DNA of 60,701 nucleotides from Melioribacter roseus (GTDB lineage Bacteria > Bacteroidota > Ignavibacteria > Ignavibacteriales > Melioribacteraceae): contig DYLN01000004.1 of the NCBI GenBank assembly GCA_020722085.1, positions 1-60,701 on the forward strand. Direction: 5' to 3'. Numbering within the stretch: the stretch's first letter is position 1; the number at the start of each line of letters is the position of its first letter. Position numbers and translations under genes: made by a program. The notes beneath the pieces were generated by a model. It was given only the letters and a program-made list of their open reading frames with translations, was not told where the DNA came from and ran no database searches. Below, in pieces: positions 1 through 60,701 of the stretch.

Positions 1-66
1 GAAGATTTGTTGAAAGATCAAATCGGTATTTACAAAAGATTATATGAACTTCAATTCCGGAATTAA
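1..66 (+). CDS. ABC transporter, C-terminal fragment (cut by window edge)
   Basis: Frame 1 is open from the first base and gives 21 residues ending in LQFRN before TAA at 64-66. A G-x-Y-x-x-LY-x-x-QF tail is typical of the extreme C terminus of MsbA-like ABC exporters (fused permease and ATPase), just after the nucleotide-binding domain. Only this tail is visible, so the family call rests on a short pattern and the rest of the gene lies outside the window. Confidence 0.45.
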   Translation, partial: EDLLKDQIGIYKRLYELQFRN

Positions 67-216
67 TAAGACATAACATGAAAGAAACTGGCTTATCGAT
101 ACTATTTTATGCTGCCATTTCTTTTTCTAAAAATTTATATCTTTCGAAGAGGTTTTTCACAAAGTGGTGTATTCTCTTAAGACATTACTAACGGGGGAAT
201 TTAAGCCGGAAGATAA

Positions 217-1110
217 ATGAAGATTGGTATAATACCCAACATTGCTAAAGAAAATATAGTAGATGTTATCGAACGAATTGTAACTCTCCTTAAAACAGAA
301 AATATTGATTATGTTATTTGTGATTCAATGCTGAAATTCAAAAGCCAGTTCGGTAAAACTCTTAAAGATTCACAATATGAAAAAAGCAAGAACGTTATAA
401 AGGATAGTGATATGGTTGTTTCGGTAGGAGGCGACGGAACAATGCTGCATACTGCTTATGAAGTTTGGAATTACAGTACTCCAATGTTAGGCGTAAATAT
501 CGGCAAGCTTGGTTTTCTTGCAGAATTTGATATCGAAAGTTTCAACCGGTTTGTGAAGGAAATAAAATCGAATAATTATGTAATTGACGAAAGAATGGCG
601 CTCGCCGCAGTCTGCAGCGGAAGCAAAGAAGAGCTTATTGCAATTAACGACATCGTGATTGATAAAGGACAGTGGTCGAAAATGATTGAAATAACAATTA
701 AAGTTGATGAGAACTACGTTACAACGTTTTCGGCAGACGGAATTATTGTAGCAACTCCTACAGGCTCAACCGGATATTCGCTTTCTACCGGCGGTCCGAT
801 TGTCAGTCCCAAAGCCGATGCGATTACATTAAGTCCTATTGCACCGCATACGCTTACTATTCGTCCTCTGGTTTTGTCAAGTCACCAAAATGTTTTGCTT
901 TTTGTAAAATCTCCACTCGATAAAATTAGAATTAGTCTGGACGGACAAAGAGTGAGTTATTTTAGTTCACCGCTGACTGTTTCTATAAAAAGGAGCGAAA
1001 AACCTGTTAAGCTTGTGCATTCGACCAAGACAGATTATTTTCAGATTTTAAGGAACAAACTTTACTGGGGTTTGGACCTAAGAACAATAAACAACAAAAA
1101 GCAGGTCTAG
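217..1110 (+). CDS. nadK: NAD kinase
   Basis: ATP-dependent NAD kinase, which phosphorylates NAD to NADP in the cytosol. The 297 residues are a normal family length. The GGDG motif is at residues 71-74, followed by TMLHT, and the second signature TPTGSTGYSLSTGG lies near residue 180. The ATG follows a purine-rich GGAAG about 6 nt upstream. The next gene starts one base after this stop, so the two are probably cotranscribed. The call is firm because both NAD-kinase motifs are intact. Confidence 0.96.
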   Translation: MKIGIIPNIAKENIVDVIERIVTLLKTENIDYVICDSMLKFKSQFGKTLKDSQYEKSKNVIKDSDMVVSVGGDGTMLHTAYEVWNYSTPMLGVNIGKLGFLAEFDIESFNRFVKEIKSNNYVIDERMALAAVCSGSKEELIAINDIVIDKGQWSKMIEITIKVDENYVTTFSADGIIVATPTGSTGYSLSTGGPIVSPKADAITLSPIAPHTLTIRPLVLSSHQNVLLFVKSPLDKIRISLDGQRVSYFSSPLTVSIKRSEKPVKLVHSTKTDYFQILRNKLYWGLDLRTINNKKQV

Positions 1111-1111
1111 C

Positions 1112-1618
1112 ATGAGAAGCTTATTATTGACCTTTATTTTAGTTTTTGCGGCAAATATAAATGCACAGGAAAAATGTGTAACGAAACTTGATGAAAAGTC
1201 TGGAAATCCTATGCTGATCGGATTAATTGACAGAGAAGCTTTTGCCGATACAAACTATGCATGGTGGTATGATTCCGAATATAAAAATTATGATGTTGAT
1301 TCGATTTCTCTTAAGAAGATTAAGGATAGATTAAAAGATTACAATATTACGATTGTAATGGGAACATGGTGTTCCGACAGCAGAAGGGAAGTGCCGAGAT
1401 TTTTCAAAATTCTTGACTACTTAAAATTCCCCGAAGAAAAAGTAAAGATGATTGCAGTAGATCGAAATAAAAAAGCTCTCGACAGCGAAATCGAAAAATT
1501 AAATATTGAACTTGTGCCGGATTTTATTTTTTATAAGGATTCTACTGAAGCAGGAAGAATTGTTGAATCACCGAAAAAATCCCTCGAAAAAGACCTCGAC
1601 GAAATTGTTGTGAAATAA
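1112..1618 (+). CDS. Secreted thioredoxin-fold protein with a WCSDS site
   Basis: 168 residues with an N-terminal signal peptide (hydrophobic residues 3-14, then ANINAQ, a likely signal peptidase I site), so probably periplasmic. The thioredoxin-like core has the active-site region GTWCSDSRREVPRF at about 84-97 and a cis-proline-type VPDF loop near 133. The usual CxxC is replaced by C87-S-D-S90, so the resolving cysteine is absent. That points to a monothiol or structural role rather than a classical dithiol oxidoreductase. It sits one base downstream of nadK. The substrate is unknown. Confidence 0.75.
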   Translation: MRSLLLTFILVFAANINAQEKCVTKLDEKSGNPMLIGLIDREAFADTNYAWWYDSEYKNYDVDSISLKKIKDRLKDYNITIVMGTWCSDSRREVPRFFKILDYLKFPEEKVKMIAVDRNKKALDSEIEKLNIELVPDFIFYKDSTEAGRIVESPKKSLEKDLDEIVVK

Positions 1619-1624
1619 AGAATA

Positions 1625-1658
1625 GAAGATTTCATCTTTTTAGAAAGATGAAATCTTC
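1625..1658. terminator. Perfect 15-bp hairpin after nadK-thioredoxin
   Basis: Arms 1625-1639 and 1644-1658 are exact reverse complements around a 4-nt loop, starting 7 nt after the stop at 1618. No long T run follows on either strand, so it is either a weak bidirectional terminator or an mRNA 3' end stabiliser between the + operon and the minus-strand kamA-like gene. Confidence 0.55.
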
Positions 1659-1668
1659 TCAATTATTA

Positions 1669-1889
1669 TTAACCCAGATTATCCATTAGGAAAATTCATC
1701 AATAAGATATTAGTAACGTAACTTGTTAAATGATAAGTATTAAATCCCGGCATAGATTTTTTGGGGCTTGTGGTTATTCAAACCTTCGGTAAAAGATTTT
1801 CTTACGGTTATATTGCTCTCAAACCCTTAGAAAATCATAGTCGATTTGTTATTAGTGTTTTTCTAATGACAAATTTGGGATTAATTTTC
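1669..1889 (+). repeat. Dispersed structured repeat, copy 1
   Basis: About 220 bp matching the reverse complement of 25111-25325 over almost its full length, by eye roughly 80-85% identical, with shared blocks such as AACTTGTTAAATG and ACCTTCGGTAAAA. It contains a 12-bp hairpin (1844-1855 with 1863-1874) with one G-T wobble, where copy 2 has a C-G pair. The right edge runs over the stop codon of the kamA-like gene at 1881-1883. No credible protein is encoded. It may be a mobile non-autonomous or REP-like element. Confidence 0.8.
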
Positions 1890-3050
1890 TACCGTTTCAT
1901 ATTCTGGTATTTTTATTGTCCTGATGTTTTTATAATTCTTAGGTTTCTTTGAGCCGCCGTTTTTCTTGTCAATTATTTCAACGGATATTTTATTAGCCCT
2001 TTCATACTCATCTTTTACATCACGGTAGACATAGACTTCGTTTTTATAATTCCGCATTACAATTCTATTTTCATCCCTGTGCAATACATATTGAGGCAGA
2101 ATAGGTATTTTTCCGCCGCCGCCAGGAGCATCAATTACGAAATAAGGGATAGCCAATCCGCTTATATATCCGCGCAGCTTGTCCATTATTTCAATGCCTC
2201 TATCGATGGAAGTTCTGAAGTGATTTGTACCTTTCGTTTCATCTGCCATAAACAAGTAGTAAGGTTTAACTCTTATTTTCAGCAGCTTTAAGAATAACTC
2301 TTTCAGCACTTCCGGATCATCATTAACACCTTTCATTAATACAGCCTGATTGCCTACTGGTATTCCTGCATTAACGAGCATTTCGCATGCTTTTGTGCTT
2401 TCAGGTGTAATTTCCCACGGATGGTTAAAATGTGTATTAACATAAATCGGGTGATACTTTTTTATCATGTCGCACAGTTTAGGTGTAATTCTATGAGGCA
2501 ATACGCATGGCATTTTGGTGCCTATCCGTATAATTTCGATATGTGGTATCTTTCTTAATCTGGCAAGAATTTTTTCCAGCATCACATCGGTAAGCATTAA
2601 AGGATCACCGCCGGAAAGGATAACATCCCGAATCTCCTTATGCTGTTCAAGATAATTAAAAGCCGATTCGAGTTCTTTCATGGAAATTTTATCTGAGTTG
2701 CCTACTTTCCTTTTTCTTGTGCAGAAACGACAGTACATTCCACACTGGCTCGTAGTTAAGAATAAAGCCCGGTCGGGATAACGGTGAGTAATATTTGGTA
2801 CCGGACTCATTTCGTCCTCTTTTAGAGGATCTTCAAACCCATCCATATCCTCAAGTTCCAATTTATCGGGGACACACTGTTTCCAAATTGGATCTCCCGG
2901 ATAACGGATAAGGCTGAGGTAGTAAGGGTTGATTCGTGCTTGAAAGAATTCATCAAGGTCCTCCGCAACTTTCCTGTCGATGCCAAACTTTTCTACAAGC
3001 TGGTCGACACTGTGTACGCTATTGCGGATCATCTGTTGCCATAGTTCCAT
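1881..3050 (-). CDS. KamA-family radical SAM aminomutase (lysine 2,3-aminomutase-like)
   Basis: Predicted radical SAM and PLP enzyme that moves an alpha-amino group to the beta carbon. The 389 residues carry the cluster-binding C103-x3-C107-x2-C110, with R112 matching the substrate-carboxylate arginine of lysine 2,3-aminomutase, the SGGDP motif at 146-150, and the PLP lysine K314 in GGGGK. D270 and D307 fall where the two aspartates that bind the lysine side-chain amine sit, with the same spacing to each other and to the PLP lysine. Lysine is therefore the likely substrate type. The C-terminal cysteine cluster that binds zinc in the clostridial enzyme is absent. It is last in an operon with a GNAT and two ATP-grasp ligases, 11 nt after the GNAT. 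EpmB-like function is possible, but no efp or epmA is nearby. Confidence 0.85.
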   Translation of the reverse strand: MELWQQMIRNSVHSVDQLVEKFGIDRKVAEDLDEFFQARINPYYLSLIRYPGDPIWKQCVPDKLELEDMDGFEDPLKEDEMSPVPNITHRYPDRALFLTTSQCGMYCRFCTRKRKVGNSDKISMKELESAFNYLEQHKEIRDVILSGGDPLMLTDVMLEKILARLRKIPHIEIIRIGTKMPCVLPHRITPKLCDMIKKYHPIYVNTHFNHPWEITPESTKACEMLVNAGIPVGNQAVLMKGVNDDPEVLKELFLKLLKIRVKPYYLFMADETKGTNHFRTSIDRGIEIMDKLRGYISGLAIPYFVIDAPGGGGKIPILPQYVLHRDENRIVMRNYKNEVYVYRDVKDEYERANKISVEIIDKKNGGSKKPKNYKNIRTIKIPEYETVEN

Positions 3051-3061
3051 TTTTTTACCCT

Positions 3062-3535
3062 TTATGTTATTATATATTTACCAAATACTATAAGATTATC
3101 GTTTTTGCTGTAAAAATCTTTTATTTCGGCAACTATCGAATAATTGTTTCTCAAATAAAAAGTTCTTGTAGGTGAATAACTTTCTTTGGAAGATGTCTCG
3201 GCTAATATCCATCTTCCACTTCTTTCCTTGACAAATCTTTCAGCATGGTTAAGCAGTTCCTTACCGATTCCTTTATTTCGCCACTCTGGATCAACAACTA
3301 TCCAGTATAAGTCGTAAACCCCGTCTGTTAACGCCCGCTTGCCAATGCAATGATATCCTAAAATTTTATCTCCCGCTTCATAGACGAACGTATTGTAATA
3401 GTCTAATTCAGCTCTGTTCAATGTTTCATCAATTAATTCCACGGCTACTTTTTTTTCTTCCTCATTAAAATTTTCAGTTTTTTTAATAATATCTAATATT
3501 TTCTCTCTGTCTTTAGACTGCAATCTGCGTATCAT
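3062..3535 (-). CDS. GNAT-family N-acetyltransferase
   Basis: 157 residues from the ATG at 3535. A longer reading from a TTG at 3556 is open, but the ATG has AAGAG about 7 nt upstream. The acetyl-CoA loop is visible as DPEWRNKGIGKELL near residue 85, followed by a C-terminal FYLRNNYS segment typical of GNAT strand 6. The start lies inside the end of the upstream ATP-grasp gene (23-nt overlap), so the two are probably translationally coupled. At 157 residues it is much shorter than AblB, the beta-lysine N-acetyltransferase, so the obvious AblA/AblB pairing is not supported by length. The acceptor is unknown; an amine made by the adjacent aminomutase is a reasonable guess. Confidence 0.85.
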   Translation of the reverse strand: MIRRLQSKDREKILDIIKKTENFNEEEKKVAVELIDETLNRAELDYYNTFVYEAGDKILGYHCIGKRALTDGVYDLYWIVVDPEWRNKGIGKELLNHAERFVKERSGRWILAETSSKESYSPTRTFYLRNNYSIVAEIKDFYSKNDNLIVFGKYIIT

Positions 3536-4571
3536 GTTTAATTCTCTTAAGGGCAAACATAGTTAACGTATAAAGCAGTTTATCGTAAGAATATCCTGCT
3601 GCTGCTGCCGACCTTACGAAACCGGCGTCGGGGGAAATATCTGGATTAGGGTTAATTTCGATTACGTAAGGGTTGTTCTTTTTGTCTAATCTTATATCAA
3701 TGCGCGCATAATCGCGGCATTCCATTGCATGGAAAGAATCGATTGCCAGTTTTTCTACTTTACGACGGGTTGCTTCATCAAGCTCAGCCGGACACTGCGG
3801 TTTTGTGTGCTTAAAATATATACTGTCTGCAGACCATTTTGCTTCGTAGGTAACTATTTTTGGGTATTCCTCAGGCAGACCATCAAATCTTATTTCTGAA
3901 ATCGGTAAAACCTCGTCACCAAGCACAGCAGCATTTAATTCTCTGCCTTCTATGTATTCTTCAATAATTAAGCTTTGTTTAAAAGAATCGAATAAATATG
4001 ATATTCTTCTTCTTAAAGAATCAAAATCATACACAACGGAATTTTCCGATATGCCAATACTTGCATCCTCATTCAGCAATTTTATAATTAAGGGGTAGTT
4101 TAATATTATTTCGCCCTCTTTGGGGATTTTCCTGAAAGGTATTGTTAAAAAGTCCGGAGTTTTTATTTCAAATGAGTTTAAGATTTGTTTTGTCCTGGAT
4201 TTTGTCAAGCAATTTCCAAGGCATGCGAGTGTATTACCTGTATAAGGAATTCCAAGAATATCGTAGAGACCAGCATTATAACTTTCGAAATTTGATTTTC
4301 CTTCAATCGACTCGACAAAATTAACGATCACATCTGGGGAATATTCTGTAATATTTTGGATGTTTGTTTTAACATTCTTTCCCAAAGCGAGAGATTTTAC
4401 GTTAAGGAAATGAATTTTTAAGGCATCTTCGATGCTTGTTATTAATTTTGAGAATTCGCTTTCAGATAAATCGATATTTTGTTCGGGGCTTTCTATCTTT
4501 TTGCCGATGTAATTCTCGTATAAACGAACCGGCTCGTTATAGCAAACAAGTACTCTTGTATCTGGTATCAT
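3513..4571 (-). CDS. ATP-grasp ligase, D-Ala-D-Ala-ligase-like (second of pair)
   Basis: 352 residues of the carboxylate-amine/thiol ligase superfamily. The ATP-grasp lysine region LIIKLLNEDASIGI is at 161-174, the clamp EEYIEGRELNAAVLG at 204-218, and the metal site is D292 in RIDIRLD plus E305 and N307 in EINPNPD. The N-terminal segment VNFVESIEG-x-GIPYTGN resembles the substrate-binding part of Ddl. It is a paralogue of the upstream gene, sharing EAKW and YTG-type segments. The ATG at 4571 overlaps the upstream TGA (ATGA), a strong sign of coupling. I would not name it ddl: there are two such genes, no mur genes are nearby, and the partners are an aminomutase and a GNAT, which suggests peptide-bond formation in a small-molecule pathway. 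Confidence 0.85.
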   Translation of the reverse strand: MIPDTRVLVCYNEPVRLYENYIGKKIESPEQNIDLSESEFSKLITSIEDALKIHFLNVKSLALGKNVKTNIQNITEYSPDVIVNFVESIEGKSNFESYNAGLYDILGIPYTGNTLACLGNCLTKSRTKQILNSFEIKTPDFLTIPFRKIPKEGEIILNYPLIIKLLNEDASIGISENSVVYDFDSLRRRISYLFDSFKQSLIIEEYIEGRELNAAVLGDEVLPISEIRFDGLPEEYPKIVTYEAKWSADSIYFKHTKPQCPAELDEATRRKVEKLAIDSFHAMECRDYARIDIRLDKKNNPYVIEINPNPDISPDAGFVRSAAAAGYSYDKLLYTLTMFALKRIKHDTQIAV

Positions 4572-5674
4572 AATAAATTATACCGTTTTGCCGCAGCAAT
4601 TAAAACCTTGTTTATCATTTCATCGTAAGCCAATCCCCTTGCACGTGCAGCTTTTGGAAAGCATGAATTATCAGATGGATCGGGTAAAACACCCGGCAAA
4701 GGATTAACTTCAATAATATTCGGTTCTCCTTTAGAATCCAGTCTAATATCAATACGGCTCCAATCTTTGCATCTTAGAACTTTATAAGTCATAAGAGCAG
4801 TACCTTTTATTTTTTCTTCTAGTTTTTGATCAATTTTTGCAGGGCACGTAAAAATATCTAGAGGATTCTGGCGGGTATCGTATACCCATTTGGCTTCAAA
4901 AGAATATACCGGCAGGATTCCTTCAGGCAGTTCGCTAAAGTTAATTTCTACAATAGGAAGAACCTCAGCTTCTTTGTCGTTGCCCAAAATTGCTACCGTA
5001 AATTCCCTCCCCGGTAAATATTCTTCGATAATACAAGGCTGACTGTATGTCTCGAGACATTGCTGGAGTTTTTCTTTTAACTCGTCGTAATTAGTTATAA
5101 AAGAACTATTAAAAATTCCTTTCCCTGAACCTTCACCTATCGGTTTTATGAAAAGCGGATACTCTAATTTGAGATTCTCTACATCCGCGAGTTTCTCAGC
5201 TCTTAAGAATTTAGCTGTTGGAATGCCGTGATAAAAAAGAATTTCCTTTGTTCTGGTTTTATCAAGGCACGTCATCATAGTTAACGGATCTGAACCGGTG
5301 TAAGGTATCTTTAACATATCAAGCATAGCTGGTATTTGTCCCTCGCGGCTTATTCCGTTAGCACATTCGGCATAGTTAAAGACAATGTCTGGTCTAGTTT
5401 TTCTAAATTTTTCGAATGCATCTTCGTTTGCTTCTATCATTGTAACATCATGAAACAATTCCAGAGAAGTTTTTATTGAATTAATTGTTTCAATTGTGTC
5501 CCATTCAGCATAAGTATCGTTGTATGAAGCTGTGTTTTGCGTAAGAGGTGAGAAAGGTGCATACTCGAAAGAGTTTTCTTCTTCCGGTTTTAAGTTGTAG
5601 GTAAGAACGACTTTCAACTTTTTATTTAGTATGAAGGAACTAATACAGAAACCTTCGAAAATTTTTTTATGCAA
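4568..5674 (-). CDS. ATP-grasp ligase, D-Ala-D-Ala-ligase-like (first of pair)
   Basis: Up to 368 residues. No ATG start is available: codon 1 at 5674 is TTG, and a second TTG at 5617 (KVVLTYN follows) better matches the likely start of the fold, so the N terminus is uncertain. Motifs: YAECANGISREGQ at 101-113, IPYTGSD at 123-129, the ATP-binding LFIKPIGEGSGKGI at 174-187, the clamp EEYLPGREFTVAILG at 217-231, and metal ligands D309 in RIDIRLD and E322/N324 in EVNPLPG. All catalytic elements of the Ddl branch of ATP-grasp appear intact. It is first in a four-gene operon with its paralogue, a GNAT and a KamA-like enzyme. The product is unknown. Confidence 0.85.
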   Translation of the reverse strand: MHKKIFEGFCISSFILNKKLKVVLTYNLKPEEENSFEYAPFSPLTQNTASYNDTYAEWDTIETINSIKTSLELFHDVTMIEANEDAFEKFRKTRPDIVFNYAECANGISREGQIPAMLDMLKIPYTGSDPLTMMTCLDKTRTKEILFYHGIPTAKFLRAEKLADVENLKLEYPLFIKPIGEGSGKGIFNSSFITNYDELKEKLQQCLETYSQPCIIEEYLPGREFTVAILGNDKEAEVLPIVEINFSELPEGILPVYSFEAKWVYDTRQNPLDIFTCPAKIDQKLEEKIKGTALMTYKVLRCKDWSRIDIRLDSKGEPNIIEVNPLPGVLPDPSDNSCFPKAARARGLAYDEMINKVLIAAAKRYNLL

Positions 5675-5717
5675 TATATCTTTTTAAAACTCATATGCAA
5701 CAATTTTTTAAAAAAAT

Positions 5718-5754
5718 TTTTAAAAAAAATTTTGTTGAGATGATCACAACAAAA
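5718..5754 (-). terminator. Probable intrinsic terminator of recG
   Basis: On the minus strand an 8-bp stem TTTTGTTG/CAACAAAA (5754-5747 with 5737-5730) closes a 9-nt loop and runs into a long T tract (5729-5718). It lies just after the recG stop at 5759. The stem is AT-rich, so efficiency is uncertain. If real, the ATP-grasp operon needs its own promoter in the AT-rich 5640-5720 stretch. Confidence 0.5.
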
Positions 5755-5758
5755 GTTG

Positions 5759-7936
5759 TCAACCGATGCGGGAGAATTTAAACTGCGATGAGTAGTTAGC
5801 AATAAGATTTTTTTTGATGAGAGAATTTTTTTCATGTTGAAGTTTGCTGTCGGAAGCTACCAAGTCGAAAGCAGTTTTTCTTGCCTCGGTTATTATGTCG
5901 GCGTCTTCGATTATGTTTGTATACTTTAATTCAGGCATTCCGCTTTGTTTTGTGCCGAAAATTTCTCCCGGACCCCTCAACCTTAAGTCGATTTCGGCAA
6001 GATCGAACCCGCTCGAGTACTTTACCATTGCATTCAGCCGGATAATTGACTTGTTCTTTTCGATTTGAGCATGCGACATGTACTCGAAATTAAAGTTAAA
6101 TTGCGGGGATTCAACTGCTAATTCGTTCTTTGTGATTAAAATGCAGTATGCTTGAGCTTTACCTCTCCCAACTCTGCCCCTTAGCTGGTGAAGCTGGGAT
6201 AAACCAAACCGGAATGCATCGTTGATTACTATTATATTTGCTTCCGGAATGTCAATGCCGACTTCGATTACCGTAGTTGAGACAAGAACGTCATATTCCT
6301 TGCTTGCAAATTTGTACATGATTTCTTCTTTTTCCTTCCAGTTCATTCTTCCATGAATAAGACAGACTCTAACCTCACTTAAATAAGTTTCTTTCAATTC
6401 GTTGAAATAAGTCTCAGCAGCTTTAAGATCTACCTTTTCGGATTCTTCGATTAGAGGATAAACAAGGAATGTTTGACAGCCTTCCCTTGCTTTAGTTTTG
6501 ATAAAATTATAAACCTCTGGTAATTTTTTCTCACTTCTAAGATAAGTTTTCACCGGTTTTCTGTCTGACGGCATCTGATTGATGAAAGAAATATCCAGAT
6601 CGCCGTACAGAGTCATGGTAAGTGTTCTGGGAATGGGTGTAGCAGTCATCACAAGTACGTTGGGGGTAAAACCCTTTTCGATTAATTGGGCACGCTGAAC
6701 AACTCCAAATCTGTGTTGTTCATCAATTATTACTAATCCCAACTTATGGTAAGCAACATTTTCTTCGATGAGTGCATGAGTGCCGATAATTATTTCTGCT
6801 TTTCCGGATTTAATTTCTTCAAGCGTTTTTGCCCTCTCACTTTTAGATTGTCCGCCGATTAGCAATACAACTCTTGTATCTAATCCGGAAAGCAGGGCAG
6901 TTATTTTTTTGTAGTGCTGATCGGCAAGAATTTCAGTTGGAACCATTAAAACCGACTGATAACCGTTATATTTGGCAATCAGCATCGAGATTAAAGCAAC
7001 AATAGTTTTTCCGCTTCCGACGTCTCCTTGGAGTAACCGGTTCATAGGCTTTTGGCTCTCAAGATCTTTTCTTATATCGGTAAGTGCATTCAGTTGATCT
7101 TTTGTAAGCTTAAAAGGTAGTTTATTCAATAATTTTTTAATAGGTTCTGCTCTTATCTGAAAAGGAATACCTTTAATCGTGTTTTTTATGAACGACTTTC
7201 TTAATGCTGTAAGACATTCGAAATAAAACATCTCCTCGAATTTTAATCTGTTCTTAGCCTGCAGCAAAGCCTCATGATTCTGTGGGAAGTGTATATTTTT
7301 GATTGTTTGTTTTATGTCCAGAAGATTTTTTTCTTTAATGATGTAGTCTGGCAGGCTCTCTTCAAGGCTACCGGAATAATTTTCGACAGCGTAATGAATT
7401 ATTTTGCGCAGACTAAGATCGCCAAGGTTTCTTTCCCGCAGTTCTTTTGGTAAACTGTAAAACGGGATAATTTTACCTGTATTAAGAAATTCATCGGTTT
7501 CATTTTTACCAAATCTGTCAAAATCAGGATGAACGAATTGTAAATTGCCATACCTGGTAATTACTGGTTTAGCTGAAATTGCGTAAAATTCTCCAGTGTT
7601 GAATAAATCTTTAAAATATTTTATACCCTGGAACCAGACGCATTCATAAAACCCGAATTTATCTTTGAACGTTACCTTGAATATCTGTTTTTTGCCGTAG
7701 CGCACTAATTCTTTATCAATTACTTCTCCGATTATTGTAACTTCGCCGGTGTAGCCGTTGATAACGTGCTGTATTATTTTTGAACTGGAAAGGATAGTGG
7801 TTCTATCAAGATGTTTATATGGGAAATAATAAAGCAGATCACGGATGGTTTTAATTCCAATTTTAGCAAAAGATTCGGCTCTTTTTGGCCCTACTGATTT
7901 TAAGTACTGAACCGATATGGAAGTATCGCCTTGCAT
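5759..7936 (-). CDS. recG: ATP-dependent DNA helicase RecG
   Basis: 725 residues. RecG remodels stalled replication forks and branch-migrates Holliday junctions. The N-terminal YLKSVGPKRAESFAKIGI matches the start of the wedge region. The superfamily 2 helicase motifs are clear: Walker A GDVGSGKT, DEQH (DEQHRFGV), motif III MTATPIPRT, the late motif STTVIEVGIDIPEA and QLRGRVGRG. The RecG-specific tail LRGPGEIFGTKQSG is present near residue 640. The ATG is at 7936. It is transcribed in the same direction as gpsA but 55 nt downstream. Confidence 0.97.
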   Translation of the reverse strand: MQGDTSISVQYLKSVGPKRAESFAKIGIKTIRDLLYYFPYKHLDRTTILSSSKIIQHVINGYTGEVTIIGEVIDKELVRYGKKQIFKVTFKDKFGFYECVWFQGIKYFKDLFNTGEFYAISAKPVITRYGNLQFVHPDFDRFGKNETDEFLNTGKIIPFYSLPKELRERNLGDLSLRKIIHYAVENYSGSLEESLPDYIIKEKNLLDIKQTIKNIHFPQNHEALLQAKNRLKFEEMFYFECLTALRKSFIKNTIKGIPFQIRAEPIKKLLNKLPFKLTKDQLNALTDIRKDLESQKPMNRLLQGDVGSGKTIVALISMLIAKYNGYQSVLMVPTEILADQHYKKITALLSGLDTRVVLLIGGQSKSERAKTLEEIKSGKAEIIIGTHALIEENVAYHKLGLVIIDEQHRFGVVQRAQLIEKGFTPNVLVMTATPIPRTLTMTLYGDLDISFINQMPSDRKPVKTYLRSEKKLPEVYNFIKTKAREGCQTFLVYPLIEESEKVDLKAAETYFNELKETYLSEVRVCLIHGRMNWKEKEEIMYKFASKEYDVLVSTTVIEVGIDIPEANIIVINDAFRFGLSQLHQLRGRVGRGKAQAYCILITKNELAVESPQFNFNFEYMSHAQIEKNKSIIRLNAMVKYSSGFDLAEIDLRLRGPGEIFGTKQSGMPELKYTNIIEDADIITEARKTAFDLVASDSKLQHEKNSLIKKNLIANYSSQFKFSRIG

Positions 7937-7991
7937 GCAAGCATTTTTGTTTTATATAAGAAATATAATAAAAATGAAAAGATGGAATCTC

Positions 7992-8990
7992 TCAATCCTC
8001 AATTTTCATATCGCGGGTCATAAGTTCGTAAGTAACTTTTGCGGGATCACGTTCTTCGAAGAGTATTTGATAGACGGCAGTACAAATAGGTGTTTCTACC
8101 TCGTGTTCTTGAGACAACTTATGAACCGATCTGGAAGTTTCTACACCTTCGGCAACCATGTTCATTGATTTCAGGATATCTTTGAGTTTTCTTCCGCGTC
8201 CTATTTGTTCGCCGACATAACGATTACGGCTGTGTTTGCTCATGCATGTTACGATTAAATCGCCCATACCGGAAAGGCCTGAGAAAGTTTCGGGTTTGGC
8301 GCCCAGATATATACCAAGCCGGGAAATTTCTGCAATTCCGCGTGTCATTATTGCAGCTTTGGTATTATCTCCGAATTTTGCTCCGTCAACTATTCCAGCG
8401 CCGATGGCTATGACATTTTTCAGTGCACCGCCGTATTCAACCCCTAAAATATCCACTGAAGAATACACTCTAAAATAAGAAGTCATAAACGCTGTCTGGA
8501 TTTGCTTGGCGGTTTTAATATCCGAAGATGCTGCAACAACTGCAGTGGGAACTTTTCTGCTTACTTCTTCGGCATGGCTTGGCCCGGAGAGAACACCTAT
8601 AGCTGTGCTGTCTATATCTTTAATCTCATCACTTATTATCTGAGAGACCGTCATCAGCGAGTTTTTCTCAATACCTTTGGCAACACTTACAAAAGTCGTA
8701 TTTCTGTAATCAAATTTTTTTATGTCTTTCAGTACATTTCTTACAAATTGAGAAGGTATTGCAATTACGATCATATGTTTATTATACGACGCGTCTTCAA
8801 GGTCATGTGTGATTGTTATTTCTTTTGGAATTTTAATACCGGGGAGATAGATTTTATTTTCACGGGAGCGGTCTAAAACTTTAGCATAGTTTTTTTTGTA
8901 TTCCCAAAGAGTTACTTCATGCCCGTTTAACTGCAGAAGAATTGAGAGTGTAGTGCCCCAACCCCCAGCACCAAGTACTGTAATTCTCAT
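7992..8990 (-). CDS. gpsA: Glycerol-3-phosphate dehydrogenase [NAD(P)+]
   Basis: 332 residues. Reduces dihydroxyacetone phosphate to sn-glycerol 3-phosphate, the backbone of phospholipids. The dinucleotide-binding GAGGWGTTLS is at residues 7-16, the catalytic-lysine region EYGGALKNVIAIGAG is near 190, and SGMGDLIVTC follows. Length and motifs are standard. It lies 23 nt downstream of plsY, the enzyme that acylates its product, so the pair forms the entry step of membrane lipid synthesis. Confidence 0.97.
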   Translation of the reverse strand: MRITVLGAGGWGTTLSILLQLNGHEVTLWEYKKNYAKVLDRSRENKIYLPGIKIPKEITITHDLEDASYNKHMIVIAIPSQFVRNVLKDIKKFDYRNTTFVSVAKGIEKNSLMTVSQIISDEIKDIDSTAIGVLSGPSHAEEVSRKVPTAVVAASSDIKTAKQIQTAFMTSYFRVYSSVDILGVEYGGALKNVIAIGAGIVDGAKFGDNTKAAIMTRGIAEISRLGIYLGAKPETFSGLSGMGDLIVTCMSKHSRNRYVGEQIGRGRKLKDILKSMNMVAEGVETSRSVHKLSQEHEVETPICTAVYQILFEERDPAKVTYELMTRDMKIED

Positions 8991-9013
8991 TTTTGCGGAC
9001 CCCGGGTAGTCAT

Positions 9014-9676
9014 CTATCTTTTCTTGAATAAGGATATTCGGTTTTCGTTTCCCTGAATTAACCTGCCGATATTTTTCCGGTGAGTAAAGATAACAAGAAG
9101 AACAAGAGCAAATACAAATGGAAGAATTGTGTTATAACTTTGAATGTGAGCATTGAATACATTCTCGCGGAGTATAAGAAAGACCGGCACCGAAACGGCC
9201 GCAGCAAGCGAACCTAAAGAAATGTAACGCGAGAGTGAAACAACTATTACAAAAACCGCCAGCGCAAGGAGCATGTCTATGGTAATGAGAGTAATTAAAA
9301 AGCCCAATGCAGTAGCAATTCCTTTTCCACCTTTAAATCCTGCAAAGACTGTCCAGATATGTCCTATTACTGCAAAGGTGCCACAGATTATCTGAATTAA
9401 GGTGAAATCATCGAAGGGAGTAATGTTGGTGAAAGGAACATTATCCCAGTATAACCTGGCAATGAATATTACTACTACCGCACCTTTTAGTGCATCGAGA
9501 ATAATAGTTAGAATTCCGTATTTCCATCCTAATACTCTAAATACATTTGTACCGCCGGCATTGCCGCTCCCATAATTTCGAATATCTATTCCTCTGACTA
9601 ATTTGCTTATAATAATACTGGTAGGGATAGAACCGACTAAATATGACAAAATGATAATAACAAATAAATTTAACAT
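9014..9676 (-). CDS. plsY: Acyl-phosphate:glycerol-3-phosphate acyltransferase
   Basis: 220-residue inner-membrane enzyme that transfers an acyl group from acyl phosphate to glycerol 3-phosphate, giving lysophosphatidate. It shows about five hydrophobic segments, the first spanning residues 3-20. PlsY motifs are present: GSIPTS in the first loop, RNYGSGNAGGTN near 32-45, and FKGGKGIAT near 113-121. Its substrate is made by the next gene, gpsA. Confidence 0.95.
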   Translation of the reverse strand: MLNLFVIIILSYLVGSIPTSIIISKLVRGIDIRNYGSGNAGGTNVFRVLGWKYGILTIILDALKGAVVVIFIARLYWDNVPFTNITPFDDFTLIQIICGTFAVIGHIWTVFAGFKGGKGIATALGFLITLITIDMLLALAVFVIVVSLSRYISLGSLAAAVSVPVFLILRENVFNAHIQSYNTILPFVFALVLLVIFTHRKNIGRLIQGNENRISLFKKR

Positions 9677-9762
9677 AAAAATAACCTCGACTTTAAGACT
9701 AAACTAAGTAAAATGTTTTTTATAAACAATGAAAAAGTATATCAAACATTACTACATTGCTG

Positions 9763-10437
9763 CTAATTCAATATCTTATGTAGCAATTCGATATCTGACT
9801 TATCTGTTACCTTAAAATTAATTGATGAACCTTCCACAATCTTTACTGAAAAACCTGCCTTTGTAACAAGCATTGATTCATCGGTGCCAATGAACCCTTC
9901 TTTCTTTGCATTATCGAATGCTTTTCTAAGATTTTTACAAGGGAAAATTTGTGGTGTCTGAACATAGTAAATTTCGTTCCTATCAATATATTCGGTCACT
10001 GTATCGCTGCCTTTAATCAAAGTATCTTTTGCTTTTATTGCCACAATAACATTTCCGTATATTTTTGCAGTTTCGATAGCATTATTAAGAATCGAGGGGG
10101 GAAGAAGTGGTCTAACAGCATCGTGGACAATAATTAAGTCATCATCCTTAGCGTCGATCGATTCAAGAGCATTTTGAACAGAATGCTGGCGGTCTTTACC
10201 TCCCTCAACAATTTTAGAAACTTTGTTCAGTTTATATTTATCTATTATACCGTTCAACAGGTTAAAATATTCTTTCTGTGCTGGAATCACTATTTTGTTT
10301 ACGTTAGTATTCTTTTGGAATATCTCTAATGTATAGGCAATCAATTCTTTACCGCTGAATTTAATATATTGTTTGGGAAGCGGAGTATTGATACGTTTGC
10401 CGGTGCCACCGGACGGGATAATAGCATAAACTTTCAT
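9763..10437 (-). CDS. ispD: 2-C-methyl-D-erythritol 4-phosphate cytidylyltransferase
   Basis: 224 residues. Third enzyme of the MEP isoprenoid pathway, joining CTP and MEP to CDP-ME. The nucleotidyltransferase signature IIPSGGTGKRI is at 6-16 with PLPKQYI at 19-25. HDAVRPLL lies near 104-111 and GTDESMLV near 184. It starts one base after the queA stop, so the two are coupled. Its presence indicates isoprenoids through the MEP route rather than mevalonate. Confidence 0.95.
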   Translation of the reverse strand: MKVYAIIPSGGTGKRINTPLPKQYIKFSGKELIAYTLEIFQKNTNVNKIVIPAQKEYFNLLNGIIDKYKLNKVSKIVEGGKDRQHSVQNALESIDAKDDDLIIVHDAVRPLLPPSILNNAIETAKIYGNVIVAIKAKDTLIKGSDTVTEYIDRNEIYYVQTPQIFPCKNLRKAFDNAKKEGFIGTDESMLVTKAGFSVKIVEGSSINFKVTDKSDIELLHKILN

Positions 10438-10438
10438 T

Positions 10439-11476
10439 TTATATTATTAGCATTGCATCGCCGTAACTCAAGAATCTGTATCCTTCTCTTAATGCTTTTT
10501 TGTAAGCTTTCATTATATTTTCAAAGCCTCCAAAAGCGGCTGCAAGCATTAAGAGTGTAGATTCCGGCGCATGAAAATTCGTAATTAGTTTTTTAGTAAC
10601 TTTAAAATCATACGGTGGAAAAATAAATTTATCTGTCCAGCCAAAATTAGGTTTTACAAATCCTTCTGCCGTTACGCTGCTTTCTAAAGCTCGGGTAGTG
10701 CTTGTACCAACCACAAATACATTTTTCTTTTCGGAAAGAGCCTTGTTGATTACCTGTGCTGATTCTTCCGGAATTTCAAAATATTCTGAATCCATTCTGT
10801 GTTTAGTTAAATCTTCAACTTCTACAGGCCTAAAAGTTCCAAGTCCAATATGAAGTATAACGCTAACTACCTTTACTCCTTTTTTTTGAATCTTTTTTAG
10901 CAACTGATGGGTAAAATGTAAGCCGGCTGTAGGAGCTGCAACCGAGCCGTCAATTTTGGCAAAGATTGTCTGATAATTTTCTCTGTCTTCCGGCAGAGTA
11001 TCTCTTTTGATATAAGGAGGAAGGGGAGTAGTGCCAATATTTTCGATAGCCTGAAAAATATCTCCAGCGTCATCGTTAAAACGAACTGTTCTTCCTCTTG
11101 AGGTGGTATTATCAATTACTTCGCACCAAAGATTATCGTTAAAATAAATTCTGTTTCCGATTCTCACTTTGCGAGCAGGGTCAACAATCACATCCCATAT
11201 TTTATCTTCCTTGTTCAATTCACGCAGGACAAAAACTTCAATCTTTGCATTTGTTCTTTCTTTTTTCCCAAAAAGGCGAGCCTGCATTACTTTGCTTTCA
11301 TTAACCACCAGCACATCGCCTTTGTTCATGTATTCGACAATGTCGGAAAAAATTTTATGTTCTATTTCACCGCTGTTGCGATTTAGTACGAGCAGCTTTG
11401 ATTTATCACGCGGATTAGCAGGGAATTTAGCAATAGCTGTTTTGGGTAAATTATACTTGAAATCAGAGAGTTTCAT
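10439..11476 (-). CDS. queA: tRNA preQ1(34) S-adenosylmethionine ribosyltransferase-isomerase
   Basis: Transfers and isomerises the ribosyl moiety of SAM onto preQ1 in tRNA, giving epoxyqueuosine. I place the start at the ATG at 11476 (MKLSDFKYNLPK, the usual QueA beginning), preceded by AGAAGA. Earlier in-frame starts exist at 11491 (ATG) and 11521 (TTG). From 11476 the protein is 345 residues. QueA signatures seen: FPANPRDKSKLLVL near the N terminus, APTAGLHFT, HIGLGTFRPVEVEDL and TNFHAPESTLLML. It is followed immediately by ispD. Confidence 0.96.
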   Translation of the reverse strand: MKLSDFKYNLPKTAIAKFPANPRDKSKLLVLNRNSGEIEHKIFSDIVEYMNKGDVLVVNESKVMQARLFGKKERTNAKIEVFVLRELNKEDKIWDVIVDPARKVRIGNRIYFNDNLWCEVIDNTTSRGRTVRFNDDAGDIFQAIENIGTTPLPPYIKRDTLPEDRENYQTIFAKIDGSVAAPTAGLHFTHQLLKKIQKKGVKVVSVILHIGLGTFRPVEVEDLTKHRMDSEYFEIPEESAQVINKALSEKKNVFVVGTSTTRALESSVTAEGFVKPNFGWTDKFIFPPYDFKVTKKLITNFHAPESTLLMLAAAFGGFENIMKAYKKALREGYRFLSYGDAMLII

Positions 11477-11549
11477 TTTTTCTTCTAACATCTTATTCCC
11501 GTTTTTATTATTCAATGGCAAAATTGTTTATTTATTAAACCGAGGCTGA

Positions 11550-11577
11550 CCTTAAATGAAAAATTCACAGCCAGCCT
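11550..11577 (-). terminator. Possible hairpin terminator of ppdK
   Basis: Between the ppdK stop (11590) and queA, the sequence around 11540-11579 contains GAGGCTG and, downstream, CAGCCTC, a 7-bp stem with a loop of about 24 nt. Only a short T run follows on the minus strand, so termination may be partial. Arm limits are approximate. Confidence 0.35.
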
Positions 11578-11589
11578 CTTAATTAACTG

Positions 11590-14394
11590 CTATTTCTTTT
11601 TAGATTTTGACGTATTTTTTCTTGTCGGCTTTTTTGCTGATGTGTTCTTTTTTAAGCCTGATGTTTTCATTTCTTTTACTACTGCCTGGGCTGCTGCCAG
11701 TCTTGCTATAGGTACACGGAATGGTGAGCAGCTTACATAATCTAATCCGATTTTATGGCAGAATTCGATAGATTTTGGTTCACCACCGTGTTCGCCGCAA
11801 ATACCAATCTTGAGGTCGGGACGTGTTGCGCGTCCGCCTTCAACGGCTATTTGCATCAATTTACCGATTGCTTCCTGGTCAATTGATTGAAATGGATCCT
11901 CCGGAAGAATTTTTTTATCGAGATAATCCGGTAAAAAACCGCCGATATCGTCACGTGAAAAGCCGAAACCCATTTGGGTTAAATCATTTGTTCCAAACGA
12001 AAAGAATTGTGCAACTTCGGCTATCTTATTAGCTGTTAGAGCCGCACGCGGGATTTCGATCATCGTACCGGTTAAATGGGGAATTTTTTTCAATCCGAAT
12101 TTTGTGCATACTTCTTCATAAACCCTGCTGATGATATCATATTGATGTTTTATTTCGTTGACTGTACAGGTGACGGGAATCATTATTTCCGGGAATGGTT
12201 TTTTACCTTCCTGTATCAACTCTGCTGCAGCTTCAAAAATTGCGCGTACCTGCATTTCAGTAATTTCGGGATAGGTAATACCAAGCCGAACGCCGCGGTG
12301 CCCCATCATGGGGTTGCTTTCGTGAAGTTTATCTGCTCTTTCGTTAAGTTCATTGAGAGAAATGCCGAGACTTGCAGCTAATTTTTCTCTTTCATCCTGA
12401 CGGTTTGGAACAAATTCATGCAGCGGCGGGTCAAGAGTTCTAATTGTAACGCCAAAACCGTTCATTGCTTCCAATGTACCTTTAATATCCTGCTTTACGT
12501 GAGGAAAGAGTTCATTTATAGCATTTATTCTTTCTGCTTTAGTGCTTGAAAGAATCATTTTGCGAAGTTTGAATAGTGGTTCTTCGGAATTTTTACCGTA
12601 GAACATATGTTCGGTTCTGAATAAGCCGATACCTTCAGCACCGAACGCACGGGCTTTTGCTGCATCTTCGGGAGTATCCGCATTTGTTCTTACTTTAAGT
12701 TTTCTTACCTGATCACAGAGTTTCATGAAAGTCTGAAAATCCGGATTTTCTTCTGCTGCTTTAATCATTGGTAATTCGCCCTTGTAAACCGTTCCTTTAG
12801 TACCGTTTAATGTGAGCCAATCGCCTTCTTTAACGATTATGTTATCAACCGAGAGAGATTTTTCAGCATAGTTAATTTTTATTGAACCGGCTCCGACAAT
12901 GCAGCATTTGCCCCAGCCCCGTGCAACTAGGGCTGCATGGGAAGTCATGCCGCCGCGGCCTGTTAGAATTGCCTGTGCAGCACGCATCCCTTCAATATCC
13001 TCGGGGTTTGTTTCTTCGCGAACAAGGATAACTTTTTTGCCTTCTTTAGCCCACGCTACTGCATCTGTGGCAGAGAATACGACCTGACCTGCTGCACCGC
13101 CAGGACCGGCAGGCAAACCTTTGGCAATTACTGTTGCAGATTTTTCAGCCATAGGATCTATGATAGGGTGAAGCAGTTCATCTAATTGTTCCGGTTGTAT
13201 ACGGCTTATAACTTCTTCCTTTGTGATTAATTTTTCTTTGTACATGTCGAGTGCCATTTTTACTGCAGCAGGACCGTTTCTTTTTCCAACACGGCATTGA
13301 AGCATGTAAAGCCGTCCTTCTTGAATTGTAAATTCTATATCGAGCATGTCGCGATAATGCTTTTCTAACTTACGCTGAATATTGTGTAATTGTTTGTAAG
13401 TACCGGGCATTGCAGTTTCAAGAGAAGGGAGATAATGGGTATGCTCACTTTTTCCGATTTCATTGATCGGATTCGGAGTTCTGATACCTGCAACAACGTC
13501 TTCTCCCTGGGCATTTGGAAGCCATTCACCGTAGAAATAGTTTTCGCCGGTAGCAGGATTACGTGTGAATGCTACACCTGTTGCAGAAGTATCTCCCATA
13601 TTTCCAAAGACCATTGATTGAACATTAACTGCTGTTCCCCAATCATCGGGTATTCCTTCAAATTTTCTATATGCTATTGCACGTTTGCCCATCCAGCTTT
13701 GGAATACTGCAGCAATGGCTCCCCACAGTTGTTCCATCGGATCTTCGGGAAAAGGTTTGCCGAGAACCTCATACACTTTAGTCTTATAAATTTCGATAAG
13801 TTCTTTTAAGTCTTCGGCTGTTAAGTCGGTATCATTTACGGCTCCTCTGGCTGCTTTCATTTTGTGCAATTCAGCCTCAAGCTGCTGGCGTACACCTTTT
13901 CCTTCTTCCGGTTCAATACCTGCGGCTTTTTCCATAACTACGTCGGAGTACATCTGAATTAAACGGCGGTGAGAATCATAAACAAAACGGGCGTTGCCTG
14001 TCTTTGCAATTAAAGCATCGCGCGTTGCATTGTTTAATCCTACATTAAGTATAGTTTCCATCATGCCTGGCATAGAAGCGCGTGCGCCGGAACGTACTGA
14101 AACAAGAAGCGGATTTTTTGTATCTCCAAATTTTGCTCCCATTTCTTTTTCAACTTTAGCAAGAGCATCTTTTACTTGTTTAGCCAGTTCTTTAGGATAT
14201 TTTTTGTTGTTTTTGTAGTAAGCAGTGCAAACTTCGGTTGTAATTGTAAAGCCGGCCGGCACGGGCAGTCCAATATTGACCATTTCCGCTAAGTTTGCAC
14301 CTTTTCCGCCCAAAAGAGCTTTCATGTCTGCTGTTCCTTCGGCACGTTTACCGCCAAAATAGTAAACGTACTTCGGCATTCTTTTCGCTGCCAT
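11590..14394 (-). CDS. ppdK: Pyruvate, phosphate dikinase
   Basis: 934 residues. Interconverts pyruvate, ATP and phosphate with phosphoenolpyruvate, AMP and pyrophosphate. The N-terminal ATP-grasp domain starts with GGKGANLAEM. The central phosphohistidine is in GGMTSHAALVARGWGK near 458. The C-terminal PEP/pyruvate barrel has GIGLFRTEHMF, MGHRGVRLG and SFGTNDLTQMGFGFSRDD. GGAGG (in TTGGAGGAAATG) precedes the ATG. The tail, about 25 residues after the conserved end, is very rich in lysine, threonine and serine, an extension I do not expect in the family. The pyrophosphate it makes or uses fits with the membrane pyrophosphatase at 55199. Confidence 0.97.
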   Translation of the reverse strand: MAAKRMPKYVYYFGGKRAEGTADMKALLGGKGANLAEMVNIGLPVPAGFTITTEVCTAYYKNNKKYPKELAKQVKDALAKVEKEMGAKFGDTKNPLLVSVRSGARASMPGMMETILNVGLNNATRDALIAKTGNARFVYDSHRRLIQMYSDVVMEKAAGIEPEEGKGVRQQLEAELHKMKAARGAVNDTDLTAEDLKELIEIYKTKVYEVLGKPFPEDPMEQLWGAIAAVFQSWMGKRAIAYRKFEGIPDDWGTAVNVQSMVFGNMGDTSATGVAFTRNPATGENYFYGEWLPNAQGEDVVAGIRTPNPINEIGKSEHTHYLPSLETAMPGTYKQLHNIQRKLEKHYRDMLDIEFTIQEGRLYMLQCRVGKRNGPAAVKMALDMYKEKLITKEEVISRIQPEQLDELLHPIIDPMAEKSATVIAKGLPAGPGGAAGQVVFSATDAVAWAKEGKKVILVREETNPEDIEGMRAAQAILTGRGGMTSHAALVARGWGKCCIVGAGSIKINYAEKSLSVDNIIVKEGDWLTLNGTKGTVYKGELPMIKAAEENPDFQTFMKLCDQVRKLKVRTNADTPEDAAKARAFGAEGIGLFRTEHMFYGKNSEEPLFKLRKMILSSTKAERINAINELFPHVKQDIKGTLEAMNGFGVTIRTLDPPLHEFVPNRQDEREKLAASLGISLNELNERADKLHESNPMMGHRGVRLGITYPEITEMQVRAIFEAAAELIQEGKKPFPEIMIPVTCTVNEIKHQYDIISRVYEEVCTKFGLKKIPHLTGTMIEIPRAALTANKIAEVAQFFSFGTNDLTQMGFGFSRDDIGGFLPDYLDKKILPEDPFQSIDQEAIGKLMQIAVEGGRATRPDLKIGICGEHGGEPKSIEFCHKIGLDYVSCSPFRVPIARLAAAQAVVKEMKTSGLKKNTSAKKPTRKNTSKSKKK

Positions 14395-14434
14395 TTACAT
14401 TTCCTCCAATAAGTTGATTATTAGTTATCAATTA

Positions 14435-15481
14435 TTAATTAAAAATATCTGTTAATAATTTTTCAAATTCTTCTGACTCTTCAATATTCAGTTCTATTTT
14501 AAGGTAGTAGATATCAATGTCGTCCAACTCCTTTGCAAAGTTCATGAATTTAACGGCATCTTTTTGTGTTGTTAAAACCGAGTATGCATTTGTCTTATAG
14601 AATTTTTTCCTTATTTCCTGAACTTCTTTTAAAGAATAATTTTTATGATCAGGAAACAACATTTTATTTGTAAAATCTATTTTATTTTTTTCAAGGATAC
14701 TCAGGAAAGAATATGGTTTTGCAATTCCGCATACCACCAAACTTTTCTGTCCTTGAAATTCTTTTATATCATAAAAATGATGAGTTTTTACATCAAATAT
14801 ACCAACGGTTGTATAATATCCGTTAAAAATTTTTTTCCCTTCAAAATGTTTTTTAACTTTTTCAGGTATTGCCTTTTTTTCGGAAAATTTTCGGTTCAAG
14901 ATTACAGCATCTGCTCTATCAAGCGAATCAAATGTTTCTCTCATCATACCAAGCGGCAGCAGATTTTGTTCTATCTGACCTACCTTAGTTAAAAAATGTT
15001 GGTCAATTAATAAAATGTCGAGATCGCGGTAAAGCCACCTATGTTGAAATCCGTCGTCCAAAATGATTGAGTCAATCTTTGCGTCTTTAATTAGTTTTTT
15101 TGCTCCTTCAACTCTTCTTTCGCTTACCGCTGCTGGTATCTTCAATTCGTCAGCAACAAAATAAATTTCGTCCCCGCATTCGTTAACTTTAGAAAAAATA
15201 TTTTGTCCGTCTGAAACAAACAAATAACCTTTTGAACTTCTTCTGTAACCTCTGCTTAAAACTCCGGTTTTTATGTTTTTATTTTTCAGAATGTTTGCAG
15301 TATAAATTACAGCTGGAGTTTTTCCTGAGCCGCCAACAGTTAGATTGCCGATCGAAATAACTTTCGCCGCTACCTTCTCGATGCGGAAAATTCCTGAGTC
15401 AAAAAAATAATTCCTTAATTTTACAATTAAAGAATATACAAAAACCAACGGAGACGCTATAATTCTTATTATGTTAAGCAC
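14435..15481 (-). CDS. lpxK: Tetraacyldisaccharide 4'-kinase
   Basis: 348 residues. Inner-membrane enzyme adding the 4' phosphate to the lipid A disaccharide. The start is GTG at 15481, overlapping the upstream gene by 13 nt; the N-terminal hydrophobic segment (IIRIIASPLVFVYSLIV) fits the family. The P-loop is SIGNLTVGGSGKTPAVIY near 43-60, and LDDGFQHRWL and DILLID follow near 140-156. It forms a lipid A set with the DUF374 acyltransferase and lpxB just upstream, showing a Gram-negative outer membrane. Confidence 0.94.
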   Translation of the reverse strand: MLNIIRIIASPLVFVYSLIVKLRNYFFDSGIFRIEKVAAKVISIGNLTVGGSGKTPAVIYTANILKNKNIKTGVLSRGYRRSSKGYLFVSDGQNIFSKVNECGDEIYFVADELKIPAAVSERRVEGAKKLIKDAKIDSIILDDGFQHRWLYRDLDILLIDQHFLTKVGQIEQNLLPLGMMRETFDSLDRADAVILNRKFSEKKAIPEKVKKHFEGKKIFNGYYTTVGIFDVKTHHFYDIKEFQGQKSLVVCGIAKPYSFLSILEKNKIDFTNKMLFPDHKNYSLKEVQEIRKKFYKTNAYSVLTTQKDAVKFMNFAKELDDIDIYYLKIELNIEESEEFEKLLTDIFN

Positions 15482-16134
15482 AATTTTTCTGCTTCCTCTC
15501 TTAAACCGTTCAACAGTTTTTCACAATCGAGTATTAATGTGTTAGTTTCATCATATGTTAATTTCGAGTCAATCTGTATCGGCTCGGATAAAACTACATT
15601 TACTATGCTGAATGGAAATGGAACTTCGAAGTTATCCCAGCTTTTCAGTACTTTCTTTTTGCAAAATGAAATTCCCGCTAACACAAGCGGAATTTTTTTT
15701 GTTTTGGCAGTAATGACAGCTCCGGCTTTCATCTTATAAATTGGTCCCGTCGGTCCATCGGGCGTAATAGCAACCGAATGTCCTTTTTCTGCTAATTCTA
15801 TAAGGAGAGTTAAAGCTTCTTTACCGCCTGCATGGCTCGAGCCGCGCACAACTTTATATCCCCAGTTTCTTAATACTTTTTCCAGAATATCGCCGTCTTT
15901 ACTTTTGCTTACAATAGCTGCAATGTTGGTATTTTTATTTATGTGCCAGCCGGCAAGCATTGTACCGTGCCAGAACGCAAAGACAAAATTTTGTTTTTGA
16001 TCATGCAGTTTCTGCAATATTTCATAATTTTTAAAACGGAACTTTACCGTTTTCATCAGCAAATTTATCAAAGAACTTAGGACAGTTATTCCTAAAAAGT
16101 AAAATATTTTTTTCTTTGTTTCTTTAAGATTCAT
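15469..16134 (-). CDS. DUF374-type lysophospholipid acyltransferase family protein
   Basis: 221 residues with one N-terminal hydrophobic segment (residues 10-26) and an acyltransferase-like core. The sequence FAFWHGTMLAGW has the H-x4-family catalytic histidine, and ITPDGPTGPIYKMKAGAV is the DUF374 signature. It overlaps both lpxB (11 nt) and lpxK (13 nt). The context suggests an acyl transfer in lipid A or LPS assembly, but the exact substrate cannot be read from sequence. Confidence 0.85.
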   Translation of the reverse strand: MNLKETKKKIFYFLGITVLSSLINLLMKTVKFRFKNYEILQKLHDQKQNFVFAFWHGTMLAGWHINKNTNIAAIVSKSKDGDILEKVLRNWGYKVVRGSSHAGGKEALTLLIELAEKGHSVAITPDGPTGPIYKMKAGAVITAKTKKIPLVLAGISFCKKKVLKSWDNFEVPFPFSIVNVVLSEPIQIDSKLTYDETNTLILDCEKLLNGLREEAEKLCLT

Positions 16135-17281
16135 TTAGCAGTGCTGTTATTGATTCTGCTGCACGTTTTGACGCACCCGTATCTCCCAGCATGCCTTTAA
16201 TCCCGGCTAATTTATTCTTCAGCAAAATATATTGGGCATTGTTAGTTAAAATTTCTTTGCAAACGTTGTAAACTTTTTCCGGAGTTAAGTTCTGCTGAAT
16301 TAGTTCCTCTACTATTTTTTCGCCGGCTATAATATTTGCCATTGCGATTGTTTCGACATTTGCGAGTAGTCTACCGATAATATACGAAATGAGGCTTGTC
16401 TTATAAACAACAACAAAAGGCATCTGCAGCAGAGCTGCTTCGAGCGTTGAGGTGCCGGATTTGATTACTCCAAACCTTGCATGTTTTAATAAATCGTATG
16501 TGTTTCCTTTTACAATAAAATATTTCACAGACGAATTCAAACTGCTGAAAATTGATTCGTCAATATTTTCCGGGCATGCAACGATTATCTGTAAATTAAA
16601 ATCCTTGCTTAGCTTATCTGCTGCGGTTATCACTGCAGGGAAAATTTTTTTAATTTCCTGTTTGCGGCTGCCGGGCATTAAAAGAAGAATTTCTTTTTGG
16701 CTGTTAAGTCCAAATTTTTCATTCAGTTCTTCTCTGCTTAAAAATTTATGGTTGTTAATTCTGTCAATTAAAGGATGTCCTGTATACTCGACTTCCAATC
16801 CGGCTTTTTTGTAGAAATCGACTTCGAACGGGAAAACAACAAGCATTTTATTTACGAACTTTTTGATTTTTTCAACACGGTTTTTTCCCCATGCCCAAAC
16901 CTGTGGAGAGATGTAATAGACGATTTTTATTTTTTCATGCCGGTTTGCTTCGGCAACTTTTTTTATTTTTTTTGCAAGACTAAGATTAAAACCGGGATAG
17001 TCAATCAAAATGACTAGCTCGATATTCTCCTCCTTAATCTTTTCAATCAATTTTTTCTGGACATTTCTCATGAAGGGAATATGTCTTACTACTTCAACAA
17101 AACCTAGGAATGCCATTTGTTTAATATGGAACAAAGCATTTAACCCTTCAGTAATCATTTTATCACCGCCGATTCCGAAAAATTTAATTTCACGGTTAAT
17201 GTTTAGCAGTTCTTTTAATAATGCAGCACCATGCAGATCGCCCGAAGTTTCTCCTGCTATAATCATCACTTTATTGTTCAA
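16124..17281 (-). CDS. lpxB: Lipid-A-disaccharide synthase
   Basis: 385-residue glycosyltransferase family 19 enzyme joining UDP-diacylglucosamine and lipid X. The N-terminal MIIAGETSGDLHGAALL is the family start, with YYISPQVWAWG near 146 and LLLMPGSRKQEI near 200. The 17281 start is TTG and overlaps the upstream stop (TTGA), suggesting coupled translation; GTG at 17269 and ATG at 17266 are alternatives. It is followed by the acyltransferase and lpxK. Confidence 0.95.
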   Translation of the reverse strand: MNNKVMIIAGETSGDLHGAALLKELLNINREIKFFGIGGDKMITEGLNALFHIKQMAFLGFVEVVRHIPFMRNVQKKLIEKIKEENIELVILIDYPGFNLSLAKKIKKVAEANRHEKIKIVYYISPQVWAWGKNRVEKIKKFVNKMLVVFPFEVDFYKKAGLEVEYTGHPLIDRINNHKFLSREELNEKFGLNSQKEILLLMPGSRKQEIKKIFPAVITAADKLSKDFNLQIIVACPENIDESIFSSLNSSVKYFIVKGNTYDLLKHARFGVIKSGTSTLEAALLQMPFVVVYKTSLISYIIGRLLANVETIAMANIIAGEKIVEELIQQNLTPEKVYNVCKEILTNNAQYILLKNKLAGIKGMLGDTGASKRAAESITALLNES

Positions 17282-17865
17282 TGTTTAACCCAAAAAAGTA
17301 TTAGTAAAATAATAGTAATTGATAAAATCGCTTGTAAAGTTCTAATTTCGGATTTTAAGCCAGCCTTAAAATTGTAAGGCGGTTGTTCAGTTGTTTGTTT
17401 TTTATAAGGAGTTAGCCGCGGCAATAATCTAGGTACATTTTTTTTGTAATCGGCGTATGCACTGCCAAATTTTGCATGTAAGAATTCTTCCTCTGCCTTT
17501 ATGATTTGGTCATACTGAAAATAAAAAAAAAGTAATGCAATTATCTGCAGATAGGGGAAAAGAGCCATTGACATAATCCCAACGCCGAGATAAATGAGCA
17601 TATTTCCCAGATAAAGCGGATTGCGTACGTGTGCAAACGCACCAGAGACAACTAAGTAAGTTCCGCCTACGCCGGCTGTAGTTCTCGTTTCGCTTCCTGC
17701 ATAGCTTACTCCCCAAAACCTAAAAAATTCTCCAGCTATTAAAATAATAAATCCGAAAACCATGCTTGTCAGCTCGGCTTTTTGAAAGATTATCATTACT
17801 ATCAGAAATGGAATAGGTGTATAACTTCTGTATTTAAATAACTTACCCGCCAAACTTTTTGCCAT
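17278..17865 (-). CDS. Isoprenylcysteine carboxyl methyltransferase-family membrane protein
   Basis: 195 residues with four or five hydrophobic segments, including one at the very C terminus (about 176-192). The ICMT/PEMT-family core is HVRNPLYLGNMLIYLG near 79-94, followed by EEEFLHAKFGSAYADYKKNVPRL near 128-150, where the SAM- and substrate-binding residues of the family lie. It is cotranscribed with lpxB. The bacterial substrate is unknown; a lipid or small isoprenoid is plausible. Confidence 0.8.
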   Translation of the reverse strand: MAKSLAGKLFKYRSYTPIPFLIVMIIFQKAELTSMVFGFIILIAGEFFRFWGVSYAGSETRTTAGVGGTYLVVSGAFAHVRNPLYLGNMLIYLGVGIMSMALFPYLQIIALLFFYFQYDQIIKAEEEFLHAKFGSAYADYKKNVPRLLPRLTPYKKQTTEQPPYNFKAGLKSEIRTLQAILSITIILLILFWVKH

Positions 17866-17887
17866 GTGTATAGATTCCTGTCTTTAA

Positions 17888-18613
17888 TTATCCTTGCATA
17901 TAAATTTCTCTTCTTTTCAAAACAGCCTGATGTCTCTTGCGCAAACGTTTCTTGTTCTTAAGTTCATCTAATTTTTTCATTATATCATTAAAGTCGTTAA
18001 ACGGGAAATACATAATCCTGTTTTTCTCGCAGTATTTCAGTAATGAATTTTTTGCGAAGATAAAATCACAAAACTGTGCCGGACATTTATCCGAATATCC
18101 GTCACCTATGTAAACACTAAAATCATCATCGGAGGAATGCTCCAATATGTGGTTTCGTTTGCAGTTTGCACAAAATTTACATTCTTCATCGGTAAAGGGA
18201 AACGAGGGGACAAGTTCATTATTAGCGCCAAAGGTCAGCTTATTTGAATATACAGTAAGATTGTTCATAAATTCTCTTGATAAAATTCTATTTATGTAAT
18301 AATCCAATCCATCGCTTAAGACCCAAACTTGAAAATCGTTTAAACTGCAGTAATCAATAAATGTTTTGAACGTAGAACTAATGCACATAGAGTCAATAAA
18401 TGAGTTAAATTTATTTATATCGAGATTTTGTACTGTTTTGCACAGCAATTCCCATGTTTTGATTGAATTAATTTTTTCATCGATCCAATCACGTACTATT
18501 TCTTTTGCGCGCTGCGGATTTCCAAACTGCAAAAAAATTTCTTCCCCCACATCGCGTACCGTAATTGTTCCATCGAAATCAATAAATATTTTAAAAGAAG
18601 CAGTACTCAGCAT
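17888..18613 (-). CDS. MtnX-like HAD-IB phosphatase
   Basis: 241 residues. HAD motif I is FIDFDGTIT (nucleophile D in DFDGT) near 11-19, motif II falls in VWVLSDGLDYYINRIL near 97, and motif IV is YIGDGYSDKCPA near 168. This is the branch of 2-hydroxy-3-keto-5-methylthiopentenyl-1-phosphate phosphatase (MtnX) and phosphoserine phosphatase relatives. CKFCANCKRN near 145 adds a cysteine-rich insert. No other methionine-salvage genes are nearby, so I do not assign mtnX. It begins one base after the smc stop. Confidence 0.8.
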   Translation of the reverse strand: MLSTASFKIFIDFDGTITVRDVGEEIFLQFGNPQRAKEIVRDWIDEKINSIKTWELLCKTVQNLDINKFNSFIDSMCISSTFKTFIDYCSLNDFQVWVLSDGLDYYINRILSREFMNNLTVYSNKLTFGANNELVPSFPFTDEECKFCANCKRNHILEHSSDDDFSVYIGDGYSDKCPAQFCDFIFAKNSLLKYCEKNRIMYFPFNDFNDIMKKLDELKNKKRLRKRHQAVLKRREIYMQG

Positions 18614-18614
18614 T

Positions 18615-21600
18615 TTAGTTCACTTCTATTTCGTTGAATTGAACAGCAGCAAGCTTGGAAATTCCTTCTTCCTGCATGGTAACTCCGTACATTGTTTCTG
18701 CAGCTTCCATTGTGCGTTTATTGTGAGTAACAATAATAAATTGTGTTCTTTTGCTGAACTCTTTTAATAATTTTGTAAATCTGTCGATATTTGCATCATC
18801 CAACGGTGCATCAACTTCGTCAAGTATACAAAACGGGCTCGGTTTTACAAGATAAATTGCAAATAAAAGAGCAGTTGCCGTTAAAGTTTTTTCTCCTCCG
18901 GAAAGCAATTCAATTGATGTTGGGCGTTTCCCTTTTGGTTTGCCGATTATTTCAATTTTTGCCTCTAACGGATCTACGCCTTCTTCCAAAGTGAGATCTG
19001 CCTCATCTCCTGGATTAAAAAGGGTTTGAAAAATTTCTTTGAAATTATCCCTAATCTTTTCAAATGTTTCCAGAAAAAGTTTTTGAGCGGTTTCGTTTAT
19101 TTCATTAATTGTGTTAACCAGATCTTTTTCGGATTCAATTAAATCGTTCCGCTGTTTTAATAAAAATTCGAGCCGTTCTTTTTCTTCTTCGTATTCTGAG
19201 TAAGCAAGCAGGTTAACGGGACCTATTGTTCTCAGTTTTTCTTTTAGCTTGTTTACTTCGTCGGTACGTTCTGCAAAATTAAATTGGTCGAGATCATCAA
19301 ATATTTTTTCTTCAATTTCGAGCGAATAATTCTCTTTTATGTGCTCTTTAATATTTTCAGCCCTCAGTTCGATTTCGTTTTGTTTTATTTGGAGTGAATG
19401 AGCATTATCAGAAACTTCCTGACGCTGATTTCTTAAGTCATTAACATGGCGTTCAAATTTCGCAGATTCGTCCTTCAGAAGCTTCAGCCTTATTTCAATT
19501 TCTTTTTCTTTTTCGATTAGCTCCGAACGCACCCGATTAATATTGTTAAGTTCACCTTTAAGCTTGTTAATTGTGAAATTAATTTTCTCAATTTCGTTTT
19601 TGTTTTTTTCTATGTCCACTTTTCTTTTTTCAATTCCGTTATTAATTGCGGTTTTGTTTTCTTCGGATCTGTTTATTGCATTGTGGGTATTTTGTATTTG
19701 TCCTTTGTCTTTTTCAAGCTCGAGTTTTTGCTGGTTTAATGCTGCAACTGCTGAGTTGAAATTATCTTCTGCTTTTTCCAGTTCGCTTTCGGCAGCTTCA
19801 ATGTTTTTAAGAAGAGCTTCTTTTTGCCGGTTTAAATCGTTCACTTCAACTATGAACTTTTCTTTTTCGACATCAAGGGAGTTGGATTTTAGAGCTAATT
19901 CGTTAATCTGTTTCCGGGTAATTTCAATTTCTTCGTCACTTTTCTTCTTTTCAAATTCGAACTGCGATATTTGTTTCTCAAGACTTGTGACATCATTAGA
20001 TAGGATTTTAATATTCTCTGAAATATTTTTAAGGTCAATAAGCGAAAGTTTTTTTTCGGTTTCTTCGATTTTTTTGATGAGTGTGTATAAATCGTTTTCA
20101 AGTTTCGGGTATTCTTTTTTCAAATTTTCAAGGAGTTGTTTTCTCCCAAAAAGTGTTTCGTCGAGTTTCGGCAGCGAGCCGGCTTCGATGATACCGTTAT
20201 AACTTACAAAATCGCCTTCAAGTGTAGCAAAGTTTATCGAGTCGTACTTTCTGTGAAGTTCAATAGCTGTTTGGAGATTTTCAGTTAATGCGGTAGAGTT
20301 TAACACTTTTTTGAAATATGCTTTCCACTTAGGTTCGGTCTCAACGAAATCACTTGCCCATCCCAAAAACAATTTTTCTTTTGCGAGTCTTTTTATTTTT
20401 TTTCTTTGATTGTAGTCGCCGAGTTTTTTGAAAAAAGATTTTTTCCCGTTTGATGCATTCTCGAGCAGATAAAATGACGCTTTGCCGAGATCGTTTTCTC
20501 TTAAGAAGTCGACAGCTTTTTTTAATTCCTCAAGGTTTTCAATAAGCAGATTATTCAGTACGGACTTAAGTGCGGCATTCAGTGCAAAGCGGTATTTTTC
20601 GCTGGTGTGTCCTACATCTGCAAATATATTTTTTTCTTTATCTGTCCATCCATTGTTTTCCAGCAGCGTTTTAGAGCCTTTGGAAATTCCTTCAAGATTG
20701 GTTATCAATGACTGCAAAAAGCTTATTTTTTCTTTAAGTCCGGCTATTACAGTTTTTTGTTCTATCTCTTTTTCTTTTAAGGAATTCAGTTCCTTCTCCA
20801 GAGCCTCCTTTTCCTTTTGATTTTGATAGTACAGCTTTTCAGTTTCCTGCAATCTTTTTTCGATCTGATTTTTTTCGTTTGTAAGCTCTTCAATATAGCC
20901 GACAGTTTTTGCGATATTGCCGGTAATAATTTGAATTTTCTGGTTTAACTTTTCGATTTGTTCGTAAGTTCTCGCTAAATCGTTTTGAATTACAGAAAGC
21001 TGGTTTTCTTTTTCTGTAATTACTTTTGTGCGGTGAAGCAGTTCTTCGTTCAAATTTCTCAATATTGACTTTTTCCCATCCACTACGGTGCGGTTTATTT
21101 CGAGTTCGCCTGTAATGAGCTCGATTGTTTTCGTTTTTTCTTCAATGCGAACATGCAGTTTATCAAGCAGCTTTTTATTTTCTTCTATTGAATGATTATT
21201 TTCCAAAATTTGAGAAGTTAACTCGGAAATTTCCTCGTGAAGTCTTTTCAGATTGTTTTGTAGTGATCTTAGCTTTTCTTCCGTTACAGAAATATTTTTT
21301 TGAGTGTTATGGAGCAGGTCAGTATTAGCGCTGATTTCGCTTCTTTTCTCATTTAGTTCGTTTTCAACGCCACTAATGCCTGTACGCAATTCAAGAAGCT
21401 CTGTTTCAATTTTTTTTATCTCTTCATCTATAACATTTCTTCTCAAAGTGTATTCGGATATATTTTGTTTTAACTCCTCACTCTGAATTTTAAAAAGAGC
21501 CATTTCCCGTTCTGCCAGGTCAACTTCTTTATCTCTCAGTACGGATTGAATTTGATTGTACTGGTCGGCTCTTTTAGCCTGTCTCTCGAGGGATCGAACG

Positions 21601-22202
21601 GCTTTTTCTACTTCTGAAACAATATCATTTACTCGTGTAAGATCAGCTTTTACATCTTCCAATTTATTAAGAGCTAATCTTCGTCTGACTTTGTATTTGT
21701 TAACTCCCGCTGCTTCTTCAAACATTTTGCGTCTTTCTTCAGCCTTATTGCTTAAAATAGTTTCCACCATTTTCAATTCAATTACCGAATAGGCGTTTGT
21801 TCCCATCCCAGTATCCATGAAGAGATTTGTTATATCTTTAAGTCGGCAGATATTCTTGTTAAGCAGGTATTCACTTTCACCGGAGCGAAAAATTCTACGT
21901 GTAATTGTAACCTCGGAATATTCCATAGGAAGAAGACCGAGATCGTTTACAAGAGTTAATGATACTTCGGACATTCCCATGGGTTTCTTTTGCCTTGTTC
22001 CGTTGAAAATTACATTTTCCATTTTGTCGCTGCGCAGCGTCGTTGTTTTTTGTTCTCCCAAAACCCATCTGATTGCATCAACAATGTTGGTCTTACCACA
22101 GCCGTTTGGACCAACAATTCCCGTAATCCCCTTGGTAAAATTTATGCTGGTTTTATTTGCAAAAGACTTGAAGCCAAAGATTTCTAATTTTGATAAATGC
22201 AC
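18615..22202 (-). CDS. smc: Chromosome segregation protein SMC
   Basis: 1195 residues, the standard length of bacterial SMC, the ATPase of the condensin complex. Walker A GPNGCGKTN is at residues 32-40. Two long coiled coils flank a hinge near 500-660. The signature LSGGEKTLTATALLFA is near 1100, followed by Walker B CILDEVDAPLDD. It starts at GTG 22202 with AAGGG upstream; the N terminus MHLSKLEIFGFKSFA matches the family exactly, so this start is sound. No scpA or scpB is in the window. Confidence 0.97.
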   Translation of the reverse strand: MHLSKLEIFGFKSFANKTSINFTKGITGIVGPNGCGKTNIVDAIRWVLGEQKTTTLRSDKMENVIFNGTRQKKPMGMSEVSLTLVNDLGLLPMEYSEVTITRRIFRSGESEYLLNKNICRLKDITNLFMDTGMGTNAYSVIELKMVETILSNKAEERRKMFEEAAGVNKYKVRRRLALNKLEDVKADLTRVNDIVSEVEKAVRSLERQAKRADQYNQIQSVLRDKEVDLAEREMALFKIQSEELKQNISEYTLRRNVIDEEIKKIETELLELRTGISGVENELNEKRSEISANTDLLHNTQKNISVTEEKLRSLQNNLKRLHEEISELTSQILENNHSIEENKKLLDKLHVRIEEKTKTIELITGELEINRTVVDGKKSILRNLNEELLHRTKVITEKENQLSVIQNDLARTYEQIEKLNQKIQIITGNIAKTVGYIEELTNEKNQIEKRLQETEKLYYQNQKEKEALEKELNSLKEKEIEQKTVIAGLKEKISFLQSLITNLEGISKGSKTLLENNGWTDKEKNIFADVGHTSEKYRFALNAALKSVLNNLLIENLEELKKAVDFLRENDLGKASFYLLENASNGKKSFFKKLGDYNQRKKIKRLAKEKLFLGWASDFVETEPKWKAYFKKVLNSTALTENLQTAIELHRKYDSINFATLEGDFVSYNGIIEAGSLPKLDETLFGRKQLLENLKKEYPKLENDLYTLIKKIEETEKKLSLIDLKNISENIKILSNDVTSLEKQISQFEFEKKKSDEEIEITRKQINELALKSNSLDVEKEKFIVEVNDLNRQKEALLKNIEAAESELEKAEDNFNSAVAALNQQKLELEKDKGQIQNTHNAINRSEENKTAINNGIEKRKVDIEKNKNEIEKINFTINKLKGELNNINRVRSELIEKEKEIEIRLKLLKDESAKFERHVNDLRNQRQEVSDNAHSLQIKQNEIELRAENIKEHIKENYSLEIEEKIFDDLDQFNFAERTDEVNKLKEKLRTIGPVNLLAYSEYEEEKERLEFLLKQRNDLIESEKDLVNTINEINETAQKLFLETFEKIRDNFKEIFQTLFNPGDEADLTLEEGVDPLEAKIEIIGKPKGKRPTSIELLSGGEKTLTATALLFAIYLVKPSPFCILDEVDAPLDDANIDRFTKLLKEFSKRTQFIIVTHNKRTMEAAETMYGVTMQEEGISKLAAVQFNEIEVN

Positions 22203-22212
22203 TTTGTTACCC

Positions 22213-24792
22213 TTAGAATATCATAGAATTATATTGTTTGACTGCATTGGAAATGTAATATAAAGCCGTATTAGAAAGTTGTGAATATAGGGCAAAAATA
22301 GCTGCCGCAGCTAAGATAATAACGGCAGTATATGTGTAAACAACTAAGGGTCTAATATCAAAAATAATGTAAATGCCTTTAAGAAGCCTTTGAATTAACC
22401 ATAACATAAACAATGCCAGAAAAATATAAAAGTAATTGTTAAACAAATCTGCTACTAAAATCTTATAGAGAATAAGCTCTACCGGCAGAAAAATTGTCAA
22501 TGGTAAAAATGCCCACACCATCACAAAAACTATGCTATTGTAGCTTACTTTGGTTTTCACAAAAAATGAAGCGATTTTAACTGCTATGCTGACTATCCCC
22601 AAAAGTATAATCAGAACCACCGAGAGGTAAATGAACGATTTAACGGGATTCCATGCTAACATGCTGATTGCAGCGAGAATTTTTGCGCTTCCGAATCCCA
22701 AAAGAATTTTTTCAAAAAGAATATTTTGTTTTTCAAAGTACAAGAGAATGCTTATTAGCAACGAGAAGGCGCCGCTGATTATTATCATAAGGATAAAAGC
22801 ATGCAGTCCGGAAACTATTCTTTGATCGCGGATATCTGCAAAGAAATTATATGATCTGAACAGGGCACGAGTGCAGTCTTCTCTAAACCTTTTGTTGGAA
22901 TTTATTAACAAAGCCATAAAAACAGATAAACCGAGAGCAATTAATATAAAGGAAACGGGACTATCATCTTTTGGGCTGCCAATAGGGATAGTGATCTTAC
23001 CTTTGTTAAGAAGTTTTGAATTTACTGCTCTGTAAGTGATTGAGTTTAAATTTCTGTTGTCGTCGAGAATGCCGACTTTGTATTCATTGCGAGGAGAGTA
23101 TCCGGTGAAAAGCGAACAAAAACTTCCTGCATAATTAAAAATAGAATTTAAGATGAAACCGCCGAGTCTGGATGATCTTGAATAGTCAATCAAATCACTA
23201 AAATATTTAGCTTCTGCTTCGTATGAATAAGCGTTTAAATAACCGTTAGTGCTTCCGTTAAAATTCGGGTATGTTGCTTCACTGATAAAAAATTTAGAAG
23301 CATTCTGATTTTCTATAAAACTTGAGATAATATTCTTTTGGCTGTCAAAGTTACCGCCGTAAAGTTCAATTCCGATTAAATCAAGACGGCTGTAATTGTT
23401 TTTAGGTAAACCTGCAAATGAAGCATAAGTTAATCCACTCCATCTGCTTTTAATGTTATTGTTTGTAGTGTTAATAAAATCTTCAGTTATTTTAGAATCG
23501 GTTAAAAATGAGCTGCCTATTCCTATACCGGCAACTGAATTATATTGTGAGGAAATAGTCAGCAAATTTTGAAGATAAGATTTATATCTCATTACGAATT
23601 CTTTGCTGCCTAAGAGTTCTTCGGGTATTGAGTTTATAGGGACCTCAACAAAAGCCAGCAGCCCGACTTCCTGGCAAATTTGTAACGCATAAGGATCCGG
23701 TGCGATCTTGGCAAATCGAACTGCATTAAAGCCTGTTTGTTTAATTAACCTCAAATCGTCTTCCAGTTGCCTGCTGGAAATAATGTTTTGTAAATGGGAG
23801 CCGTAGTAAGTAGTTCCTTCAAGGATGAATTTTGCTCCGTTCAAGTAAAGCAAGTTTTCTTTTTTTTCTAATTTGTAAAATGAAATGAGTCGTTTTAGCT
23901 GGTCTGTAAGTGCTCCGTTTTTTAATAATAATACCTGAACAGTGTAATTATTGGGAGAATCAGGGGACCATAACAATGGGGGCTTAATTTCGATATCAGC
24001 AGATGTATCAATGCTTGTCCTGCTAGTTAGGTTAAAAGTCAATTCAGTTTTTGCAACAGGAATTCCGCTTATACCTGAAAATACGTTTACTATTAATGAA
24101 TAAAATGTGCCAGCATTTTCATTACTGCTGCCGGTAAGTAATTCATTTACCTGTAAGTCTGTGTGTAATTTTACGGCAGAAAATTTTTCTCCAAAAGAGT
24201 AACTAATTTTTGCACTTGAAATATTTGTTTTAGGCAGAAATTGCAGATAAACATTCCTAATAATTCCACCGTAACTTACCGGGAATAAAAATCTTTGCTT
24301 TACTGGAATAGTTGTCTGCGAACTTAGTTTATTAGTTACACTGATAGAAATCTTGTTATTGCTATTAGGAATTAATATATCGCCGGGTAATTCTAATGAA
24401 AAGGGAAGACCACCGCCCGAATATTTGTAAATTGTATTGTTGTTCAGACTGACATCGGCAGAATAATTTATGCCGAGACAATTAAGAATAATCTTATAAT
24501 TATCAATTTGTTCTTTTGTTAGATATATCTCTTTCTCATATGTTAACGCATTGTCGCCTTCAAATTCAGAAGGAACAGAAGCAGTAATTATAGTGTGTGT
24601 GTTTTCTGGGCTGAATATTTTCCAGCCGTCATTTAATAATTTTACATGCCTATATTGATTTACATCGTAAAAAAGGGAATTAATGCCATTTTGATTGGAT
24701 AGGGGTAGTTCATGAATTTTAATTTGGGATATTGAAATTGTTTGAAATAAAATAAAAAATGAAGGGAAAAGAACTTTATAGAGTTTATTCAT
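22213..24792 (-). CDS. GH2-like ectodomain protein with C-terminal membrane domain
   Basis: 859 residues. A signal peptide (about residues 1-22) is followed by a glycoside hydrolase 2-like arrangement: sugar-binding jelly roll to about 190, Ig-like domain to about 300, and a TIM-barrel-like domain (GFNAVRFAKIAPDPYALQICQE). The nucleophile region reads FISEATYP with E505, but where family members have NE for the acid/base this protein has SS (GIGIGSSF, about 427-428), so normal hydrolysis is doubtful. From about 610 onward there are six or so membrane helices resembling a Yip1-type bundle. It is 10 nt upstream of smc. The function is unknown; a binding or surface role is possible. Confidence 0.65.
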   Translation of the reverse strand: MNKLYKVLFPSFFILFQTISISQIKIHELPLSNQNGINSLFYDVNQYRHVKLLNDGWKIFSPENTHTIITASVPSEFEGDNALTYEKEIYLTKEQIDNYKIILNCLGINYSADVSLNNNTIYKYSGGGLPFSLELPGDILIPNSNNKISISVTNKLSSQTTIPVKQRFLFPVSYGGIIRNVYLQFLPKTNISSAKISYSFGEKFSAVKLHTDLQVNELLTGSSNENAGTFYSLIVNVFSGISGIPVAKTELTFNLTSRTSIDTSADIEIKPPLLWSPDSPNNYTVQVLLLKNGALTDQLKRLISFYKLEKKENLLYLNGAKFILEGTTYYGSHLQNIISSRQLEDDLRLIKQTGFNAVRFAKIAPDPYALQICQEVGLLAFVEVPINSIPEELLGSKEFVMRYKSYLQNLLTISSQYNSVAGIGIGSSFLTDSKITEDFINTTNNNIKSRWSGLTYASFAGLPKNNYSRLDLIGIELYGGNFDSQKNIISSFIENQNASKFFISEATYPNFNGSTNGYLNAYSYEAEAKYFSDLIDYSRSSRLGGFILNSIFNYAGSFCSLFTGYSPRNEYKVGILDDNRNLNSITYRAVNSKLLNKGKITIPIGSPKDDSPVSFILIALGLSVFMALLINSNKRFREDCTRALFRSYNFFADIRDQRIVSGLHAFILMIIISGAFSLLISILLYFEKQNILFEKILLGFGSAKILAAISMLAWNPVKSFIYLSVVLIILLGIVSIAVKIASFFVKTKVSYNSIVFVMVWAFLPLTIFLPVELILYKILVADLFNNYFYIFLALFMLWLIQRLLKGIYIIFDIRPLVVYTYTAVIILAAAAIFALYSQLSNTALYYISNAVKQYNSMIF

Positions 24793-25489
24793 TTTTTCTC
24801 AGAGGTATAAAAAAAAGTTGCTAAATATACTAAATAAACGAGGGGTAATCAATTTGAATTAATTGAAAACGGGCTAAAAACAAATAGATAGACTGCCTTG
24901 CTACATGATAAATGGAGTTACAACATTTTATTTCAGTTAAATAGGGCTTGCGACTTTATTAACAGCACATAACAATGAAAATTTCTTTGTGGAATTTTTT
25001 TGTATCTTATGCTAAAAATTGTTCTAATTATTCAAGTTGTCCGCCAAATAAAAAATTCTTTAAAATAAGCCGCTAATTACGCTAATAAACACAAACCGTC
25101 TTATAAATACAAAAATTTATCCCGAATTTGTCATTAGAAAAACATTAATGACAAATCGACTAAGATTTTCTAAGGGCTTGTTCGCAATATTACCGTAAGA
25201 AAATTTTTTACCGAAGGTATGGATAAACGCAAGCCCAAGAAAATCTAAGTTTAATACTTACCATTTAACAAGTTATGTTACTAATATGTTATTGATAAAT
25301 TTTCCTAATGAACAATGTGGGTTTAATCATCAAAAATTAGCGCAATTCTGCCGAAGGCATTCCCTACGGAAGCGGCTAAATTATTTTTTAAAATGGCGGT
25401 CAACCTGAGTCTAATTATTTATGAATAATGATTGTAGTATGAATAACTATTCAAGCAAATTCTTCATGTTAAAAAATACACAGCTTCCA
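24793..25489. other. Non-coding, repeat-rich interval
   Basis: About 700 bp between the GH2-like gene and tpiA. It holds copy 2 of the dispersed repeat (25111-25325) flanked by imperfect inverted segments: AAAATAAGCCGCTAATTACG near 25065 and, reversed, AGCGGCTAAATTATTTT near 25371. A 33-codon ATG frame around 24975 has no recognisable features and I do not call it. No RNA gene is recognised. Confidence 0.6.
25111..25325 (-). repeat. Dispersed structured repeat, copy 2
   Basis: Inverted relative to copy 1 at 1669-1889. It contains a perfect 11-bp hairpin (25126-25136 with 25146-25156) and a longer outer hairpin whose arms are about 25163-25180 and 25230-25246 (GGGCTTG pairing with CAAGCCC). 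The two copies keep the first stem despite a base change, which suggests a structured nucleic acid rather than a decayed gene. Confidence 0.8.
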
Positions 25490-26251
25490 TTATATCGCTG
25501 CAGATTGAATTATGTTCAAAAAAGAATCTGCTTTTAAGCATGCCCCACCAACAAGAGCGCCGTCAATATCTTGCTGAGACATAAGCTGGAAAGAATTTTC
25601 CGGTTTAACACTACCGCCATATTGGATAATCGTTTTTTCAGCAGAATCTTCTCCATATATTGTTGAAATTTTTTTTCTTATGTACTGATGAATTTCCTGA
25701 GCTTGTTCGGGGGTCGCATTCTTTCCCGTCCCGATTGCCCATACGGGCTCGTAAGCAATAATAATTTTTTCAAATTCCTCTTTAGTAATTCCGGCTAACC
25801 CTTTTTTAATCTGTTGATCTACTATCTTAAACGCTTCGCCCTTTTCGCGCTGCTGCAAAGTTTCGCCGATGCAAAAAATAGGATTCAACCCAGAAAGAAT
25901 TGCGGATTTGATTTTTTTATTTATCAGCTCATCCGATTCGCCGAAAATTGTTCGTCGTTCTGAATGTCCCAGAATTACATACTGGCAGCCCACACTTTTC
26001 AGCATACTGGCAGAGATTTCGCCTGTAAAAGCTCCGTTTTTTTCAAAATACATATTTTGTGCCCCAAGTTTTATAGCTGTATTCTTGATCAGCGCACTTG
26101 CAGTCTCAAGAGAAGTAAAGGGCGGACATATAATAACTTCAACTTTTGAATTTTTCTCATCCAATCCTTTTTTGATAGCAGAGATTAAATTAATTGATTC
26201 ATTCAAATCATTGTTCATTTTCCAATTGCCTGCAACAATTTTATTTCGCAT
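25490..26251 (-). CDS. tpiA: Triosephosphate isomerase
   Basis: 253-residue glycolytic enzyme interconverting dihydroxyacetone phosphate and glyceraldehyde 3-phosphate. It starts RNKIVAGNWKMN with the catalytic lysine K12. Catalytic histidine and glutamate are in YVILGHSERR near 93 and IAYEPVWAIGTGK near 166. The C-terminal phosphate loop IQYGGSV and GALVGGA are present. Length and motifs are ordinary. Confidence 0.98.
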   Translation of the reverse strand: MRNKIVAGNWKMNNDLNESINLISAIKKGLDEKNSKVEVIICPPFTSLETASALIKNTAIKLGAQNMYFEKNGAFTGEISASMLKSVGCQYVILGHSERRTIFGESDELINKKIKSAILSGLNPIFCIGETLQQREKGEAFKIVDQQIKKGLAGITKEEFEKIIIAYEPVWAIGTGKNATPEQAQEIHQYIRKKISTIYGEDSAEKTIIQYGGSVKPENSFQLMSQQDIDGALVGGACLKADSFLNIIQSAAI

Positions 26252-26299
26252 AGTAATCCTGTATTTGTTTATGATAGTGAGTTTATAAAATAAAAGCTG

Positions 26300-26536
26300 T
26301 CAACTGACAGCTTCTACTCTTCTTATGCCGGGTACTTCTCGTATGAGAGCTCTTTCTACTCCGGCTCTTAAAGTCATTTGAGACATGGGGCAGTCGGTGC
26401 ATGCGCCTGTAAGTTTTACCTCAACTATTCCTTCTTCGCTAACCTTTACCAATTCAACATCGCCGCCGTCTGCCTTTAAGTATGGTCTTATTGTTTCAAG
26501 TGCCTGTTTTACTTTTTGCTGCATTGCGTCGTTCAT
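26300..26536 (-). CDS. NifU-like C-terminal Fe-S scaffold protein
   Basis: 78 residues consisting only of the NifU C-terminal domain: GGDVELVKV near 24 and the cluster-binding C46-x2-C49 in LTGACTDCPMSQMTL. Small proteins of this kind carry or assemble Fe-S clusters. It lies 11 nt downstream of the Mrp-type ATPase, another Fe-S carrier, so the pair probably act together in Fe-S delivery. Confidence 0.92.
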   Translation of the reverse strand: MNDAMQQKVKQALETIRPYLKADGGDVELVKVSEEGIVEVKLTGACTDCPMSQMTLRAGVERALIREVPGIRRVEAVS

Positions 26537-26547
26537 TTTAGTTCCTT

Positions 26548-27654
26548 TTAATTATCCTGATCCATTAGGATTTCAACTTTCGATAAAGCAGCATTAATAT
26601 TATTGATGCTGATTTGCGCCGCAAGGTTTTTGCTTATTTCCATTATTTTCGTAGACTGTTCACTTCCCGGTGATTCTATTACCACAGGTTTTCCTTTATC
26701 GCTGCCTTCGCGGATTTGCGGATCGATCGGAATATTGCCTAACAGCGGAACACCCATCTCTTTAGATAGTCGTTCACCGCCGCCGTCACCGAATATGTTG
26801 TATCTTTTACCGGTATCGGGAGCGATAAAATAACTCATATTTTCAACTACCCCAAATATAGGAACATTTACTCTCATAAACATTCTAATTGCTTTGCGGA
26901 CATCAATCAATGACACATCCTGAGGTGTTGTAACTACCACTGCACCGCTTAACGGAATTGTTTGAACCAAAGTCAACTGGATATCGCCTGTTCCGGGGGG
27001 GAGGTCAAAAAGTAAATAATCAAGCTCGCCCCAGTGTACGTCGGACATAAATTGTTTTATTGCACCGCTTGCCATTGGACCGCGCCAAATTACGGGAGCG
27101 TCTTCATCGATCAAAAATCCTATTGACATTAATTTGATCCCGTAGTTTTCAAGTGGAACCATCTTTGCAGTTTGAACGTCCTGATAAATTTTAGGCTTTC
27201 CCTGAATGCCAAGCATCATTGGAATGCTCGGTCCGTAAATATCGGCGTCAATGAGACCTACTTTGGCTCCTTGTTTTGCCAGAGCCAAAGCAAGATTTAC
27301 AGCAACTGTGCTTTTACCTACGCCGCCTTTCCCGCTTGCAACAGCGATCGTATTTTTTACTCCGGGCAGTATTTGATTCTTGACAGCATTTTGATTTGTC
27401 CTGACGTTTGATGTCATTTCTACTTTCACATCATTAACAGACGGGAAATCTTTTTTGACAACATTGATACAGTCTTCTTTTATTTTGTCTTTCAGAGGAC
27501 AAGCGGGAGTAGTTAACTCAACTGTAAACGATACATTAGAACCGTCTATTTTTAAGTTTTTCACCATGTTCAATGTGACAATATCTTTTCGTAAATCCGG
27601 ATCGACCACCTGTCTCAAAGAATTCATTAATGATTCTACAGAAATTTTAGACAT
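26548..27654 (-). CDS. Mrp/NBP35-type Fe-S carrier ATPase
   Basis: 368 residues from the ATG at 27654. The upstream ATG at 27663 abuts AGGAG directly, whereas 27654 has the same AGGAG at proper spacing. An N-terminal MIP18/DUF59-like domain (residues 1-85) is followed by the P-loop ATPase with deviant Walker A ASGKGGVGKSTVAVNLA near 106 and DLPPGTGD near 210. No C-terminal CxxC pair is evident, although many family members carry one. Likely function is Fe-S cluster transfer. It is followed by the NifU-like gene. Confidence 0.92.
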   Translation of the reverse strand: MSKISVESLMNSLRQVVDPDLRKDIVTLNMVKNLKIDGSNVSFTVELTTPACPLKDKIKEDCINVVKKDFPSVNDVKVEMTSNVRTNQNAVKNQILPGVKNTIAVASGKGGVGKSTVAVNLALALAKQGAKVGLIDADIYGPSIPMMLGIQGKPKIYQDVQTAKMVPLENYGIKLMSIGFLIDEDAPVIWRGPMASGAIKQFMSDVHWGELDYLLFDLPPGTGDIQLTLVQTIPLSGAVVVTTPQDVSLIDVRKAIRMFMRVNVPIFGVVENMSYFIAPDTGKRYNIFGDGGGERLSKEMGVPLLGNIPIDPQIREGSDKGKPVVIESPGSEQSTKIMEISKNLAAQISINNINAALSKVEILMDQDN

Positions 27655-27850
27655 ACCAATCATCTCCTTTCTTTAGTATACAAAATTATGGAAATAATAA
27701 ACCTTTTTCATAGTCAAATAAAAAGAATATGATAAAAATAATCTGTGTTCAATGCCGGTTTTAAACATCCAATAAATAATCGGAATTATACATTTATTAA
27801 GTGACTGATAATGTATATTTAATATCACATGAAAATAAATTTATATTATC

Positions 27851-27879
27851 TTGACTATTAATTTAAGCATGCTTAAATT
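27851..27879 (+). promoter_or_regulatory. Promoter overlapped by a 20-bp palindromic operator (DtxR type)
   Basis: TTGACT at 27851-27856, a 17-nt spacer and TAAATT at 27874-27879 form a sigma-70-like promoter ending 23 nt before the regulator ATG. A perfect 20-bp palindrome, AATTTAAGCATGCTTAAATT (27860-27879), covers the spacer and the -10. Its size, position and half-site layout are what a dimeric DtxR/MntR-family repressor would bind, and the first gene encodes one. Autoregulation is inferred. Confidence 0.7.
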
Positions 27880-27902
27880 TATGTCGAAAAATTTGGCATT
27901 TT

Positions 27903-28577
27903 ATGTCTACTATTTCAAAAGAAAATTACCTTAAAGCGATATATCAGAATTTATCCTTAGGAGTTGCTGCAACGACCTCAAAGCTGTCAAATGATCTTGA
28001 AGTTTCTAATGCTGCAATCAGCGATATGGCAAAAAAGCTTTCCAAAGAAGGGTTAATCTCTTATGAAAAATATAAAGGCATGGTTCTTACAAAAGAAGGG
28101 AAAAAAATTGCGCTGGATGTAATAAGAAGGCATCGTCTTTGGGAAGCTTTTTTAGCAAAAGTTTTAGGAATACCGTGGGGGGAAGTTCACAACGAAGCAG
28201 AACGACTCGAACATCACTCGTCCGAAGAACTAATTAATAAAATCGATGAATATCTGGGGTATCCGGATTTTGATCCGCATGGTGATCCAATACCCCGAAG
28301 CAACGGCAATTTGCCCGATGCTCCCAAATTTATTCCTCTGACAAAAACCAAAGTGGGAACAGCGTATAAAATTGCCCGTGTTAATGATAAAAATACTGAC
28401 TTAATCAGGTACTTTACGAAAATTGGACTGAAAATAAATGGTAAACTTAAAGTTGTTGACAGACTTTCTTTTGATGATTCTCTTCATGTTGAAATTAATG
28501 GTAGACCGTTCACGTTCAGCGAAAAAATTGCAGCTAACATTTTTGTGAATGAGTATAATCCGGAGACTGAAAAATGA
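27903..28577 (+). CDS. DtxR/MntR-family metal-dependent regulator
   Basis: 224 residues. Winged-helix domain (1-70: VAATTSKLSNDLEVSNAAIS) then the dimerisation and metal-binding domain. Metal ligands line up as H77, E81, H96, E100, E103 and H104, closer to MntR (E-x-x-E-H) than to DtxR, which has Cys at the E100 position. The conserved DPHGDPIP is at 124-131. The C-terminal part from about 145 resembles an SH3/FeoA-like domain. Cotranscription with feo genes argues for iron sensing. The stop overlaps the next gene (ATGA). Confidence 0.9.
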   Translation: MSTISKENYLKAIYQNLSLGVAATTSKLSNDLEVSNAAISDMAKKLSKEGLISYEKYKGMVLTKEGKKIALDVIRRHRLWEAFLAKVLGIPWGEVHNEAERLEHHSSEELINKIDEYLGYPDFDPHGDPIPRSNGNLPDAPKFIPLTKTKVGTAYKIARVNDKNTDLIRYFTKIGLKINGKLKVVDRLSFDDSLHVEINGRPFTFSEKIAANIFVNEYNPETEK

Positions 28578-29608
28578 GTCCAGCAACTTTATTGATTATT
28601 GGGATTATCATCTTATCAGCTTTTGCGTTTGTAATTTGGCCCGACAGAGGGATTCTCGCAAGGTGGAAAAAGATTAGGGTTGATTCTAAAAGAGTTTTTA
28701 TAGAGGACGCGTTAAAGCATCTGTATGATTGCGAGTACAAAAATACAGTGTGTACATTAAACGGCATTGCAAATTTTTTAGGTATCTCCAACGAAAAAGC
28801 TTCCAGACTTGCTAATCTTTTGCTTGAAATGAAACTTGTAAACATTCTTGAGAATTCAATTCAGCTTACTGCCGAAGGGAGATCATACGCATTAAGGGTC
28901 ATTCGCATACACCGTTTGTGGGAAAGATATTTAGCCGACCAAACGAGTCTCGGTTCAACCGAATGGCACAAGGAAGCCGAGCTTAAAGAGCATTCGTTAA
29001 GCGAATCACAGGTTAATGAATTAGCTGCTCAGCTTGGTAATCCGCTTAACGATCCGCACGGTGATCCTATCCCTTCTGAAGAATTGCAAATGCCTGAAAA
29101 AAGAGGTGAGCCGATCTCGGCGCTTAAAAACGGCGAGTTTGCAACAATAATTCATCTTGAAGATGAGCCTAAAGAAATCTATGCACAGCTCGTAGCCGAA
29201 GGATTGTATCCGGGCATGCAAATTCGAATGCTCGATCAAAATGCATTGCGCGTTATATTTGAAGCAGACGGTGAAGAAACTGTGCTTGCTCCGGTGTTTG
29301 CAGCAAACATTACTGTTATTCCTATTAAAGAAAAAGAAAATATTCAAGAGTCGTTTCATACATTGTCCTCTTTGAAAAAAGGGGAGTCCGCTGTAGTCGC
29401 CGGAATTTCAAATGCTATGAGAGGATTACAGCGCCGCCGTTTGTTTGATTTTGGTTTAGTGCCGGGGACCAAAATTACAGCCATGATGGACAGCTTTGGC
29501 GGTGACCCCATAGCTTATGAAATACGTAGTTCAATAATAGCCTTAAGAAAAAATCAAACAGATTTTATTTATGTAAAAGATGTAGAAAGGAGAAGTAAAA
29601 ATGTTTGA
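28574..29608 (+). CDS. Membrane-anchored DtxR-like protein fused to two FeoA domains
   Basis: 344 residues. One N-terminal transmembrane helix (4-22), a second complete DtxR-type winged helix and metal domain (about 40-165; H113, E117, H132, E136, E139, H140 and DPHGDPIP), then two FeoA/SH3-like domains (about 180-252 and 262-337; the second has [19 protein letters not shown], the classic FeoA pattern). It starts in an ATGA overlap with the soluble regulator. The architecture suggests either a membrane-tethered iron sensor or a FeoA subunit with a regulatory head that docks on FeoB. DNA binding from the membrane is unproven. Confidence 0.85.
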
Positions 29609-30386
29609 TCAAAGCGCTTGTGCTGCATGTCCTGCTCACAATATAAATAATCTTGTAAAGCTTGGAATAGATATGAAGAATTTTGATTATGTCGTTGCTC
29701 TTGCCGGCAATCCTAATACCGGTAAAAGTACTGTCTTTAATGCTCTGACCGGATTAAAACAGCATACGGGAAACTGGCCTGGGAAAACCGTTACACGTGC
29801 AGAAGGAGGTTTTAAGTATGGAACTAAAAAATATAAGATTGTTGACCTGCCGGGTACATATTCACTTCTATCCACAAGTGTTGACGAGGAAATTGCCCGT
29901 GATTTTATTCTTTTTGGTCAGCCCGATGTAACGGTTATTATAGCAGATGCAACCAGACTGGAAAGAAACTTGAATCTTGTACTTCAGGTATTGGAGATAA
30001 CCGATAGAGCAGTTTTATGTCTGAACTTAATTGATGAAGCCCAAAGGCATAGAATCAAAATTGATGATAGAGCACTGTCTAAGGAATTGGGGATTCCCGT
30101 TATTCCGACAGCGGCGAGACAGAATTTAGGTATTCCAGAATTACTAAAAGCAATTGACGAGGTAGCAACCGGAATTTATGTCTGTCGCCCCCATAGAATT
30201 ACTGCAGAATTTAGAAAAGTATCTCGTGCAGTGAACGATCTTCAGAAAAAAATTTCCAGAGAATTTCCGGGCTTGCCTAATACAAGATGGATTGCACTAA
30301 GGCTTCTCGAAGGTGATCAAAAAATTATTAATGCACTCAAAACCGGGGAATTACAAAATCTTGCGGTAAACACAGTGCCGGATTGA
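29601..30386 (+). CDS. feoB: FeoB, GTPase half (separate gene)
   Basis: 261 residues covering the cytosolic G domain and helical (GDI-like) domain of the ferrous iron transporter. G1 GNPNTGKST is near 36-44, G3 [10 protein letters not shown] near 82-91 and G4 NLID near 139. An N-terminal C7-x2-C10-x2-H13 metal-like motif precedes the G domain. The ATG overlaps the FeoA-fusion stop by 8 nt and has GAAAGGAG upstream. The reading ends where the FeoB membrane part would normally continue; the next gene has its own ribosome site, so this is a true split. Confidence 0.9.
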
Positions 30387-30396
30387 GAGGTGAGTG

Positions 30397-31830
30397 ATGA
30401 ACAGACTAATAAATAATTCAAAGGATCTGATATTAGCTTCGGCTAATAAAATGCGTTGGGAAATAGGCGAAAGTCTGCATGATTCAATTATCGAAGCTAT
30501 TTACAAAGATGCAGAAAAAATCGCTTCCCGGGTTGTAATAAAAGATCAAGCAAAACCAAAATTTGATTGGGACAGTACTATCGACAGGCTTGTAACAAGC
30601 AGAGTACTCGGACTGCCGATAATGGTTCTTTTGCTTTCGGTGGTATTTTATATTACAATTGTCGGTGCTAATTATCCTTCGGATTTAATTGCCGATGTTT
30701 TAATAGGGAAGATTTATCCATGGCTTAAGTCAACGGCGGCGGCTTTGTCGGTACCGAGTTGGATTTCTGGTGTAAGTATAGACGGAGCGTATCTTGCAAT
30801 GGCTTGGGTAGTCAGTGTAATGCTTCCTCCAATGGCAATTTTTTTCCCCATGTTTACATTGCTTGAAGATTTTGGTTATTTGCCGCGTGTTGCTTTTAAT
30901 CTTGACGGAATTTATAAAAAAGTAGGTGCTCATGGGAAACAAGCTTTAACAATGAGTATGGGATTCGGATGCAATGCAGCCGGTGTAATTGCTGCCAGAA
31001 TAATAGACAGCCCGCGCGAAAGATTGATTGCAATAATTACTAATAATTTTTCTTTGTGCAACGGACGCTGGCCTACTCAAATACTGATTGCTACAATTTT
31101 TATAGGAGGTGCTGTACCGGCTTATCTTGCAGGTGTAGTCTCCGCTGCCTCGGTAGTTTTTATTGCAGTTCTTGGCATTGCATTCAGCTTCCTGGTTTCG
31201 TGGGGATTGTCTAAAACAATTTTGAGAGGTGAAGCTTCCACATTTTCACTTGAACTGCCGCCATACCGTCCCCCCCGTATACTGCAAACTCTTTATACAT
31301 CGCTAATAGATAGAACCATATTTGTACTTAGGCGAGCAGTTATTTTTGCATTGCCGGCAGGAGTTGTTATCTGGCTTGTGGCAAATGTTAAAATAGATGG
31401 GATAAGTATAGCTGAGTATTTTATTGACTCTGTTAATCCCTTCGCTTTTTTGCTTGGGTTAAACGGAGTAATTTTATTAGCGTATGTAATTGCTATTCCT
31501 GCAAATGAAATAGTAATTCCGACAGTTTTAATGTTGACTGTTCTGGTTGCCAAACTCCACGGAATTGGCGCCGGTGCCGGAGTAATGTTTCAAACAGATT
31601 CTATTTCTGATACTGCTTCGGTTTTACAGACAGGAGGCTGGACTTTGCTTACCGGAATTAATTTGATGCTCTTCAGTCTTCTTCACAATCCCTGTTCAAC
31701 AACAATTTATACAATTTACAAGGAAACCAAGAGTATAAAATGGGCGATTGTTTCAACGCTGCTGCCAATTTTGCTTGGTTTTATTGTTACTTTTTTTGTA
31801 GCTCAGATTTGGAGATTATTCGTTAATTAA
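30397..31830 (+). CDS. feoB: FeoB, membrane permease half (separate gene)
   Basis: About 477 residues from the ATG at 30397 (GTG at 30394 is also open), preceded by GAGAGG 6 nt upstream. Cytosolic N-terminal helix, then multiple membrane helices with the two Gate repeats and the core motif [14 protein letters not shown] near 190; [15 protein letters not shown] is also FeoB-like. It completes the GTPase half 10 nt upstream. Together they should import Fe2+ across the inner membrane. Confidence 0.92.
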
Positions 31831-31847
31831 TTTAATAGAGGGGATAT

Positions 31848-32957
31848 ATGATTGATTCTTCCACAAAAAAAATGTGGCTCCGTCATTTGCAGGGCGAAAT
31901 CGATTCAGGTTATTTATATCGTGTACTGGCGGGACTAATCGATGATGAAAAAAAGAAAAAAGTTTATCTGCAGATTGCTGAAATTGAGGACAAACATGCG
32001 GATGCTTGGAGAAATCAATTTCATTTAAGTGGATTAAAAAATTTAATTTCCGGTCCATCTGCTAAAGCAAGGATTTTTGCATTGTATTCAAAAAAATTTG
32101 GTACTTCTTTGCTTGAACAGCACATGCTGAGGAATGAAGCTTCGGAGGTGAAAAGTTATTTTGAACTTTACAACAAAGCTTCTGAAAAGTCTACTAAGTC
32201 AATTGCGCTTCAGCTTGCAAGAGATTCTGCCGAACATGCAAACAGCTTAATGAAAACTGACAGCGTTTCTGAAGAACCATGGCACAGCTCCGAATCCGGA
32301 GGCTTACTTAGAAATGTTGTATACGGATTTAACGACGGCTTAACTGCAAACTTTGGTTTAATTGCAGGCATGATTGGCGCAGCAGCGCATCCGCAAATAA
32401 TTTTAATTTCCGGGATGGCTGGAATGATTGCAGATGCACTTTCTATGGGATCTTCAGGTTATCTTGCAGCAGTCAGCGAAAAAGAGGTGTATGATTATGA
32501 ACGGAAGATGGAAGCCGAAGAAATAAAGTTAATGCCGGAATTGGAAACGGAAGAATTGGCTTTGATTTATGAGTCGAAAGGTTTGGATGGAACAGAAGCC
32601 CGTAAACGTGCAATTGAAGCGATGAAAAATCCGGAGCAGGTTCTGGAAGATAAAGTTAAGGAAGAACTCGGAATAGTCGAGCGCTCTCAAAGTCCGATTA
32701 AGGAAGGATGGGTTACCGGAACTGCAACTGCTATTGGAGCTTTGATTCCGGTGTTCCCTTTCTTCTTTTTTTCTGGAAGTTTTGGTATCTGGACTTCCTT
32801 TGTAATTTCGATGATAGCACATTTTGGTGTTGGAGCGGCGAGAAGCTTTTTTACCGGAAGAGGAATTTTTAGAAGCGGCTTTGATATGTTTGTGGTTGGT
32901 TTTGGCGTTGCTGCAGTCGGCTACATAATCGGCGAACTTATCCTAAAATTTTTATAA
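31848..32957 (+). CDS. Ferritin-like/VIT1 fusion (MbfA-type iron or manganese exporter)
   Basis: 369 residues. The N-terminal rubrerythrin-like diiron domain (1-145) has E17 and E47-x2-H50, and a second E-H pair in RDSAEHANSL. It is followed by a VIT1/CCC1-type membrane domain (NVVYGFNDGLTANFGLIAG near 155 and four or more helices). Such fusions are known as membrane-bound ferritins that export iron and protect against peroxide. AGAGGGG precedes the ATG. Placing an exporter in the same operon as a Feo importer suggests control of both flux directions. Confidence 0.9.
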   Translation: MIDSSTKKMWLRHLQGEIDSGYLYRVLAGLIDDEKKKKVYLQIAEIEDKHADAWRNQFHLSGLKNLISGPSAKARIFALYSKKFGTSLLEQHMLRNEASEVKSYFELYNKASEKSTKSIALQLARDSAEHANSLMKTDSVSEEPWHSSESGGLLRNVVYGFNDGLTANFGLIAGMIGAAAHPQIILISGMAGMIADALSMGSSGYLAAVSEKEVYDYERKMEAEEIKLMPELETEELALIYESKGLDGTEARKRAIEAMKNPEQVLEDKVKEELGIVERSQSPIKEGWVTGTATAIGALIPVFPFFFFSGSFGIWTSFVISMIAHFGVGAARSFFTGRGIFRSGFDMFVVGFGVAAVGYIIGELILKFL

Positions 32958-32977
32958 AACTAAACAGAGATAATTTC

Positions 32978-33780
32978 TTGATTAAACTGATTTCTGTTAA
33001 ACTACGTTGCAGTTTGCTTTTTGTGTTGATATTTTTTTCCGGCAAAAATTTATACTCGCAGAGAAAAACACCTCCTTTAATTACTGACCGTCCGGATAAA
33101 ACTGAATCACCCAATTCTGTTGTACCTGGCTTTATTCAATTTGAAACCGGATTCTTATACGAAAAAACAGAATTTGAGCAGCTTAATTACAAATTGGATG
33201 CTTTTACGCTGGGGAGTTCACTGCTAAGAATCGGTTTAATAAAAAATCTTGAGCTGAGATTTGGCGGTGAGTATCTTGTTAATAAATTTACGATAGATAA
33301 TTCAACACAGAATATAAATGGGATAAATGCAGTTAATGCAGGCGTTAAATTTCAGTTTCTGGAAGAGTCAAATCAAGTGCCTGCTTCAGCATTAATTATT
33401 GAGGTTGAATTGCCGGTGGGGGGCCTGACCTACGACCATCGGAAGCAGAGCCTGTAGTAATTTTTTCAATTTCACGTACTGTAGGAACAAATGGCTCCAC
33501 AGGATTAAATATTGGGGCTTCCAGCAACAGCAATACTAAAAAAATTGATTACCTTTTCACTTACACTTTCGGATATAATTTTGACACAAACTTCGGGATG
33601 TTCCTGGAGTATTTTGGTTTTTTTGCCCCCGCTACTGCACCGCTTCATAACATTGACGGCGGTTTAACGTATCTGCTCATGTCTAATCTTCAACTGGATG
33701 TTTCCGCTGGAACAAAGTTAAATGGAGAGGGGAATTATTGGTTTATTTCTTCCGGACTGACAATTCGTCTGCCGAGATAA
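32978..33780 (+). pseudogene. Outer-membrane beta-barrel-type protein, frameshifted at a G tract
   Basis: A TTG start at 32978 gives a signal peptide and a barrel-like sequence (PPLITDRPDKTESPNSVV, then alternating strands) that reads into a premature TAG at 33455-33457. After a run of six G (33418-33423) the other frame continues without a stop (from PDLRPSEAEPVVIFSISRT, about 33424) to TAA at 33778-33780, ending IRLPR. One extra G would restore a single frame of about 267 residues. The family looks like the transporter/phenol-degradation MetA-like barrels. It could be a sequencing error, a real lesion or a phase-variable switch. Last gene of the iron operon; ppk ends 1 nt away on the other strand. 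Confidence 0.7.
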
Positions 33781-33781
33781 T

Positions 33782-35917
33782 TTACAGCTTTGTTTCCTTG
33801 TGGATCAATTTTTTTGCCTGCTCCGCTGTTTGTTTAATCAGCCATTCCTGGTAATTAAAGTCTTTTTCGTAGTATACTTTGTGGTTATATACATAATTGC
33901 CAGAGGGGAGCAGCACACGTGCTTTTTGATTGTCTTCTAATGCTTTCATTAACACATTTTCTATAATCATTTTTTTCAGTTCTTCATCTTCTATCGGGAA
34001 TGTGGTCTCAACACGTCTGTCGAGATTTCTTTGCATAATATCTGCACTGCTGGCAAAAACTTTTTCTTCTCCATTGCTATAAAAATAGTACACGCGGTTG
34101 TGCTCTAATAATCTACCGACAATGCTTATAACACGAATGTTTTCACTTAATCCAGGCTGTTGTGGAATTAAACAGCAGATGCCTCTTACAATCAGGTCAA
34201 TAGTTACTCCTTTTTGAGATGCATCATATAAAGCAGCAATTATAAAAGGATCAACCAGAGCATTTAATTTTAGTATGATGCGTCCTTTCCCATAACGTTT
34301 TACATTGTTAATCTCGTTTTCAATAAGTTCAATGATTTTTTCTCTTGTATTTATTGGTGAAACGAGGAGTTTGTTAAATTTTTTTTTCTCGGAATAACCT
34401 GTCAAAAAATTAAATATTTCGGAGACATCGGAGCAGATTTGTTCATCAGCGGTAAAAAGACCAATATCTGTATAAAGCTTTGCAGTAGTGGGATTATAAT
34501 TTCCTGTACTGATATGAGCATATTTTTGAACACCGTCAAGTTCTTTTCTAACAACCAAAGTCATTTTTGCGTGTGTTTTTAATCCTATGAGTCCGTAGAC
34601 AACATGTACACCGGCTTTTTCAAGTTCTCTCGCCCAATAAATATTATTTTCTTCATCGAATCTTGCTTTTAATTCAACAAGAACGGCAACTTGTTTTTTC
34701 CTTTCGGCAGCTTCTATTAGATATTTAACAACCGGTGAGTTTTGTCCTATTCTGTAAAGAGTCTGTTTTATTGCAAGCACATCAGGATCACGCGAAGCTT
34801 CTTTAATAAACTCTATCACAGGCGTAAATGAATCGTATGGATGATGAAGCAGTATGTCTTTTTTCTTTATTTGCAAAAAAATATTTTCCTCATCGTCAGA
34901 TATGATAGAAATTGCTGGATGAAACGGTTTTTCTTTTAGATGAGGAAGGGGTAAGTCGCACAACTGCAGTACATCGCTCAGACCCAAATTTCCGTCAATA
35001 ATATGGACATCATGCCGGTTTATTTCCAAGTTTTCTATAAGTGTATCGATCATAAAATCTGGCATGCTTTTCTGCACTTCGAGTCTCACGACAGAGCCGA
35101 ATTTTCTTTGTTTAATATTTTCCTCAATAACCTCCAAAAGATCGTCGGCTTCATCTTCCTGTATTTCTAAGTCGGTATCTCTTGTTATTCTGAATCGATG
35201 GGCTTCAAGTATTTTGTGTCCGTGAAAAAGTTTCGATAGATTTTCTTTAATTAAATCTCCCAGCCATATAAATTTTGCAATGTAATCTGAGTTGCCGTTT
35301 CTTCTGTCTGGTTTAAGGATATGATCAATTCTCACTAGTCTTGGCAGAATGTTCGGCACTTTAACGCGTGCAAAATGTCTTTCGCCTTTTGCGGTTTCCA
35401 CCAGTATTGCAAAGCTTAGACTTAGGTTAGATATGTAGGGAAAAGGTCTGCCTGGGTCAAAAGCTAAAGGTGTCAAGACAGGGAAAATCTCTTTTGAAAA
35501 ATACTGATCGAGGGCTTCTTTTTCATCGGCATGAAGTTCACTAAGATTACAAATAAAAATTTTATTTTTTTCTAATTCTGGAATTATAGTGTTATGCCAG
35601 TATTGATAAATTGTTGTCAGCATTGGTTGGACGGTATTTTCAATTATTTTAAGCTGATCGAGCGGTGTTAAGCCGTCTATAGATAATTCGATAATATTTG
35701 CGCGAACCTGCTCTTTCAGACCCGATACCCGGATCATGTAAAATTCGTCAAGATTGGAAAAAAAAATTGAAATAAATCTTATTCTCTCCAAAAGCGGAAG
35801 CTGGGGATTTGTTGCTTCTTCAAGAACACGACGGTTAAATTCCAGCCAGCTTTTTTCACGATTAAAAAAGTTGTTCGGATTGAAATATTTCGACAAGTAT
35901 TCTTTAGTCAATTGCAT
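33782..35917 (-). CDS. ppk: Polyphosphate kinase 1
   Basis: 711 residues. Polymerises ATP gamma phosphate into polyphosphate. The N domain begins FNREKSWLEFNRRVLEEA. The phosphohistidine region is KYAHISTGNYNPTTAKLYTD near 455-475, and the later histidine and arginine set appears in the C-terminal half with RRVETTFPI. Full length and intact. It converges on the frameshifted outer-membrane gene with a gap of 1 nt, so their transcripts must overlap. Confidence 0.97.
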   Translation of the reverse strand: MQLTKEYLSKYFNPNNFFNREKSWLEFNRRVLEEATNPQLPLLERIRFISIFFSNLDEFYMIRVSGLKEQVRANIIELSIDGLTPLDQLKIIENTVQPMLTTIYQYWHNTIIPELEKNKIFICNLSELHADEKEALDQYFSKEIFPVLTPLAFDPGRPFPYISNLSLSFAILVETAKGERHFARVKVPNILPRLVRIDHILKPDRRNGNSDYIAKFIWLGDLIKENLSKLFHGHKILEAHRFRITRDTDLEIQEDEADDLLEVIEENIKQRKFGSVVRLEVQKSMPDFMIDTLIENLEINRHDVHIIDGNLGLSDVLQLCDLPLPHLKEKPFHPAISIISDDEENIFLQIKKKDILLHHPYDSFTPVIEFIKEASRDPDVLAIKQTLYRIGQNSPVVKYLIEAAERKKQVAVLVELKARFDEENNIYWARELEKAGVHVVYGLIGLKTHAKMTLVVRKELDGVQKYAHISTGNYNPTTAKLYTDIGLFTADEQICSDVSEIFNFLTGYSEKKKFNKLLVSPINTREKIIELIENEINNVKRYGKGRIILKLNALVDPFIIAALYDASQKGVTIDLIVRGICCLIPQQPGLSENIRVISIVGRLLEHNRVYYFYSNGEEKVFASSADIMQRNLDRRVETTFPIEDEELKKMIIENVLMKALEDNQKARVLLPSGNYVYNHKVYYEKDFNYQEWLIKQTAEQAKKLIHKETKL

Positions 35918-35996
35918 TGTGCAGATTAATTTAATACGTGCGAATATATATTTTTTTTGAATGAATTACTGCCGAAAAGAAGGGACAGGGAATTAA

Positions 35997-36485
35997 TTAC
36001 TCTTTTAATTTTACCGCTGAGACGAAGTTATCAAGGTCATAGTCAATGCTTTTTTCGGGCATTGGCAGTCGCTTGATTTTGACTTTGGCTTTTGCAAAGA
36101 AATGTTCGGCAAGGGTATCGTGATAATCGGAAAAAATTACGACTTCTTTTATTCCTGCTGTAATTAAAGCCTTTGAACAGTTTGTGCAGGGCATATTAGT
36201 AATGTATGCAGTAGCGCCTTGTGTACTTATTCCGTGTGATGAACATTGGAGTATAGCGTTCATTTCAGCGTGAATTGTACGAACACAATGGTTATCAACA
36301 ATCATGCAGCCAACGTCTTCACAATGGTCATCGCCCGGTATAGAGCCATTGTAACCGGTGGATAAAATTTGTTTGTCCTTAACCAGAACACATCCGCAAT
36401 GCATTCTTGGGCAAGTTGCTCTTTCGGATACGAGCATCGCAACTTTAAGAAAATATTCGTCCCACGAAGGACGTTTTGGTTTCAT
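35997..36485 (-). CDS. dCMP deaminase-family cytidine deaminase
   Basis: 162 residues. Zinc-dependent deaminase fold with RTIHAEMNAILQ (HAE, catalytic glutamate) near 69-80 and MPCTNCSKAL (PCxxC) near 98-107. An additional zinc-like set is formed by CPRMHCGC near 21 and HCEDVGC near 54, typical of the dCMP deaminase/ComEB branch, so deamination of dCMP to dUMP is likely. Product confirmation would need a family tree. Confidence 0.92.
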   Translation of the reverse strand: MKPKRPSWDEYFLKVAMLVSERATCPRMHCGCVLVKDKQILSTGYNGSIPGDDHCEDVGCMIVDNHCVRTIHAEMNAILQCSSHGISTQGATAYITNMPCTNCSKALITAGIKEVVIFSDYHDTLAEHFFAKAKVKIKRLPMPEKSIDYDLDNFVSAVKLKE

Positions 36486-36526
36486 AAGAAGAAATAGTTA
36501 TTAAAGATTAGTCAAATATAAACAAC

Positions 36527-37582
36527 TTAGAATAAATCCTCATACAAAATTACAACATCATCACTTGCAGGATGACCAACACAGGTTAGACAGTATCCCA
36601 GTTTTATGTCCTCTTCCGAAAGAGCGGTTTGTTCTATTAATTTTAATTTGCCTGAAAGGAGTTTTGCTTTGCATGTACCGCATTCACCTAACTGGCAGGA
36701 GTTTGGCAATTCTAAGCCTAACGACAAAGCTTTTTGTAAGATAGATTCGTTCGGCTTAATTTTTATTTTATGTTCTTCATTTTTAAATATAATTGTAACT
36801 TCCCGTTCTATTTCTTCAGTTTCATCGGTTTCGTTGAGGATAGAGATTGAAAAATTTTCGCGGTGAATTTTTTTCCTTTTTACTTTCAATTCCTCCAATG
36901 CCGCAAGAACATTTTGCATCATACCTTCGGGTCCGCATAAGTAATATTCACCTTTTTGAAGTTTGTCCAAAGAAAAATTTGATAGATATTTAATGACTTT
37001 TTCTTTTGTAATTCTACCGGTATCACCTTTCCAATTTATTGGCGGCTGGGTGAGTGTGTTGACAACAAGAAAGCGGGATGGAAAGTTTGTATGCAAATTC
37101 TCAAGTTCTTTTCTGAAAATTATATCGCTCTCTTTTCTATTGCCGTAAAACAAATAAATATGATTATCTTTTTCTTTCAACAGAGCAGTTTTAAGGATAG
37201 AGAATAATGGAGTAATACCGCTACCTGCCCCAAACAGAAAGATTGTCCTTTCTTCGCCGCTGTTTGAAGAATAAACAAAATTTCCTAAGGGTGGAAGAGA
37301 TTTTACCAGACTTCCAATTTTGACTTCGTCCCATAACTTGTGGGAAGCAAAGCCGTCTTTTACTTTTTTGATTGTGATTCTAAGCACGGGCAAATCATAA
37401 GGAGTTGATGAAATGGAATATCCTCTGCGGATTTCCTCACCGTCAATATCAAAAATTAAGGTTAAAAATTGACCGGGTAAAAATTTGATTTTGTGATCAG
37501 TTTTTTCTCTTAGAATAAGACTAATTGTGTCGGCTGTTTCTCTGATTATATTTTGTATTTCCAGAATAAGAAATTTTTCCAT
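36527..37582 (-). CDS. Flavin/2Fe-2S oxidoreductase (PaaE-like)
   Basis: 351 residues from the ATG at 37582 (TTG at 37588 is open but weaker). FAD domain with RRGYSISSTP near 53, NAD(P) domain with GAGSGITPLFSIL near 118-130, and a C-terminal plant-type ferredoxin domain with CQLGECGTCKAKLLSG near 296 and a fourth cysteine in LGYCLTC. The order FAD-NAD-2Fe-2S is that of PaaE and related reductases. No partner oxygenase is nearby, so the electron acceptor is unknown. Confidence 0.88.
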   Translation of the reverse strand: MEKFLILEIQNIIRETADTISLILREKTDHKIKFLPGQFLTLIFDIDGEEIRRGYSISSTPYDLPVLRITIKKVKDGFASHKLWDEVKIGSLVKSLPPLGNFVYSSNSGEERTIFLFGAGSGITPLFSILKTALLKEKDNHIYLFYGNRKESDIIFRKELENLHTNFPSRFLVVNTLTQPPINWKGDTGRITKEKVIKYLSNFSLDKLQKGEYYLCGPEGMMQNVLAALEELKVKRKKIHRENFSISILNETDETEEIEREVTIIFKNEEHKIKIKPNESILQKALSLGLELPNSCQLGECGTCKAKLLSGKLKLIEQTALSEEDIKLGYCLTCVGHPASDDVVILYEDLF

Positions 37583-37635
37583 TGACAAATTTTGTATCCA
37601 TATTAATTAATACTTCATATCTCATTTCAAAAAAT

Positions 37636-37678
37636 AAATAAAAAATCCGTTATGGTGAGGGCAAACCATAACGGATTT
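37636..37678 (-). terminator. Strong Rho-independent terminator
   Basis: Perfect 14-bp stem (37643-37656 with 37665-37678) and 8-nt loop. On the minus strand it runs straight into a T-rich tract (37642 downward). It would end either a small transcript starting near 37730 or the histidine kinase mRNA. Confidence 0.88.
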
Positions 37679-37754
37679 AATAGTGCGTTTGAGGAGGGTA
37701 ATTTAATGATACTACTATAAGGGCGCTATTAGGAAGAACACAACTATCATGCCA
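37640..37754 (-). ncRNA. Candidate small RNA with sigma-54-like promoter
   Basis: On the minus strand, TGGCATGATAGTTGT (37754-37740) matches the sigma-54 -24/-12 pattern except the final C is T. A start near 37729 would give a transcript of about 90 nt, ending at the strong terminator. It contains ACCCTCCTC (37699-37691), complementary to Shine-Dalgarno sequences. An inverted repeat at 37809-37852 sits at the distance usual for an enhancer site. No protein is encoded. This is inference from motifs only; the region could instead be the histidine kinase 3' UTR. Confidence 0.4.
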
Positions 37755-38009
37755 TTTTTCAGGAACGCGAATACATTTCAAAAAATGGTTTTGATTCATT
37801 GTGTTTATCGGTAATCGGTAAAAATTACATGTAATTATTACCGATTTTACCGTGTAACCTTTATACTATTGACTAAATTGTTTGTTTCGATTTTGCCCAA
37901 TAGTCATGAATTTTTGCCCGATTCCTTTATTTATTCAACCCTTTAAGGTGCTTTTGAGCAGTATTCTAATTCTTTTTCTACAGGTGAATTTTTTAAAGGG
38001 GACTAAATT
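37679..38009. other. Intergenic interval with long inverted repeat
   Basis: About 330 bp between the terminator and the histidine kinase stop. It holds the candidate small RNA promoter, a near-perfect inverted repeat of about 21-bp arms at 37809-37852 (centre ACATGT), and a 7-bp inverted pair ACTATTG/CAATAGT near 37862 and 37898. On the + strand GGAGGG is followed by an ATG at 37706 with a 4-codon frame, probably chance. Confidence 0.5.
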
Positions 38010-39218
38010 TTATGCGGTTTTCAATAATATCTTGAATGTTGTTCCTTCATTTATTGCTGTCTGCTTAACAAAAATTTTCCCTTTGTGGTAGTCTTCAATA
38101 ATTCTTTTTGATAGACTTAAGCCAAGTCCCCATCCTCGGCGTTTGGTGCTGTAACCGGGTCTAAAAATATCTTTTTTTCTTTTATGATCGATTCCTTTAC
38201 CGTTATCGTGCACTTCGATTTCTATAAACTTTTTAACTGATTTAACCTCCAATTGTATTTTACCTTCTTTATGTTCAATTGCATCGAGCGCATTTTTGAT
38301 GAGGTTTTCGATTACCCACTCAAATAATTCAACATTCATTTTCGCTTTGGCGTTTTTATCTCCCGTTAAATTTATGATTACATTTTTTCCAATCTGCGGC
38401 AGTCTTCTTTGAAAATAATTTATAACGTGCTCAATAGCATTATATGGAGAGTCTGCAGCCAATTCCGGTTTAGAACCGATTTTTGAAAAACGTTTTGTAA
38501 TTTTATTTAGCCGTGTAATATCGTTTGTAATTTCTTCGGATGCATCAAGTACCTTATCTGCATTATTATAATTCATTTTGATTATTTCATTCCAGCCCAT
38601 AAGGCTTGAAATAGGTGTTCCTAACTGATGAGCTGTTTCTTTAGACATGCCGACCCAAATGTTACTCTGCTCGCTTTTTTTTAAGTAATTAAAGCTGGTG
38701 TAGGCAACAAGAATGAAGAATATGGCGAAAAGAATCTGCAGATAAGGATAATAACGAAGCCGCTGTACAAGTTCTGAATCGCCATAGTATATTTTAGAAA
38801 GTGTTTCACCTTTATATTTCACATTAATGGGTGTATGTAATCTTTCTAGTTCTTTAACATGTTTTTGAAGAAACTCTATTTTTTGCTGTGGGGTCAACTC
38901 GGGGTCAATTTCTATATTGCTGTAGCCTGTTCCTAAAACACCAGAAGTAACCTTATCGTTTGCGTCTGTTAAAATAATAGGGAAGTCGATTTTTTGAATT
39001 ATATTTTGAAATATGAAAGTGATATCGGAATTTTGAGTGTCGGAATTAGCTATGAACTCCAGACTCTGGGCATATAGTTGAATGATTTTTTTCTCACGTT
39101 CCTGAAGTTTTTTAATTAGATTTTGAGTGTAGAGCAAAGTGCCCGCTGCTATCGCTATGGCAATTATTAGAAGAATTATTTTAATGTTCAGGGAAGCTGG
39201 TCCACCGCTCATTTTCAT
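38010..39218 (-). CDS. Sensor histidine kinase, orphan
   Basis: 402 residues. Two membrane helices (about 11-31 and 159-178) enclose a periplasmic sensor region of about 125 residues. The dimerisation helix carries the phospho-acceptor in SKETAHQLGTPISSLMGW near 190-208. The HATPase has ENLIKNALDAIEH (N box), EVHDNGKGID (G1) and GWGLGLSLSKRI (G2). No response regulator lies next to it. An ATG at 39212 is an alternative start. Confidence 0.92.
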   Translation of the reverse strand: MKMSGGPASLNIKIILLIIAIAIAAGTLLYTQNLIKKLQEREKKIIQLYAQSLEFIANSDTQNSDITFIFQNIIQKIDFPIILTDANDKVTSGVLGTGYSNIEIDPELTPQQKIEFLQKHVKELERLHTPINVKYKGETLSKIYYGDSELVQRLRYYPYLQILFAIFFILVAYTSFNYLKKSEQSNIWVGMSKETAHQLGTPISSLMGWNEIIKMNYNNADKVLDASEEITNDITRLNKITKRFSKIGSKPELAADSPYNAIEHVINYFQRRLPQIGKNVIINLTGDKNAKAKMNVELFEWVIENLIKNALDAIEHKEGKIQLEVKSVKKFIEIEVHDNGKGIDHKRKKDIFRPGYSTKRRGWGLGLSLSKRIIEDYHKGKIFVKQTAINEGTTFKILLKTA

Positions 39219-39260
39219 TTTAATTCACCGGCGAAATTTTTTTGTACGTATCCAAGCATC

Positions 39261-40590
<1,330 letters not shown>

Positions 40591-40612
40591 AAATTTTTAA
40601 GAAGAGAAGAGT

Positions 40613-40951
40613 CTATTTGAAACTTTCTACTGCTTTATCCACCGAATCGTAATGATCAAAAATAGTTATTAGTTTGGTAATCACAAGCAAGCTTTCTATT
40701 TTTTCTGTTGCATTTGCCAGCTTCATATTACCTCCCCCGTTTTTGATTGTTGTATATCCGCTGATTAACATACCTAATCCTGAACTATTCATAAACTTTG
40801 TATCCGAAAGATCAATTACAATATTTTTTTTGTTCTGTTTTAATAAATTGTGTAATAGGTCGCTGAATTCCTGAGCTTCTGGACCGCCCATTACATTGCC
40901 TTTAAGCTCGATTACAACTGCATTATACTTTTCAGTGGTTTTTACTTTCAT
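40613..40951 (-). CDS. STAS-domain anti-sigma-factor antagonist
   Basis: 112 residues forming one STAS domain. The phosphorylation loop KFMNSSGLGMLISG near 56-69 has the conserved serine. In partner switching such proteins bind and free an RsbW-type kinase when dephosphorylated. It is divergent from the ECF sigma gene and its signalling block, and is a second STAS protein for that system. Confidence 0.9.
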   Translation of the reverse strand: MKVKTTEKYNAVVIELKGNVMGGPEAQEFSDLLHNLLKQNKKNIVIDLSDTKFMNSSGLGMLISGYTTIKNGGGNMKLANATEKIESLLVITKLITIFDHYDSVDKAVESFK

Positions 40952-41049
40952 ATAATGTCTCCAAGTTTTATAGAATAAAAATTTATAGTGGAATTGTCCG
41001 AATTAAGCTGCACCGCAATATTGGATATAATCGATAATAAATAATTATA

Positions 41050-41078
41050 TTGGCATTCAACTTATTGAATATTATAGT
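41050..41078 (+). promoter_or_regulatory. Sigma-70-like promoter for the ECF/partner-switching block
   Basis: TTGGCA at 41050-41055, 17-nt spacer, TATAGT at 41073-41078. It predicts a start near 41085 and a leader of about 90 nt for the ECF gene. Confidence 0.5.
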
Positions 41079-41143
41079 AAAAATAAAGCATTATTTGTCG
41101 TCCAAGGTTTGGAAAAGTTGTATGCAGTCAGCCTTATTTTTAA

Positions 41144-41170
41144 GGAACAATTCCAACACAACTTCGTCTA
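41144..41170 (+). promoter_or_regulatory. ECF-type promoter-like element
   Basis: GGAAC (41144-41148), 16-nt spacer, CGTCTA (41165-41170) matches the general ECF sigma pattern. The predicted start would fall at or next to the ATG at 41175, giving a leaderless mRNA. This is a possible autoregulatory promoter, but the match may be chance. Confidence 0.4.
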
Positions 41171-41174
41171 ATAA

Positions 41175-41774
41175 ATGGATTTTACAAACAATAAAACAGT
41201 AAATACCCGTAGTACATCCAACATCTATGAGCAGGATGATTTTGAAATTATAAGGCGTTTTAATAATGGGGAGGAATCTGTTTTTAGAGTTCTGGTGGGT
41301 AAACATAAAGATAAAGTGAGGAACCTTGTTTATTTGACATTAGGCGATGCTGAATTTGTTGATGATATTTCTCAGGATGTATTTATCAGTGTCTATCATA
41401 AACTGAAAGATTTTCGTTTTGAGTCGAAATTTACAACATGGCTTTACAGAATTACTGTTAATAAATGCAGAGATTATTTGCGGAAGAAACAGGTTAGAAG
41501 CATTTTTCTTCCTATTGAAGATACCGACACGCGATATTCCAGCGGCTCTTTTTCTGAAGATATTGATATTCCGACTTTGGTTAGGAAGGCAATTGAAAAA
41601 TTACCAGAGAAACTAAAAGTCCCCTTGGTCCTAAGAGATATTGAAGGTTATTCATATAAGGAAATAGCCGACCAGCTCGGCTGCGAAGTTGGTACTATAA
41701 AATCGCGGATATTTAGAGCAAGGGAAAGTTTAAAATTTATTTTAGAACCGTATCAAAAAGAATTGAAGTCATAA
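41175..41774 (+). CDS. ECF-type RNA polymerase sigma factor
   Basis: 199 residues. Region 2 includes FVDDISQDVFISVYHKLKDF and WLYRITVNKCRDYLRKK; region 4 has LRDIEGYSYKEIADQLGCEVGTIKSRIFRARE. Region 3 is absent, as in group 4 sigmas. No alternative in-frame start lies near. It is first in a block with a membrane protein, three SpoIIE phosphatases, a STAS protein and an RsbW-like kinase. That arrangement is unusual, because partner switching normally controls a sigma-B-type factor. Confidence 0.94.
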   Translation: MDFTNNKTVNTRSTSNIYEQDDFEIIRRFNNGEESVFRVLVGKHKDKVRNLVYLTLGDAEFVDDISQDVFISVYHKLKDFRFESKFTTWLYRITVNKCRDYLRKKQVRSIFLPIEDTDTRYSSGSFSEDIDIPTLVRKAIEKLPEKLKVPLVLRDIEGYSYKEIADQLGCEVGTIKSRIFRARESLKFILEPYQKELKS

Positions 41775-41776
41775 AT

Positions 41777-43072
41777 ATGAATAAAGAAAACTCTACCAGA
41801 GGTAACGGTTCTTATTCATCAAAAAAAATTATTCCAATTGTTCTGCTCGTCCTTGTCACGGTGGGATTAATGCTGTTCTTCCGGCATAATAAAAAAGGCT
41901 TTGACAGCATAATTAAGACCGGCAGGAAAAATTTACTCTCGTTTTACACTGAAAATTTGAAACCGCTTTTCTTTAGATCAGAAATTACAAATGAAGATGT
42001 ATTTAATTTTGCGTTTAACCGGAAACTTCCTATTGATAAACAGAACAATAAAGTGCTGTTATTTGAGAACCGTGATTCGTTAGGTAACCAGCTTTGCGAA
42101 ATTAAACCTGTTTCAGAATCAGCAATGCCGGATAATTATGAAAGTTTCAAAAGATATTTTCAATTGAACAGTAAAGAAAGCGGACAGCTTGATTCTATTC
42201 TAAATTCATACAAAGAAAGTATCTACAGCTCCGTCTGGGTTAACGATAAAAATACAATTGCAATAAATCCGAAACTGCCTGAATTGCATGAAGCTATTTT
42301 AACCGACATGCTCTGGTATGTTTACTCAGTCGATAAAAAGAAGTTATCGAAATTGTCCCCAATGGTTTCTATCTTTGAAAAGAATAAACTGAAGAGAATT
42401 GTCAGCGATATTAAATCGGATACAAATAAGAACTTTATTTTTATTACTCCCGATACCGTACTTGATGCTCCCACAAACTTTAGCCGGAAGGAATTTAAAA
42501 AACAATATTCGGAATGGGAAAAGAACATAGCGGAACTTAAGGGTAAAATGGAGAATTGGGAGAAAAACAAAACTCAATTGACCAGTGAGTTAAAAAAGCT
42601 AAGTGTCAATATCCCCTCATTAAAAATTCCCGCAACTTTCAGCAGCCGGACTAATTCATGGTATAGCTATGATTATAATACCAACTTGAATACATATAAA
42701 ATTGTGCTGCCGGTAAAAGAGATAAAATATTTTGCAAAATCGCTTACCGATAGTCTGCGAGATATAATTGAATTATCAACCGAACTTGCGATGAAAGGCG
42801 TAGAAAAAAGTCTTTCATACGCCACAGATGGTTCCGGCGTTAAAGTACACGTGGATGGTAAAGAGGAAATAAATGCTAACCTTGGGCATGTTAACGAGAT
42901 ACTCATTGAGGTAATGAAAGAAATCTCCAAGGGGGATACGGCAAATTGGGAAAAATTTAGCGAACGAATTGATTCTATTGCAGCTAAAATAGCTAAAGTT
43001 AAAAAAGATTCTATTCTTCATAACAAAAACAAACTGAAAGGTCTGCCTAAATTAAATTCGGGAGTGAGATAA
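41777..43072 (+). CDS. Unknown single-pass membrane protein following the ECF sigma
   Basis: 431 residues with no family I recognise. About 16 polar N-terminal residues precede one membrane helix (about 18-36), then a large, mostly extracytoplasmic region with a likely coiled-coil stretch around 245-275 (rich in E, K, W, N). It begins 3 nt after the sigma stop, the place of an anti-sigma gene, but the cytosolic tail is too short for a known anti-sigma domain. It may sense or scaffold the signalling block. Confidence 0.6.
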   Translation: MNKENSTRGNGSYSSKKIIPIVLLVLVTVGLMLFFRHNKKGFDSIIKTGRKNLLSFYTENLKPLFFRSEITNEDVFNFAFNRKLPIDKQNNKVLLFENRDSLGNQLCEIKPVSESAMPDNYESFKRYFQLNSKESGQLDSILNSYKESIYSSVWVNDKNTIAINPKLPELHEAILTDMLWYVYSVDKKKLSKLSPMVSIFEKNKLKRIVSDIKSDTNKNFIFITPDTVLDAPTNFSRKEFKKQYSEWEKNIAELKGKMENWEKNKTQLTSELKKLSVNIPSLKIPATFSSRTNSWYSYDYNTNLNTYKIVLPVKEIKYFAKSLTDSLRDIIELSTELAMKGVEKSLSYATDGSGVKVHVDGKEEINANLGHVNEILIEVMKEISKGDTANWEKFSERIDSIAAKIAKVKKDSILHNKNKLKGLPKLNSGVR

Positions 43073-43081
43073 GTTAAATTT

Positions 43082-45154
43082 ATGCAGACCGGTTTTTACA
43101 AATTAACACGTGCCCGAAAACTTGAAAATACTATTTTGGTATCAATCCTATTGTTTTTATTTAATGTTCTTTTCCCATTGCACGATTCGCTCATTATTCA
43201 CATATCGCATGAGATTCTTGTTTATCTTACTCTTTTTTTACTTTTCGATTATGTTAAAGATTTTTTAAGCTCAAAAGCCAACTCGCCTTTTTCGCTGATT
43301 CTTAAGTCAGGCATACTCGCTGCTCTAATTTTCTTTATCATCACGTTAGCCGATACTTTTTTCGATACATCTCAAATCGGCGGCGGGGGAGTAAGCTTTA
43401 TCGGTTCGTTTTTCATTCTCCTTATCGCTTTTATTTTTATTGGTGCTCTTACTTTCATCTTCACTACATTTAGAGAATTATTTTACCTGCGTCAAAAAAA
43501 AGACCCGCGTACATACTTCAACACAATGCTTGTTTTTTTTACGCTGGCATATTTTTCCAATCTGCTGCTTAAGTTCGATGCAAGTTTTGATTATCCAAAA
43601 GATGCTTTTTATGTAGTTTCTATAATATTAATATCAATTAATTCGCTGCGTGTTGCATGGATTGCATTTCTTCAAAAAAAACAAAAAATATATTTGCTGA
43701 TCATATCAATTGTTCTCGCGGCTTTGTTCGGGATTAACTTTGCTTTGCTGATTAACAATAACGTAATCAAGCTTATTATTTTTTCGTTTTCTCCGGGGCT
43801 GCACACGGTTTTAAGTCTCGTAATGATTTACGGTGTAATCTATTCAGGTGTAATTTTCTTTACCACATTATTTCACCTGCCGACTGCAGAAGCTTTTGAT
43901 AGAAAAGCCGAAGAGGTTTCATCTTTATTTGATTTAACCAAATTAATTACCCAGGTATTTGATTTTAAGGAATTAGCTGACACAATAACTTCTCTTACTA
44001 CTAAAGTCTGTAATTCCGATTCTGCATGGCTGATGACGAAATTAGATGATAAATACGAGTTGAGTTCGGTAAATAATATCGGCTATCTCGAGGCTGAAAA
44101 AGTTACTAATATTCTTTTGGAGGAATATTCGTATAATATTGAGAGTGTAAGAACGATCAATAGAAGTTCAATAAGAATAATGATTGAAAACGATGTACGG
44201 GTTTTTAACTTTGGCTCTATTGCGATTGCTCCTTTAAAAGTACACGGAGAACCGAGTGGTTATTTATTTACTGCAAGAAAATACGAATATAATTTTGACG
44301 AAGATGATATAAAAGCCGTAGGTGCATTTGCGGATTATGCTGCGGTTGCAATGGAAAATGCCAAGCTTATAAAAGAATCTCTTGAAAAAGAACGCCTCGA
44401 AAAAGAACTTGATGTTGCAAGGGATATTCAATATAAAATACTTCCACATCAAACACCTGTTTTTGAGAATTTAGAAATTTCTACAGTTTTTATCCCCGCA
44501 TTTGAGGTAGGCGGCGATTACTTCGACTTTTTTAAACTAAATGACGGAAATCTTGGTTTCGTTGTTGCAGATGTATCGGGCAAAGGAATTTCGGCTGCCT
44601 TCATTATGTCGGAATTAAAAGGTATTTTTGAATCACTGGCTGCTATAATTCCGAATCCCAAAGAATTGTTAGCTAAAACGAATGAATTATTAAAAAACAG
44701 TCTTGATAAGAAAAGTTTTGTTACTGCTGTTTACGGAATAATTGATTTTAACAAGAAACTGCTTAGATTTGCCAGAGCCGGTCATACACCGGTACTTTAT
44801 TGTTCAAACGGAGTAATTCATAAACTGCAGCCGCCAGGAATCGGTTTAGGTCTTGATTACAGCGGCAGCTTTGAAGGCTCACTTACTGAAATGGAAATTA
44901 ATTTGAAGGACGATGATGTGATTGTTTTTTATTCAGACGGAATACCAGAAGCAAAAAATTCTAAATTGGAAGATTTTGGCTACGAAAGATTTGATAAAAT
45001 AGTGCTGAAAAACAAAAATGAAAAACCGGATTTTATTGCAGGAGAGATTTTGAAAGAACTTACTATTTTTACACAAAACAGATCCCAGCACGATGATATA
45101 ACATTGGTTTTATTTAAATGGAAATCTAATAACAAATTAAATGGAGTTAATTAA
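43082..45154 (+). CDS. SpoIIE-type PP2C phosphatase with membrane and GAF domains
   Basis: 690 residues. About seven N-terminal membrane helices (to about 270), a GAF domain (about 285-435), then a SpoIIE/RsbU-type phosphatase domain. Metal-site motifs are intact: GGDYFDFFKL near 473, VVADVSGKGISAAFIM near 490, VFYSDGIPEAK near 613 and HDDITLV near 675. It probably dephosphorylates a STAS protein in response to a membrane signal. The stop overlaps the STAS start by 1 nt (TAATG). Confidence 0.9.
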   Translation: MQTGFYKLTRARKLENTILVSILLFLFNVLFPLHDSLIIHISHEILVYLTLFLLFDYVKDFLSSKANSPFSLILKSGILAALIFFIITLADTFFDTSQIGGGGVSFIGSFFILLIAFIFIGALTFIFTTFRELFYLRQKKDPRTYFNTMLVFFTLAYFSNLLLKFDASFDYPKDAFYVVSIILISINSLRVAWIAFLQKKQKIYLLIISIVLAALFGINFALLINNNVIKLIIFSFSPGLHTVLSLVMIYGVIYSGVIFFTTLFHLPTAEAFDRKAEEVSSLFDLTKLITQVFDFKELADTITSLTTKVCNSDSAWLMTKLDDKYELSSVNNIGYLEAEKVTNILLEEYSYNIESVRTINRSSIRIMIENDVRVFNFGSIAIAPLKVHGEPSGYLFTARKYEYNFDEDDIKAVGAFADYAAVAMENAKLIKESLEKERLEKELDVARDIQYKILPHQTPVFENLEISTVFIPAFEVGGDYFDFFKLNDGNLGFVVADVSGKGISAAFIMSELKGIFESLAAIIPNPKELLAKTNELLKNSLDKKSFVTAVYGIIDFNKKLLRFARAGHTPVLYCSNGVIHKLQPPGIGLGLDYSGSFEGSLTEMEINLKDDDVIVFYSDGIPEAKNSKLEDFGYERFDKIVLKNKNEKPDFIAGEILKELTIFTQNRSQHDDITLVLFKWKSNNKLNGVN

Positions 45155-45513
45155 TGGCGGATTTCATCGTCAACTTACGGGGAGTTGGCAATGTGAGTGT
45201 AATAGATGTCAAAGGCTATTTAGATGCTCACACCGCACCTGAACTGGAAAATGTTTTTAACTCGCTGATTACTGATAGGAAATTTCGGGTCGTTGTAAAT
45301 TTTCATGATCTAAACTATATCAGCAGCGCCGGCTTGGGTGTATTTATGGCCTATATTGAAACTATGCGCGACAATAAAGGCGATATCAAATTTTCTAACG
45401 TGAAGGAAAATGTTTATAACATTTTCGACCTTCTAGGGTTTCCTGTTCTATATGAGTTTTATAAAGATGAAAAGGAAGCTATCCACAAGTTTAATGAACA
45501 GGGACAATCTTGA
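45154..45513 (+). CDS. STAS-domain anti-sigma-factor antagonist
   Basis: 119 residues, a single STAS domain. The loop NYISSAGLGVFMAY near 51-64 has the phosphorylatable serine. Its start overlaps the upstream phosphatase stop and its stop overlaps the downstream kinase start, so the three are tightly coupled. It is the likely substrate of the kinase and the phosphatases. Confidence 0.93.
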   Translation: MADFIVNLRGVGNVSVIDVKGYLDAHTAPELENVFNSLITDRKFRVVVNFHDLNYISSAGLGVFMAYIETMRDNKGDIKFSNVKENVYNIFDLLGFPVLYEFYKDEKEAIHKFNEQGQS

Positions 45514-45941
45514 ATCTTAAAAACACGAAATTTCCAAAGAAGCTGGTTGTCAGAAGCACAACCGATAATCTTTCGTTAATTAGAAAATTTACGGAAGATG
45601 CAGCCAGAGAAAGCGGGTTTGACGAAACAACTGTACCTAAAATTGTTCTCGCAGTCGATGAAGCATGCACCAACATAATTAAACATGCTTATAAAAACTC
45701 CCCGGAAGGCAAAATCTTTATCTCAATTAGCTTCCATTCGTCCAAATTTGTTGTTACAATAACTGATAACGGTAAACATTTTAATCCCGCCCTCGTTCCG
45801 GAACCTAACATTAAGGAGTATTACAAACAAAGAAAAGTCGGCGGTTTGGGTATTTACTTAATAAAAAAGCTTATGGACGAGGTTAATTATTCTACTTTTA
45901 ATGATCGTAACAAAGTAGTTTTGACTAAATATCTATCATAA
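45510..45941 (+). CDS. RsbW-like serine kinase (HATPase)
   Basis: 143 residues. GHKL ATPase with N-box LAVDEACTNIIKHAY near 48-62, G1 ITDNGKHFNP near 90 and G2 VGGLGIYLIKKLMD near 112. It starts at TTG 45510, overlapping the STAS stop (TTGA), which fixes the start. By analogy with RsbW or SpoIIAB it would phosphorylate the STAS partner and may bind a sigma factor. Binding of an ECF sigma rather than sigma-B would be unusual and is unproven. Confidence 0.9.
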   Translation: MNLKNTKFPKKLVVRSTTDNLSLIRKFTEDAARESGFDETTVPKIVLAVDEACTNIIKHAYKNSPEGKIFISISFHSSKFVVTITDNGKHFNPALVPEPNIKEYYKQRKVGGLGIYLIKKLMDEVNYSTFNDRNKVVLTKYLS

Positions 45942-45945
45942 TAAA

Positions 45946-47625
45946 ATGCAGATTACAAATAACAACGCTGCACTGAGAAATTTGGCAGCTCTTGTTGATT
46001 TCAGCAATTTAATTAATTCCAGTCTCGATTTGAACTTTACTCTCAATAATCTTTTGCTTACCTGCTTGAGTAAATTTCATACGAGTAAAGCGTTAATTGC
46101 AATTGCCGGCGAAGACGGTATCCTAAATGTATATGCGTCAAAAGGTATTCCCCAAAAAAATTTGGAACAATTCCCGGATGTGGAAATAAATAATTACAGC
46201 AAAGACAAAAATTTTTTAGACTTTGTAACACAAAATAATTTTCCTGTTTATAATGAATTCAAATCCAGCAACGAAACAAAAGGATTAATTCTGCTGGGTG
46301 CTAAATTGGGAGGCGGCGATTACACTAAGGAAGATCTTGATTTTTTGCGGACTATATTAAATGTCGGGTCCACTGCAATAGAAAATTCTCTTATCGTAGA
46401 AAAACTAAAAAAGGTTAACCGCAGCCTAGACGCGAAAGTAAATCAATTAAGCTCCCTTTTCGATTTGAGCAAAGAATTCAGCGGTATTCTGGAGATCGAC
46501 AGAATAGGGAAGCTGCTGATTTTTTCAATTATCGCTCATATGCTTGTTTCAAAATATGCCGTGATAACTATCTATGACGGTGTCATCCAATTACTTGAAA
46601 ATAAGTTCGATGAGATTGAGTTGAGGAATGCTTTAAAAGAGCTTGAGATTGCATCAATAGTTGAGCCGCTGAATAAAGATGAAATTATCGAGAAACTTCT
46701 TTCCCTAAGGAAGCTGGGAGCGGAACTTATCGTACCGATGAAAATAAAAAATGAAGTTAAAGGATTAATAATTTTAGGGAAAAGAAAAAATGAACTGGTA
46801 TATACTAAATCCGATGTGGAATTTGTTTCTTCGATTGGAAGTCTTGCAATAATTTCAATTGATAATGCCAAATTATTTAAAGAGACGCTGGAAAAACAAA
46901 GACTTGAAAAAGATATTGAGACAGCACGAAACATTCAGAAAAATTTGCTTCCTAAAACAATTCCTTCATTTTCGAACATTCAATTATCGGCTTTCAATTC
47001 CGCTGCAAGAATGGTTGGCGGTGATTATTACGACGTAATTAAACTTGACAATGAAAACCTGCTTTTTGCAATTGCCGATGTTTCCGGCAAAGGGGTATCG
47101 GCAGCTTTGATAATGGCAAATCTTCAGGCATTCTTGAAATCGATTTGCAAACAAAAAATTTCTCTGCCCGAAGCAACAAACATGATGAATGATCTCGTCT
47201 GCGAAAATGCAACGATGGGAAGCTTTATTACTTTTTTCTGGGGCATAATAAATAATAACACTAAAAAATTAACCTATGTTAACGCAGGTCATAACCCGCC
47301 TTTGCTTCTACGAAATGGAGAAATTACAAAACTTAAAAAAGGCGGAATGATATTGGGTGTGCTGCCGGCATTAAACTCATATTTGTATGAAATAATTCAG
47401 ATGAAGTCTAATGATACATTAATATTGTTTACCGACGGCATAACCGAAGCAATGAACTCCAACGGCGAAGAATTTTCGGATGAACGTCTCGAAGAGTTAA
47501 TGAAAAAAATATACACAAAAGAAAGCGATGAAATTCTGGAAATAATAAAAACGGAAGTAAAGAAATTTACACTCGGTGCAGAGCAGTCAGACGATATAAC
47601 ATGTCTGGTAATTAAAATTTTATAA
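45946..47625 (+). CDS. SpoIIE-type PP2C phosphatase with GAF-type sensor domains
   Basis: 559 residues, soluble. Two GAF-like regions (about 15-145 and 175-310) precede the phosphatase domain. Metal motifs: VGGDYYDVIKL near 361, IADVSGKGVSAALIM near 379, LFTDGITEAMN near 494 and SDDITCLVIK near 547. It is the cytosolic counterpart of the two membrane phosphatases in the block, so the block can integrate internal signals as well. Confidence 0.9.
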   Translation: MQITNNNAALRNLAALVDFSNLINSSLDLNFTLNNLLLTCLSKFHTSKALIAIAGEDGILNVYASKGIPQKNLEQFPDVEINNYSKDKNFLDFVTQNNFPVYNEFKSSNETKGLILLGAKLGGGDYTKEDLDFLRTILNVGSTAIENSLIVEKLKKVNRSLDAKVNQLSSLFDLSKEFSGILEIDRIGKLLIFSIIAHMLVSKYAVITIYDGVIQLLENKFDEIELRNALKELEIASIVEPLNKDEIIEKLLSLRKLGAELIVPMKIKNEVKGLIILGKRKNELVYTKSDVEFVSSIGSLAIISIDNAKLFKETLEKQRLEKDIETARNIQKNLLPKTIPSFSNIQLSAFNSAARMVGGDYYDVIKLDNENLLFAIADVSGKGVSAALIMANLQAFLKSICKQKISLPEATNMMNDLVCENATMGSFITFFWGIINNNTKKLTYVNAGHNPPLLLRNGEITKLKKGGMILGVLPALNSYLYEIIQMKSNDTLILFTDGITEAMNSNGEEFSDERLEELMKKIYTKESDEILEIIKTEVKKFTLGAEQSDDITCLVIKIL

Positions 47626-47626
47626 C

Positions 47627-50197
47627 ATGCTGAAATTCGTTAAGAACATATTTTCAAAAAACCGAAAGAACTTTATCATTTTATCGAGTGTACTTCTTGT
47701 TATTATTGGATTAATAAATTTTTATTTCATTTTTGAAGTTACCGCTCAGTCGAATGATGAGTGCTTGTGGGTTTTGAAAAAAATAAGCACCGACAGCACT
47801 ATTGTCGTATTCGATCAGGTTAAATATGGCGGTGTAACGTGGGTTGCCGGAATAAGAGACGGTGACAAGCTCCTTAAAATTAACGGAACTAAAATTGACA
47901 ACCTTGTCACTGCATCTAAAATATTGGACAGCATTCACAAGGGAGATTTTGCTGATTATGTTGTTGAGAGAAACGATAAAACTTTTGAAGCTAAGATTTT
48001 TATAAAAAAACTTATTAACCTTACTGGTTTTGGTTATGCTTTACTGGCATTTATCTGGGTTATTGTGGGCTTTATTGTTGTGATTGTAAATCCTCAAGGG
48101 AAAACACAAACTGCTTTTTACAAGATTGGTCTTTACGCCACACTTTTTGCATTAAGCAATTTGTTTTATAGAGGACAGACGGTTCAAAATCCTATTTTTG
48201 CAAGTATATTTATTTTCAGTATAGTAGCCTGCGGCTGGATAATAGGTGCAGCATATCTGCCGTTTCAGATAATTAAATTTTTCAATCTTTTCCCCATAAG
48301 AAACAAAGTTAATGATACAAAGTGGTATAAAAATATTTTAAGATACGTTCCAGCGATAATTTTTATTGTGTCTTTTTTGCTTTTCATTGCTGTCTTTTCG
48401 TTTGAACGCAGATTCAAGCCGGACTATGTTTTTCAAATCATAGGGAATATTTATTTAATACTTGTTGTTGCTGGGTTTATATTTGGGCTGGTTCTTTTAT
48501 TTATAAGTTACTCGCGTCTGCAAACTAAACAGGAACGAAATTCCATTTTTGTAATTTTGATAGCCTATACAGTGGGGGTTGCAGCGTTATTATTCACATA
48601 TACACTTGCAGGTGTATTTGCCGGTACCATCTTTAATAACCCTGTCTACTTTATGCCGATTATTTTAATTGCGCTTTTGCCGGTAGCCTTTGGTTACTCG
48701 ATATTTAAATACTCGCTTCTGGATGTTAGTGATGTTGTAAAAAATGCAATTTTCTACGGAACAGCTACTCTTGCATTGGCGGCAATTTATTTTTTGTTGA
48801 TTTATCTAATCGGGCAAAGCGTAAGTTCGGCAATCGGTACTGATTATCAGGGTATTATTGCCGGAGTGATATTTATAATTTTTGCGACAATATTCCAGTC
48901 GACTAAAAACAAATTTCAGGATTTGATAACAGTAAAATTTTATCCTGAACAGTTTGCATTTCAGAGTGTGCTGCTGAAATTCAGCAATGATATAACCACC
49001 ATTGTTGGGTTTGATAATATTTTAGACACTACAAAAAAAATATTTGTTGACTCGCTGAAGTTAAAGCACTTCGGTATTTTCTTAAAGAATGAGAAGAAGC
49101 ACACATTTGAACTGGTACGCAGCGAAGGGATATTTTTGGCTTCTATGAAATTGTACGATCCTCAATCAAAAATTGATAAATATTTTGCACAGAAAACAGC
49201 GGCAAATAAAAATTTTGCCGTATACAGGGATGAGTTCAATGACTTATTCGGTGAAGAAGCAGAATTGTTAATTGAGGAACATATCTATACCATAATTCCG
49301 CTTCATATTAAATCGAAACTGATTGGTTTTCTTGTGTTTGGTTTAAAATATTCAGGCTCTCGTTTTGCAGGCAAAGATATTGAGTTGTTAAATGCTGCTG
49401 CAAATCAGACTGCCGTAGCAATTGAAAATGCAAGATTGTATGAATTGGAAGCAGATAAATTAAAGCTTGAAAAGGAATTAGACAACGCCCGCAAAATTCA
49501 GGAAAGTCTTCTTCCTAAAAGCCTGCCGCAGATTGAACATCTCGATATTTACGGTATGATGATACCGGCGATGCAAATCGGTGGTGATTATTATGATTTT
49601 ATTCAGATCTCAAAGAACAAGTTTTTTGCCGTGATTGCAGATGTTTCCGGCAAAGGACTTTCGGCATCGTTTTATATGTCCAAAATTCAAACCATGGTAA
49701 AACTATATTGTGAACAATTAAATTCACCCAAGAAAATTCTTTGTGAAATAAATAAACAACTTTTCGATAAGATCGAACGTAATTATTTTATAACATTAAG
49801 CCTTGCTCTTTTTGATTTGGATAAAAAAGAGATTAAAATTTGCCGTGCAGGCCACACTCCTATGATTTTGTTGAGAGAAGATAAGATCATCTTATGTCAG
49901 CCTGGAGGAATCGGACTAGGACTCGAAAAGGGCGAAATATTTGAATCTGCTCTTGAGGAGTTAACCGTTGAAATGAATCAAAATGATTTGTACTGTTTGT
50001 TCTCGGATGGATTGACGGAAAACATGAACGAACAAAGAGAACTTTACGGCATGGAAAATCTAGAAAATGTTATTACATTAAATTCCTCAAAGGGATGTAT
50101 TTCTATTTCCAATAGTTTACTTCAAAGCGTTGAGAAGTTTAGGGGAGAAGCAATGCAGTTTGATGATATTACATTGATTCTTATAAAATATTTTTAA
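47627..50197 (+). CDS. SpoIIE-type PP2C phosphatase with PDZ, membrane and GAF domains
   Basis: 856 residues. Helix at about 17-37, a PDZ-like domain (WVAGIRDGDKLLKINGTKI near 67-85), then about eight membrane helices to about 420. A GAF domain covers about 455-615, and the phosphatase domain follows with GGDYYDFIQI near 652, IADVSGKGLSASFYM near 669 and FDDITLI near 845. PDZ domains read protein C termini, so the input is likely an envelope protein signal. This is the last gene of the block. Confidence 0.9.
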   Translation: MLKFVKNIFSKNRKNFIILSSVLLVIIGLINFYFIFEVTAQSNDECLWVLKKISTDSTIVVFDQVKYGGVTWVAGIRDGDKLLKINGTKIDNLVTASKILDSIHKGDFADYVVERNDKTFEAKIFIKKLINLTGFGYALLAFIWVIVGFIVVIVNPQGKTQTAFYKIGLYATLFALSNLFYRGQTVQNPIFASIFIFSIVACGWIIGAAYLPFQIIKFFNLFPIRNKVNDTKWYKNILRYVPAIIFIVSFLLFIAVFSFERRFKPDYVFQIIGNIYLILVVAGFIFGLVLLFISYSRLQTKQERNSIFVILIAYTVGVAALLFTYTLAGVFAGTIFNNPVYFMPIILIALLPVAFGYSIFKYSLLDVSDVVKNAIFYGTATLALAAIYFLLIYLIGQSVSSAIGTDYQGIIAGVIFIIFATIFQSTKNKFQDLITVKFYPEQFAFQSVLLKFSNDITTIVGFDNILDTTKKIFVDSLKLKHFGIFLKNEKKHTFELVRSEGIFLASMKLYDPQSKIDKYFAQKTAANKNFAVYRDEFNDLFGEEAELLIEEHIYTIIPLHIKSKLIGFLVFGLKYSGSRFAGKDIELLNAAANQTAVAIENARLYELEADKLKLEKELDNARKIQESLLPKSLPQIEHLDIYGMMIPAMQIGGDYYDFIQISKNKFFAVIADVSGKGLSASFYMSKIQTMVKLYCEQLNSPKKILCEINKQLFDKIERNYFITLSLALFDLDKKEIKICRAGHTPMILLREDKIILCQPGGIGLGLEKGEIFESALEELTVEMNQNDLYCLFSDGLTENMNEQRELYGMENLENVITLNSSKGCISISNSLLQSVEKFRGEAMQFDDITLILIKYF

Positions 50198-50216
50198 CAT
50201 TGGTTGACAAACTGCA

Positions 50217-50262
50217 TTCCTCAGAGTTCGCTCGCCAAGGCGAACTCTGTCGAGGAACGAGA
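50217..50262. terminator. Palindromic hairpin between convergent genes
   Basis: Perfect 10-bp arms CAGAGTTCGC (50222-50231) and GCGAACTCTG (50240-50249), with an outer TCCTC/GAGGA pairing at the edges. It lies between the phosphatase end and the secF end, so it can serve both strands. It could also be a REP-type repeat. Confidence 0.55.
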
Positions 50263-50309
50263 TTGGTTATTCTTTTTGGACAGTCAACAGAAACTTTAAC
50301 GAGGGAACT

Positions 50310-51449
50310 TTAAAACTGAACTTTTTTGTTTGTGCGATTTGCATATTCGAGAACAAACGCGCTTGCAACAAATATTGAAGAGTATGTTCCAGTAAGAATG
50401 CCGATAAACAAAGCAAAAGCAAAACCTTTCAGCACCTCGCCTCCGAAAATTAATAAAACTATAACGCTTATCAGAGTTGTAAAGCCGGTAATTATTGTTC
50501 TGCTCATAGTTCTGTTAATAGCATTATTCATGTTTTCTTCCAACGAAAGTGTCTTATGAATCTTTAAATTTTCTCGTACTCTATCGAAAACGACTACCGT
50601 ATCATTAATTGAATAACCAACTAATGTCAAGAATGCGGCAACAACAGTTACAGAAATTTCCAAATTAAGTCCCGGGAGCACACCGTAAAAAATTGAAAAT
50701 AAGCCGAGGGTTATCAGCACATCGTGGAATAATGCAGCAACAGCGCCTATTGCAAATGTAAATTTAAATCGGAAACCGAGGTAAATTAAAATTACGATAA
50801 GCGAGAGTAACACTGCAAGCAATGCATCAGTTTTTAATTCTTGACCCACTTTGGGTCCAACTTTGTCTTCCTTGAGTACATTGAACGGGTTATCTGTAAA
50901 TTTTTCAGTCAAATTTTCTTTAATCCAGTCCGCTATCCCGACTCTTACAATTACAGAGGTGTTCTCTGCTTCTTCGGAAGCTTTAGTTGTTTGAAATCCA
51001 GCTTCGAATAATTTATTGTTCATAAAATTAGCTGTTGCCGGATCGGGAAATGAAAACGTTATAGAATTAATAGTTGAATCAACTACGGCGGCTTTGGTGC
51101 CGGGTTTGGCTTTTTCAATTAATTCTCTTATTCTTTGTGTTGCTTTTGGGAAAATGTTTGCTGGAATTTCCTGGACTTCGGTTCTTACAAGAATACCAGT
51201 ACTGCCGCCAAAAGTTTTTACTTCAACATTTCCAAGTCCAATTGCATCAACCTCTTTTCTGACATCTGCAATTTTAATTGGCTTGTCAAATTGTATTGCT
51301 ACTTCGGTACCGCCTTTGAAATCGATTCCAAACTGTAAACCTCTGATAACAATACTAAGGATTCCTAGGAATAAAAGAGTAGCCGAAAGGGAATAGAAGA
51401 ATTTTCTTTTTCCCATAAAATCGATATTTAAGTGTTCGAATAATCTCAT
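50310..51449 (-). CDS. secF: Protein translocase subunit SecF
   Basis: 379 residues. Partner of SecD in the Sec export complex. N-terminal helix, the GIDFKGGTEVAIQF motif near 40-53, then five or so helices with VGYSINDTVVVFDRVREN near 290. Length is normal for a separate SecF. It follows secD by 26 nt. Confidence 0.96.
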   Translation of the reverse strand: MRLFEHLNIDFMGKRKFFYSLSATLLFLGILSIVIRGLQFGIDFKGGTEVAIQFDKPIKIADVRKEVDAIGLGNVEVKTFGGSTGILVRTEVQEIPANIFPKATQRIRELIEKAKPGTKAAVVDSTINSITFSFPDPATANFMNNKLFEAGFQTTKASEEAENTSVIVRVGIADWIKENLTEKFTDNPFNVLKEDKVGPKVGQELKTDALLAVLLSLIVILIYLGFRFKFTFAIGAVAALFHDVLITLGLFSIFYGVLPGLNLEISVTVVAAFLTLVGYSINDTVVVFDRVRENLKIHKTLSLEENMNNAINRTMSRTIITGFTTLISVIVLLIFGGEVLKGFAFALFIGILTGTYSSIFVASAFVLEYANRTNKKVQF

Positions 51450-51475
51450 TTATAAAAAGTCTCCTGCTAACTTAA

Positions 51476-53374
51476 TTAACCAACATTTATTTTGTAGCCT
51501 TTAGCTATCATAAAATCAAAAATGAGGCGAGTTACTACTAATGCAGAAAATAAACTTGCAGCAATTCCTATCATTAGTGTTAAAGCAAATCCTTGTACAG
51601 GACCGCTTCCGAACTGGTATAGAATAATGCCGGTAAAGAAAGTGGTAATATTTGAGTCAAATATTGCTGAAAAAGAATTTGCGAACCCACTATCCACAGC
51701 TGCTTTTGCGGTTTTGCCAGTGGAAAGCTCTTCTCTGATTCTTTCATAAATCAGTACGTTTGCGTCTACTGCCATACCGATTGTAAGGATAATACCTGCA
51801 ATTCCAGGTAAAGTGAGAGTAGCATTAAATCCGGCAAGAACACCAAGTATAAGTAAGATAGTGTTTATCAATCCTACATCGGCAACCGTACCGGCTTTTT
51901 TGTAATAAAAAATCATAAAAGCAGAAACAAAGAAAAATCCGATTATAAATGAATTGAAGCCCTGGCTGATAGAATCTTGTCCGAGTGAAGGTCCTACAGT
52001 TCTTTCTTCAATTATATCGATTGGAGCTGGCAGCGCGCCGGCTTTCAAAACTATTTCGAGTAGTTTGGCTTCATCTAAATTTGAGATGCCGGTTATCTGG
52101 GAATTTCCCGTTGGTATTTTATTAATGATTGTTGGGGCAGAATAAATAACGCCGTCTAAAACAATGGCACATCTTTTATTAATGTTGGAACCAGTAATAC
52201 GAGCCCACTCTCTAGCACCTTCACTGTTCATAGTCATTGTAACTTCGGGAGCTGATGTGTTGGGATCAATATTTGATTGGGCATCAACAATAACCCCGCC
52301 GGTTAATTCGGGTTGTTTATTAACCATGTACATTCTATAATACTTTTGTCCGTCCTGTCCTGTTTCCGGTTTGGCATCGAACAAAAATTCAACGTTATCC
52401 GGCATAACCTTTTTAACGGCAGGTAATTCCAGATCATCAAGTAATTTTTGTCTATCGCTTTCTTTAACAAATGCATCTGCAACCCTGCCTTTAGGGTCAA
52501 TTAATCTTGCAATATAGAAAAAGGGATGTTCAATTTTAAATTCTTCTTCGGTTAGTTTTGTATTTGTAGTATCTCTGGATGCTTTAAGAGAATCAAGAGC
52601 CGTGCTGTCGCTTAAAGTCTTTGCAAGAACTTCATCAATTTTATTCATTATCGGTATTGCGAAATCCGCATCTTTCACAAGCTTAAACTCGAGCAAAGCT
52701 CTGCCCTGCAGCAATCTTTTAGCTTCTTCTTCCCGGGCAATACCGGGTAGTTCAATAATTAATCTCCTTGAACCCTGTTTTTGAATGCTTGGTTCTGAAA
52801 CACCGTACTGATTAACTCGGTTGCTGATTATTTCCTGTGCTCTGGTAACTGCGTCGGATTCCTGCTGTTCGAGTTTGTTTATAATCTGCTGGTCATTTTC
52901 TCTTATTGTTCCGAAATACCTGCTTAATCTTATCCCTTTTTCCTGAAGTTTTCTTGCCAGTACCGTTACAACATTCTCATCGGTGTTTTTGGTTTCATTT
53001 TCGGCTTCTTTCAAAAGATTATTAAAAGTATCGTCAGGATCCTTTGCGAGACGTTCAAGCAGTTTGCCGGTATTTACTTCCATTACAAGGTACATTCCCC
53101 CTTGCAGGTCGAGTCCAAGTTTTATTCTTTTTTCTCTTGCCTTGCGGTAATCAGGATTGTTAGCAAGAATACTGTCTTTTTTTGCGGTAAGTATATCTCT
53201 TAAAACCGAATTTGGAATTTGCGGATCAGCATTTTTAATGCTGTCGCCTATAACCGAAATTTCTTTAGAGACTTCTTTATTATTTTGATAATCCTGATAG
53301 GTAGGGAAAAGCAGGTATAATGAAAGTGCAGCAGCAGCGATTATGATGATGAATCTAAATCTTAGTTCTTTCAT
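51476..53374 (-). CDS. secD: Protein translocase subunit SecD
   Basis: 632 residues. N-terminal helix, periplasmic P1 domain with LGLDLQGGMYLVMEV near 87-101 and SNRVNQYGVSEPSIQKQG near 185. The C-terminal membrane half carries GMAVDANVLIYERIREEL near 548. SecD and SecF use the proton motive force to complete protein export. Confidence 0.96.
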   Translation of the reverse strand: MKELRFRFIIIIAAAALSLYLLFPTYQDYQNNKEVSKEISVIGDSIKNADPQIPNSVLRDILTAKKDSILANNPDYRKAREKRIKLGLDLQGGMYLVMEVNTGKLLERLAKDPDDTFNNLLKEAENETKNTDENVVTVLARKLQEKGIRLSRYFGTIRENDQQIINKLEQQESDAVTRAQEIISNRVNQYGVSEPSIQKQGSRRLIIELPGIAREEEAKRLLQGRALLEFKLVKDADFAIPIMNKIDEVLAKTLSDSTALDSLKASRDTTNTKLTEEEFKIEHPFFYIARLIDPKGRVADAFVKESDRQKLLDDLELPAVKKVMPDNVEFLFDAKPETGQDGQKYYRMYMVNKQPELTGGVIVDAQSNIDPNTSAPEVTMTMNSEGAREWARITGSNINKRCAIVLDGVIYSAPTIINKIPTGNSQITGISNLDEAKLLEIVLKAGALPAPIDIIEERTVGPSLGQDSISQGFNSFIIGFFFVSAFMIFYYKKAGTVADVGLINTILLILGVLAGFNATLTLPGIAGIILTIGMAVDANVLIYERIREELSTGKTAKAAVDSGFANSFSAIFDSNITTFFTGIILYQFGSGPVQGFALTLMIGIAASLFSALVVTRLIFDFMIAKGYKINVG

Positions 53375-53490
53375 TCGTAAAAACAGCCATTTAGTTAGTT
53401 GATTTTATTATTAATTAAAAGACGAAATATAGAAGCTACCCCCTAAAAAGTCAATTAAATGAAAGTATATATGTTTTGGACTTCTTATTA

Positions 53491-53521
53491 TAAAAAAAAG
53501 CCGGTTTATACCGGCTCTTTT
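53491..53521 (-). terminator. Intrinsic terminator after rplI
   Basis: Stem AGCCGG/CCGGCT (53499-53504 with 53511-53516) with T runs on both sides. On the minus strand it is followed by at least eight T. It lies 19 nt after rplI, ending the ribosomal protein operon. Confidence 0.85.
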
Positions 53522-53539
53522 TAATAAGCAGGAAAAATG

Positions 53540-53983
53540 TTATTCTCTTACAACCCAAGTTTTTACAACTGCAGAAACACTGGGATGTAATTTAATATTC
53601 ACACTGTAAATTCCAAGTGCTTTTATGGGTTCGCTGATTTCGATTTTACGTTTATCTATTTCATAACCTTTCTCTAGAAGAGAATCTGCAATCATCTGGT
53701 TTGTAACTGTTCCAAAGATTTTATCTTCTTCGCCGACTTTAACCGGGATAGTAATCGAGACCTTTTCGAGTTCCGCGGCAAGCTTTTGTGCTGTTTCAAG
53801 CTCTTTAGCTTCCTTTTTGAGCATCTGTTTTTTTTCTTCTTCAAGGCTAAGGATATTTCCTTTTGTAGCCTGATAAGCAATTTGCCTCGGAATCAAGAAG
53901 TTTCTGGCGAATCCGTTTTTTACGTCAACGACATCGCCTACTTTCCCTAACTTGTCGTAATTTTTTCGTAATATTACTTTCAT
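53540..53983 (-). CDS. rplI: Ribosomal protein L9
   Basis: 147 residues. Starts MKVILRKNYDKLGKVGDVVDVKNGFARNFL-type, the L9 N domain (conserved GxARNFLIP near 24-33), then a long charged helix (residues about 42-75) and a C-terminal domain. It is last in the S6-SSB-S18-L9 operon. Confidence 0.97.
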   Translation of the reverse strand: MKVILRKNYDKLGKVGDVVDVKNGFARNFLIPRQIAYQATKGNILSLEEEKKQMLKKEAKELETAQKLAAELEKVSITIPVKVGEEDKIFGTVTNQMIADSLLEKGYEIDKRKIEISEPIKALGIYSVNIKLHPSVSAVVKTWVVRE

Positions 53984-53993
53984 TATTTACTCC

Positions 53994-54206
53994 TTATTTA
54001 ACTGCTTCGGAAACATAGGGGAGAATGGCTAAATGTCTTGCGCGCTTAATTGCACGTACCAACTCACGATGTTGTTTTGCACTTAAGCCTGTAATTCTTC
54101 TTGGGATTATCTTGCCCTGGTCGGTCAAGAATTTTTGGAGCTGCTTTGAGTCCTTGTAGTCAATGTATCCTGTAATTACTCTTTTAACTTTCTTAGTGGT
54201 TTTCAT
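53994..54206 (-). CDS. rpsR: Ribosomal protein S18
   Basis: 70 residues. Core includes [20 protein letters not shown] and [20 protein letters not shown], the standard S18 signature. It lies between ssb and rplI, the usual order. Confidence 0.97.
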
Positions 54207-54215
54207 TAAAACTCC

Positions 54216-54692
54216 TTATTGCTTATCACTTTTCATGAGATTGGATTCTTCATCGGTTAAAAATTTATCAAATGAATTATCCTCGAAATCGCTGTCGTCT
54301 TCTACAGATTCGACAGTATCTTCAGTTCCTCCATTACCTGCTTTGTTGAATTTATTTAAGAACTGTATTCTTTTTGCTTTTATTTCAACTACTGTTCTGT
54401 TTTTTCCGTCATCGGTTTTAAAAGTTCTGCTTTGCATCTCACCGTCAATTAAAACAGCACTACCTTTTTTTAGTCTATCGCGGCAGCTGTCTGCCAGCTT
54501 ATTCCACGCAACAATTCCAACATAGCAGACATCCTCTTGCCATTGGTTGCTGCTGTCTTTGTATCTTCTGTTTGCAGCGATATGAAAATTAACAACAGGC
54601 GTGTTGTTAGAAGTTTGTCTAAAGACAGGGTCTTTAGTCAAGTTGCCTGCGACAATAACATTATTAATTTCCGGCATCTTCAAATCAGCCAT
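54216..54692 (-). CDS. ssb: Single-stranded DNA-binding protein
   Basis: 158 residues from the ATG at 54692, which has GGAGGTAACG upstream; a TTG at 54704 is open but not needed. N-terminal OB fold with NVIVAGNLTKDPVFR and FHIAANRRYKD, then an acidic C-terminal tail (EDDSDFEDN and later). The final residues are SNLMKSDKQ and lack the usual DDDIPF tip that recruits partner proteins; that is notable. Confidence 0.93.
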   Translation of the reverse strand: MADLKMPEINNVIVAGNLTKDPVFRQTSNNTPVVNFHIAANRRYKDSSNQWQEDVCYVGIVAWNKLADSCRDRLKKGSAVLIDGEMQSRTFKTDDGKNRTVVEIKAKRIQFLNKFNKAGNGGTEDTVESVEDDSDFEDNSFDKFLTDEESNLMKSDKQ

Positions 54693-54739
54693 CGTTACCT
54701 CCAAGCTTACTTTTGTTAGTGTTCAGTTACAATTACATA

Positions 54740-55117
54740 TTAATCTTTAATTATTTCAGAAACAATATCTTCTTCGTCGTTTTCATCTAAAGATTCTTTT
54801 TGTTTTTCAAGAGCTTCAAGGGCATTTTTGTCAAGTACTACAGTTAAGTACCTTACAATGGTTTCATCAAGTCTGAAATTACGTTCAATTGTACTTATAA
54901 TAGCTGGAGATGCAAAATATCTAAGTACCAAGTAGTAACCAGTTTTGGATTTTTTAATTGGATATGCAAGACGTTTGCGTCCCCACTTATCGGTGTTAAT
55001 TATTTCACCACCGTTAGTAGTTATTGTTTCTTCTACGCGTGAGATAGTTTGTTCGATTTGATCATCTTCAAGCGCCGCATTAATAATAACGACACTTTCG
55101 TAGTGTCTCCGGTTCAT
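54740..55117 (-). CDS. rpsF: Ribosomal protein S6
   Basis: 125 residues. RHYESVVIINAALEDDQIEQ at the start and KWGRKRLAYPIKKSKTGYY near 44 are S6 hallmarks. The acidic tail (ENDEEDIVSEIIKD) is common. GGGAGG lies 8 nt before the ATG. An imperfect hairpin near 55143-55165 (CTTTCATT/AATGAAGG) precedes it. Confidence 0.97.
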   Translation of the reverse strand: MNRRHYESVVIINAALEDDQIEQTISRVEETITTNGGEIINTDKWGRKRLAYPIKKSKTGYYLVLRYFASPAIISTIERNFRLDETIVRYLTVVLDKNALEALEKQKESLDENDEEDIVSEIIKD

Positions 55118-55198
55118 TAATTCACCTCCCTTTGGACATTAGGCCTTCATTTTTATAAATGAAAGCAGGGTTAATAAATTTGATGCATAAAAATATAC

Positions 55199-57265
55199 TT
55201 ATTTAATCAATGGTGCAATAACTAACGAAACTACAGACATTAATTTAATTAAAATATTAAGCGATGGTCCCGACGTATCTTTGAAAGGATCGCCTACCGT
55301 ATCGCCGACAACGGCAGCTTTATGAGCATCAGAACCTTTAGTGTAAGTTAAGCCGTCAGTTGTGTAGCCGGCTTCAATTAATTTTTTAGCATTATCCCAT
55401 GCGCCGCCTGCATTTGCCTGAAATATTGCCATTAAAACACCGCTAGCTGTTACTCCAGCTAAAAGACCTGCAAGCATTTCTTTGCTTATAAATCCGACTA
55501 TAACAGGTACAAGAACTGCCATCACCCCAGGTACAATCATTTGTCTTATTGCAGCTTTAGTTGAAATTTCAACGCATCTTGAATATTCTGCTTTTGCGGT
55601 TCCTTCGCGTAAGCCCTTAATTTCTCTAAATTGTCTGCCTACTTCTATAATCATGTCTTTTGCTGCTGTGCCAACAGCACCCATCGCAAGAGAAGAAAAC
55701 AAAAACGGAAGCATTGCTCCTATAAAAAGACCGCCTATAATTATCGGTTTCGATAAATCAATTATGGAAATGTTAGCCTGGTGCATATATGCAGAAAACA
55801 GTGCAAGGGCAGTTAAGGCAGCAGACCCAATCGCAAATCCTTTTCCAATGGCTGCAGTTGTATTCCCGACGGCATCAAGTTTATCTGTTCTTTCTCTGAC
55901 TTCTTTTGGGAGTTCGGACATTTCAGCGATCCCGCCGGCGTTATCAGATATAGGTCCATAAGCATCTACCGCCAATTGAATCCCGGTTGTAGAAAGCATG
56001 CCGAGAGCTGCGATTGCTATTCCGTACAAATTTGCCAATTCATAAGCACCGATTATTCCTGCTGAAATGACTATGATGGGTATTGCGGTGGATTTCATTC
56101 CAACACCAAGTCCGGCAATTATATTTGTGGCTGCACCGGTTATAGATTGACTGGCAATTCCGAAAACAGGTTTATTATCTGTACTTGTGTAGTATTCGGT
56201 AAGCATACCAATTATTACTCCTGCTGCCAATCCAATTATAGTAGAATAAAAAACGCCGATATTGGTGTAAGTAAAATCATTATAAACCCATTTCTCAGGG
56301 AGCATTTTCATAATAATAAAATAGGAAGCTATTAGCATTAAGCCTGCTGCCGTAAACTCTCCAAAGTTGAGTGCTTTTTGCGGGTTACCGCCTTCTTTAA
56401 CCTTTACGAAAAAAGCTCCGAATATAGACAGTAATATTCCTGCTGCTGCCAAAACAAGCGGAAGTATAACTGCTTCCAGTCCGATTTCGGGCACGGAAGG
56501 ATCAGCAAAAATCGCACCTAATACCATTGTACCAATAATAGCACCGACATAGGATTCAAACAAGTCTGCTCCCATTCCGGCAACATCGCCGACATTATCG
56601 CCGACGTTATCTGCAATAGTTGCAGGATTGCGCGGATCATCTTCGGGTATACCTTCATAAACTTTTCCTGCAAGGTCGGCTCCAACATCGGCGGCTTTTG
56701 TATAAATTCCGCCGCCCACCCTTGCAAAAAGGGCAATTGAAGAAGCTCCTAATGAAAATCCAGATATTACATTTATTATTTTTGGTAAGTCCCAAGAAAG
56801 ATTGGAATAGATGATAAATAGCACACTCAAACCTATTACACCGAGTCCGACAACATTCATTCCCATAATTGAGCCGCCAGAGAAAGCAATTTGAAGTGCC
56901 TGACCTAAGCTGGTACGCGCAGCGTGCGTTGTTCTCACATTTGCTTTAGTTGCAGATACCATTCCAAGGAACCCTGCAAGGGCAGAGCATAAAGCTCCTA
57001 CAGTAAACGAAACGGCAATTAACCACGAGGAATCGGTTCTACCGAAGTTAGCTATTCCTAGTAATACTGCAACAGAAACAACAAAAATAGTTAAGACTTT
57101 ATATTCGGTTTTGAGAAATGCCATAGCACCTTCTCTGATATGCTTGGAAATTTCAATCATTGTTTCGGTGCCGGCACTTTGTTTTCCTATCCAATTATAT
57201 TTCAGGTAGGAATAGAAGAGAGCGGATAAACCAACAAGAGGAATTATATAAATCAATAATGTCAT
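55199..57265 (-). CDS. hppA: Membrane-bound ion-pumping pyrophosphatase, K+-dependent type
   Basis: 688 residues, about 16 helices. Hydrolyses pyrophosphate to pump ions. Substrate loop [20 protein letters not shown] and [20 protein letters not shown] near 188-237. The sequence [18 protein letters not shown] has alanine at the position that is lysine in K+-independent enzymes, so it should be K+-stimulated. Whether it pumps H+ or Na+ cannot be decided by eye. Pyrophosphate from ppdK, prs and ispD could supply it. It is 10 nt after pth. Confidence 0.94.
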
Positions 57266-57275
57266 AAATGATCTC

Positions 57276-57887
57276 CTAATTTACATCTGAGTTGATGTTA
57301 TTTGTTTGATTGTAAATATCTTTTGAATATTTACTATAATAGTCGAGCATTTTATGTGTGCCGTTTTTAATAAATTCTTCTATTAATTCTAGCGCAAATG
57401 AAATGTATTTTTCTATTACTTTATTTTGCTTCTTATCAAATTTGCTTAAAACGTAGTCTGCTAGCTCACCTTTTTCAAAGTCACTCCCGATTCCAAATCT
57501 TAATCTCGGGAAATTATCTGTCTGCAGATGATAAATAATCGATTTAAGGCCGTTGTGACCGCCGTCCGAGCCGGATTTCCTTATTCTGATACGTCCCGGT
57601 TCAAGATTAACATCATCAACGACAATCAGCAGGTCGTGGAGAGAAGTATTAAATTCTTCCACTGAATCTAAAACAGCTGTACCACTTTGATTAACAAATG
57701 TAGTTGGTTTTATTAAAAGGAACCGGCTGGTGCCCATAGTCCCGCGGGCATAATAATACTCATTTTTAGAAGGCTTAAAAAACAATTTATGTTTTTCTGC
57801 GAAGGAATCTATTATTCTAAAACCTATGTTGTGTCTTGTTAATTCGTATTTTTTACCGGGGTTCCCGATTCCAACAATGGTTTTCAA
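57276..57887 (-). CDS. pth: Peptidyl-tRNA hydrolase
   Basis: 203 residues. Rescues peptidyl-tRNA. [20 protein letters not shown] near 4-23 contains the catalytic histidine; [18 protein letters not shown] and GGHNGLKS follow. It starts at TTG 57887, close after the rplY stop, with GAGGAAG upstream. L25 followed by pth is a common pair. Confidence 0.96.
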
Positions 57888-57892
57888 GAAGT

Positions 57893-58537
57893 TTATTCTT
57901 CCTCTTTTTCTGCTTTGCCTTTACTTATAACTTCGGGTTCAGTTGGTTCTGCCTGAGCAGTCTCTGCCGCAGCAGTTTCTGTTGTTACTGCCCTTGGTAT
58001 ATTTACGGAGACGATAATGACATTTTCAGAGTTGAGTATTCTGACGTTTTCGATTTTTAAATCTTTTACATGAATAGAATCACCAACATCCAAATCCGAA
58101 ATATCTATTGAGATATGTTCGGGAATGTATTTTGGAAGACAGGAGACGTGAAGTTTATGCAGATGGTGCTGGACAACCCCGCCTTCTTTAACTCCTTTTG
58201 CCTGTCCGGTTAAAACAACAGGAACTTCAAGTTCAAGCTCTTGACCGAGCTGAATACCCTGAATGTCGAAATGAATGATTTTATCGGTGACCGGGTCGAA
58301 ATCAACGCTTTTAAGTATTGATTTTATTTCTTCGCCATCATCTATTTTAAGATTTACAATATGGGTTTCAGCAGTGTATACTAATGGTCTTAATGAGCCT
58401 TCAGCGGTATAAATTGGAATTGGTTCGGTACCTTTACTATAAAAAATCCCCGGTACATTCCCATTCTTTCTTAATTTGTTGTTTGCGCTTTTTGTAGAAA
58501 GCTCGCGTTTTTTAACAGGCAAATTGACTTCAGACAT
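57893..58537 (-). CDS. rplY: Ribosomal protein L25 (Ctc family)
   Basis: 214 residues. N-terminal L25 domain that binds 5S rRNA (KSANNKLRKNGNVPGIFYSK) and a TL5/Ctc C-terminal beta domain (VPVVLTGQAKGVKEGGVVQ), then an alanine- and glutamate-rich tail of about 30 residues. It lies between prs and pth in the same direction, and the 5-nt gap to pth suggests cotranscription. Confidence 0.96.
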   Translation of the reverse strand: MSEVNLPVKKRELSTKSANNKLRKNGNVPGIFYSKGTEPIPIYTAEGSLRPLVYTAETHIVNLKIDDGEEIKSILKSVDFDPVTDKIIHFDIQGIQLGQELELEVPVVLTGQAKGVKEGGVVQHHLHKLHVSCLPKYIPEHISIDISDLDVGDSIHVKDLKIENVRILNSENVIIVSVNIPRAVTTETAAAETAQAEPTEPEVISKGKAEKEEE

Positions 58538-58555
58538 AGTTTATTATTCTCCTAA

Positions 58556-59500
58556 CTAACTTTTATCAATTTCAAATAGTGAACTTATTGATTCGTTTCT
58601 GAAAGAACGAATGATCGCTTCGGCAAGAAGCTCGGAAGCAGTTCTTACATTTATTTTTTTTGAATAAGGTGTATTTTTTAACGGTATACTATCGGTAACA
58701 TACAATTCCGTGATTTCGGACTGATCAATTTTTTCAATCGCTTTACCCGAGAGTAAAGGATGAGTTACGGCACCGTAAATCTCTTTTGCTCCTTTTGATT
58801 TTAATGCAGAGATTGCAGAGACAAAAGTACCGCCGGTATCAATCATGTCATCTACAATAAGAACATTTTTATCTTTTACATCCCCTATAATTGTCATTAC
58901 TTCTGCAATATTGTGTGCAGGTCTTCTTTTATCGATTAAAACCAGACTTGCATTAAGTCTTTTGGCATACGCTCTCGCTAATTTAATTCCTCCAATATCC
59001 GGAGAAACAACAACCAAATCTTTTAATTTGTCTTTGAATAAAACCGTAAAAATCGGAGATGCATATAAATGGTCAAAAGGGATATCGAAAAATCCCTGTA
59101 TCTGAGCAGCATGCAAATCCATAGTAATTACTCTATCGGCACCTGCTACAGTAATAAGATTAGCTGTTAACTTTGCCGAAATTGAAACGCGCGGCTGATC
59201 CTTTCTATCCTGTCTGGCATAACCAAAATATGGTATTACTGCTGTTACTTTTTTAGCAGAAGCTCTTTTTGCAGCATCAATCATCAACAGTAATTCCATC
59301 AAGTTTTCCGCTGGTGGATGAGTTGATTGAACTATAAAAATTTCTCTGCCGCGGATATTTTCAAGGTACTTAACCCAAATTTCGCCGTCGCTGAATCTTT
59401 TAAGATCTACCTTGCCGTATTCCAGACCTAAATAATCACAAATTTTTTTTGTTAGGTCGGGATTTGAACTACCTGAAAAAATTAACGGTTCTTTTTCCAA
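58556..59500 (-). CDS. prs: Ribose-phosphate pyrophosphokinase
   Basis: 314 residues. Makes PRPP from ribose 5-phosphate and ATP. The PRPP-binding VLIVDDMIDTGGTFVSA is near 212-228, and the catalytic loop KRRPAHN near 191-197. PYFGYARQDRKDQPR near 95-109 is typical. The start is TTG at 59500; an upstream in-frame stop leaves no other choice. Confidence 0.97.
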   Translation of the reverse strand: MEKEPLIFSGSSNPDLTKKICDYLGLEYGKVDLKRFSDGEIWVKYLENIRGREIFIVQSTHPPAENLMELLLMIDAAKRASAKKVTAVIPYFGYARQDRKDQPRVSISAKLTANLITVAGADRVITMDLHAAQIQGFFDIPFDHLYASPIFTVLFKDKLKDLVVVSPDIGGIKLARAYAKRLNASLVLIDKRRPAHNIAEVMTIIGDVKDKNVLIVDDMIDTGGTFVSAISALKSKGAKEIYGAVTHPLLSGKAIEKIDQSEITELYVTDSIPLKNTPYSKKINVRTASELLAEAIIRSFRNESISSLFEIDKS

Positions 59501-59537
59501 CCTTTAAAATCGAATTTTTCTTGTGAAATAGTCGCTA

Positions 59538-59566
59538 AATATAATTAAAAGATAAAGGCATGTCAA
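59538..59566 (-). promoter_or_regulatory. Promoter of the prs operon
   Basis: TTGACA (59566-59561), 17-nt spacer, TATATT (59543-59538), near consensus for sigma-70. Predicted start is about 30 nt before the prs TTG. It could drive prs through rplI. Confidence 0.7.
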
Positions 59567-59582
59567 ACAAAGTTTGATCTGT

Positions 59583-60251
59583 TTATTTTGTTCGTTTGCT
59601 AAATAAATAGAAAATTACAACAATTATCACCAGCAGGGCGCTGTAATATATCCATGGTGGTGTTTCTTTTAACTTAAAAGGACGATAAGTAGCAGTAATG
59701 TATTTACCGGTTCCAATTTCGTCCAATGTGTATTTCCAAGTGAGCATATTATTAGAAATCGACGTAGCGTTATTACTTACTATCTCACCAGGTAAATAAT
59801 AAATATAAGTTATGGCAAAGTCTTTACTTTCAAAACCAAAACCTGTGGCAATAGGCTGGATAAATTGCGAGAAAATTTTTGTGTTGCCAGGACCATCTTT
59901 GATTGACAGCTCTGCGCCTTTAAATGCACGTGTTTTGTTTAAGTTTTCCAGACTATTGAATTCAAGTTCTACTTTTGCATGAACAGTGCTGTCACCAAAA
60001 TCCTTATAGACTTCAACGTTAGTTAGATTGACAAAATCAGAAAGAAACTCTTTGCGCACAGAATCCTGGTTGAAAATTCCAAGATTTTCGATTAGCAGGG
60101 AATCTCTGGATGTTTTCCATTTCATCCAATAATGGATAAACATATTTCCGGAGCCGTCAATTTTTATTGTGGTTACCTGAGTGTAATTCAAACAGCCTGA
60201 TAAATAAATACTTAAGACCGTAAATAGAAAAAATAAACTTATTCTTTTCAT
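59583..60251 (-). CDS. Lipoprotein of unknown function with C-terminal helix
   Basis: 222 residues. Lipobox LSGC with C20 gives a lipoprotein signal. The mid part (about 25-190) is beta-rich and resembles LppM-type domains, then a C-terminal helix (about 200-217, STALLVIIVVIFYLF-like) and a short basic tail. Dual anchoring at both ends is unusual. No function can be assigned. Confidence 0.7.
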   Translation of the reverse strand: MKRISLFFLFTVLSIYLSGCLNYTQVTTIKIDGSGNMFIHYWMKWKTSRDSLLIENLGIFNQDSVRKEFLSDFVNLTNVEVYKDFGDSTVHAKVELEFNSLENLNKTRAFKGAELSIKDGPGNTKIFSQFIQPIATGFGFESKDFAITYIYYLPGEIVSNNATSISNNMLTWKYTLDEIGTGKYITATYRPFKLKETPPWIYYSALLVIIVVIFYLFSKRTK

Positions 60252-60378
60252 AAAAGGTTATTTTAGTGAAGAAAATATGCAAAATTTTTGACTAATAAAT
60301 AAACTCAGTATCAATTTGATTTCTTTGCGACTCTCATTATTTTTGCAAGTTCGAATTTTCACTTAGGAGAGATATTCG

Positions 60379-60618
60379 ATGCCTACTTACGATTACAAAT
60401 GTACCAATTGCGGGCATACTTTTGAGTTGTTTCAAAAATTTTCAGACCTGCCCATTACTGTTTGTCCACAATGCGGCGGTGCAGTAAAAAGATTGATTGG
60501 TCCGGGTGCTGGGACAATTTTTAAAGGAAGCGGTTTTTATCAGACTGACTATAAAAACAAATCGAGCAAACCGGCAGTTGATAAGAAGACTTCTGAAAAA
60601 AAAGGGAATAATAAATAA
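60379..60618 (+). CDS. FmdB-family zinc ribbon protein
   Basis: 79 residues. Four cysteines form a zinc ribbon: YKCTNCGHTFE near 6-16 and VCPQCGGAVKRL near 28-39. The rest is a short basic tail. AGGAGA lies upstream of the ATG. FmdB proteins are often called regulators but their role is not established. Confidence 0.92.
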   Translation: MPTYDYKCTNCGHTFELFQKFSDLPITVCPQCGGAVKRLIGPGAGTIFKGSGFYQTDYKNKSSKPAVDKKTSEKKGNNK

Positions 60619-60663
60619 TCCAAATTATTCAACCCAAATTATGCAGTAGGATTCGAAACTTGT

Positions 60664-60682
60664 CCCCGACATCTTGTCGGGG
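60664..60682 (+). terminator. CCCCGACA hairpin after FmdB gene
   Basis: Perfect 8-bp stem CCCCGACA/TGTCGGGG around a 3-nt loop. No T run follows, so it may be a REP-type element rather than a terminator. The sequence before it (60628-60655) resembles the start of the dispersed repeat. Confidence 0.45.
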
Positions 60683-60701
60683 GAAAGTAACTATGTACTT
60701 A

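Follow-up and report, generated by a model that had tools for sequence, protein, structure and literature searches.

The window analysed here is a 60,701-nucleotide stretch of DNA from Melioribacter roseus. Between positions 1881 and 5674 it carries four consecutive open reading frames, all on the minus strand and in the order AG1-AG2-GNAT-KamA. The first gene (4568–5674) encodes AG1, a D-Ala-D-Ala-ligase-like ATP-grasp ligase of 368 residues, and the second (3513–4571) encodes AG2, another Ddl-like ATP-grasp ligase of 352 residues; both match Dala_Dala_lig_C. There follow a GNAT-family N-acetyltransferase (3062–3535), recognised by its GNAT domains, and KamA (1881–3050), a radical SAM aminomutase of 389 residues that resembles lysine 2,3-aminomutase, with matches to TIGR00238, LAM_C and Radical_SAM.

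The overlaps between these genes are largely as originally predicted. AG1 and AG2 share an ATGA at 4568–4571, which can be read directly in the sequence. The open reading frame finder begins GNAT at a TTG (3556, giving 3062–3556), but the conserved start (MIRKL in alignment A3) is the ATG at 3535, and the overlap with AG2 is therefore 23 nt and not 44. GNAT and KamA are separated by 11 nt. The conserved part of AG1 opens at an in-frame TTG near 5617, which may be the true start of the gene; in the predicted model, residues 1–16 of the longer version cannot be relied on. No transporter or regulator was seen within the operon, and a search of positions 1–12000 of the window for RNA families at gathering scores gave no match. 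A 16-bp hairpin (1624–1659, assigned to neither strand) lies in the gap that separates KamA from a thioredoxin-like gene transcribed towards it, and is possibly a two-way terminator; the hairpin scan as a whole found 4 against 3.0 expected from shuffled sequence, which is no excess. The open reading frames, the family matches and the gene order kept in other genomes all confirm that the four genes form a genuine operon.

Conservation was analysed in 296 genomes of the phylum, using statistics that ignore kinship among the genomes. With E-value limits chosen after the lists were seen, a strong AG1 (E ≤ 1e-95) is present in 53 of the 296, and both a strong KamA (E ≤ 3e-105) and a strong GNAT (E ≤ 7e-45) are found in 52 of these 53. 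The sole exception is a genome (G047) whose sequence ends inside AG2. The next AG1-like genome has an E-value of 1.7e-48, and the next-best GNAT elsewhere in the sample 5.5e-35. The order AG1-AG2-GNAT-KamA is found in 41 of the 53 stretches around strong AG1 matches, with three cut by contig ends and nine scattered. The same order occurs in 75 of 80 named loci, mostly from Ignavibacteria; the 80 are the best of at least 563 relatives and may partly overlap the 296-genome sample. Of the other five, four are cut by contig ends, and in one (L151) GNAT is gapped in its middle part. The named loci include that of Stygiobacter electus (L112), a cultured bacterium with the operon; Melioribacter roseus is represented by MAGs bearing its name. 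The original prediction named rarely clustered homologues as the outcome that would count against it; they proved to be clustered, and to co-occur even where they are dispersed.

In nine genomes the four genes are spread out (in G137, for example, AG1 and KamA are on C10, AG2 on C13 and GNAT on C2), yet all four are retained, which suggests that the link between them is functional and not just one of position. In midpoint-rooted quick trees, each made with part of the rows, the scattered KamA is sister to the operon KamA (SH-aLRT 89 for the joint fork), the scattered AG1 is sister to the operon AG1, and the scattered AG2 is sister to the operon AG2 together with a paralogue, AG3. Purifying selection acts on KamA, GNAT and AG1, for which dN/dS against the nearest genome is 0.02–0.05, although their synonymous sites are almost saturated; the dS of AG2 is fully saturated, and no ratio is given for it. 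Given that the set is present as all or none across the sampled genomes of a class, and is kept when dispersed, it very probably makes something important to the cells. Single members do exist outside the set, and this counts against reading it as one pathway: weaker GNAT relatives occur in four genomes that have no strong AG1, a plasmid of Aquisphaera has a GNAT relative whose listed neighbours include no ATP-grasp gene, and plasmids of Rhizobium and Sinorhizobium carry ATP-grasp relatives for which neither KamA nor GNAT is among the neighbours listed.

KamA clearly belongs to its family, scoring 308.0 bits against a cut-off of 199.2 for TIGR00238. It falls short of the equivalog for lysine 2,3-aminomutase AblA (TIGR03820; 456.4 bits, cut-off 525.4), and also of the models for glutamate aminomutase (448.9, cut-off 650), arginine aminomutase (354.7, cut-off 600) and EpmB (TIGR03821; 245.1, cut-off 369.3). 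Because it misses every substrate-level NCBIfam cut-off, lysine as the substrate is not settled. In the numbering of 2a5h, transferred by alignment, the CxxxCxxC motif, the carboxylate Arg (R134), D293, D330 and the PLP lysine (K337) are kept in all 41 KamA rows of the class, and D293 and D330 also in all seven readable KamA rows from the nine scattered genomes. In lysine 2,3-aminomutase, D293 and D330 bind the ε-amine. The lysine substrate of the original prediction is thus supported by the retained residues, though not by the family models.

The ligases have the ATP-grasp core (PF07478) and a predicted Ddl fold, and the 50 best listed matches of the AG1 and AG2 models to solved structures are all Ddl-type ligases. 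They retain the equivalents of Ddl Lys215, Arg255, Asp257 and Asn272, and mostly that of Glu270, which is Asp in two scattered AG2 rows. E-values do not separate AG2 from AG3, and in one genome (G156) AG3 alone is present. Alignment A2 includes two scattered AG2 rows that were placed there by hand, their kinship being checked afterwards by tree; a single clade of operon and scattered AG2 is not rejected (p 0.118), and AG3 nests inside the operon AG2. At the site of Ddl Gly276 AG2 carries an Asp, which was considered as part of a pocket for β-lysine. This idea was dropped, since AG3 has the same Asp, and AG3 has no adjoining KamA in the stretches read. Among long open frames around AG, those in G179 and G030 resemble the open-frame artefacts of high-G+C DNA and those in G162 and G227 resemble real fusions. 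No AG2 relative on a viral contig was confirmed.

The nearest solved structure to GNAT is 2r7h (E 5e-26 over 144 residues), deposited as a putative D-alanine N-acetyltransferase. GNAT has no match to the AblB model (TIGR03827).

On the basis of these observations, we consider it about an even chance that the operon encodes one small-molecule pathway, in which lysine is converted to β-lysine, joined to other amino acids and acetylated. KamA would shift the α-amino group of L-lysine, its presumed substrate, to C3 to give β-lysine. AG1 and AG2 would each activate a carboxylate as an acyl phosphate and couple it to an amine, and in this way could link β-lysine to one or two further amino acids, which would be their putative partners. 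GNAT, taken as the last step, would then acetylate one free amine, giving a short N-acetylated β-lysine peptide. The product would be soluble, and a first guess is that it serves in stress or as a compatible solute. What comes directly from the data is the gene set with its order and co-inheritance, the catalytic and lysine-binding residues of KamA, and the predicted Ddl fold and core residues of the ligases, so that the original prediction is supported in part; the acetylated β-lysine peptide or conjugate that it names as the product we infer from family chemistry. A fuller version of this reading, which we put forward tentatively and at a little under even confidence, is that the pathway is an undescribed one, older than the split of Ignavibacteria/Kryptonia from another class, that its product is an N-acetylated β-lysine di- or tripeptide whose role in the cell is conserved, and that it is one of several independent pairings of KamA with ATP-grasp enzymes.

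Other explanations must be weighed against this. β-Lysine might be placed on a macromolecule, such as EF-P or a peptidoglycan precursor, instead of in a free small peptide. EpmB, a relative of KamA, serves EF-P in enterobacteria; the EF-P of this genome keeps the lysine at its loop tip, and GNAT lies near a gene read as glutamate racemase in seven of the nine genomes with scattered genes. Against this, KamA is well below the EpmB cut-off, and the best match to EpmA in the genome scores 242.6 against a cut-off of 286.9, in a frame of 517 residues read as a full-length lysyl-tRNA synthetase. With neither EpmA nor EpmB scoring above its cut-off, β-lysylation of EF-P by these enzymes is not supported. 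The efp gene is on a different contig, in agreement with the original prediction that there is none near the operon, and we know of no EF-P route that includes two Ddl-like ligases and a GNAT. Modification of a macromolecule appears unlikely.

We regard as slightly less likely still the possibility that the product is plain N-acetyl-β-lysine, with GNAT in place of AblB and some other task for the ligases. The first step would be identical to that of the AblA/AblB route, and an acetyltransferase is present. Moreover, KamA has a match in 19 f24 genomes of the same phylum; 13 of them were searched for AblB, and ten of these have it above cut-off within 2 kb of KamA. These serve as a positive comparison: a profile search of the present genome found no AblB, where a control search gave a match in five of 14 genomes, three of them above cut-off, and on this search an AblA/AblB system is rejected here. 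The ligases also argue against this explanation, in that AG1 and AG2 accompany KamA as tightly as GNAT does, also when the genes are dispersed.

A different β-amino acid peptide, made by a KamA that acts on another amino acid, is improbable. Aminomutases for glutamate and for arginine belong to the same family, and the failure of every substrate-level model is consistent with such a change. However, D293 and D330 are conserved throughout the class and in the readable scattered rows, a pattern still compatible with other basic substrates such as arginine. Breakdown of lysine, with KamA opening a fermentation as it does in clostridia and its neighbours there by chance, is very improbable: KamA is constantly accompanied by ligases and an acetyltransferase, and the genome has no match to the lysine 5,6-aminomutase alpha family, a weak point since none of 14 controls matched. 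Finally, the view that both ligases are D-Ala-D-Ala ligases of the ordinary kind, which their predicted fold and PF07478 domain might suggest and which the original prediction had named as fatal to it, is scarcely credible and is rejected on sequence, since they score 159.1 and 131 bits against a cut-off of 245.65 (TIGR01205) and both lack the HGxxGEDG motif, while the genome has a separate canonical Ddl (at C82) that scores 318.5 bits and has the motif.

The acetylated β-lysine peptides that the preferred reading predicts would be an unusual class of compound, assembled by stand-alone ATP-grasp ligases. If the fuller version is correct, the pairing of KamA with ATP-grasp enzymes, which recurs in other lineages, would be a general bacterial way to make β-amino acid peptides without an NRPS or the ribosome. 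Both a cultured carrier and laboratory E. coli lend themselves to a direct test. A search by titles and abstract openings, with most subscription journals outside its scope, found no published description of the four-gene set. In the searched text of the Melioribacter genome paper (PMC3534657) the word lysine is absent, and in the available part of PMC9318685 the sole aminomutase is glutamate-1-semialdehyde aminomutase.

It is worth comparing the operon with systems that are already known. That of AblA and AblB is similar in combining a KamA-type lysine 2,3-aminomutase and a GNAT in one operon. In methanogens it produces the solute N-ε-acetyl-β-lysine (PMC1224877), and the pathway is treated also in PMC3543383. 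It differs in its acetyltransferase, which here has no match to AblB, and in the two ATP-grasp ligases that are constant here. The clostridial lysine 2,3-aminomutase 2a5h matches KamA with 401.6 bits over 341 residues, and those of its cluster, PLP and lysine-binding residues that were compared are kept, but KamA is below the AblA equivalog cut-off and its partners look biosynthetic. The ligases resemble Ddl in predicted fold and core residues, and differ from it in having Trp in place of Tyr216 and, in AG2, not only the Asp for Gly276 but mostly Ala or Ser at the place of Ser281. GNAT shares its family with 2r7h, itself a putative enzyme. Synthesis of N-acetylglutaminylglutamine amide combines asparagine-synthetase-like and GNAT/ATP-grasp enzymes. 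KamA family enzymes are found near ATP-grasp genes on plasmids of Thioflavicoccus, Rhizobium and Sinorhizobium, and in 17 of 25 loci from other classes of the phylum. Unlike the present operon, these loci have one noted ligase, not two, and no such GNAT noted, and the KamA of the other classes has Gln at the place of D293, where the operon KamA has Asp.

The four genes form a single tightly packed unit on the minus strand of the window. It comprises AG1 (4568-5674) and AG2 (3513-4571), both encoding ATP-grasp ligases resembling D-alanine--D-alanine ligase (Ddl), the N-acetyltransferase gene GNAT (3062-3535, counted from a conserved ATG) and KamA (1881-3050), a lysine 2,3-aminomutase-like radical SAM enzyme gene. 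AG1 and AG2 share an ATGA, the overlap between AG2 and GNAT is 23 nt long, and GNAT and KamA are separated by 11 nt. Upstream, on the operon's own strand, is RecG, and a thioredoxin-like gene (family match) and NAD kinase are convergent to the operon, RecG and NAD kinase being named by reading. The window is a complete contig of a 3.64 Mb genome.

Among 296 sampled genomes of the phylum, AG1 has matches in 82 at E≤1e-30, and 53 of these reach the strong limit of E≤1e-95. Around the strong matches, the order AG1-AG2-GNAT-KamA is found on identical strands in 41 of the 53 stretches. Three are interrupted by contig ends (genomes G047, G200 and G251; in G200 and G251 the missing genes were found on another contig, in unchanged order), and in the other nine AG2, GNAT and KamA are not near AG1. 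The order is kept also in stretches where RecG, GpsA or NAD kinase was not found, and the linkage is thus more than general synteny.

Genome contigs were also scanned with the AG1 alignment, and the best 80 of 563 relatives, from named records, were examined. Most are labelled Ignavibacteria or its subgroups, Melioribacter, Bacteroidetes or Kryptonia-type, with one Chlorobiaceae (L156) and one Deltaproteobacteria (L179); Melioribacter and other Ignavibacteria score highest. The whole set is present in order at 75 of these 80 loci, and four others are cut. At locus L151 (10172-10500) the GNAT is without its middle part and the rest of the operon is complete, reflecting either decay or an assembly error.

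The genes also occur together when counted by genome. In raw counts that ignore kinship, at limits chosen after the lists were viewed (AG1 having a wide gap and GNAT a moderate one), KamA (E≤3e-105) and GNAT (E≤7e-45) are found in the same 52 of the 53 strong-AG1 genomes; the sole exception is G047, where the contig ends inside AG2. Apart from this cut contig, no partial set was found among the 296 genomes at the limits used. KamA reaches E≤1e-40 in 101 of the 296 genomes, the GNAT profile E≤1e-12 in 56, and the AG2 profile E≤1e-70 in 54, including G156, which has only the third paralogue, AG3. Among the genomes without strong AG1, four have GNAT relatives that match less well (E 5e-35 to 8e-18). 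KamA is present without strong AG1 in 49 genomes; among the loci aligned from these, 25 have Gln at the place of Asp293.

Nine genomes carry the complete set in scattered form: seven of family f37, together with G087 and G280. In G137, for example, AG1 and KamA are on contig C10, AG2 on C13 and GNAT on C2. In a quick KamA tree (45 rows, midpoint root), six scattered rows are sister to 21 operon rows (SH-aLRT 89). In a ligase tree (51 rows, midpoint root) scattered and operon AG1 are sister groups; scattered AG2 is likewise sister to the operon AG2, within which AG3 is nested. The scattered genes have neighbours of their own, named by reading: a putative glutamate racemase by GNAT in 7/9 (L234, L236-L239, L241, L242), a YbeY-like gene preceding KamA in 8/8 stretches (L219-L224, L251, L253), and an RsmB-like gene after AG1 in 7/9 (L081, L084-L086, L088-L090).

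The alignment of KamA with the lysine 2,3-aminomutase of Clostridium (2a5h) covers 341 residues and scores 401.6 bits. The iron-sulphur cysteines, Arg134, Asp293, Asp330 and Lys337 are kept in all 41 aligned sequences of the operon's class. In lysine 2,3-aminomutase Asp293 and Asp330 bind the epsilon-amine of the substrate, and glutamate aminomutase differs at these places. Both are kept in 73 of 75 KamA among the best 80 of 563 relatives, and in 7/7 scattered rows readable at both sites, G133 (cut before the sites) and G272 (KamA not among the sequences compared) being left out of the nine. The two exceptions are distant second KamA genes at L134 (457-1848) and L137 (1-1428), with 31% identity and a few kb from the operon, in which Arg and Ser replace the aspartates. 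Scored against the substrate-level NCBIfam models, KamA stays below the cut-off of each.

The predicted folds of AG1 and AG2 are Ddl-like (mean pLDDT 86.2 and 89.5), and both retain equivalents of Ddl Lys215, Arg255, Asp257 and Asn272, and mostly Glu270. Because of this fold and these core residues, they are likely to form amide bonds via an acyl phosphate. Gly276 and Ser281, which hold the acceptor carboxylate in Ddl, both have equivalents in AG1. In AG2 the Gly276 place is taken by Asp and that of Ser281 mostly by Ala or Ser; AG2 may therefore use a different acceptor. The same genome has a separate Ddl (318.5 bits, above cut-off).

AG3 branched from AG2 within the class. It is divergent to a protein of ~280 aa in 6/6 stretches (L092 5674-7664, on G000:C172; L093, L094, L096-L098), L095 being kept out as the scattered AG2 of G280. 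By its look we take this protein to be a C39-like peptidase; an NCBIfam search with it gave no match.

Pairings of KamA with ATP-grasp genes are found elsewhere. In other classes of the phylum, a Ddl-like ATP-grasp lies within 2.5 kb of KamA on the same strand at 17 of 25 loci (L194-L213, L216, L225-L228). These KamA have Gln at the Asp293 place and a shorter PLP loop (DTP..GK), suggesting a separate aminomutase subfamily. In a further arrangement, seen for the ligase family alone, at L229 (4574-6508) and L230 (4496-6436) a putative SAM methyltransferase is fused to a Ddl-like ATP-grasp. On a Thioflavicoccus mobilis plasmid, KamA and ATP-grasp are accompanied by diaminopropionate genes; the region (L101 3530-9011) holds diaminobutyrate transaminase, SbnA, ornithine cyclodeaminase-like and ATP-grasp genes, with KamA on the opposite strand, and looks like a small peptide cluster. 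Plasmid KamA of Rhizobium and Sinorhizobium (L256 4488-7092, L259 5950-8409) adjoins, respectively, an ATP-grasp gene and one annotated as biotin carboxylase family, taken as ATP-grasp. In neighbouring annotation, from incomplete gene tables, no ATP-grasp was seen by the Deinococcus and Leptospira plasmid KamA or an Aquisphaera plasmid GNAT relative, and no KamA or GNAT by two rhizobial plasmid ATP-grasps.

The analysis shows the gene set and that it belongs together as a unit. The chemistry of each enzyme family in the set is established, and from it we infer the substrates, order of steps, product and role of the pathway. KamA would turn lysine into beta-lysine, AG1 and AG2 would carry out two ligations, and GNAT would acetylate. 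We found no description of the set in the open-access literature; the families are known, and their combination predicts an undescribed product.

By analogy, a role for this product as a compatible solute is reasonable, because the aminomutase AblA and acetyltransferase AblB make N-acetyl-beta-lysine as such a solute in methanogens (PMC1224877), and AblB is near KamA in 10 of 13 searched f24 genomes of the operon's phylum. The same solute is proposed for Pelobacter (PMC3543383). Against this role stand the record titles of several carriers, from groundwater, lake or fen samples, and an RNA family scan that found no known RNA elements in positions 1-12000 of the window. In sequence comparison the GNAT groups not with AblB but with 2r7h, whose deposited name is putative D-alanine N-acetyltransferase.
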